This document shows, one piece after another, positions 1 to 33,269 of a stretch of 33,269 nucleotides of DNA. Position numbers and translations under genes: made by a program. Position 1 is the first letter of the stretch, and every line of letters starts with the position of its first letter. The notes beneath the pieces were generated by a model, which was not told the DNA's origin, did no database searches, and worked only from the letters and a program-made list of their open reading frames with translations. The DNA is from an uncultured Bacteroidota bacterium (GTDB taxonomy: Bacteria; Bacteroidota; Bacteroidia; Flavobacteriales; Flavobacteriaceae): assembly GCA_902609185.1 (NCBI GenBank), contig CACLQX010000007.1:1-33269 (forward strand), read 5' to 3'.

Positions 1-329
1 CTGTTTGTAGATACCTTATTTCTGAAATAATTTATTTAAAAAAATTTGATTTCCCCTACCCGACTTTTATAACTAACGTGTTGGGATGTTTTTTAATTGG
101 TTTGGCTCTCGGTTGGTCTATTAAGAATTCTGAATTGAACTCATCTCTTCTGATCTTGTTTACTGTTGGTTTTTGTGGAGGGTTTACTACTTTTTCTTCA
201 TTTAGTCAAGAAAGTTTGACATTAATTAGTAATAACCAGCTTTTTTATTTTTTTTCTTACTTATTATTAAGCATTACAATAGGTATTTTATTTGTATATA
301 TTGGTATGAAAACAATTAAATACTTGTAA
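1..329 (+). CDS. crcB: Fluoride ion channel CrcB/Fluc, 3' part
   Basis: This is the C-terminal part of a small membrane protein that exports fluoride as a dual-topology dimer. The reading frame is open from base 3 to the left edge, so the gene starts outside the window; the GTG at 78 lies inside the gene and is not its start. Visible family marks are an RY pair near the left edge, the PTFITNVLGCFLIG stretch (the family's P-x-GTLxVNxxG region), and GFCGGFTTFSSFSQE, the conserved G-GGxTTFSTF segment that lines the pore. Three hydrophobic helices can be seen in about 108 residues, and the family is usually 120-130 residues. No fluoride riboswitch can be checked because the upstream region is missing. 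The family call is firm. Confidence 0.88.
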   Translation, partial: VCRYLISEIIYLKKFDFPYPTFITNVLGCFLIGLALGWSIKNSELNSSLLILFTVGFCGGFTTFSSFSQESLTLISNNQLFYFFSYLLLSITIGILFVYIGMKTIKYL

Positions 330-507
330 AACAGACTATTAGATGCCAGTAAATATTATATTAAAAATTTAGTGCTATAATTTTTATGAATTACTTAGGT
401 ATTGGGCTCAAAAATTTAAAATTCCATAAAAATATAGCAATAGAGGACTTATCAACATTGCTGATTTATAAAAAAAAATACTTTTAAATAAATAAACAAT
501 TATAATT
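330..507. other. Intergenic region upstream of the porin-amt pair
   Basis: These 178 bases of AT-rich sequence separate crcB from the porin gene. They hold a possible promoter box TACTTTTA at 479-486, 21 bases before the porin start. A 6-bp inverted repeat (AGCAAT / ATTGCT) with a 15-base loop lies near 438-464. It has no T-run and is too weak to call a terminator. Confidence 0.4.
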
Positions 508-1152
508 ATGAAAACACTTATTAAATACAATTTATTCCTTGTGAGTTTAATCTTTTGTTTTACTCCCACACAGGAAATAAAATCCCAAGATTTCGGAGCT
601 GACGTTGCTAGTTCTTATGTCTGGAGAGGTACTGAGTATGGTACTGGTCTTGCTGTCCAACCTTGGATGGAGTTAGGTGCTGGTAGCCTTACTGGTGGAG
701 TCTGGGGAAGTTTCAATCAAGCCGAAGCTGGTTATGATGGAAACGAATTAGACTTATGGGTATCTTATGACTTCGGTCCTTTAGCCTTGACTGTAACTTC
801 TTATACTTTTCCTGGTGCTGGTGGTGCTGGTGACGTATTTGATGGCGACGTTGAAGTTAGCGGTTCTACAAGCTTAGGTCCTGTTGATTTAACCGTTGGC
901 TATTTTACAGACCATGGTGCTCTTTATGTTGAAGCTGGATTTCCAATCGGTCCTGTTGGCGTAGCTGTAGGTTACGGTAGCGATGGAGACGTTGGTTTTT
1001 ATGCAGGTGGTGATAGTGGTTTAGTCAATGTATCATTTAGTGGATCAAAAGATATCGCTATTACTGAAGACTTCTCATTGCCGGTTTTTGGATCATTCAT
1101 CATTAACCCTGATGCCGAAGCTGCATTTCTAGTTTTTGGATTTAGTCTATAA
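508..1152 (+). CDS. TorF-family putative porin (Gcw_chp-like outer-membrane barrel)
   Basis: A 214-residue secreted protein with a signal peptide of about 26 residues (basic start, hydrophobic core, then IKSQDF). The mature part begins DFGADVASSYVWRGTEYG, the typical opening of the TorF/Gcw_chp putative porins. It continues as alternating glycine-rich beta strands and ends in an aromatic residue plus leucine (FGFSL), as expected for an outer-membrane barrel. Members of this family often sit beside ammonium transporters, and here amt starts 30 bases downstream on the same strand, so the two are probably co-transcribed. A role in letting ammonium or other small solutes cross the outer membrane is inferred from the neighbour only. 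Codons here are less AT-biased than in most neighbours, which suggests high expression. Confidence 0.72.
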   Translation: MKTLIKYNLFLVSLIFCFTPTQEIKSQDFGADVASSYVWRGTEYGTGLAVQPWMELGAGSLTGGVWGSFNQAEAGYDGNELDLWVSYDFGPLALTVTSYTFPGAGGAGDVFDGDVEVSGSTSLGPVDLTVGYFTDHGALYVEAGFPIGPVGVAVGYGSDGDVGFYAGGDSGLVNVSFSGSKDIAITEDFSLPVFGSFIINPDAEAAFLVFGFSL

Positions 1153-1182
1153 CTCTAAACAATAACTATAAAATAAATATAT

Positions 1183-2406
1183 ATGGAATTATTAACTACA
1201 AACAACGTATGGATGATGGTATGTACGTTTCTTGTGTTTTTCATGCACCTTGGATTCTCATTCCTTGAAATTGGATTAACACAACAGAAAAATACTGTCA
1301 ACATATTATTTAAAAACTTTTTCGTAATCACAGCTGGTATCATTATATATTACTTAGTAGGTTTCAATTTGATGTATCCTGGTGACTTTGTCATGGGTGG
1401 AACGGTTGGATTTGCTGGGTTTTTCATTGATCCAGGTGAAGGGTACGATCAGTTAACCTATGCTGACGGTGGCTACACATATTGGACTGACTTTTTGTTC
1501 CAAGCTATGTTTGCTGCTACTGCTGCAACAATTATATCTGGAGCTGTTGCTGAAAGAATTAAAATTTTCTCATTCATATTAATAGCTTCTTTGTATGTTG
1601 CTATTGTATATCCAATTGTTGGTTCTTGGCAATGGGGAGGCGGATGGGCTTCTGAATTAGGTTTCTACGACTTTGCAGGTTCTACTTTGGTACACTCTGT
1701 TGGTGGTTGGGGAGCCTTAATCATAATTTACTTCTTAGGCGCTAGAAAAGGCAAATTTGATAAAGATGGAAATCCAGTAGCGATTCCAGGTTCAAATCTA
1801 CCTCTTTCAGCAGCTGGAGTATTAATCCTGTGGTTAGGATGGTTCGGATTCAATGGAGGTTCAGTATTATCTGCTGACCCAGCATTAACATCTCTAACTT
1901 TAGTAACAACATGTTTAGCAGCAGCTGCAGGTGGTATAGCTTGTGCATTAACTGCAAAATTAGTATATGGAACATTAGATATTACAATGTTCATGAACGG
2001 TGTCCTAGGTGGACTAGTTGGAATTACAGCTGGAGCAGATCAAATGTTACCATGGGAAGCGATCGTGATTGGTTTAATTGCTGGTCCAATTGTTCTTGGT
2101 GGTGTGTATTTACTGGATAAAGCTAAACTTGATGACCCTGTTGGAGCCATCCCTGTTCACTTATTTTGTGGTATGTGGGGGACCTTAGCAGTAGGTTTCT
2201 TTGGTGGCTTAGCAAGCGGGCAGCAAATTTTAATCCAACTTGGTGTCATTGGTATAGCAGGTATATTCTGTTGCATTGGAGCTGGTTTAATTGTACTATT
2301 AGTAAAAGCCTTAGTAGGTCTTAGAGTATCTGAAGCTGAAGAAGCTGAAGGTCTTGATATTACTGAGCATGGTACTAGTGCATACGCTGATTTCAGTGTA
2401 AAATAA
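1183..2406 (+). CDS. amt: Ammonium transporter Amt
   Basis: A 407-residue inner-membrane ammonium channel of normal length with about eleven hydrophobic helices. Key features are visible: DFAGSTLVHSVGGWGAL with the first pore histidine at H171, the matching second histidine H326 in IPVHLFCGMWG, and the AVAERIKI and GFNGGS segments typical of the family. The N-terminus is short and has no obvious cleaved signal. It follows the TorF-like porin by 30 bases and ends in a strong terminator at 2456-2489. No glnK/P-II gene lies next to it in this window. Glutamine synthetase, which uses the imported ammonium, is encoded 3.3 kb downstream. Confidence 0.95.
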   Translation: MELLTTNNVWMMVCTFLVFFMHLGFSFLEIGLTQQKNTVNILFKNFFVITAGIIIYYLVGFNLMYPGDFVMGGTVGFAGFFIDPGEGYDQLTYADGGYTYWTDFLFQAMFAATAATIISGAVAERIKIFSFILIASLYVAIVYPIVGSWQWGGGWASELGFYDFAGSTLVHSVGGWGALIIIYFLGARKGKFDKDGNPVAIPGSNLPLSAAGVLILWLGWFGFNGGSVLSADPALTSLTLVTTCLAAAAGGIACALTAKLVYGTLDITMFMNGVLGGLVGITAGADQMLPWEAIVIGLIAGPIVLGGVYLLDKAKLDDPVGAIPVHLFCGMWGTLAVGFFGGLASGQQILIQLGVIGIAGIFCCIGAGLIVLLVKALVGLRVSEAEEAEGLDITEHGTSAYADFSVK

Positions 2407-2455
2407 TTAGAAAATTTATAATTTTTAGTTAGTTGTTTTAATTTTTTCTAATTAT

Positions 2456-2489
2456 AAAGGGCTGTTACTTCCCAGTAACAGTCCTTTTT
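2456..2489. terminator. Bidirectional rho-independent terminator between amt and pyrF
   Basis: A 14-bp stem (AAAGGGCTGTTACT paired with AGTAACAGTCCTTT, one G-U pair) closes a TCCC loop. It has T-runs on the plus side and A-runs that act as T-runs on the minus side. It ends both amt (+) and the purM-prfA-pyrF operon (-). The pyrF stop codon touches its edge. Confidence 0.88.
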
Positions 2490-3285
2490 ATTTAAAATTA
2501 ATAGAACTATTAAATTCATCGACTTTTTTTACTGCCTCAATAACAAAGTTTTCATTATTTCCTGCATAAATTATTGATCTAGATATGTTGATCAATATCT
2601 TTTTGTTTTTAGTCGTTGTACAGGACTTAATTACTTCATCTACGTCTCCACCTTGGGCACCAATTCCGGGAATTAATAAAAAACTATCAGGTATAATATC
2701 TCTGATTTTTTTTAGAAAATCAGATTTTGTTGCCCCAACAACATAAATAATTTTATCTGAATTTTTCCAGTTTTTAGATTTAACTATGACATCTTCGAAT
2801 AAATTATTTGGCAATTGAAAATCCTGAGCACCTTTATTTGACGTTAAAGCAAGTATAATTGGATATTTATCCTCATATTCAAGGAATTCAGTTACGCTAT
2901 CCCCTCCCATGTATGGAGACAGAGTTATTGAGTCAAAATTTAAGTTTTCAAAAAAAGCTTTTGCATACATCTTTGATGTATTTCCAATATCTCCTCTTTT
3001 GGCATCTGCAATTGTAAAAAGCTCGGGATAATTTTTATTTAGATATTTAATAGTTCTCTCCATAGAAGTCCAACCGGATGCTCCTCTACTTTCATAAAAA
3101 GCCGTATTGATTTTTACTGCAACAATTTTTTTATTTAACTCATCAATTAAAATCTTATTGAATTCAAATACAGGATCGGAATGCTTCAATAGATATTTAG
3201 GTATTTTATCAATATCCGTATCTAAACCTAAACATAAAAATGATTTTTTAGATTTAATATTGCGCTCTAATTGATTTAATTTCAT
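2488..3285 (-). CDS. pyrF: Orotidine 5'-phosphate decarboxylase, type 2
   Basis: Catalyses the last step of UMP synthesis, decarboxylation of OMP, in the cytoplasm. The 265-residue length and the N-terminal FLCLGLDTDIDKIP stretch mark the longer type 2 subgroup, as found in mycobacteria and Bacteroidota. The catalytic D-x-K-x-x-D set is seen as ADAKRGDIGNTS (D94, K96, D99). The phosphate-binding region near the C-terminus reads LIPGIGAQGGD. Its ATG shares one base with the prfA stop codon (TAATG), so it is translationally coupled as the last gene of the purM-prfA-pyrF operon. Pyrimidine and purine genes being linked through a release factor gene is a familiar arrangement in Flavobacteriia. 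Confidence 0.94.
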   Translation of the reverse strand: MKLNQLERNIKSKKSFLCLGLDTDIDKIPKYLLKHSDPVFEFNKILIDELNKKIVAVKINTAFYESRGASGWTSMERTIKYLNKNYPELFTIADAKRGDIGNTSKMYAKAFFENLNFDSITLSPYMGGDSVTEFLEYEDKYPIILALTSNKGAQDFQLPNNLFEDVIVKSKNWKNSDKIIYVVGATKSDFLKKIRDIIPDSFLLIPGIGAQGGDVDEVIKSCTTTKNKKILINISRSIIYAGNNENFVIEAVKKVDEFNSSINFK

Positions 3286-4352
3286 TACTTATCGCTTTTC
3301 ATCAGTTCTATATTATTATGGAGTTTAAGTTCCTCAACAAGTTTATCAATATCTCCGTTAACAATATTTTGTAAGTCATACAAGGTTAAATTGATTCTAT
3401 GGTCTGTAACTCTTCCTTGAGGGTAGTTGTAGGTTCTTATTTTAGCAGATCTGTCACCTGAAGATACCATCAAATTTCTCTTTTGTGAATCTTCTTGTTT
3501 TCTTTTACTAATCTCCAGCTCATACAATCTTGATCTGAGTACTTTAAGAGCTTTTTCAAGGTTTTTATGTTGTGATTTTTGATCTTGACAGCTTACAATA
3601 ATACCGGTAGGTTCATGATGAAGTTTAATTGCTGAGTAGGTTGTATTAACAGATTGTCCTCCTGGACCTGTAGAGGTTGTACGTTCAATTCTTACATCTT
3701 GCATATCCAAATCAACATCAAACTCTTCTGCTTCGGGCAAAACCATGACTGTTGATGCAGAAGTATGGACCCTACCTTGCGTTTCAGTTTGGGGAACTCT
3801 TTGAACCCTGTGTACACCGGATTCAAACTTCATGGTTCCATATACATTTTCTCCATTTATTTCAAAGATGATTTCTTTATAGCCACCTGCAGTGCCTTCA
3901 TTAAAGTCTACAAGATTGACTTTCCAGCCCTGTTTTTCAGCATATTTTGAGTACATCCTGAATAAATCTCCAGCAAAAATACTTGCTTCATCTCCCCCCG
4001 TACCAGCTCTTAATTCCATAACAATATTTTTTGAATCGTCGGGATCTTTTGGAATCAACAACACTTTTAATTGATCCTCCAACTTAACCAAATTTTCTTT
4101 GTATATCACCATTTCAGAATTTGCCAATTCAAGCATTTCTTTATCATGCTCATTTTTAATAATATCGCTAGCCTCTTCAATATTTTTTAAAATATTTTCG
4201 TATTCTGTTTTTTTATCGATAATCTCTTTCAAATCCTTGTACTCCTTACTGATCTTAACGTATTTTTTTTGGTCAGATATTATATCAGGTTGAATAATCA
4301 AATTAGATAGTTCTTTGAATTTTTCTTCTAATGCTTTAAGTTTTTCTAACAT
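3285..4352 (-). CDS. prfA: Peptide chain release factor 1
   Basis: A 355-residue class I release factor that reads UAA and UAG and triggers peptide release on the ribosome. The GGQ motif is at about residues 231-233 in [14 protein letters not shown]. The stop-codon-reading tripeptide is PQT at 187-189 inside [16 protein letters not shown], the RF1 P-x-T form rather than the RF2 SPF form. The N-terminal helical domain is rich in Lys and Glu. The start ATG overlaps the purM stop (TAATG), and its own stop overlaps the pyrF start in the same way. No frameshift is seen, which fits RF1; programmed frameshifting belongs to RF2. Confidence 0.96.
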
Positions 4353-5521
4353 TAATAAATAAATTTTCCTTTTTCGGAAACAATTGTTAATTTTTTTTCG
4401 TCACTTTCTTCAACTTTACCAATTATTTTAGCATCAACATTAAAACTTTTAGAGATGGATATAATTTCATCTGCATATTTATTATCAACATATATTTCCA
4501 TCCTGTGTCCCATATTAAAAACCTGATACATTTCTCTCCAATTTGTTCCTGATTCTCCTTGAATCATATTGAAAAGTGGTGGTATTTCAAATAAATCGTC
4601 TTTTACAATGTGTAAATTATCAATAAAATTTAAAACTTTTGTTTGTGCACCTCCACTGCAATGAATGATGCCATTGATACTTTTTCTATCAATATTTTGA
4701 AATATTTTATCGATTATTGGTGCGTAGGTACGAGTGGGTGATAAAACTAATTTACCAGCATTTAATTTAACCCCATCAACAGGATCAGTTAGTTTTTTTG
4801 ATCCTGTATAAATCAAATTTTCAGCTAAGTCATTATCAAAAGTTTCAGGATATTTTTTTCTGTATTCATTGCTAAACACATCGTGTCTTGCTGAGGTTAA
4901 CCCATTACTACCCATTCCACCATTGTATGCTTCTTCATATGTAGATTTTCCAAATGAGGCAAGGCCAATAATAACATTACCAGATTTTATTTTATTCTCA
5001 ATCACATCATCTCTTTTCATTCTAGTAAAAACTGTACTATCAACAATGATTGTTTTGACTAAATCTCCAACATCAGCAGTTTCACCTCCTGACGACATTA
5101 TATTCAAATTAAAAGAGTTTAGCATTTTAATAACCTGCTCATTTCCCTCAATGATTTCTTTTAGAACTTTACCAGGAATTAATTTTTTGTTCCTTCCTAT
5201 TGTGGAGGATACAACTATATTTTTTGTAGCTCCAACGCATATAAGATCATCAATGTTCATGATTAGAGAATCTTGAGAGATTCCTTTCCAAACAGACAAG
5301 TCATTGGTTTCTTTCCAATATGCATAAGCTAGTGATGATTTTGTACCTGCACCATCAGCATGCATGACGAGACACATTTCATCGTCATTATTAATTATGT
5401 CAGGAATAATTTTACAAAATGAATTGGGGTATAGACCTTGATCGATATTCTTTATAGCGTCATGAACATCTTTTTTGTCGAACGAAACACCCCTGTGATA
5501 ATATTTGTTGTCGATATTCAA
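4352..5521 (-). CDS. purM: Phosphoribosylformylglycinamidine cyclo-ligase (AIR synthase)
   Basis: Makes aminoimidazole ribonucleotide from FGAM with ATP in purine synthesis. Its 389 residues match the longer Bacteroidota version; enterobacterial PurM is about 345. The N-terminal [16 protein letters not shown] is the conserved start of that group. [15 protein letters not shown] and the [14 protein letters not shown] loop are PurM/SelD-type ATP-binding features. The first codon is probably TTG at 5521: an in-frame stop lies just upstream and the next ATG is far inside the conserved region. A box TATCTTTG at 5538-5545 fits the flavobacterial -7 element and leaves a leader of about 10 bases. It is the first gene of the purM-prfA-pyrF operon. 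Confidence 0.93.
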
Positions 5522-5537
5522 AAGACTATTTATTTAT

Positions 5538-5545
5538 CAAAGATA
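5538..5545 (-). promoter_or_regulatory. Candidate -7 promoter box for purM-prfA-pyrF
   Basis: On the minus strand this reads TATCTTTG, a perfect match to the Bacteroidota TAnnTTTG element, and ends 16 bases before the TTG start of purM. No clear TTG is seen at -33. Confidence 0.5.
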
Positions 5546-5722
5546 ATGCTTATTGTTTTTACTTAAAAAATTGACCAATTTATTTGTTAATTACAATTGA
5601 AGAAAAAACACATTTTAAGTCTATTTATTAATAAAAAAATAATTTTTGAGTACTAAAATTATGATGTTCATAAAAACAGAAAACTTTGATATTACGTATC
5701 ATTTTTTTTTGCAAAATAACTA

Positions 5723-5730
5723 TACATTTA
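5723..5730 (+). promoter_or_regulatory. Candidate -7 promoter box for glnA
   Basis: TACATTTA matches the TAnnTTT(A/G) form seen before many genes of this window and ends 22 bases before the glnA ATG. The intergenic region also carries the divergent purM promoter. Confidence 0.35.
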
Positions 5731-5752
5731 TTTGATCTTAAATAAATCTAAT

Positions 5753-6760
5753 ATGAGCAAATCTAAACTTGAATATTTATGGTTGGATGGATACAAGCCA
5801 ACCCAAAGCCTGCGTGGTAAAACAAAAGTTGTATCTGATTTTAGTGGTAAACTAGATGATTGTCCAGTATGGGCTTTTGACGGTAGTTCAACTCAACAAG
5901 CCCCTGGTGGTTCTTCAGATTGTCTACTAAAGCCTGTTGCAATATATCCTGATCCAGTTAGAAAAAATGGGTTTATTGTTATGAATGAAGTTTTAAGTTC
6001 TGATGGTTCACCTCATGAATCAAATGGAAGAGCGACTATTGATGATGATGATGATGATTTTTGGTTTGGATTTGAGCAGGAATATTTCTTGTGGGATCCT
6101 GAGACAAACCTACCATTAGGTTTCCCCAAAGACCAAACTCCCCAAGGTCAATTTTATTGTTCAGTTGGTGGAAAAAATGCATTCGGAAGAGAAATTATGG
6201 ATAGACATTTAGATATATGTATCGATGCTGGGATCAACATTGAAGGAACCAATGCAGAAGTTGCTGCTGGTCAATGGGAGTTCCAGATTTTTGCAAAAGG
6301 TGCAGCGAAAGCTGGAGATGAAATTTGGGTAGCTCGTTACTTTTTAGAAAGATTAGCCGAAGATTATGGTCTAGCGATTGAGTATCATCCTAAACCATTG
6401 GGAGCAACTGATTGGAATGGTTCAGGGATGCATGCCAACTTTTCAAATTCAACTCTAAGAACTTGTGGTTCCAAAGAAACTTATGAAGCTATTTGTGAAG
6501 CTTTTAGACCTGTTGTTAATGAACACATTGCTGTTTATGGTGCATACAATGATCAAAGATTAACTGGTGAGCATGAAACTCAATCAATCACGCAGTTCAG
6601 TTATGGAGTTTCTGATAGAGGAGCATCGATTAGAATTCCTATCATAACGGTAGAGAAAGGCTACAAAGGATGGTTAGAAGATCGTAGACCTGCATCAAAT
6701 GGTGATCCTTATAAAATCGCAGCTAGAATTATAAAAACTGTTAAATCAGCTAAAGTCTAG
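5753..6760 (+). CDS. glnA: Glutamine synthetase type II (GSII, eukaryote-like)
   Basis: Condenses ammonium and glutamate with ATP. The 335 residues and the motifs KLEYLWLDGYKP, CPVWAFDGSSTQQ, FGFEQEYFLWD, EVAAGQWEFQIF, GSGMHANFS and DRRPASNGDPY identify the type II family. That family is common in eukaryotes and in Bacteroidota, and clearly differs from the 470-residue GSI and 700-residue GSIII forms. The ATG at 5753 is preferred over the in-frame TTG at 5732 because homology begins just after it. An in-frame run of six GAT codons (6041-6058) gives six aspartates just before the active-site FGFEQEY segment. The gene stands alone between its own promoter region and a strong terminator. Enzymes of this type are not controlled by the adenylylation site of GSI. 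Confidence 0.95.
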   Translation: MSKSKLEYLWLDGYKPTQSLRGKTKVVSDFSGKLDDCPVWAFDGSSTQQAPGGSSDCLLKPVAIYPDPVRKNGFIVMNEVLSSDGSPHESNGRATIDDDDDDFWFGFEQEYFLWDPETNLPLGFPKDQTPQGQFYCSVGGKNAFGREIMDRHLDICIDAGINIEGTNAEVAAGQWEFQIFAKGAAKAGDEIWVARYFLERLAEDYGLAIEYHPKPLGATDWNGSGMHANFSNSTLRTCGSKETYEAICEAFRPVVNEHIAVYGAYNDQRLTGEHETQSITQFSYGVSDRGASIRIPIITVEKGYKGWLEDRRPASNGDPYKIAARIIKTVKSAKV

Positions 6761-6784
6761 TTAGTCTAATAAATTTTAATTACT

Positions 6785-6813
6785 AAACACCCCACTTGGG
6801 GTGTTTTTTTTTT
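6785..6813. terminator. Bidirectional terminator after glnA
   Basis: A perfect 9-bp stem (AAACACCCC / GGGGTGTTT) with loop ACTT is followed by a long T-run on the plus strand. It ends glnA; the convergent antiporter gene stops against its right edge and may share it. Confidence 0.88.
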
Positions 6814-7741
6814 AGATAATAACGAGGTAATAGATGGTGAATGAACCAAGTAAAATAACTCCATGAATTCTTCCTAATATTTTTGTTTTTGAAAAAGAAT
6901 AAAAAAGAAATAAGAATAACATGAAAACAAACATTATTGATAAATCAAATTGAAGATTTAATTTATTTGTAATTTTTAAAGGTTTAATAATCGATGTTAT
7001 TCCTATAACAGCCAAAATATTAAAAATATTTGAGCCAATAATATTTCCTACAGAAATGTCTAGCTCCTTTTTGAACACAGCTACTAATGTTGTAACAACT
7101 TCTGGTAAACTTGTTCCTATGGCAACAATTGTTAAACCAATAATTCTTTCAGAAACGCCAAAATAATCTGCAAAATAAATTGATGAATCAACAAAAAATT
7201 CAGATCCAAAAAACAGCATTAAACTCGATATAAGTATTATAGCAATCAACTTGGTATTTGAACGGTATTTATCATTTGAGGATACCTCATTGTCTTTAGA
7301 GTTTTTAAAAATATAAATCAGAGACACAATTAATAAAGTAAAGAGTACAATGCCTTCAATCCTACTAATTTCAACTTTTGTTAAAGCGAAGAGAGAAAAA
7401 ATCACACTTACAATCATTAAGAAATTCCAATCTTGATATATTAATTTGGAGTTGATTTTAATTTTTGAGAAAAAAAGTGCAAGACCTAAAACTAGACCGA
7501 AATTTGCTATGTTCGAACCTATAACATTTGAAATTGCAATGTCACTAGAGTTTTTCAGAACTGAACTTATACTTATCAAAAGTTCAGGTGCAGAGGTTGC
7601 AATTGAAACCACAGTTAAACCAATAACTACTTTTGAAATTTTATACTTTAATGATAGGTCAACTGAGGATTTTAAAAGATAATTACTTCCAATAACTAAC
7701 ATTAAAAGACCCACTATCAGAAAACAGAGCTGATTCACCAT
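6812..7741 (-). CDS. Calcium/sodium antiporter, CaCA family (YrbG-like)
   Basis: About 309 residues with ten hydrophobic helices arranged as two inverted repeats. The two alpha-repeats are clear: TSAPELLISIS with GSNIANFGLVLG in the first half, and GTSLPEVVTTLVA with GSNIFNILAVIG in the second. Their acidic residues coordinate the cation. The family exchanges Na+ (or H+, K+) for Ca2+ across the inner membrane. I start it at the ATG at 7741 (MVNQLCFLIVGLLMLV), because family members begin right there and the 18 residues upstream look random. The gene is convergent with glnA and divergent from the peptidase at 7928. The transported ion is not proven by sequence. Confidence 0.88.
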   Translation of the reverse strand: MVNQLCFLIVGLLMLVIGSNYLLKSSVDLSLKYKISKVVIGLTVVSIATSAPELLISISSVLKNSSDIAISNVIGSNIANFGLVLGLALFFSKIKINSKLIYQDWNFLMIVSVIFSLFALTKVEISRIEGIVLFTLLIVSLIYIFKNSKDNEVSSNDKYRSNTKLIAIILISSLMLFFGSEFFVDSSIYFADYFGVSERIIGLTIVAIGTSLPEVVTTLVAVFKKELDISVGNIIGSNIFNILAVIGITSIIKPLKITNKLNLQFDLSIMFVFMLFLFLFYSFSKTKILGRIHGVILLGSFTIYYLVII

Positions 7742-7927
7742 AGACTTTGCTAAGATACTACATGAATTGTATATTGCGATAGAAATGAAAAGCATATATC
7801 AACTGCTAGCAAAATTGAACAAAATAATACTCCCTTGCTACTCCAAAAATGGACTAGAATTAAGCAAAGCCACAAAAATCCAGTTATTAATTATTGGATA
7901 CAGGTATTTTATTACAAAAAACTCATT

Positions 7928-8878
7928 ATGACTAAATATTTAAAATTAATTACCATTTTACTTTTTTTTTCTTGTGAAAAATCAGTAAATAATTACGCAA
8001 TTGTTATTCATGGTGGTGCTGGAACAGTGATCAGAGAGAACACACCCAAAGAATTACAAGAGAAATACGAGGATAAGTTAAGAGAAGCTCTCGAAGTTGG
8101 GTATTCTATTCTTGAGCAGGGGGGTAAAAGTATTGATGCTGTTGAAGAAACTATAAAAATACTTGAGGATTCTGAACTTTTCAATGCAGGAAGAGGCTCT
8201 GTCCTAACAAATGAGGAAACAGCTGAAATGGATGCTTCTATTATGACAGGTCAAGATCTAAATGCTGGGGCAGTTGCAACCTTAAAAATCATTAAAAATC
8301 CTATTTCTGCTGCACGTGCGGTTATGGAAAAATCAAAGCATGTTTTTTTATCAGGAGAAGGTGCCGAAAATTTTGCGGAAGATGTTGGATTAGAAACAAT
8401 TAGCAACGATTACTTTATAACAGAAAGTCAGCTAAACCAGATCAAAAGAATAAAAGACAATAAATACGGCACTGTTGGTTGTGTGGCCATTGATAAGTCT
8501 GGGAATATAACAGCAGGAACTTCAACTGGTGGAATGATGAATAAAAAATGGAATAGAATTGGAGATGTTCCAGTCATAGGTGCTGGAACCTATGCAAACA
8601 ATAAAACGTGTGGAATTTCTGCAACAGGATGGGGAGAGTATTTTATTAGAAATGTGGTCGCATATGATATTTCCGCAATGATGGAATATCAAAACAAAAC
8701 CTTGAGTGATGCTGCACGGATATCAATACACGATAAGGTTGGCAAGATGGGTGCAACGGGTGGTGTAATTGGGATAGATAAAAATGGAAAAGTTATGATG
8801 GAATTTAACTCACCAGGCATGTACAGGGGTTATAAAACCAGTAACAGTGACTTCATCGTTAAAATGTTTAAAGATTGA
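7928..8878 (+). CDS. Isoaspartyl peptidase / L-asparaginase, Ntn-hydrolase, lipoprotein
   Basis: A 316-residue plant-type asparaginase (Thr-aspartase family) that cleaves beta-aspartyl dipeptides and asparagine. Marks are IVIHGGAGT near the N-terminus, NAGRGSVL, MDASIM, and KYGTVGCVAID. In that last motif T182 should become the new N-terminal nucleophile after self-cleavage, and GTSTGGMMNK follows. A lipoprotein signal ends in LLFFSC with C16 as the modified cysteine, so the enzyme is exported and membrane-anchored. The start at 7928 is chosen because it gives this signal; the open frame upstream to 7835 codes for nothing recognisable. Codons and length are normal for Bacteroidota. Confidence 0.93.
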   Translation: MTKYLKLITILLFFSCEKSVNNYAIVIHGGAGTVIRENTPKELQEKYEDKLREALEVGYSILEQGGKSIDAVEETIKILEDSELFNAGRGSVLTNEETAEMDASIMTGQDLNAGAVATLKIIKNPISAARAVMEKSKHVFLSGEGAENFAEDVGLETISNDYFITESQLNQIKRIKDNKYGTVGCVAIDKSGNITAGTSTGGMMNKKWNRIGDVPVIGAGTYANNKTCGISATGWGEYFIRNVVAYDISAMMEYQNKTLSDAARISIHDKVGKMGATGGVIGIDKNGKVMMEFNSPGMYRGYKTSNSDFIVKMFKD

Positions 8879-8885
8879 AATATAA

Positions 8886-8915
8886 ATAAAAAAAAGGCCC
8901 TAATAATAGAGCCTT
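8886..8915 (-). terminator. Terminator shared by the peptidase gene and the small DUF4278-like gene
   Basis: A 9-bp stem with one mismatch (AAGGCCCTA / TAGAGCCTT) and loop ATAA. On the minus strand it is followed by eight T residues, so it looks best suited to the minus-strand small gene at 8939-9076. On the plus strand the T-run is interrupted. Confidence 0.75.
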
Positions 8916-8938
8916 ATTTACAATTAAAGTTTATTTTT

Positions 8939-9076
8939 TTAAAGAGCAAATTTTACTCCTCTGTAAACTCCCGTATTACCAGATGACTTTGAATTGTCTC
9001 TAGTAATATTACTTGGGCTATATTTAACACCTCTGTACGTTAAATATTTTTGAATAGTTAGGTTTGAAGTCTTCAT
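8939..9076 (-). CDS. 45-residue protein with two YRGVK motifs (DUF4278-like)
   Basis: A very small gene read on the minus strand. It starts MKTSNLTIQKYLTYRGVKYS and ends with VYRGVKFAL, so the motif YRGV-K-F/Y occurs twice, about 24 residues apart. This paired YRGV pattern is the hallmark of DUF4278, a domain best known from short proteins of marine cyanobacteria and their phages; its function is unknown. The gene has its own strong terminator 24 bases after its stop, pointing in its direction, which supports real transcription. Upstream lies a GC-rich stretch that could be a structured leader, and a TATATTTA box at 9176-9183. There is no signal peptide or membrane helix. The DUF4278 assignment is by motif reading only. 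Confidence 0.7.
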   Translation of the reverse strand: MKTSNLTIQKYLTYRGVKYSPSNITRDNSKSSGNTGVYRGVKFAL

Positions 9077-9110
9077 ACATTCATTTTAAATTTAAAACAT
9101 ATGTAACGAT

Positions 9111-9174
9111 TTTTCAGGATGCGTTCTCTCCACCCGCGACTATATTATAAATCCCAGTCTACACGGGACTTGCC
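9111..9174 (-). promoter_or_regulatory. Candidate structured RNA leader upstream of the DUF4278-like gene
   Basis: About 60 bases here have roughly 52% GC in surroundings near 20-25%, and no reading frame explains them. On the minus strand, CCCG pairs with CGGG and GACT with AGTC to form a two-part hairpin with a 1/4 internal loop. An alternative TCCC/GGGA hairpin uses some of the same bases, so the two are mutually exclusive. The element begins just after a possible TATATTTA promoter box (9176-9183) and ends about 35 bases before the small gene. I could not match it to a riboswitch family I know. A 3' untranslated part of crtY is an alternative. Confidence 0.35.
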
Positions 9175-9175
9175 A

Positions 9176-9183
9176 TAAATATA
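9176..9183 (-). promoter_or_regulatory. Candidate -7 box for the DUF4278-like gene
   Basis: TATATTTA on the minus strand, placed so that transcription would start at the first base or so of the GC-rich leader. This gene would then have an approximately 95-base leader, unlike the very short leaders predicted elsewhere in the window. Confidence 0.35.
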
Positions 9184-9290
9184 CCAAAAATTATTGATTT
9201 GATAAAATTTAGTATGTTTTTTTATGATTTTAATATTTAAGGTACTTTTAAATAAGAATATAATAATTAATTGATTTCTAGTATTTTATA

Positions 9291-10436
9291 TTATTTATTA
9301 AAAAGTGTCTTAAAAAAAGTTTTTGTAAATAGGTATTTTGGAAATGATAAAAGGATTTTTAAATCATCAAGTATATTTGACTCATCATCTAAAAATCTGA
9401 AAATTCTTTCAATTTTATTTTTCAAAAAGAGTCTTTCAAATAAATGTGAACCAAGATGATTTTGGTAATACAAAACGTCTAAAAATATTCTGTCATAATA
9501 CCAAAATCTTGTTTTTTTATTAAATTTTCTAAAATCAGTTTCTTTGTCTAAAAATTTTAGTAACTGATCTGATTTTTTATCTATAAATTTAAAAGTATAA
9601 CCAGTTGAAGGTTTTGTCCACCCCCCGGATGTACCTATATTAATAAGATTTTTAGAATTGTATTTTGAATAATCATAACAAGTCATAGGTATTACTCCCT
9701 TTTCATTGCTGATAATCTTATATTCTAATATACCAGCTTTAAATAAATAGTTTGAAATTTCTTTATCATATTCGGAATCATTTAATTTTTTCTTTGAAAA
9801 GAGTGTAAATTCAATCAATGCTTCGTTTGAACTTACAGGGAGAATATAAAAAAAACGAGTTTCTTTTTTTTGATCAATTGAAAAATCCATTATAGTTGCC
9901 TTTTCTTTATCAAAACATTTATTTTTTGTTTTGATTGTCCAACCCTTAAAATGTTGTAATAGCATTTTCAAATTTGAATTTTCATTGTAAGGAGAAAAAG
10001 TTGGAATACTATTAAAAACTTTGTCAGTTATAAATGAATTATTTGAAGTATTTATTTTAACGGTATTTGTTTGCTGATCAATTGACAAAACATCATCATA
10101 CAAAACTTCAACGTTCATTTTAGATTTTACAGTTTTTTTAATTATGTTAAAAAAATCCTGACTCTTTATCATGTTATAAGACATGTCATTTAATTCAAAA
10201 TCTAGACTTATATTATTGGTTTTAAAATTTAATTTTGACCATTTTTTAGACAAAAAAGGATTCCATTTTGAATTATTATTATCCCAAAAACACCATGTTT
10301 TATTTATATCCTTTTTTTTACTCTCTATTATTAAGATTTTCTTATCTAAATAATAGTCAATACTTGACATTTTAAAAAGAATCACAGAAGAAGATAGACC
10401 ATAACCACAGAAAATAAAATCGTAATTCTTTTTCAA
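9291..10436 (-). CDS. crtY: Lycopene beta-cyclase CrtY
   Basis: Makes beta-ionone rings on lycopene or gamma-carotene. The 381 residues carry an N-terminal dinucleotide-binding region (YDFIFCGYGLSSS), TWCFWDNN, LLQHFKGWTIKT, MDFSIDQ, FYILPVSSNEALIEFTLFS and GTSGGWTKPSTGYTF. All are conserved landmarks of bacterial CrtY. The start is a TTG at 10436, because an in-frame stop lies four codons upstream and the next ATG is inside the domain. It is divergent from the crtA-like gene across 73 bases. With CruF and CrtD beyond, it probably works on one end only, giving a monocyclic carotenoid. The protein is very rich in Lys, Asn and Phe, in line with the low GC. Confidence 0.9.
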   Translation of the reverse strand: MKKNYDFIFCGYGLSSSVILFKMSSIDYYLDKKILIIESKKKDINKTWCFWDNNNSKWNPFLSKKWSKLNFKTNNISLDFELNDMSYNMIKSQDFFNIIKKTVKSKMNVEVLYDDVLSIDQQTNTVKINTSNNSFITDKVFNSIPTFSPYNENSNLKMLLQHFKGWTIKTKNKCFDKEKATIMDFSIDQKKETRFFYILPVSSNEALIEFTLFSKKKLNDSEYDKEISNYLFKAGILEYKIISNEKGVIPMTCYDYSKYNSKNLINIGTSGGWTKPSTGYTFKFIDKKSDQLLKFLDKETDFRKFNKKTRFWYYDRIFLDVLYYQNHLGSHLFERLFLKNKIERIFRFLDDESNILDDLKILLSFPKYLFTKTFFKTLFNK

Positions 10437-10453
10437 AAAAAATAATTAAAAAA

Positions 10454-10461
10454 TAAAGATA
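10454..10461 (-). promoter_or_regulatory. Candidate -7 box for crtY
   Basis: TATCTTTA on the minus strand, 17 bases before the TTG start of crtY. It lies back to back with the crtA-side box at 10489-10496 in the divergent spacer. Confidence 0.4.
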
Positions 10462-10488
10462 TTATATTTTCAATTAACAGAATAGCAT

Positions 10489-10496
10489 TAATTTTG
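10489..10496 (+). promoter_or_regulatory. Candidate -7 box for crtA-crtD-cruF
   Basis: TAATTTTG is a perfect TAnnTTTG match ending 13 bases before the ATG at 10510, so the transcript would be almost leaderless. No convincing -33 TTG is seen. Confidence 0.5.
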
Positions 10497-10509
10497 ATAT
10501 GGTAAAACA

Positions 10510-11178
10510 ATGGCGGTATCCATTTCCTTTTTTCACTACGAATCAAATAAGTTTTGGGCGTTTAAACAAATGGTCGAATCTAAAAAATATTTTCAAAATA
10601 AAAAGGATTTAACATTCTACAAAATGCTTGGGACCGGAGGTAAAGGAGGATTTATCTACCCTGATTTTAATGTTTATTCATTACTCTGTGCTTGGAAAAA
10701 ACCTGACCTAATAAATGATTTTATTGAAAATAGCGCTCACGCTTTAGAAATAAAAAAGAAAGCAAAAAAAAGGGTTGATTACATCATGGAACCTATTTTT
10801 TCGAACGGTTTGTGGGATAATACTAATCCTTTTAAAGTAAACAGAACTAAAAAAACTAATACGAATAATAAGATTGGTGTTATCACCAGAGGCAAGATAA
10901 AACTCAGTAAACAATTAGAATTTTGGTTAAATGTATCATCTGCATCTGATTCAATCAAAAATGCTGATGGAGTTGAGTTTTATAAAGGTATTGGCGAATT
11001 GCCCCTACTCTCACAAGCAACTTTTAGTGTTTGGAAAAATCATAAGGCCATTAGCGATTTTGCTTATAAAAATAAAGCGCATTCAGAGATTATTAAAAAA
11101 ACAAGAGAAAGAAAATGGTATAGTGAAGATCTTTTCTCAAGATTTGAAATAATTGATATTCAAACTCGTGAATTTTAA
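10510..11178 (+). CDS. CrtA-related carotenoid monooxygenase, probable carotenoid 2-hydroxylase
   Basis: A 222-residue member of the spheroidene monooxygenase (CrtA) family. Landmarks are SFFHYESNKFWAFKQM, FYKMLGTGGKGGF, GVITRGKI, GELPLLSQATFSVWKN, and the C-terminal WYSEDLFSRFEI. In purple bacteria CrtA adds a 2-keto group to 1-hydroxy/methoxy carotenoids. A CrtA relative from a marine flavobacterium is known to hydroxylate C-2' in myxol synthesis, and the neighbours crtD and cruF make that role the likelier one here. The gene starts the plus-strand carotenoid operon and stops 2 bases before crtD. A ketolase cannot be excluded from sequence alone. Confidence 0.8.
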   Translation: MAVSISFFHYESNKFWAFKQMVESKKYFQNKKDLTFYKMLGTGGKGGFIYPDFNVYSLLCAWKKPDLINDFIENSAHALEIKKKAKKRVDYIMEPIFSNGLWDNTNPFKVNRTKKTNTNNKIGVITRGKIKLSKQLEFWLNVSSASDSIKNADGVEFYKGIGELPLLSQATFSVWKNHKAISDFAYKNKAHSEIIKKTRERKWYSEDLFSRFEIIDIQTREF

Positions 11179-11180
11179 AT

Positions 11181-12641
11181 ATGAAAGTAGCAATTATAGG
11201 ATCTGGAATTGGAGGGATTTGCTCAGCAATAAGACTCAAAAATCAAGGTTTTGATGTAAATGTTTATGAGAAAAATGATTACCCTGGGGGTAAACTAAGC
11301 ACTTTTAAATTAGGTGACTTTAGATTTGATGCAGGACCCTCTTTGTTTACAATGCCTCATTTAGTTGATGAGCTTTTTGCAATTTCTAATGAAAATCCTC
11401 GAAAATTTTTCAATTACAAAAAGAAAAAAATTCATTGTAAATACTTTTGGGATGATGGAAAGAAATTCACTGCATACTCCGACAAAAAAAAGTTTTTTAA
11501 TGAAATTGAAAAAGAGTTTGATGTTCCAAGTTCTACTGTTAAGGGTTATTTAAAAAAAGCGGAAAAGAAATATAATCTCACTGAAAAGATTTTTTTAAAA
11601 AAATCACTTCACAAACTATCAACTTATATTAACACAGATACTCTTAAAGCATTATTTAATGTCAATATTTTTCAAATAAACAAAACACTAAGCAAGGTTA
11701 ATAGTGAAGAGCTAAAAAATAAATATTTGATCCAAATTTTTAATAGGTATGCAACATACAATGGTTCATCTCCATACAAAACACCTGGTATGATGAGCTT
11801 AATCCAACATTTGGAAAATCATTATGGAACGTATATTCCTGAGGGTGGAATGCATGAAATAACAAATAGTTTATTTAATCTAGCAAAAAAAATTGGGGTA
11901 AAATTTCATTTCAAAAGTGAGGTAACCAAATTAAAAATTGAGAAGAATGAGATTAAATTTTTGGAAATTAATAATGATAAAAAAATCTTGTCAAATTATT
12001 TTATTTCAAACGTAGACACTCATCATTTCTACACTAAACTCCTAGGCAATAATATTAGTCATCGATCACTTAAATCTGAGAGATCAAGTTCGGCAGTAAT
12101 TTTTTATTGGTGCATGAAGAATATCAAAACTGATTTAGATTTGCACAATATCTTTTTTTCATCAGATTACAAAAAAGAATTTGAATCAATTTTTGAAAAA
12201 AAACAAATTTATAATGATCCAACAGTTTATTTAAATATAACATCCAAGGATGTAAAAAATGACGCACCTAAAAATTCTGAAAACTGGTTTGTTATGGTTA
12301 ACGCACCACACCACGCAAATCAAAACTGGAATTCAGAAATTAAAATTCTAAAAGAAATTATTATCAAGAAAATTGAGAAAGTTTTAAATATTGATATCAA
12401 GGGAAAGCTGATCAAAGAAAAAGTTTATAGTCCTGCTGATTTGGACAAAAACACAAACTCATATTTAGGCTCTTTATATGGAACATCCAGCAATGATCTG
12501 TTTTCTTCATTTTTAAGACATCCAAATTTTTCTAAGAAGATAAAAAATGTTTTTTTCTGTGGAGGAAGTGTTCATCCTGGAGGTGGAATACCACTTTGCA
12601 TATTATCATCAAAAATCATATCCGATCTAATTGAAAATTAA
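11181..12641 (+). CDS. crtD: 1-hydroxycarotenoid 3,4-desaturase CrtD (phytoene desaturase family)
   Basis: A 486-residue FAD enzyme. The Rossmann motif is IIGSGIGG at residues 5-12, followed by the acidic/Lys YEKNDYPGGKLST segment, RFDAGPSLFTMP, and near the C-terminus FFCGGSVHPGGGIPL, which binds FAD and substrate. The family also includes CrtI. I prefer CrtD because the gene lies between the crtA-like gene and cruF and no crtB is adjacent. Text such as NRYATYNGSSPYKTP and YIPEGGMHEI is also what I associate with flavobacterial CrtD. CrtD introduces the 3',4' double bond next to the 1'-hydroxyl end made by CruF. It overlaps the cruF start by 11 bases. Confidence 0.8.
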   Translation: MKVAIIGSGIGGICSAIRLKNQGFDVNVYEKNDYPGGKLSTFKLGDFRFDAGPSLFTMPHLVDELFAISNENPRKFFNYKKKKIHCKYFWDDGKKFTAYSDKKKFFNEIEKEFDVPSSTVKGYLKKAEKKYNLTEKIFLKKSLHKLSTYINTDTLKALFNVNIFQINKTLSKVNSEELKNKYLIQIFNRYATYNGSSPYKTPGMMSLIQHLENHYGTYIPEGGMHEITNSLFNLAKKIGVKFHFKSEVTKLKIEKNEIKFLEINNDKKILSNYFISNVDTHHFYTKLLGNNISHRSLKSERSSSAVIFYWCMKNIKTDLDLHNIFFSSDYKKEFESIFEKKQIYNDPTVYLNITSKDVKNDAPKNSENWFVMVNAPHHANQNWNSEIKILKEIIIKKIEKVLNIDIKGKLIKEKVYSPADLDKNTNSYLGSLYGTSSNDLFSSFLRHPNFSKKIKNVFFCGGSVHPGGGIPLCILSSKIISDLIEN

Positions 12642-13263
12642 TAAAACATACTTATCAATTTTTCTAATATGGCTAGTACATATTTCTGGATTACTGGGTC
12701 TCTTATTCTATGATTTTATATTTTTTGCGTCTTTTACGCCCATAAATTTGTTCTTAACAAGCCTCCTTTTGATGGTTAATCAAATTAAACTTCATAAACG
12801 TGAATTACTTTGTGTTGTTCTGATTTTTTGGACAGGTATATTTGTTGAATTCTTGGGGGTTAATTATGGTTTATTATTTGGTGAATATTCATATGGTAGA
12901 AATCTAGGCCCCAAACTTTTTGGAGTTCCTTTTTTAATTGGAATGAACTGGGTTATCCTCACTACTATCTCTGGAAGTATTTCAAACCAAATATGTAAAG
13001 GGAGAAAAATCCCATCAATTCTATTGGGTTCACTATTGATGTTATTTATTGATTTTTTTATTGAACCTGTAGCCCCTACTCTTGATTTTTGGGAGTTTAA
13101 AGATTCGATTGTGCCATTATCAAATTATAGTGGTTGGTTTGTTACAGGTTTACTTACTCAATCTTTCTATCAGCTTCTATTTAAATATAAAGAGCTAAAG
13201 TTTTCAGTTAACTTATACCTAGCAATATTTGTTTTTTTTCTTTTCTTGAGCTTAAAACTATAA
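12631..13263 (+). CDS. cruF: Carotenoid 1',2'-hydratase CruF-like membrane protein
   Basis: A 210-residue protein with about seven hydrophobic helices. It carries the CruF/DUF422 landmarks EFLGVNYGLLFGEYSYGRNLGPK, GVPFLIGMNWVI and FIEPVAP. CruF adds water to the psi end of gamma-carotene or lycopene to give the 1'-hydroxy group needed by CrtD. It starts at TTG 12631, inside the crtD end, so translation is coupled. It is the last gene of the crtA-like/crtD/cruF operon and converges with the S9 peptidase gene 13 bases later, with no clear hairpin between. The call rests on motifs and operon context. Confidence 0.82.
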   Translation: MKINKTYLSIFLIWLVHISGLLGLLFYDFIFFASFTPINLFLTSLLLMVNQIKLHKRELLCVVLIFWTGIFVEFLGVNYGLLFGEYSYGRNLGPKLFGVPFLIGMNWVILTTISGSISNQICKGRKIPSILLGSLLMLFIDFFIEPVAPTLDFWEFKDSIVPLSNYSGWFVTGLLTQSFYQLLFKYKELKFSVNLYLAIFVFFLFLSLKL

Positions 13264-13276
13264 TTTTAGAAAGTTA

Positions 13277-16045
13277 TTATTTTACCAAATCATAACCCTG
13301 ATTAATCCCTTTTTCGATTGCGGGAACTCCTTTCTGCATCCAAATAGGCATATTTGCCCCTTTCAAATAATGGTCAAAGAACTGTTGCATTCTGATGTTA
13401 AAATCCTTCCTGTTTTTCATTTTTAGCGGCCAGTGTCTTGCATCATTATAATTTAACAACCAAGAAGGTTTGGACAAACGTCTTAAACTCACAAAAAACT
13501 CAATACCTTGATACCAAGGAACATGGCCATCTTTATCGTTGTGCATTATTAGAAGAGGTGTGTTTATTTTATCAATATTATATATTGGTGAATTTTCAAA
13601 GTATCTCTGAGGATACTCCCAAGGTGTTCCTCCAATTCTACTTTGTGTATGTTCATATTGAAATTGTCTGCTGAGTCCGGTATCCCATCTAATTCCACCA
13701 TATGCACTAATCATATTTACAACTGGAGCTCCTGACTCTGCTGCTTTAAAAATATCAGTTTTTGTAACTAAATATGCTATTTGATAACCTCCCCAGCTGT
13801 GACCCTGAACTCCGATATTATCCTTGTCGACAAATCCTTTTTCAATCAGCGACGTTATTCCAGGAATAACACAATTAAAAGCACTTTCACCTGGATATCC
13901 GACCTTATAGTGTACATCAGGATTAAAAATTAAATAACCCCTACTTGTATAAAAACTATAATTGATAGAAGATCTACCTGGATTTGGTGCCCTATGGGTA
14001 TGCAGACCATTAGAACTTTTTTCATAAAAGTTTACAATCATTGGATATTGTTTTGATGGATCAAAATTCTCAGGCTTAATCAACATTCCAGTCAATTGCA
14101 TACCATCCAAAGATGACCAATTAACCAACTCTGATGTACCCCAATTATAATCAGTTTGCTGTGGATTGGCATTACTAATTATTTTATCAGATTTGAAATT
14201 TAGTTTAGATAATCTAATATCAGGATAGTCTATAAATGATTGTCGTGTATAAATAATATCATCAGATAATCTAGCTTTTTTGGGTGATGAATATCTGTAT
14301 GGACCATCCAAAAGCTGCTGACCTATATTTTTTTTATAATCAAATTCAAAATAACCAGAGTTTTTTGTTAATTCATTGAATGTAATCATTAACAATTTTT
14401 CTGATGTATCAATATATTTAATTTCATTATCCAGTCTAATTAGCCTGTAAGAAGTTTTTGATTCACGACCATTTGTTAAACGCTTACTATTTCCAGTATC
14501 CGGATCAAACTCCCAGATATCATAACGATCATAAATAAAAATAGTTTTGTCATTTTTACTCCAACCTGCTATGCCATAAGAACTTGGGTAATTAGGATAA
14601 TCACTTAATTCATTGTAAAATATTTTTCCTCTGGTAAGCTCAGTGTATTTTGATTTTTTTAGGTTGTGTGTGTACCATGTACTATCAACTTGATTGTATC
14701 CAAACGCATAATAGCCTTGTGGGCTTAATCTCGCCAAACTTGGATTACCTTTTATCACAATTTCAGAGTCTCCATTTTTTATATTCTTTACAGCTAAATC
14801 ATTTTTTGAAAAAAGTGCAGTCCATTGAGAGCTTAATTGGTATGGCTGAGGATTACTTATCAATGCATATTCACCATTTCCGTGCTCAGATATTATTGCA
14901 TTTGGAAAATCTTTATTTGCTATTTGAACAACTTTTTCATTATCAAAATTATAAGCAGATTTAAATGATTTTTTCTTATCATTATTTAACTGCATCTCTT
15001 GAATTGTATAAAGTCTTGGTTCATCATAAGTCCAAACCTCAACATCTACAATTTCCTCTTTTAGAAGTAAAGTATCTTGATATATTTCGGGCAATGCTAA
15101 ACCAAAATATAATTTGGTTTCATCATCTGAAAAACTAATTTGACCATCTGATGAAACATGGTAACCTTCTGGTGAGGCTTTTCTATCCAAAATCAATTTT
15201 AAATCATTTTTAGAATTCCAAGTATACAACTCTTTATTTCTCCTGTAAGATTTTGTGGAATCAGTGTCAACAATGAAAGCTAATTTTTTTCCACTATTAC
15301 TTAAATTAAGATTATAGTACTTTGTTTTTACATGTGATTCGAAAATATGCTTTGTTAAGTTATTATTTAAGTCTTTAATGTAAACTCCAGGCTTAATAAC
15401 ATTATCATCACCAGTGGTTATGTATGAAATTATTTTTTCCTCTTTCGAGAATGTGTAATCTGTCACAAATTGAATAGTATCTTCCTGGTTAGTATTCAAG
15501 TTTCTAATAACAAGTGGATATCCATTTTTTATACTTGGTTTTTTACTTTTTTCCTTTGTTTTGGTTGAATCTTTTTGTTTTTTATTTTTTTTAATAAAAT
15601 CATAAGTATAAGCAATAAAACCTGACCACTTTTTCGGACTTTTATATGATTTGATGTTTGATAATTTAATCAAAGATTTATCTTTTAGGTTGAAAATCCC
15701 AAGTGTATCCTTTGGCATTTTGTCCTTTTTTACTTTTCTTCTTTTCATTTCAGTAATTGAATCATTCCATTCCTTAATTGTAAAAACTGCATATTTGGAG
15801 TCATAAGAAAAAACACCTCTCTCACCACGATCATGTTCAAAAATCAAATTAGCATTCTTGTCTTTTATTTTTAAAAAACTATCCTCCTCCCCTCTTTGAA
15901 TTGAATACATTATATAATTACCATCAGAAGAAATTTGGGAATTTTGTATTCTGTTCCAGATATCAAAATCTTTATGTTCCAATACTTTTTTTTGCGAGTT
16001 AAGGTTTGTAGTAATTATTAATAAAAGTATGAACAGTTTTTTCAT
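13277..16045 (-). CDS. S9 family prolyl-oligopeptidase-type serine peptidase, secreted
   Basis: A 922-residue exported peptidase. The signal peptide is MKKLFILLLIITTNLNSQ; residues of about 30-650 form a WD-like beta-propeller, and the C-terminal 250 residues an alpha/beta hydrolase. The nucleophile sits in GVQGHSWGGYQIAY (S750); D839 in HNDKDGHVPW and H871 in DARHWPLK complete the triad. Such large S9 enzymes in Bacteroidota degrade peptides in the periplasm or outside. The preferred start is the ATG at 16045, which forms an ATGA overlap with the upstream small membrane-protein gene; an in-frame ATG nine bases further upstream is possible. A Lys/Ser-rich insert lies at about residues 155-175. 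The exact specificity is unknown. Confidence 0.9.
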   Translation of the reverse strand: MKKLFILLLIITTNLNSQKKVLEHKDFDIWNRIQNSQISSDGNYIMYSIQRGEEDSFLKIKDKNANLIFEHDRGERGVFSYDSKYAVFTIKEWNDSITEMKRRKVKKDKMPKDTLGIFNLKDKSLIKLSNIKSYKSPKKWSGFIAYTYDFIKKNKKQKDSTKTKEKSKKPSIKNGYPLVIRNLNTNQEDTIQFVTDYTFSKEEKIISYITTGDDNVIKPGVYIKDLNNNLTKHIFESHVKTKYYNLNLSNSGKKLAFIVDTDSTKSYRRNKELYTWNSKNDLKLILDRKASPEGYHVSSDGQISFSDDETKLYFGLALPEIYQDTLLLKEEIVDVEVWTYDEPRLYTIQEMQLNNDKKKSFKSAYNFDNEKVVQIANKDFPNAIISEHGNGEYALISNPQPYQLSSQWTALFSKNDLAVKNIKNGDSEIVIKGNPSLARLSPQGYYAFGYNQVDSTWYTHNLKKSKYTELTRGKIFYNELSDYPNYPSSYGIAGWSKNDKTIFIYDRYDIWEFDPDTGNSKRLTNGRESKTSYRLIRLDNEIKYIDTSEKLLMITFNELTKNSGYFEFDYKKNIGQQLLDGPYRYSSPKKARLSDDIIYTRQSFIDYPDIRLSKLNFKSDKIISNANPQQTDYNWGTSELVNWSSLDGMQLTGMLIKPENFDPSKQYPMIVNFYEKSSNGLHTHRAPNPGRSSINYSFYTSRGYLIFNPDVHYKVGYPGESAFNCVIPGITSLIEKGFVDKDNIGVQGHSWGGYQIAYLVTKTDIFKAAESGAPVVNMISAYGGIRWDTGLSRQFQYEHTQSRIGGTPWEYPQRYFENSPIYNIDKINTPLLIMHNDKDGHVPWYQGIEFFVSLRRLSKPSWLLNYNDARHWPLKMKNRKDFNIRMQQFFDHYLKGANMPIWMQKGVPAIEKGINQGYDLVK

Positions 16046-16257
16046 TTTTTCCAATTATAATTTTTCATTCTGCTTTGGGAACCTTTCTTTCGTTTAGGTT
16101 GTTTCTTTCTTTCATTTGAGAGGTTTCTGGAATAGTAGTTTTTGTAATCCAATAACTCTTTCTCTTTTCGTTGCTTCTCTTGTTTCATTTCCCAAACAAA
16201 AGACATACAATAGATAAGGGTTATTATTACACCTATTAAAAAGATTATTATATTCAT
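16042..16257 (-). CDS. Small single-pass membrane protein, unknown function
   Basis: A 71-residue protein with one N-terminal hydrophobic helix (IIIFLIGVIITLIYCMSFVW) followed by a strongly basic, helical tail rich in Lys, Arg, Gln and Glu. Its stop overlaps the S9 peptidase start as ATGA, so the pair is coupled. A TACATTTA box at 16283-16290 fits a promoter 25 bases ahead of the ATG. I do not recognise the family. The coupling suggests it is expressed with the peptidase, but gives no clue to the job. Confidence 0.65.
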   Translation of the reverse strand: MNIIIFLIGVIITLIYCMSFVWEMKQEKQRKEKELLDYKNYYSRNLSNERKKQPKRKKGSQSRMKNYNWKK

Positions 16258-16282
16258 TTAAAAAGGAGTTTTTTCATTGTTA

Positions 16283-16290
16283 TAAATGTA
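16283..16290 (-). promoter_or_regulatory. Candidate -7 box for the small membrane protein / S9 operon
   Basis: TACATTTA on the minus strand, 25 bases before the ATG at 16257. Confidence 0.3.
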
Positions 16291-16326
16291 ATAAATTCGC
16301 ATCTAAATAGGCATAAAATGTGTATT

Positions 16327-16349
16327 GTGAGATACAACGTGAGATACAA
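16327..16349. repeat. Tandem direct repeat of an 11-mer near tRNA-Arg
   Basis: GTGAGATACAA occurs twice with one base (C) between, giving a 12-base period, 44 bases upstream of the tRNA. No reading frame covers it. It could be a protein-binding pair or a leftover integration arm site; nothing else of a mobile element is present. Confidence 0.6.
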
Positions 16350-16392
16350 ACATTTTAAAAAGTCTATAAAACATAGTATTTAACAGATATAA

Positions 16393-16466
16393 GGCCTCGT
16401 AGCATAACTGAATAGTGCATCTGATTACGGCTCAGAAGGTTGCAGGTTTGAATCCTGCCGAGGTCA
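16393..16466 (+). tRNA. tRNA-Arg (anticodon ACG)
   Basis: A full cloverleaf can be drawn: acceptor GGCCTCG with CGAGGTC (one G-U), D stem GCAT/GTGC, anticodon stem TCTGA/TCAGA enclosing TTACGGC, and T arm GCAGG-TTTGAAT-CCTGC. The discriminator base is A. The anticodon at 16427-16429 is ACG, read as ICG after deamination, for CGU/CGC/CGA arginine codons. The 3' CCA is not encoded (CAA follows). A strong terminator begins 3 bases later. Confidence 0.96.
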
Positions 16467-16469
16467 CAA

Positions 16470-16503
16470 AAAAAGGGAAACTAATAATTTAGATTCCCTT
16501 TTT
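16470..16503. terminator. Bidirectional terminator after tRNA-Arg
   Basis: AAAAAGGGAA pairs with TTCCCTTTTT, then an A-A mismatch and CTA/TAG close a short loop. It serves the tRNA (+) and the convergent NTF2-like lipoprotein operon (-), whose stop is at 16522. Confidence 0.88.
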
Positions 16504-16521
16504 GCTTTAAGTAAAAAGTTT

Positions 16522-17028
16522 TTACTGACTTTGCTCTGCATAAAGGGCAGCCTCCTTGTCTATATCTGTTGCGTCAAAATAACAAGCAGTAGAAACGATT
16601 TTATCTCCCTCCCACTTCCACCAACAGTGGAAATTATTTGTCTGAACTTCACCCGTAATTTTAGATTTTCCAGTCCATTCAGCCCATTGGTTTGTATAAA
16701 TACTACCATCATTATAATACATAGTAGTCACCCAAGGTGTCAAATGCTCCATTTCGTCATAAAGTAATGAATGAAAGTTATACCCTGATATGATCTCATC
16801 GTTGGTATACTCATCATTATTGACATAATGAACACCATCCTCTGCGAAATAATCTTTAGCCATATCAAAATTTCCTTCGGTATAAGCTTTTGCAAGGCTT
16901 TCAATAATTATTGTTTTATCGTCTGTTGCCATCATCAAACCTCCTCTTTCAGAGGTATCAAATGGAATATCACCACATGATGTAAAAAACAAAGCCAAAA
17001 TAAACATTATTAAAATTGAATTTTTCAT
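16522..17028 (-). CDS. NTF2-like (SnoaL-type) lipoprotein A
   Basis: A 168-residue lipoprotein: signal MKNSILIMFILALFFTSC with the lipid-bearing cysteine at about residue 18. It is followed by a single NTF2-like domain with the usual opening TIIIESLAKAYTEGNFDMAKDYFAEDGVHYVN and a Trp-rich late strand (NNFHCWWKWEGDKI). Such domains bind small molecules or act as subunits; a few are enzymes, but no catalytic set is evident. The start at 17028 is chosen because it yields the signal; the open frame upstream overlaps the next gene. It lies 10 bases after a second NTF2-like lipoprotein gene, so both belong to one transcript. Most similar partners in this window are the genes at 17039 and 22529. Confidence 0.82.
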   Translation of the reverse strand: MKNSILIMFILALFFTSCGDIPFDTSERGGLMMATDDKTIIIESLAKAYTEGNFDMAKDYFAEDGVHYVNNDEYTNDEIISGYNFHSLLYDEMEHLTPWVTTMYYNDGSIYTNQWAEWTGKSKITGEVQTNNFHCWWKWEGDKIVSTACYFDATDIDKEAALYAEQSQ

Positions 17029-17038
17029 ATTATTTAAT

Positions 17039-17557
17039 TTATTCGGTTTCTTCTGGGATATCCTGCCATGCTCCTCCAAATCTTTGAACCTTGCCGTCTT
17101 TGACTGCAAATCGTTCGAAAACTCTCCACTTATTGATATTGCCGACTGAATCAGTAGCTGTATAAACAACGGCTGATTGAACAAAATCAAAGCCACTGTC
17201 AGGATTTAAAACAACAGAGTATACATGTTTCAAATCAGCTTCAACTGATGAACCATTGGCTTCTCTGATAGAATCTTGTCTTAGAGCTAGATCTTTGACA
17301 AAGTCTAAATCTCTTTCAACTCCATTAAAAAATGAAAACTTAATGGAATCAGAAGCTAATGCAGTCATTGTTTCAAAATCACGATCGCCCCAAGCTTTAT
17401 CAAAATTCATTGCAACTTCAATGCTTTCTTCAGATCCTAAAGAAAATTTATAGTCTTTAGCTCTTTCATATGTGTTATATCCTACAGTGGGAATTTCACA
17501 GCTAAAAAGAAACAAAGCTATTATTATTGTAAAATATTTAATGTTTAGTTTTTTCAT
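17039..17557 (-). CDS. NTF2-like lipoprotein B
   Basis: A 172-residue lipoprotein with signal ending LFLFSC (cysteine at about residue 20) and one NTF2-like domain. It opens with VAMNFDKAWGDRDFETMTALASDSIKF, and shows FVQSAVVYTATDS and RVFERFAVKDGKVQRFGGAW. It is the first gene of a two-gene operon with lipoprotein A, and divergent from the sulfatase gene across 149 bases. A TACTTTTA box at 17574-17581 stands 16 bases before the ATG. No function is known. Its layout matches lipoprotein C at 22529-23056 more than A does, notably the late VKDGKV / IEDGKI strand. Confidence 0.82.
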   Translation of the reverse strand: MKKLNIKYFTIIIALFLFSCEIPTVGYNTYERAKDYKFSLGSEESIEVAMNFDKAWGDRDFETMTALASDSIKFSFFNGVERDLDFVKDLALRQDSIREANGSSVEADLKHVYSVVLNPDSGFDFVQSAVVYTATDSVGNINKWRVFERFAVKDGKVQRFGGAWQDIPEETE

Positions 17558-17573
17558 ATTTTTCGATTTTTTC

Positions 17574-17581
17574 TAAAAGTA
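17574..17581 (-). promoter_or_regulatory. Candidate -7 box for the NTF2-like lipoprotein pair
   Basis: TACTTTTA on the minus strand, 16 bases before the ATG at 17557. Confidence 0.35.
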
Positions 17582-17687
17582 ACGTAAAAAAAATCTGTAT
17601 TTGGAAATAGATTATAAATATTGATTATAATTTAAGATTTAACAATATTGATAGTTGAAAATTGTGAATCTAATAAGTATATTAACT

Positions 17688-17695
17688 TATATTTA
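17688..17695 (+). promoter_or_regulatory. Candidate -7 box for the sulfatase gene
   Basis: TATATTTA, 11 bases before the sulfatase ATG at 17707. Very AT-rich surroundings lower its weight. Confidence 0.3.
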
Positions 17696-17706
17696 ATTAA
17701 ATATAA

Positions 17707-19143
17707 ATGAGAAAAGCCGTTCTATTCATATCAATTCTTTTTTTCTCATGTGAAATACCAAATAAAACTAAAAACTTCATTGTTGTATTTGTTGATGACA
17801 TGGGTTATGGAGATACTGCCTCTTATGGTCATCCTACAATCAAAACTCCCAATCTTGACATTATGGCTGTTGAGGGGCAAAAATGGACACAATTTTATTC
17901 AGCTTCAAGTGTTTGTACACCTAGTAGAGCTGCATTATTAACAGGAAGACTCCCAATTAGAAATGGTATGATAGGAAAAGAGCACCGGGTACTGTTCCCT
18001 GATTCTGAGTTTGGATTGCCATTTACAGAAATTACAATTGCTGAAAAACTAAGTGAAAATGGTTATAAAACTGCTGCAATTGGCAAGTGGCATCTAGGTC
18101 ACAAAAAAGAGTACTTACCCACAAACCACGGTTTTGACTATTATTATGGTATTCCATATTCAAATGATATGGATAAAATTAATGGTGTTACTTGTTGCCC
18201 TGGATATAATTATTGGCAACAATATGAATCGGATGATATAAATTCTGATAATTATAATGTTCCAATAGTGGAAAATACCCAGATCATAGAGAGACCAGCA
18301 GATCAGAAAACCATAACAAAAAGATTCACAGATAAGACAATTGACTTTATAGATAAAAATAAAACAGATAATTTCTTTATTTATTTAGCGCATAGCATGC
18401 CTCATACCCCACTCTATGCTTCTAAGGAATTTTATGGAAATAGCAAGGCAGGTCTCTATGGAGATGTTATAGAAGAAATAGATTTTAATATGGGTAGAAT
18501 CATGAAAAAACTTATTGATGAGAATCTTGATAAAAACACCATGGTTATTTTCACATCAGACAATGGTCCTTGGTTACCTTATGATACTCACGGAGGATCA
18601 GCTGGACTGCTTAGAGAAGGAAAAGGTACAACATGGGAAGGGGGGCAAAGAGTTCCTGGATTATTTTGGGGAGGATCGATAAAATCTGGTACAATCAGCG
18701 ACTTGGGATCTACACTGGATATTTTTCCTACTATTTTAGATATTACAGATATTGATATTCCTAATGATAGAATCATAGATGGGTTCAGTTTAAAAAATAC
18801 GCTAATTAATCATGATTCCAGTGATAGGAAATCTATATTATTTTACAGACAAAGAGAGATATATGCAGCAAGGCTAAATGATTATAAGGCTCATTTTATT
18901 ACTCAGGGAGCATATGAATATAATGTTAGTAGGTATTACAATGCTAAGAATTATGTTGATAAGAACAAAAAAAGAGTTTTGAATAAACCATTATTGTTCA
19001 ATCTAAGTGAAGACCCCTCAGAAAAATATAATATAGCTGATGAAAATCGTGAGATTATCGAAAAAATAAAAGAGTTAATTCGAAAACATAAAAAAGACTT
19101 AGATCCACCCTCAGATCTATTATCAATAAGATCTGGAAATTAA
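17707..19143 (+). CDS. S1-family sulfatase, lipoprotein
   Basis: A 478-residue type I sulfatase that removes sulfate esters, probably from a sulfated glycan. The signal ends ILFFSC (C15), so it is exported and lipid-anchored. Metal-binding DDMGYGD is at 30-36. CTPSRAALLTG begins at C70, the cysteine changed to formylglycine by a C-x-P-x-R maturase that is not encoded in this window. GKWHLG, HSMPHTP and TSDNGPW supply further active-site residues. It is divergent from the NTF2-like lipoproteins and followed 59 bases later by an unknown secreted protein. Together with the GH3 glycosidase it suggests glycan use; the actual sulfated substrate cannot be read from sequence. Confidence 0.93.
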   Translation: MRKAVLFISILFFSCEIPNKTKNFIVVFVDDMGYGDTASYGHPTIKTPNLDIMAVEGQKWTQFYSASSVCTPSRAALLTGRLPIRNGMIGKEHRVLFPDSEFGLPFTEITIAEKLSENGYKTAAIGKWHLGHKKEYLPTNHGFDYYYGIPYSNDMDKINGVTCCPGYNYWQQYESDDINSDNYNVPIVENTQIIERPADQKTITKRFTDKTIDFIDKNKTDNFFIYLAHSMPHTPLYASKEFYGNSKAGLYGDVIEEIDFNMGRIMKKLIDENLDKNTMVIFTSDNGPWLPYDTHGGSAGLLREGKGTTWEGGQRVPGLFWGGSIKSGTISDLGSTLDIFPTILDITDIDIPNDRIIDGFSLKNTLINHDSSDRKSILFYRQREIYAARLNDYKAHFITQGAYEYNVSRYYNAKNYVDKNKKRVLNKPLLFNLSEDPSEKYNIADENREIIEKIKELIRKHKKDLDPPSDLLSIRSGN

Positions 19144-19185
19144 ATAATGTTTTTATTTTCATTTTAATCATTTTCATACATTTAT

Positions 19186-19193
19186 TATATTTA
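19186..19193 (+). promoter_or_regulatory. Candidate -7 box for the secreted protein at 19203
   Basis: TATATTTA, 9 bases before the ATG at 19203, in a 59-base spacer with no terminator for the sulfatase gene. Confidence 0.3.
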
Positions 19194-19202
19194 CAAAAGA
19201 AT

Positions 19203-20000
19203 ATGAAACAACTTATTCAAATCCTTTCGTTCCTAATTATTTCAAATGTTTTTTATGCTCAAAAACAAGTAAATCCTGTATTAAAAGAACTTAATGAAAT
19301 AATTCTAAATACAAAATTATATGGTGGGTTTTACAATGGAATGACTAGAGAAACAGCAACGAATGAATATGAAACAAATAAGTATAGTAAATATTACAAT
19401 ATTACATTTCCTGGTGTAAATCATAAATTTAGTTTACAAAATGATCCAAGAGGTTGGGATGGTGTTGGAGAAGGAAAATTAAACCAAGTATTGGGTCCAG
19501 GTGATAGATTGGGTGATCCCAATCTAAGTAGTAAGTTTGTAAATGTTTCAATCATTGAAGTTGAGCTATTTGGAAAACTTTATTATACACCAAAAGAAGG
19601 CCTGATAGGTGTTAAATTATTTAGCTCCGAAGCAGGAACTGCAAATAACTACAAAGAAAGTCTAAAAGGGATTTTAGATTTTTTAAGCTCTGTTGGATAC
19701 TCAGATCAAATAAGAGAACCCATGTCCATTAATGATAAGAGGAGTAGTGAACAAAACGACAGTCACAAAAAACTAATCAATGGTGAGTATACCATTAGTG
19801 AAGGCTTTTTTAGTGAAGAAAAATCAATTGATTTGGTTTTTTCATTAACCAAAGGAGATCTAAAAATTGATGTTCTGATTCATGATCCTAGCCAATCTAA
19901 TGGAGGTCAAATATCCATACTCATTTATAATAGTAAGGATTTTGATTACTTTAAACATCTTGAAGGAATTAAAGAGAATATATCCAGTGATTTTGGCTAG
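19203..20000 (+). CDS. Secreted protein of unknown function
   Basis: A 265-residue protein with a clear signal peptide (MKQLIQILSFLIISNVFYAQ). The mature part begins QVNPVLKELNEIILNTKLYGGFYNGMTRETATNEYETN, then shows VGEGKLNQVLGPGDRLG and alternating beta segments. I do not recognise a family. There is no lipobox, no repeat and no membrane helix after the signal. It follows the sulfatase gene and converges with the GH3 gene 12 bases away, with no visible hairpin between. Length and codon use look like a normal gene. Confidence 0.75.
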   Translation: MKQLIQILSFLIISNVFYAQKQVNPVLKELNEIILNTKLYGGFYNGMTRETATNEYETNKYSKYYNITFPGVNHKFSLQNDPRGWDGVGEGKLNQVLGPGDRLGDPNLSSKFVNVSIIEVELFGKLYYTPKEGLIGVKLFSSEAGTANNYKESLKGILDFLSSVGYSDQIREPMSINDKRSSEQNDSHKKLINGEYTISEGFFSEEKSIDLVFSLTKGDLKIDVLIHDPSQSNGGQISILIYNSKDFDYFKHLEGIKENISSDFG

Positions 20001-20012
20001 GATATTGACCAA

Positions 20013-22325
20013 CTAAAAATCATATCTCTTATCAATCATGACTTTTCCTGTTTTCAACATTTTATCATCAGATGAGCTACCTATCATAAACTCAAACTCA
20101 CCCTTTTCAACACAATAGTTCATATTAATATCGTAAAATGCCAATTCTTCTAATTCAATATCAAAATTAACAGATTTTGTTTCACCTGATTTAACAAAAA
20201 CTCTTTCATATCTAATTAGTTCTTTAACCGGTCTAGTAACGCTACTGTATGAATCTCTGAAATAAAGCTGAACAACCTCTTCACCATCATACTCACTATC
20301 ATTTGTAATTTTCACTGAAAGTGAAACTTTATCATTGGATACATCACTTATTGCGTAGTCTGAATAAATAAAATTTGAATAGCTCAGTCCATGTCCAAAA
20401 GGATATAATGGGGTAACTTTTTCAAATGCATATTTATGAAAATATTGAGATGGCTTATGGTTATAAATCATTTGTAATTGACCAACACTTCTGGGGAAAG
20501 TTAAAGGAAGTTTTCCTCCAGGGTTAAAATCTCCAAAAAGAACATCAGCCACAGCTTTTCCAGCCATACTACCAGATTCCCATGATTCAATTACACCAGA
20601 GATATTTTTATCAATCCATGGCTCGGCGATAGGTTTCCCATTTACATATATCACAACAATATTTTTATTGATTTCTTTTAACTTTTTTACCAATTGTAAT
20701 TGTTTTCCAGCTAAATTTAAATTTGCTCTTCCCATATTCTCTCCTGCAGTTCTTTTAGATTTTAAATTTCTCTGGGAATTATCTCCGACAACCACAACTA
20801 TTTGATCATAATTTTTAGCATAATTCACCGTGCGTCTAATATCACTATCAGAAATTGATCTGATATCTTCGTTTGAATCATAAAAATCAATATTAAAACC
20901 CTTAATTGAGCCAAGTGAGCTTATTCCCTCATAAATTGTTGTTACATTTTCTTCGGGTTGAGCCCAAACCCAATCGCCAAGAACAGAATGATTATTTGCA
21001 TTTGGTCCTGTTACCAATATCTTTCTTCCTCTGTTTTTTGACATTGGTAATATTCCATCGTTTTTTAACAATACAATGGATTTCCTAGCTGCATTAAGTG
21101 CAGTTTGTTTGTGCTCTTTAGTAAAGACTTTGTTTTGTATTTCGTTTGGATCAACAAATGGATTTTCAAATAGACCTAATTTAAATTTTGCATATAATAT
21201 TTTTCTTGCTGAGAAGTCAATCCTTTCTTGTGATAATTTCCCCTCTTCAACCAATTCTATAACATTTTCCAAAAAATTTGGACCGTGCATGTTCATATCC
21301 ATTCCAGCATCAACTGCATAAAATATGGCCTCCTTAAAATCTTTAGCAATTCTATGTAGACTATTAATTCTATTTATATCAAGCCAATCACTGACATAAA
21401 AACCATCAAACTCGAACTCATCTCTCATTACATCTGTCAATAATTCTTTGTGCATGTGAGACGGAATACCATTTATCTCATTATGTGCAGCCATCACAGA
21501 GTAAACACCTGCATCTACAGCTCTTTTAAAGGGTTTAAGATAAATTTCCCTTAAGGTTCTTTCTGATATATCCATTGGTGACACATTTAACCCATTAATA
21601 GGCTCTGAACCAGCTGCAAAATGCTTTGCACAAGCAATTACATGATCATAGCCTGAGAAATCTTCAGACTGAAGACCTTTGATCATCTCTACACCAAAAT
21701 TTCCTACTAAATACGGGTCTTCACCAAAAGTCTCACCGACTCTTCCCCATCTTGGGTCTCTCAAAACATCTATATTTGGTGTGAAAGACCAATGTGATCC
21801 GAAAGCTCTCACCTCAATAGCTGTTTCTTTGCCGATTTGGTGAGCAATTTTTTCATCAAAAGTTGATGCCAATGAAATTGGAGAGGGATAAACTGTTGTG
21901 CCAGCTACCATTCCATTGCCATGAATCGCATCAATACCAATTAGTAATGGAATTTTCAATCTAGACTTCTGTGCCAACTCTTGCAATCTATTGGCTTCTT
22001 TCAATGTTAACACGTGAAGAAAAGAACCTATTTTTCCATCACTAACCATTTTAGCAATATCTCTTTTTAAAAGACCTGGATATGATGCTCTACTGTCACT
22101 GTTAAGAATTTCCTCGGCAGTCATGTTTCTATCAGCATCAGTGATGTAATTCAAGCCTACAAATTGAGTCATCTGAGCAACTTTTTCTTCCAAAGTCATC
22201 CTTTTCATTAAATCATCTAGCCTTTCGTCTACATTCAACTCTTTGTTTAGATATTTCAATTCATTATTGTTTTCACATGAAATGAAAACGAATAATGATA
22301 ATGTTAATAGTAATAGCTTTTTCAT
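20013..22325 (-). CDS. bglX: Glycoside hydrolase family 3 beta-glycosidase, lipoprotein (BglX-like)
   Basis: A 770-residue exo-acting enzyme, probably releasing beta-linked glucose in the periplasm. The signal ends VFISC (C17). The TIM-barrel domain includes DAIHGN, RDPRWGRVGETFGEDP, AKHFAAG and GFYVSDW with the nucleophile D313. The second alpha/beta domain carries the likely acid/base region near TAGENMGRANLNLAG. A C-terminal fibronectin III-like domain shows SVTRPVKELIRYERV. Length matches BglX. The ATG at 22325 has GGAG about 11 bases upstream, one of the few clear Shine-Dalgarno sites here. A short open frame ends 3 bases before it. Confidence 0.94.
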   Translation of the reverse strand: MKKLLLLTLSLFVFISCENNNELKYLNKELNVDERLDDLMKRMTLEEKVAQMTQFVGLNYITDADRNMTAEEILNSDSRASYPGLLKRDIAKMVSDGKIGSFLHVLTLKEANRLQELAQKSRLKIPLLIGIDAIHGNGMVAGTTVYPSPISLASTFDEKIAHQIGKETAIEVRAFGSHWSFTPNIDVLRDPRWGRVGETFGEDPYLVGNFGVEMIKGLQSEDFSGYDHVIACAKHFAAGSEPINGLNVSPMDISERTLREIYLKPFKRAVDAGVYSVMAAHNEINGIPSHMHKELLTDVMRDEFEFDGFYVSDWLDINRINSLHRIAKDFKEAIFYAVDAGMDMNMHGPNFLENVIELVEEGKLSQERIDFSARKILYAKFKLGLFENPFVDPNEIQNKVFTKEHKQTALNAARKSIVLLKNDGILPMSKNRGRKILVTGPNANNHSVLGDWVWAQPEENVTTIYEGISSLGSIKGFNIDFYDSNEDIRSISDSDIRRTVNYAKNYDQIVVVVGDNSQRNLKSKRTAGENMGRANLNLAGKQLQLVKKLKEINKNIVVIYVNGKPIAEPWIDKNISGVIESWESGSMAGKAVADVLFGDFNPGGKLPLTFPRSVGQLQMIYNHKPSQYFHKYAFEKVTPLYPFGHGLSYSNFIYSDYAISDVSNDKVSLSVKITNDSEYDGEEVVQLYFRDSYSSVTRPVKELIRYERVFVKSGETKSVNFDIELEELAFYDINMNYCVEKGEFEFMIGSSSDDKMLKTGKVMIDKRYDF

Positions 22326-22328
22326 AAT

Positions 22329-22469
22329 TTATTTTTCTCCAATTATTTTTTTTATGACATGTAACGTGGTCATAAATGTTATTTTGTGAACAGAATTTTT
22401 AAAGTCACCCATCACTATTCTGTTTTCTAAGTATTTAATAAAATCATCCAGTGATGAATTTCTGTTCAT
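22329..22469 (-). CDS. Possible 46-residue protein upstream of the GH3 gene
   Basis: An open frame beginning MNRNSSLDDFIKYLENR and ending TLHVIKKIIGEK, read on the minus strand between a strong terminator and the GH3 gene. It is only 3 bases from the GH3 ATG. The composition (alternating hydrophobic and charged residues, several Met and His) looks like a real amphipathic helical protein rather than random AT-rich translation. No Shine-Dalgarno site is clear for it. I do not recognise the family, and it could instead be a coincidental frame in the GH3 leader. Confidence 0.42.
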   Translation of the reverse strand: MNRNSSLDDFIKYLENRIVMGDFKNSVHKITFMTTLHVIKKIIGEK

Positions 22470-22483
22470 AACAATTAAGATAT

Positions 22484-22511
22484 AAATAGGGAGATAGAAA
22501 TCTCCCTATTT
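22484..22511. terminator. Bidirectional terminator after NTF2-like lipoprotein C
   Basis: A perfect 12-bp stem (AAATAGGGAGAT / ATCTCCCTATTT) with loop AGAA and further T on the plus strand. On the minus strand it ends the gene at 22529 and separates it from the GH3 transcription unit. Confidence 0.9.
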
Positions 22512-22528
22512 TTTTGAATATATCTGTA

Positions 22529-23056
22529 TTATTCTGTTGGTACTGCAGCTCGTGAATAAACCCAAAAAGCACCAATTTTGCCATCTTCAATGTATACATC
22601 TGCCACATCGTAGGTGGTAACTTCTTCTCCATCAACAGTCTTTTTTACTTCAGAACCAGATATTACCCATTCTCCTTTCTGACCTTCAAGTCTCATTGCG
22701 AATGAAAAGTTTGTTTTCCACTTTGGATTCTCAGCTTCAAACCAACCTTTTAAAAATTCAATTTGAGTATCAGATCCCCTAATGATTTGTCCATTTGGAC
22801 TTAAAATTCTAAAGTTTCCTAGCTCTGTTGAATCAATATTCATACTAGCAATTAATTCCAAATCACGATTGTTGTGTGCATCAATGTATTTATCCCAAAT
22901 ATCAAGATTTTCAGGATTTGCATCATATGCATTAATTTGCTCTACACCAGTTCTCAAAAATCCAGGAGCTCTTTCCATTTCAGCATCTTGCTTTACGGGC
23001 GTATCGCAAGAAAAGGTAACAGCAGAAAATAGTATCAATAATATTAAATTTCTCAT
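22529..23056 (-). CDS. NTF2-like lipoprotein C
   Basis: A 175-residue lipoprotein: MRNLILLILFSAVTFSC signal, then one NTF2-like domain with DIWDKYIDAHNNRDLELIASMNIDSTELGN and LKGWFEAENPKWKTNF. The ending VADVYIEDGKIGAFWVYSRA aligns by eye with the late strands of lipoprotein B. It makes three such lipoproteins within 6.5 kb. Its upstream neighbour, the acyl-CoA ligase gene, ends 40 bases before its start, so read-through is possible, but a TAAATTTA box at 23062-23069 could serve as its own promoter. Function unknown. Confidence 0.82.
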   Translation of the reverse strand: MRNLILLILFSAVTFSCDTPVKQDAEMERAPGFLRTGVEQINAYDANPENLDIWDKYIDAHNNRDLELIASMNIDSTELGNFRILSPNGQIIRGSDTQIEFLKGWFEAENPKWKTNFSFAMRLEGQKGEWVISGSEVKKTVDGEEVTTYDVADVYIEDGKIGAFWVYSRAAVPTE

Positions 23057-23096
23057 TTTTTTAAATTTATCACTAATTTAAGAATTTAATAAAAAA

Positions 23097-24761
23097 CTAC
23101 TCCCACAAAATACTTTCTTTCTGTTTATACCAGTTTTCATAATTTTCGGAAAACCTCTCATCTATTTTAGCTCGTTTGATTTTTAGAGTTGGGGTTGTTA
23201 GGTTGTTGTCAGGTGTCCACTCTTGCTTTACAAAAACAACCTTTTCTATTCTTTTATAATTATCCATTCCTGAATTAATTTGATGTAAAAACTCTTCTAT
23301 CTTTTCAGTTGTGACTTGTTTATTTAATAAGGCAATTTCATTGGGCACACCCAGTAATATTGGTTGAGGCAAATTTAAACCAACAACACAAACCTGTTGA
23401 AAAAGATTAGCTTTTTCAAACTCAGCCTCAATCACAGAGGGTTCAATATACTTACCTTTGGATGTTTTAAATATATCTTTTACTCTTCCTGTAATAAATA
23501 GATATCCTTTGTCATCCAAGTAGCCTTTATCACCAGTGTTGAACCAGCCATCTTTCATGACTTTCGCTGTTAGTTCCTTATTTTTGTAATATTCTTTTAA
23601 TAAATATGGGCTTTTAGTCCAAATTTCTCCTTCATTACCAATCTTTATATCAACTGCATCCCATGGTATGCCAACTGAACCCTTACCTTCTTTATTTATA
23701 GTATCTAAGTAGGAACACACACAACAGTTTTCAGTCATACCGTAACCATTAAGTATGTTAACATCCAATGTCTTATACCAGTCTATTAATGCCTGAGATA
23801 AAAATGCAGCTCCACTAACTATTGCATTGGCTCTTGACCAACCTAAAGATTTCTTAATTTTTTTCTTTAACAAACTTGATATCAACGGTATTTTTAACAA
23901 AATATTTAATCTTTTTTGTGGCATTTTTTCAAGAACCTTTTCTTTAAATTTGTTATAAATTCGAGGGACACCTGCAAAAGTAGTAGGTTGGACATCTGCT
24001 AGATTTTTACCAAATGTTTCCAATGATTCAACAAATGATATGGTTCCACCGTATCTGAGGCATGAAAACTCTATGACAACCCTTTCAAAGATATGATTAA
24101 GAGGCATATATGAAATAAAAGTATTATTACCCTTCTTATCAACGGCGAGAGGATTTACTTCACTTTCAATGATGATCTTGGTTAAAAAAACTGTTTTGTA
24201 ATCTAATACAGCCCCTTTAGGGTCACCGGTTGTTCCTGATGTAAAAATTATCGTCCATATATCGTCCATTTTAGGATAATAATCATCTTTTTTTGGTTCA
24301 TTTTCATTCATTATATCAACCCACTTGACAGAGTTATCAATTGTAGAATGATTTTGATAAGTTGGAAAGGAAATTAAGGGTACATTTTTAACACCTTTTT
24401 TTTGTTCTTGCCAATTCTCTAATTTACCAGCAAATAATAATTTAACTTCTCCAAACTCAATGAGATTTTCTAATTCATATGATTTTAGAGTTGGGAAAAA
24501 AGGGACAGAAATATGGCCTGACATCATTATAGCTAGATCAGCTATAACCCATTCTCGACAATTTTTTGAAATCAATCCAATATGAGACTTTGGAGGAAGA
24601 TCGTACCCTTCAATAGCCGTTGCTAATTTTCTTGCCATAATTCCTGCTTCAGCCCAAGTATATTCTTCCCAATCATCGCCTAAGGGTTGTCTTAAAAAGG
24701 GGTCATGTGCTTTTTCTTTTTCCCATTTATAAAATGGAAAATCGTAAAATTTTTCGTTCAT
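23097..24761 (-). CDS. Long-chain acyl-CoA synthetase (AMP-forming ligase)
   Basis: A 554-residue ANL-family enzyme that activates a carboxylic acid to its CoA thioester with ATP. Motifs in order: TIIFTSGTTGDPKGAV (phosphate-binding P-loop), YMPLNHIFERV, GVPRIYNKF, LNGYGMTENC, and WFNTGDKGYLDDKGYLFITGRVKDIFKTSKGKYIEP, which includes the hinge and adenosine-binding Asp. The length and SYMPLNHIFER region point to the FadD15-like long-chain group. The start at 24761 (MNEKFYDFPFYKW) is preferred over the open frame six codons upstream. It is divergent from the carboxyltransferase operon across about 87 bases, so it may feed that pathway with a CoA ester; the true substrate is unknown. Confidence 0.88.
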   Translation of the reverse strand: MNEKFYDFPFYKWEKEKAHDPFLRQPLGDDWEEYTWAEAGIMARKLATAIEGYDLPPKSHIGLISKNCREWVIADLAIMMSGHISVPFFPTLKSYELENLIEFGEVKLLFAGKLENWQEQKKGVKNVPLISFPTYQNHSTIDNSVKWVDIMNENEPKKDDYYPKMDDIWTIIFTSGTTGDPKGAVLDYKTVFLTKIIIESEVNPLAVDKKGNNTFISYMPLNHIFERVVIEFSCLRYGGTISFVESLETFGKNLADVQPTTFAGVPRIYNKFKEKVLEKMPQKRLNILLKIPLISSLLKKKIKKSLGWSRANAIVSGAAFLSQALIDWYKTLDVNILNGYGMTENCCVCSYLDTINKEGKGSVGIPWDAVDIKIGNEGEIWTKSPYLLKEYYKNKELTAKVMKDGWFNTGDKGYLDDKGYLFITGRVKDIFKTSKGKYIEPSVIEAEFEKANLFQQVCVVGLNLPQPILLGVPNEIALLNKQVTTEKIEEFLHQINSGMDNYKRIEKVVFVKQEWTPDNNLTTPTLKIKRAKIDERFSENYENWYKQKESILWE

Positions 24762-24767
24762 AAAAGC

Positions 24768-24775
24768 TAAATATA
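24768..24775 (-). promoter_or_regulatory. Candidate -7 box for the acyl-CoA ligase gene
   Basis: TATATTTA on the minus strand, 6 bases before the ATG at 24761, so the transcript could be leaderless. Confidence 0.3.
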
Positions 24776-24848
24776 ACAATTTATTTTTGAGATAATTTAT
24801 AACACTCTGTTGCTTGATAATTTACTGATATATTAGCTATCTTAGTAA

Positions 24849-26453
24849 ATGATTATGAACTCATTTATATCATCAATTAATAACAGGAGCGCATCTTTTA
24901 AATCCAATAAAAAAGCAATGTTAAAGCTAATTGATGATCTAAATAAGAATTTAGATAAAACAAAGATTTTAGGCTCAGAAACTGCACTTGATCAAGCAAA
25001 AAAAAGAGGTAAATCTTTAGCAACCAAAAAAATTAAAAAACTTATAGATTTAGATAGTCCATTTATTGAATTAATGCCACTTGCAGGGTTAAATCATGAA
25101 AATGGATTCGGCCCTGGTGGGACAACCATTTGTGGAATTGCTTTTGTTTCAAAAAAACTTTGTATAATAAATGCAAATATTGGAACAAAAAAAGGAGGTG
25201 TTGTCGATTATGCTACAAGTCTTAAAAACCTTCGCCTATGCGAAATCGCAAAAGAAAATAAACTTCCAACAATAAATCTAGTTGAAAGTGGAGGAGCAAA
25301 TCTTCCAGATCAAGATACTGTATTTAATAATTATGGTAAAATATTTAAAGAAATGTCATCACGAAGTAAAAATGGCATTCAAACAATATCAATAGTATTT
25401 GGTAATGCCACAGCAGGGGGTGCATATTTTCCTGGCATGTCTGATTATACCATTATGCAACAAGATCAAGCTAAAGTTTTTTTGGCTGGTCCTCCCCTAG
25501 TAAAAATGGCTACAAATGAAGAGTCTAATGAGGAGGAATTAGGAGGTGCAAAGATGCATAGCAATATTTCTGGTGTTTCAGATTTTCTTGCTAAATCCGA
25601 AGATGAAGCTATTAAAATTGCAAGGAAAATTGTAGAATTCAATATTAATGACGTCAGCTTCGATTCCCATACTGACATTAATCCTCCAAAATTTGATAAA
25701 AATGAAATTTTAGGAATCATCCCTTTTAATTTAAAAATTCCGTTCGATATTCGTGATTTAATTGTAAGATTCGTTGATAATTCGGAGTTCTTTGAATTTA
25801 AAGAAAGTTTTGGTCCTACTCTAGTATGTGGTTGGTCAAAGATAAATGATAAGAAAATAGGCATTCTGGCAAGTAATGGAGTGATATTTAGTGAATCAGC
25901 GAAAAAGGCAACTCAATTTATACAACTTGCAAATAAATCAAATATTCCACTTTTGTTTATTCAAAATACAACTGGATTCATGGTTGGCAGAAGGCACGAA
26001 CAAAATGGAATAATCAATCATGGATCTCAATTAATTCATGCAGTTGCTGGAAGTGAGGTGCCACACATAACATTATTGGTTGGTAACTCATATGGTGCAG
26101 GAAATTATGCAATGTGTGGAAGATCATTTAACCCGAGGTTTTTATTTGCATATCCAAACGTAAAATCAGGGGTTATGGGTGCTGAACAACTTGCTGGTGT
26201 TATGGAAATTATTAAAATAAATTCAGCCTTAAAAGCAAATAAAAAGATAGATAAACGTAAACTGAATCGTGACAAAAAAAATTTAATTTCTGATTCTGAA
26301 AAAAAAGCATCAATTTGGCATACAACTTCGAATGTCATGGATGACTCGGTGATAGATCCAAGAAATACAAGGGAGTATTTAAGGTTATGTTTAGAGGTGA
26401 TTTATAAAGAAAATATAAAAGGTAGTGATTCATTTGGTACTTTTAGAATGTAA
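24849..26453 (+). CDS. Acyl-CoA carboxylase, carboxyltransferase (beta) subunit, methylcrotonyl/geranyl-CoA type
   Basis: A 534-residue carboxyltransferase that moves CO2 from biotin to an acyl-CoA. The N-half crotonase fold has GFGPGGTTICGIAFV, VESGGANLPDQDTVF and NATAGGAYFPGMSD. The middle has FLAGPPLVKMATNEESNEEELGGAKMH, and the C-half has FIQNTTGFMVG and GNSYGAGNYAMCGR. The end (VIDPRNTREYLRLCL and SFGTFRM) is that of the methylcrotonyl/geranyl-CoA beta subunits rather than AccD or propionyl-CoA types. The matching biotin-carboxylase alpha subunit is absent from this window. The start is either 24849 or the ATG at 24855. The enoyl-CoA hydratase gene follows 6 bases later. Confidence 0.88.
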   Translation: MIMNSFISSINNRSASFKSNKKAMLKLIDDLNKNLDKTKILGSETALDQAKKRGKSLATKKIKKLIDLDSPFIELMPLAGLNHENGFGPGGTTICGIAFVSKKLCIINANIGTKKGGVVDYATSLKNLRLCEIAKENKLPTINLVESGGANLPDQDTVFNNYGKIFKEMSSRSKNGIQTISIVFGNATAGGAYFPGMSDYTIMQQDQAKVFLAGPPLVKMATNEESNEEELGGAKMHSNISGVSDFLAKSEDEAIKIARKIVEFNINDVSFDSHTDINPPKFDKNEILGIIPFNLKIPFDIRDLIVRFVDNSEFFEFKESFGPTLVCGWSKINDKKIGILASNGVIFSESAKKATQFIQLANKSNIPLLFIQNTTGFMVGRRHEQNGIINHGSQLIHAVAGSEVPHITLLVGNSYGAGNYAMCGRSFNPRFLFAYPNVKSGVMGAEQLAGVMEIIKINSALKANKKIDKRKLNRDKKNLISDSEKKASIWHTTSNVMDDSVIDPRNTREYLRLCLEVIYKENIKGSDSFGTFRM

Positions 26454-26459
26454 ATTAAT

Positions 26460-27206
26460 ATGAAAGATTTTAAAAATTTCCAACATTTAAAAGTCAAAGA
26501 AAAAAACTTCGTACTGGAAATTACTTTGAATCGTCCTGAGAAAAAAAACGCAATTGACTCAATAATGCTTGATGAGCTGATGAAATGCACCAAATACGCA
26601 AATAAAAATAATTTAATTAGAGCTGTTGTGTATAGGGCAACTGGTAATATTTTTTGTTCAGGATTAGACTTGTATGATTTTAAGGAAAGTAATAATTCCA
26701 ATTCTCTTTCAGAAATATTTAATCAATTACACAAACCCAAACTTGCTGTTGTTGAGGGCGATGCATATGGTGGCGGAGTTTTACTAATTCTATGCTGTAA
26801 TTATGTTGTATCAAAATCAAATATTCAACTTTGCCTTCCCGAAGTTGATAGGGGTTTATTTCCATTTCAAGTTTTGGATGCACTTATAAAAGTAATGCCA
26901 GCCAAAAAAGCATTGGATTGGTGTTTAAGAGGTTCCTCAGTCAGTGCTTTAGATTGTGTAGAAATGAATGTGATTGATGAAATAAATGACATTGATTTGG
27001 AGGAAAATATATCGGATTGGGTTCGAACAATTACCAAAAAATCACCAAATGCTATTGTTAGTGGTTTAAAATCTTTTCAAAATATTTATGTGAATAAAAA
27101 AATCATTGGTAAATTAAATGACGAATTACATAAATTAAAAGAATCAGATGATTTCATTGAAGGCATTAAATCCTTTCGGAAAAAAAGAAAACCAAGATGG
27201 AAATAA
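26460..27206 (+). CDS. Enoyl-CoA hydratase/isomerase family protein (methylglutaconyl-CoA hydratase-like)
   Basis: A 248-residue crotonase-fold enzyme. Seen are ITLNRPEKKNAID, the oxyanion-hole CSGLDLYDF, GDAYGGGVLLI and LCLPEVDRGLFPF. E128 in LPEV corresponds to the second catalytic glutamate of enoyl-CoA hydratase. The first one (usually GGG-x-E) is replaced by L108, so water addition may be altered. The GGGV...CL-EV-GL pattern resembles LiuC-type hydratases, which fits the methylcrotonyl-type carboxyltransferase just upstream: carboxylation then hydration. It overlaps neither neighbour, with 6 and 7 base spacers in a three-gene operon. An isomerase role is an alternative. Confidence 0.85.
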   Translation: MKDFKNFQHLKVKEKNFVLEITLNRPEKKNAIDSIMLDELMKCTKYANKNNLIRAVVYRATGNIFCSGLDLYDFKESNNSNSLSEIFNQLHKPKLAVVEGDAYGGGVLLILCCNYVVSKSNIQLCLPEVDRGLFPFQVLDALIKVMPAKKALDWCLRGSSVSALDCVEMNVIDEINDIDLEENISDWVRTITKKSPNAIVSGLKSFQNIYVNKKIIGKLNDELHKLKESDDFIEGIKSFRKKRKPRWK

Positions 27207-27213
27207 TTCAACT

Positions 27214-28188
27214 ATGAGTAAACCTAATTTCTACAATGACCTATCAATTCCAATTATAGCTGCGCCCTTATTTTTAATCTCTGGACCAAAATTGGTAATA
27301 GAATGTTGCAAGAATGGAATCGTTGGAACTTTTCCTGCTTTAAATCACAGAACTACCGAGGGATTTGAACAATGGGTAATACAAATAAAAGATGAACTTT
27401 CTGAATTTGAGAAAGAAACAGGAAAGAAAGCAGCTCCATTTGGAGTTAATTTAATTGTTCACAATACAAACCCTAGAATACGTGCAGATTTAAAAATTTG
27501 TGTTAAACATAAAGTTCCAATAGTGATAACTTCATTAGGAGCAGTCTCACAACTTGTTGGAGCTGTTCACTCATATGGTGGGTTAGTTTATCATGATATA
27601 ATCAAAAAAAGACACGCAGAAAAAGCATCTGAGGCAGGTGTTGATGGGTTAATTTTAGTTTCAGCTGGTGCTGGAGGACATGGTGGCACCTTAAACCCTA
27701 TGTCACTAATTTCGGAGGTAAAAAAAGTTTTTAACAAAACCTTAATATTATCAGGTTGCATAAGTACTGGCGTTGATGCTGCTGCTGCTTTACAAATGGG
27801 AGCAGATTTTGCATACATGGGTACCAGATTTATAAATACGAAAGAAAGTCTTGCTGACGACGGATATAAAGACATGATAATTAACTCTGATGCTAATGAT
27901 ATTGTATATACAGCTGCAGTATCGGGTGTAAATGCTAATTTTTTAAAACCAAGTCTAGAAGCAATGGGAATTACTGAGGAAATGTGGAAGAATACAAAGA
28001 AAATTGACTTCGGTAAGGAACTAAGTGCCGCTGAGGCTGAAGCCAAAGCATGGAAAACAATCTGGTCCGCAGGACACGGAGTTACAAGCATAAATGATTG
28101 TCCAAGTGTTCAGGAATTGGTTGAAAAACTTAAAAGTGAATTTGTTAGCTCAGTAAGAAAGCAGTCTGAACTTTTGGATAGATTCTAA
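27214..28188 (+). CDS. Nitronate monooxygenase-like FMN oxidoreductase
   Basis: A 324-residue TIM-barrel flavoprotein of the nitronate monooxygenase / 2-nitropropane dioxygenase family. Landmarks are SIPIIAAPLFLISGP at the N-terminus, PFGVNLIVHNTNPR, VITSLGAVSQ, VDGLILVSAGAGGHGG with the active-site-type His, ILSGCISTG and GADFAYMGTRF for FMN phosphate binding. The ATG at 27214 is used, 7 bases after the hydratase stop; the longer open frame from 27148 lies in the hydratase gene. It is the last gene of the operon. Because family members also serve as enoyl-ACP reductases or other oxidoreductases, a role in the same acyl-CoA route is possible, but not shown. Confidence 0.88.
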   Translation: MSKPNFYNDLSIPIIAAPLFLISGPKLVIECCKNGIVGTFPALNHRTTEGFEQWVIQIKDELSEFEKETGKKAAPFGVNLIVHNTNPRIRADLKICVKHKVPIVITSLGAVSQLVGAVHSYGGLVYHDIIKKRHAEKASEAGVDGLILVSAGAGGHGGTLNPMSLISEVKKVFNKTLILSGCISTGVDAAAALQMGADFAYMGTRFINTKESLADDGYKDMIINSDANDIVYTAAVSGVNANFLKPSLEAMGITEEMWKNTKKIDFGKELSAAEAEAKAWKTIWSAGHGVTSINDCPSVQELVEKLKSEFVSSVRKQSELLDRF

Positions 28189-28190
28189 AA

Positions 28191-28799
28191 TTACTTTTTA
28201 ACAATTATTAGTGTTGCAGTAGAACCAGTTGCTAAATTCCATTGGTTAGCAGACAACAGGTTTTCTGAATCATCGTAAATTCTTAGTTCAGCAGTGTTAG
28301 GTCCGGATGATCCTTGGTTTAACGCTACAAAATCAATCTTGTTAAATCCTTCTTTCAATTTTAAGTTTATTCCTCTAAAATCATATGTTAATGTTAGATT
28401 TTCAACGATTACTTCATCATTAACTAAAATTGAAACACGATCACCGTCCATATATTCAAAATCTCTACAAACAATATTTGCTTTTTTTGAATCAGTTGAC
28501 ACATCACCTAAGTAAGCGTCTCCTAAGTATTCATTCGGATTTTTTTTATTTTCATCAACCTTTAGTTTTTTTAAATATTTTTTACCTGGGTCAGCGAAAA
28601 ATTCGCTATCCTGCTCCATAATAGATTTTTGAGGGTTGTTTGGATTTTTTAATATAGTAAAGGCATTGGGGTTTTGCTTTGTAATAGGTGGAATTAGGGT
28701 CTTTTTGGAAGGAGGTGGTAACTCAATCTTCCTATTACTACTTTCTACCTGTGAATAGCTGTAGCTAATAAAGAAAAAAAACAAAATAAATAGTCTCAT
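28191..28799 (-). CDS. Secreted protein with a C-terminal beta-sandwich-like region, unknown function
   Basis: A 202-residue exported protein: signal MRLFILFFFFISYSYSQ, a proline- and lysine-rich linker (IELPPPSKKTLIPPITKQNP), and an acidic/basic middle. The compact C-terminal part, residues about 108-202, begins IVCRDFEYMDGDRVSILVND and continues with regular beta-strand patterning (LTLTYDFRGINLKLKEG, NKIDFVALNQGSSGPNTAELRI). I do not know a named family. A perfect TATATTTG box (28816-28823) lies 16 bases before its ATG, so it has its own promoter. It converges with the nitronate monooxygenase-like gene 2 bases away. Confidence 0.8.
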   Translation of the reverse strand: MRLFILFFFFISYSYSQVESSNRKIELPPPSKKTLIPPITKQNPNAFTILKNPNNPQKSIMEQDSEFFADPGKKYLKKLKVDENKKNPNEYLGDAYLGDVSTDSKKANIVCRDFEYMDGDRVSILVNDEVIVENLTLTYDFRGINLKLKEGFNKIDFVALNQGSSGPNTAELRIYDDSENLLSANQWNLATGSTATLIIVKK

Positions 28800-28815
28800 A
28801 CTAAAACTTAAAGAT

Positions 28816-28823
28816 CAAATATA
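28816..28823 (-). promoter_or_regulatory. Candidate -7 box for the secreted protein at 28191-28799
   Basis: TATATTTG on the minus strand, a perfect TAnnTTTG match 16 bases before the ATG, placed in the 34-base spacer after the ccsBA gene. Confidence 0.5.
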
Positions 28824-28833
28824 ATTCCAAAAA

Positions 28834-31800
28834 TTATTTTTTAAGATATCTAACAAATTTATATCTCGACAAAGTAGCTAAAGTCAACACGATAAAAATA
28901 CTCCAATAGACAAAATTGGGTGTTATTACTTTATCACCTGAGGCATATGAATGTAATCCAACCAAATAAAAATTAACTCCAAAGTATGTCATAACAATAC
29001 TAGCAAATGCTAAGATTGTCATTAGATTAAATAACCATTTTCCTCTAAGCTTAGGAATCAATCTCATGTGTAGAATAAAAGCATAGATCAGAATACTTAT
29101 CAGAGCCCATGTTTCTTTTGGATCCCAACCCCAATATCTTCCCCAACTCTCATTAGCCCACATTCCACCTAAAAAGTTGCCGATTGTTAACATTATTAAC
29201 CCCACAGTTACAGACAATTCGTTTATCATCGTGAGTTCAGAGAGTTGGTTTTTAATTTTTTCCTTATTAGATTTTGTAATAAAAACAATTAAAAGTAAAG
29301 AGACAAAACCTAGTATCATTGACAAAGCAAATGGTCCATAACTTCCAACAATCACAGATACATGTATCATTAGCCAGTAACTATTTAAAACTGGAACTAG
29401 ATTTGCTATTGACGGATCCATCCAATTCCAATGAGCTATCATCAAAATCATTGATGTGACAAAGGAAGTTGATGCAAGTGTCAAATCTGATTTCTTTATA
29501 AAAAGAAGTCCAATACCCATTGTAGCCCAAGCTACGTAAATCATTGATTCATATGCATCTCCCCATGGTGCGTGACCAGATATATACCATCTAGCAATCA
29601 ATCCAAAAGTGTGGGCTATAAATAAGACAACAATTGATGATCGAAAAATTATGAAAATATATTTCATAAAATTATTTATCAATTTATTTTCAGAGAAGAT
29701 GTTTAGTATGATGAATACAAAAAAAAGTAAACCGGCGAGAAAATAATAAAGAAATAGATTTCTAAAAATATCGTACTTATTATATAATATTTCGGCTTGT
29801 ATTTTTTTATCAGAGGGAATTATGTCCGATGCATATTTGAATTGATAACCTTTTATACTTTCAAGAAGTTGATTTGCATCTGCATAATTATTTGTTGAAA
29901 CACCCGTGTCAAGAGATCTCAAGTATAGTGGAATTATGTTATTTATGAATAACGAATCTTTGAACTCTTCAAAATAATAATCACTTGATTCATTTGGTGC
30001 AATCCATTTATTATTTTGATCGAGGGGTATTGGGAATATTTTTAAAATATCTCCCTCCAAAGCAGAGTACATAAGATTTACTTTACGGTCAGACTCAATA
30101 AAGTCTTTTTCAAACTGGTTGGGCAGTGAGGACTTATAAGCATCTTCTAAAAAAGGGGCTAATTTATATTTTCCTGTAAAATCAAAAAAATCCATAAAAG
30201 CAGCATATTTTTGATCATTTGGAATATTTAAAATAGATCTAATACTATCGTTTCCTCTTTTTAAATAAATGATTGGTTCTGAATACCATGCTAAAGGATT
30301 TCTGAAAATTGACAATAACACCTGATCAGAGTTCATTGATTGAAACCTATCAGATTTACTAACTTTTCTTAGCAATTCTGATGAAAATGTATTGATTGGT
30401 TTCATTCTGCCCCCAGAATCTTGAATTAATAATTGACCGAATTTGCTTGAGTGGCTTTCATTTACAATAAATTTTTTTGTTAATGAGTCAGGGATAGATG
30501 TATTTGGTGTATGATTGCTGTGCTGAGAAAAAACCATTGCTGGTATAACTAAAAAGAAAATAATTGTTAATCTCTTGTTTGTTAAGTTGTTTAATCTCCT
30601 CGCAACGTCTTTAAAGCGAGTTCTTCCATAAAACATTATTGTTAATAAACTTATGTAAAGAATTATGTATCCTACATATGTTAAGAAGGTGCCGTAAAAA
30701 TCTTTATTTACAGATAAAATTGTACCAAGTTCGTCTGGATCAAAAGAAGCTTGAAAAAATCTATAGCCCTGGTGGTTAAGAATATTATTCATGTATATAT
30801 CATAATCGAAAGAATTTTCGCTTTCCTCAACAGATATTTTACTCATAAAACTACTGTAACTTTTTTCAGTTCCAGGATATTTCTCAGCTATAAAATCATT
30901 AAGTCTTATCGAGAATGGCAATTCCGAAATTAATGATCCGTATTTAACTGAGAAATCCAATTCGCCCAATGAAAACCTTTCGTAATTATCTGTCACTCCC
31001 CTACCACCCAATAAATTAATTTCTTTTGAGTTATCAGAGTGTGAAAATTTTAGTCGTAATAGATTTTGATTGGTTTCTTCTGTTTCATTTTTAACAATCT
31101 GATATGCCCCTCTGACTATACCATCAGGTATAACAAATTGAAAACCTCCAATTTGGTACAGTGATCTTAGCTCTAAATCTTGGACTTCACCTGTAATAAC
31201 TGTACCTCTCTTTTGATCAATCATTCGCATGTATGATCCTTCGAAGGGAGCTTGAATTTTAAGAACACCATTTTCATCACTAAAGTTGATTGCACCAATA
31301 GTAAAATTATTGAAAGCGATTAGGGTTCCGTGAAGATTGGTCACCTGTCCAGATTCAATATAATGATCATGTCTATCACCACTAGAAGCTTCCACAAGTT
31401 TAATGAACTTTGAGCCTGATTCAGACTCTACAACCTGATAATCTACATTTTCTGTATAATCAATAAAATCTACGTTAAATATTTGATTGCCGAATCTGAA
31501 ATTTTGACCTTTAAAGAATTTTGATTTAATTAGGCTTTTATCTTTGTATTCCGAGAAGAGAACCTTGCTTTCAAACTCTTTTCTCTGCTGTGATTCATTT
31601 AATTCTCCATCTACTAGAACCGTTAGATAGGTATCCGATGATAAAAATTGATTAGTAGTCGTGCCCTCTCTTATTGGCATTACACCCTCATAACCAATAT
31701 ATCTAGTTACACCAGCGCCTATTATAATAAGTATCCATGATAAATGAAGTAGAAGTATTCCAAGTTTTTCACGTCTCAAAAGACTGTATCTTTTTATATT

Positions 31801-31992
31801 AAAAATAAAGTTTACTAGAAATATTAGTATAATGATTTCAAACCACCTAGCATTATAGATTAAGATTTTAGCAGCATCAGTTCCGTGTTTACTTTCTACA
31901 AAAGTACCTACAGCCATGGAAGCTGAAAAAAATAAAAAAAGAAATGCAGTTAGTCTTGTGGAAACTAAAACTGAAACTATTTTTTTAACCAT
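28834..31992 (-). CDS. ccsBA: Fused cytochrome c maturation protein CcsBA (System II haem transporter/lyase)
   Basis: A 1052-residue inner-membrane protein that exports haem and attaches it to apocytochrome c. The N-terminal ResB/CcsB part has helices at about residues 13-32, 50-66 and 77-95, then a large periplasmic region. A fourth helix near residue 455 follows. After a second periplasmic stretch (including the GGRMKPINTFSSELLRK segment), the CcsA part has at least eight helices. It carries the haem-binding WWD loop WANESWGRYWGWDPKETWALI at about residues 945-965, with flanking histidines in MIHVSVIVGSYGPF and VGLHSYAS. Fusion of CcsB and CcsA is common in Bacteroidota. It starts inside the end of the SurA-like gene (16-base overlap). 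Confidence 0.93.
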   Translation of the reverse strand: MVKKIVSVLVSTRLTAFLFLFFSASMAVGTFVESKHGTDAAKILIYNARWFEIIILIFLVNFIFNIKRYSLLRREKLGILLLHLSWILIIIGAGVTRYIGYEGVMPIREGTTTNQFLSSDTYLTVLVDGELNESQQRKEFESKVLFSEYKDKSLIKSKFFKGQNFRFGNQIFNVDFIDYTENVDYQVVESESGSKFIKLVEASSGDRHDHYIESGQVTNLHGTLIAFNNFTIGAINFSDENGVLKIQAPFEGSYMRMIDQKRGTVITGEVQDLELRSLYQIGGFQFVIPDGIVRGAYQIVKNETEETNQNLLRLKFSHSDNSKEINLLGGRGVTDNYERFSLGELDFSVKYGSLISELPFSIRLNDFIAEKYPGTEKSYSSFMSKISVEESENSFDYDIYMNNILNHQGYRFFQASFDPDELGTILSVNKDFYGTFLTYVGYIILYISLLTIMFYGRTRFKDVARRLNNLTNKRLTIIFFLVIPAMVFSQHSNHTPNTSIPDSLTKKFIVNESHSSKFGQLLIQDSGGRMKPINTFSSELLRKVSKSDRFQSMNSDQVLLSIFRNPLAWYSEPIIYLKRGNDSIRSILNIPNDQKYAAFMDFFDFTGKYKLAPFLEDAYKSSLPNQFEKDFIESDRKVNLMYSALEGDILKIFPIPLDQNNKWIAPNESSDYYFEEFKDSLFINNIIPLYLRSLDTGVSTNNYADANQLLESIKGYQFKYASDIIPSDKKIQAEILYNKYDIFRNLFLYYFLAGLLFFVFIILNIFSENKLINNFMKYIFIIFRSSIVVLFIAHTFGLIARWYISGHAPWGDAYESMIYVAWATMGIGLLFIKKSDLTLASTSFVTSMILMIAHWNWMDPSIANLVPVLNSYWLMIHVSVIVGSYGPFALSMILGFVSLLLIVFITKSNKEKIKNQLSELTMINELSVTVGLIMLTIGNFLGGMWANESWGRYWGWDPKETWALISILIYAFILHMRLIPKLRGKWLFNLMTILAFASIVMTYFGVNFYLVGLHSYASGDKVITPNFVYWSIFIVLTLATLSRYKFVRYLKK

Positions 31993-33269
31993 TTATTGGA
32001 AAAATTACAATCTCTACTATCTTGATTAACGGAAATATAAGTTTCTTCAATCTTTTCGTTCATCCACTTTTGAATAGTACCAAGTTGTTTTTCTTTCATG
32101 GCAAGATCTTTAATCTTCAAAAAATCTTTGGAATAATCAGCGACATGTTCATCAAATCTATTACTAATTTTTATCAATTTATAACTCTTATTTCCTGTAC
32201 GATCTTCTTCCAATAATGGTGCCGAAATTTCATTATCTTTTAGCCTTTGGATTTGGTTGTACAAAACAGGGTCAATTTTGGTTAATTCAAACCTTGTATC
32301 GCCAGTTGTTGGGTTGATTAAAACTCCACCATTATTTTTTGTAGTTTCTTCATCAGAAAATGACATTGCTGCTTCCTCAAATGACAATTCATTATCAACA
32401 ATTCTTTTTCTTATAAGATCGATTTTATTTTTTGCTTCAATTAATGCATAGTTTGAAACTTCTGGAATTAATAGTATGTGTCTTATGTCTATTTCTTGTC
32501 CTCTTATTTTTTCAATTTTTAAAATATGCCAACCAAATTCTGTTTCAAATGGGTCTGAAACTTGACCCTGTTTAAGCCTGTAGGCAACATCTCTAAATTC
32601 TTTAACAGTTCTAGGTCTTTTTCTGTCTAGCGTTAACTTACCTCCCATTGGTCTAGTTCCTGGGTCTTGAGAATATAAAATTGCTTTTGTGGCAAAACTT
32701 GAGCCATTTACGACAACATCATTTTTAATAGATTCCAGCCTATCAATAATTTTTTGTTTATCATCATTACTAACCTCAGGCTTAACAATAATTTGTGAGA
32801 TCTCAAGTTCAGCCCCAAAAATTGGTAAGTCATATCTAGGTATATTATCAAAAAAACTTTTTACCTCTTCAGGGGTGATTTCAATTTCGTCAATAATGGT
32901 AGTTTGCATTAACTGAGCTAACTGATTTACTTTATTGATTTCAAACAACTCTTGTCTGAATGCTTGCTCATCCTTCCTTTTATAATACTCTAATACTTTT
33001 TCTATACTACCTAATTGTGATGTGAAATATTCAATACTTTGATCAACATAACTTTGAATTTGTTGATTATCAACTTCCAAACTATCTTGTTCAGCATGGT
33101 GTGCGTAAAGTTTATCTTCCATCAATTTTCCCAACAAATTACATCTATCAAGATTTTCAGTTGAAACGCCTTGAGATTGAAGGTCAATTAAAGTCTTATC
33201 AATGTCTGAATCCAAAATAACAAAATCACCAACTACAGCTGCAACACCATCAATTTTTATCTTTTTGAA
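31977..33269 (-). CDS. SurA-like periplasmic chaperone / parvulin peptidyl-prolyl isomerase, 5' end missing
   Basis: The frame stays open to the right edge (…KIDGVAAVVGDFVILDSDI, the conserved SurA N-terminus), so the gene starts beyond the window; the TTG at 33215 is not a start. Two parvulin domains follow: one around LEISQIIVKPEVS … PMGGKLTLDRKRP … FGWHILKIEKI, and one from DIRHILLIPEVS … NNGGVLINPTTGDTRFE. SurA-type proteins help outer-membrane proteins fold in the periplasm. The visible part is 430 residues; whole proteins are about 450. It overlaps ccsBA by 16 bases in another frame, so the two envelope-biogenesis genes are translationally coupled. Confidence 0.92.
   Translation of the reverse strand, partial: FKKIKIDGVAAVVGDFVILDSDIDKTLIDLQSQGVSTENLDRCNLLGKLMEDKLYAHHAEQDSLEVDNQQIQSYVDQSIEYFTSQLGSIEKVLEYYKRKDEQAFRQELFEINKVNQLAQLMQTTIIDEIEITPEEVKSFFDNIPRYDLPIFGAELEISQIIVKPEVSNDDKQKIIDRLESIKNDVVVNGSSFATKAILYSQDPGTRPMGGKLTLDRKRPRTVKEFRDVAYRLKQGQVSDPFETEFGWHILKIEKIRGQEIDIRHILLIPEVSNYALIEAKNKIDLIRKRIVDNELSFEEAAMSFSDEETTKNNGGVLINPTTGDTRFELTKIDPVLYNQIQRLKDNEISAPLLEEDRTGNKSYKLIKISNRFDEHVADYSKDFLKIKDLAMKEKQLGTIQKWMNEKIEETYISVNQDSRDCNFSNKWLKK

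Follow-up and report, generated by a model that had tools for sequence, protein, structure and literature searches.

A conserved leader RNA ahead of a DUF4278-type micro-protein gene in uncultured flavobacteria is a candidate riboswitch

We analyzed a 33,269-nt stretch of the genome of an uncultured Flavobacteriaceae bacterium (GenBank assembly GCA_902609185.1, contig CACLQX010000007.1), hereafter "the window", in which a 45-codon gene of the DUF4278 family is preceded by a conserved leader RNA. An earlier first-pass annotation of the window, made from the letters alone, had picked out the gene and missed this RNA just 5′ of it. Judged from its conservation and covariation, the leader may represent a new class of regulatory RNA, i.e., one that stands before several kinds of tiny open reading frames (ORFs) in uncultured flavobacteria and on viral contigs. 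The reading we prefer, and in which our confidence is evenly balanced, is that the leader is a cis-acting, ligand-sensing RNA (a candidate riboswitch) controlling a genuine DUF4278 micro-protein, with nitrogen or glutamine as the likely signal.

A DUF4278-type gene under purifying selection

The first-pass annotation had placed the ORF at positions 8939–9076 and had given it 45 codons and two YRG motifs. Both the coordinates and the content were borne out, with minus as the coding strand (ATG at 9076, TAA ending at 8939) and a product, MKTSNLTIQKYLTYRGVKYSPSNITRDNSKSSGNTGVYRGVKFAL, whose translation includes YRGVKY and YRGVKF. The gene lies among the following features, listed in the direction of reading:

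9175..9183, minus strand: TATATTTAT, a candidate Bacteroidetes -7 promoter box, just 5′ of the leader and invariant in the six genus orthologs
9105..9169, minus strand: conserved leader RNA core, with two tandem pseudoknots proposed (from conservation and covariation)
8939..9076, minus strand: DUF4278-like micro-protein ORF of 45 aa with two YRGVK motifs (from translation, Pfam, orthologs, and selection)
8894..8915, minus strand: intrinsic-terminator-like hairpin followed by a T tract (one found in the hairpin search; shuffles gave a mean of 0.1, sd 0.3)

Orthologs of the 45-aa ORF could be detected by tblastn in 5 of 22 same-genus genomes, at 80–96% identity along the full 45 residues; the non-genus relatives among the 119 genomes searched yielded none. 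The same-genus genomes are 55–87% complete, so the lack of an ortholog in the other 17 does not prove that the gene was lost there. Across all six orthologs (window included), there were no indels and the TAA stop was common to all. Mean pS was 0.257 and mean pN 0.070, a ratio of 0.27, and variable sites fell 7/6/17 on codon positions 1/2/3, the third being the most variable. This is the frame conservation and synonymous-site excess in relatives that the first-pass annotation had suggested looking for, and the substitution pattern indicates that the micro-ORF frame is under purifying selection. A chance open frame might be argued from the length of only 45 codons and from the score of the window protein, which on its own stays below the Pfam cut-off. 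Against this stand the same-genus orthologs with their frame kept, the low pN/pS, and the profile matches given below, and we rejected this reading as extremely improbable. The 45-aa gene is real and more than a chance frame.

Next, we evaluated family membership with the Pfam DUF4278 profile (PF14105, gathering cut-off 25.3 bits), as the first-pass annotation had recommended. The window protein matched it at E 5.5e-5 and 23.9 bits, a match in E value that nevertheless remains under the cut-off, and it also matched PHROG 5049 (E 3.9e-5) and PHROG 545. Four of the five genus orthologs reached the DUF4278 cut-off, at 29.0, 27.3, 25.9, and 25.3 bits, the last of these scoring 24.9 bits alone and 25.3 with neighboring stretches of the frame added; the fifth (G008) scored 24.4 bits. 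YRG proteins from other lineages are 43–56% identical to the window protein, and the three scanned against DUF4278 (L040, L036, and L019, with L050, L054, and L061 left out) scored 28.7, 32.0, and 41.4 bits, all above the cut-off. Of the 397 family genomes scanned, 2 had a DUF4278 match above the cut-off; at E 0.01 there were 4, of which the one in G043 lies in a frame interrupted by two stops. In a separate scan, weak DUF4278 matches in six non-genus genomes were taken as chance. Taken together, profile scores, orthologs, and relatives from other lineages support the earlier suggestion of a DUF4278-type gene in a flavobacterium, and by sequence the gene is a flavobacterial member of this known family.

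The first-pass annotation had also called the function of such proteins undescribed, which is out of date. According to a review (PMC6316151), the cyanobacterial glutamine-synthetase inactivating factor IF17 (gifB) has DUF4278 as its N-terminal part, and PMC11288750 likewise gives gifB as DUF4278. The window protein shares DUF4278-type sequence and YRG motifs with IF17 (GifB) and with picocyanobacterial DUF4278 proteins such as PMM1846. Unlike IF17, it has at 45 aa no room for a C-terminal part: the ORF ends two residues after the second motif, YRGVKF, and the IF17-type C-terminal part is absent. A 59-aa relative had no sequence match among solved structures up to E 10. An AlphaFold model of the window peptide placed short strands around both YRG turns, and was set aside because of its pLDDT of 65.9 and pTM of 0.23.

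Gene neighborhood and transcription signals

The hairpin behind the gene had been described as a dedicated terminator in the right orientation. The orientation is right, the hairpin running from 8915 to 8894 on the minus strand, but the hairpin adjoins the end of a convergent asparaginase gene (8878) and so may not be dedicated. On the 5′ side, sigma-70-type promoter matches near the gene were not above chance (2 found vs 3.0 expected), and the candidate promoter at 9175..9183 follows what we take to be the Bacteroidetes -7 box consensus. TAnnTTT, an AT-rich motif counted here without a control, occurs ≤45 nt upstream of the leader in 42 stretches out of 53 distinct ones; a chance locus (L165) is among these stretches.

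The carotenoid neighbors named in the first-pass annotation are present, with a lycopene cyclase gene at 9291–10436 (minus strand) and more carotenoid genes beyond, and asparaginase and lycopene cyclase flank the gene in the five genus loci checked (L028, L046, L047, L056, and L058). For 12 window proteins, we looked for matches within the 3–8 kb surrounding the leader at eight further loci (L040, L057, L036, L050, L054, L061, L044, and L019, of which L044 and L019 are one place), and there were none. Since the neighbors are not kept in the other loci checked, a function within a carotenoid operon was rejected, and the carotenoid neighbors are probably not part of the story. In seven other leader loci, the 10 neighboring proteins that were scanned belonged to unrelated families or to none, and the leader and micro-ORF thus seem to travel as a unit.

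A glutamine-synthetase-domain protein and the asparaginase are encoded within 3.5 kb of the gene (window positions 5732–8878). The former is also found near the gene in L047 and L058, the genus loci whose DNA reaches that far; at the eight other loci examined, the leader has neither of the two nearby.

A leader RNA shared by uncultured flavobacteria

Directly 5′ of the ORF, a run of 71 alignment columns is identical in the six genus orthologs, the next longest run in the aligned region being 17. An exact search for a 20-mer of the leader core, GCGGGTGGAGAGAACGCATC, in a collection of 84,980 species returned 42 stretches from 41 assemblies, 5 of them the genus orthologs. All 42 are labelled MAG or uncultured, and their titles name Flavobacteriaceae (mostly), Flavobacteriales, Cryomorphaceae, Candidatus Arcticimaribacter, or Bacteroidetes. 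From the record names of many of these carrier flavobacteria, we infer a marine habitat.

We then used a covariance model (R1) built from 36 distinct complete leaders, i.e., from 49 leader rows after dropping 9 duplicates, 1 with N, and 3 that were cut. In the window, R1 matched positions 9092–9173 on the minus strand. The genome that the window comes from is 57% complete and has a single leader copy. The genome sets searched with R1 are overlapping samples, and the stricter search filters may lose weak matches. At E 0.01, R1 matched 11 of 397 family genomes, the best match reaching ≥92 bits in 9 of the 397 (the window's own included), all small assemblies of 0.9–2.1 Mb; matches of about 29 bits in G425 and G452 were taken as chance. 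Two further samples, of 395 genomes each from the order and from the phylum, yielded a match in the window's own genome alone, and among 159 relatives of genome G358 only 2 were matched.

Extra leader copies in G358 (L085 and L084; 7% contamination) lie before SusC/TonB-type receptor-like and HypD-like proteins, names given by reading the sequence, not by profile. None of the leaders we located stands ahead of a known nitrogen gene, which, like these two copies, counts against our preferred reading.

Scanning the whole window against Rfam (cmscan) returned only a tRNA. Around the ORF, a scan to E 10 gave 13 sub-threshold matches, most of them over the terminator, and no glutamine riboswitch, neither RF01739 nor RF01704 being among the matches; RF04324 at 9115–9248 on the plus strand, opposite to the leader, scored 16.4 bits vs the 150 required and was taken as chance. 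For six divergent leader loci (to E 1), there were two sub-threshold matches, one just 5′ of the leader (L103:20-109) and one far from it (L021:84-147), neither to RF01739 nor to RF01704. No description of the leader was found in open-licence PMC papers, and the RNA is apparently undescribed and outside Rfam.

Leader fold and covariation

The proposed fold consists of two hairpin stems, P1 and P2, whose loops each pair with a strand further 3′ (PK1 and PK2):

9165..9169, minus strand: P1, 5′ strand (GUCCC); covariation
9151..9155, minus strand: P1, 3′ strand (GGGAU); covariation
9156..9159, minus strand: PK1, 5′ strand, in the P1 loop (GACU); one pair GC 48 / AU 3 of 51, the other three invariant
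9138..9141, minus strand: PK1, 3′ strand (AGUC); likewise one pair GC 48 / AU 3 of 51, the other three invariant
9131..9135, minus strand: P2, 5′ strand (GGGUG); RNAalifold on alignment A3, one-sided change of GU to GC in 3 of 51
9117..9121, minus strand: P2, 3′ strand (CAUCC); RNAalifold on A3, pairing in 51 leaders
9122..9125, minus strand: PK2, 5′ strand, in the P2 loop (AACG); paired in 51 of 51, invariant
9105..9108, minus strand: PK2, 3′ strand (CGUU); paired in 51 of 51, invariant

Pairing was counted in an alignment of 51 distinct leaders (A4), made from 53 rows by removing two chance loci (L160 and L172) and L004, a near copy of L002, and adding L040 by hand; many of its rows are still close relatives. 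P1 is a hairpin stem of 4–5 pairs. Its pairs 1–5 were formed in 241 of 255 cells, vs 195.6 on average and at most 212 when the 3′ letters were shuffled (0 of 2000 as high), and pairs 2–5 were formed in 191 of 204 cells in register vs 151 and 106 of 204 when slid by one. Pair 3 changed on both sides (CG 31, UA 8, AU 7, UG 5), as did pair 4 (UA 27, AU 13, GC 7, GU 1, unpaired 3). PK1 was formed in 204 of 204 cells (shuffles 0/2000), the signal coming from the one pair that varies, and P2, near-invariant, was formed in all 51 rows.

Among the first 36 leaders, the covariation score was 0.091 vs 0.045 shuffled (0/500), and two of five covariation measures were not clearly above shuffles (both sides changed, 42/500; pair types, 264/500). 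These shuffle tests overstate the evidence for covariation because the leaders are related. The stretch GCGGGUGGAGAGAACGC is nearly invariant in A4, partly because it was used as a search query, and the invariance of the 20-mer is similarly in part an outcome of searching with it. By folding energy, the leader core alone is no better than its shuffles (z -0.13). On these alignments, P1 is well supported by covariation, and the second pseudoknot, which is nearly invariant, is proposed. What is generally expected of a riboswitch, i.e., a conserved structured RNA with covariation 5′ of ORFs, was found here for P1 and one pair of PK1.

Micro-ORFs behind bacterial leaders

On the same strand and ≤450 nt downstream of the leader, 39 of the 42 bacterial stretches carry a recognized micro-ORF motif; two of the others are cut off and one has a terminator only. 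A protein of about 41 aa, "MKYYNKTRT", follows the leader in 19 of the 42, a paired-YRG peptide in 11, an "ALEPNQGH"-type peptide in 6, a short lipoprotein-like protein ending in SNKYSKKR in 2, and a TAxGEMKK protein in 1. In L039, the MKYYNKTRT frame holds a stop.

Several of these loci merit separate description. The 41-aa protein, MKYYNKTRTIEQK, seen for example in L042, L026, and L033, is followed in L026, L029, L042, and L052 by a short protein ending in S-N-K-Y-(S/A)-K-K-R. ALEPNQGHxxA-like peptides of 22–33 aa occur behind the same leader both in flavobacteria (L022, L023, L034, L048, L051, and L059) and in viruses, and the two members of this family that were scanned had no Pfam or PHROG match. 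At L035:4752-4830 (plus strand), the leader runs straight into a strong terminator hairpin with no ORF, as a stand-alone RNA or an attenuator would.

Compact, conserved pseudoknots are a common trait of leaders that bind proteins too, and those proposed here would fit a leader bound by a protein (ribosomal, RNA-binding, or the micro-protein itself) that provides feedback control in place of metabolite sensing. However, no Rfam family matches the leader, and autoregulation by the product cannot be general because unrelated micro-proteins share the same RNA. We consider a protein-bound leader unlikely, although together with a trans-acting RNA it is the chief competing explanation, and continue with a ligand-sensing RNA as the preferred reading.

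Leader variants on viral contigs

Overall, variants of the leader could be found on at least 17 viral contigs, a count that includes copies of the same virus (L086–L088; L104 and L106 are alike). On L086–L088, the leader precedes a 22-aa peptide with a single YRG, which had no Pfam match and matched PHROG 5049 only at E 0.045. The other 14 contigs carry a variant with GAGUG in loop 1 wherever that loop is present, and 12 of these 14 encode a complete peptide of 22–26 aa such as MSDEYLMALEPNQGHLQALQEDKEK, the form on L103 being divergent; the peptide is cut on L094, and L105 ends before it. Viral members of the ALEPNQGH type were seen on L093–L096, L098–L104, L106, and L133. L102 encodes baseplate-wedge proteins, and L086 and L100 encode GroEL, which marks these contigs as phage-like.

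The exact leader 20-mer was absent from the viral sequences scanned. A first pattern scan of viral sequences gave 3 leaders in 3 stretches, and another scan gave the same 3; further scans gave 3 leaders among 7 stretches (4 chance) and 15 among 16 (L097 chance). A scan returning 66 stretches held 15 known leaders, 1 new one (L133, cut at its 5′ end), and 50 that lacked ACTGG upstream or CGTT downstream and were therefore judged to be chance. One of these 50, L151, contains the P2/PK2 half yet lies inside a long open frame. A further viral scan yielded at least 108 new loci, 13 of which passed a loose filter, none of those 13 being a leader. Named phages and plasmids had only short leader matches, taken as chance, and H10 in cyanophage MED4-213 was rejected as antisense within a CDS.

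These contigs bear on the origin of the YRG gene, which may have come from cyanobacteria or cyanophages, a flavobacterial leader then having replaced the glutamine riboswitch. This claim concerns origin and is compatible with the other readings; we regard it as possible and hold it tentatively. DUF4278 is best known from cyanobacteria (PMC6316151) and exceeds the cut-off in only 2 of 397 family genomes, and the leader occurs on viral contigs that have phage structural genes, three of them with a YRG peptide. On the other hand, several lineages carry divergent forms, at the 43–56% identity to the window protein given above, and tblastn gave no credible link to phage records (best E 1, and none in a second search), the peptides being very short. 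Since the same leader-gene pair occurs in several flavobacterial lineages and three viral contigs have leader and YRG peptide, phage-borne exchange is plausible.

Comparison with glutamine riboswitches

Passages of PMC6316151 place cyanobacterial glutamine aptamers mainly before DUF4278 genes, and report the type 2 aptamer in multiple copies in marine picocyanobacteria. We searched four cyanophages with RF01704 and found a place in each (E 1.6e-6, 2.1e-5, 0.022, and 0.105), none over the cut-off; the same search gave weak matches in 7 of 14 control genomes, so that the last two places are weak by score. With RF01739, P-SSM2 was over the cut-off (35.1 vs 35) and S-SM2 below it. In all four cyanophages, the 3-kb locus also contains a YRG frame, downstream of the aptamer place and on its strand, two of the aptamer places being convincing and two weak; the pairing of riboswitch and DUF4278 in cyanobacteria is itself in print (PMC6316151).

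In three cyanophage loci (L068, L069, and L071, from S-SM2, P-SSM2, and S-SCSM1), a second glutamine-aptamer-like sequence was read by eye 3′ of the first. It seems to hold an ORF of roughly 50 aa in a hairpin loop, before the YRG frame (L068: GCGTTCATCCC-ATG ... GGGACGCAAACGACTGAAGGAACGG).

Glutamine-II (Downstream-peptide, RF01704) and Glutamine-I (glnA, RF01739) are, like the leader, small structured 5′ UTR RNAs before very short ORFs, including DUF4278. The yfr6 / Downstream-peptide transcripts of marine cyanobacteria also combine a structured 5′ UTR with one tiny ORF, as a passage of PMC2864571 describes, but are a different RNA from a different phylum. In the window's genome, the best place for RF01739 was on another contig, at 12.4 bits. 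The leader shares with the known classes the strings GAACGC, CGG, and CGUU, which in those classes belong to the glutamine pocket (RF01739 consensus; PMC6698751), described there as a CGUUC/GAACG helix with a conserved-G strand beside it in the groove and a long-range end pair. In the leader, the strings come in another order, with CGUU last, as in a circular permutation, and its two proposed tandem pseudoknots differ from the known folds; the leader gave no covariance-model match.

Every one of the 51 leaders contains the permuted pattern (CGG, GAACGC, CGUU). Among 20,400 dinucleotide shuffles of their sequences, this order turned up 69 times, compared with 162 for the native order. Because of these shuffle frequencies, and because the pattern was written after seeing the sequences, in a comparison itself prompted by the DUF4278 link, the resemblance to the glutamine pocket is suggestive only. 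In addition, P2 as drawn would compete with part of the permuted pocket. Our estimate for the sensing of glutamine through a pocket of this kind is roughly one in five. The fuller claim makes the leader a third, independently arranged glutamine-sensing class with a circularly permuted pocket, by which small-genome flavobacteria and phages would turn on microproteins; we consider it doubtful. If it were true, a DUF4278 peptide would have come under glutamine control at least twice, through different RNAs.

A proposed translational switch

Just after CGUU, a hairpin over the start codon is possible in many versions of the leader. In the folds of L093 and L102, the partner of the CGUUGC strand is GCAAUG or GCGAUG of the ORF, and GUU(AC) likewise finds a partner within the ORF in L022, L048, L051, L077, and others; either pairing would compete with PK2 (these folds began at CGUU). 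Across 47 distinct downstream segments, the mean fold z was -1.67 vs -0.67 for 45 control segments, and z was below -1.5 in 25 of 47 vs 10 of 45. Four of 8 viral segments had z from -4.0 to -5.5 and the other four from -1.7 to -2.1; the strongest segment of all, at -6.9, is the terminator of L035. For the YRG forms, the start-codon hairpin was not significant in the four distinct genus segments (z -0.2 to -0.9) or in six other bacterial segments (z -1.3 to +1.2), and viral L086 alone among YRG loci reached -2.0. The hairpin is thus supported for several ALEPNQGH, MKYYNKTRT, and viral forms, and not for the bacterial YRG forms, the window's included.

Guided by these folding models, we propose that the class in general works as a translational switch, the start codon being freed when the leader is folded. 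The unit would be a compact cassette of candidate promoter, 65-nt leader with two proposed pseudoknots, micro-ORF, and terminator. In some ALEPNQGH versions, the CGUU strand that closes PK2 could instead extend the hairpin that buries the start codon, and a pseudoknot stabilized by its ligand would free the start codon and so turn translation on. For the YRG form, including that of the window, the same switch is an extrapolation beyond the folding support. By analogy with cyanobacterial DUF4278 genes, the signal would likely be nitrogen or glutamine status, and the YRG peptide would probably serve to adjust a nitrogen-assimilation enzyme.

Counting against such a switch, the downstream ORFs are of several unrelated kinds, which would suit instead a trans-acting or dual-function RNA, with the tiny ORFs either carried along as passengers or giving the one transcript a second role. 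The unit is short and has its own terminator-like hairpin, L035 is RNA followed by terminator, the ORF of L039 is interrupted by a stop, and the GCGGGUGGAGAGAACGC stretch is near-invariant in A4, though partly from searching with it. Yet the micro-ORF of the window is under purifying selection, micro-ORFs recur at the same place in bacteria and on viral contigs, and the interval between RNA and ORF folds over the start codon in several classes. We judge a trans-acting RNA improbable, and retain cis-acting control of the micro-ORF as our preferred reading.

Implications

The leader offers a concrete riboswitch candidate that is absent from Rfam, common to uncultured flavobacteria and viral contigs, and tied to micro-proteins. 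Its association with several unannotated proteins of 22–69 aa opens a way to their function. If the leader senses glutamine, the same peptide family would have been wired convergently to the same signal through unrelated RNAs, and the leader would be a pointer to nitrogen-use regulation in these bacteria.
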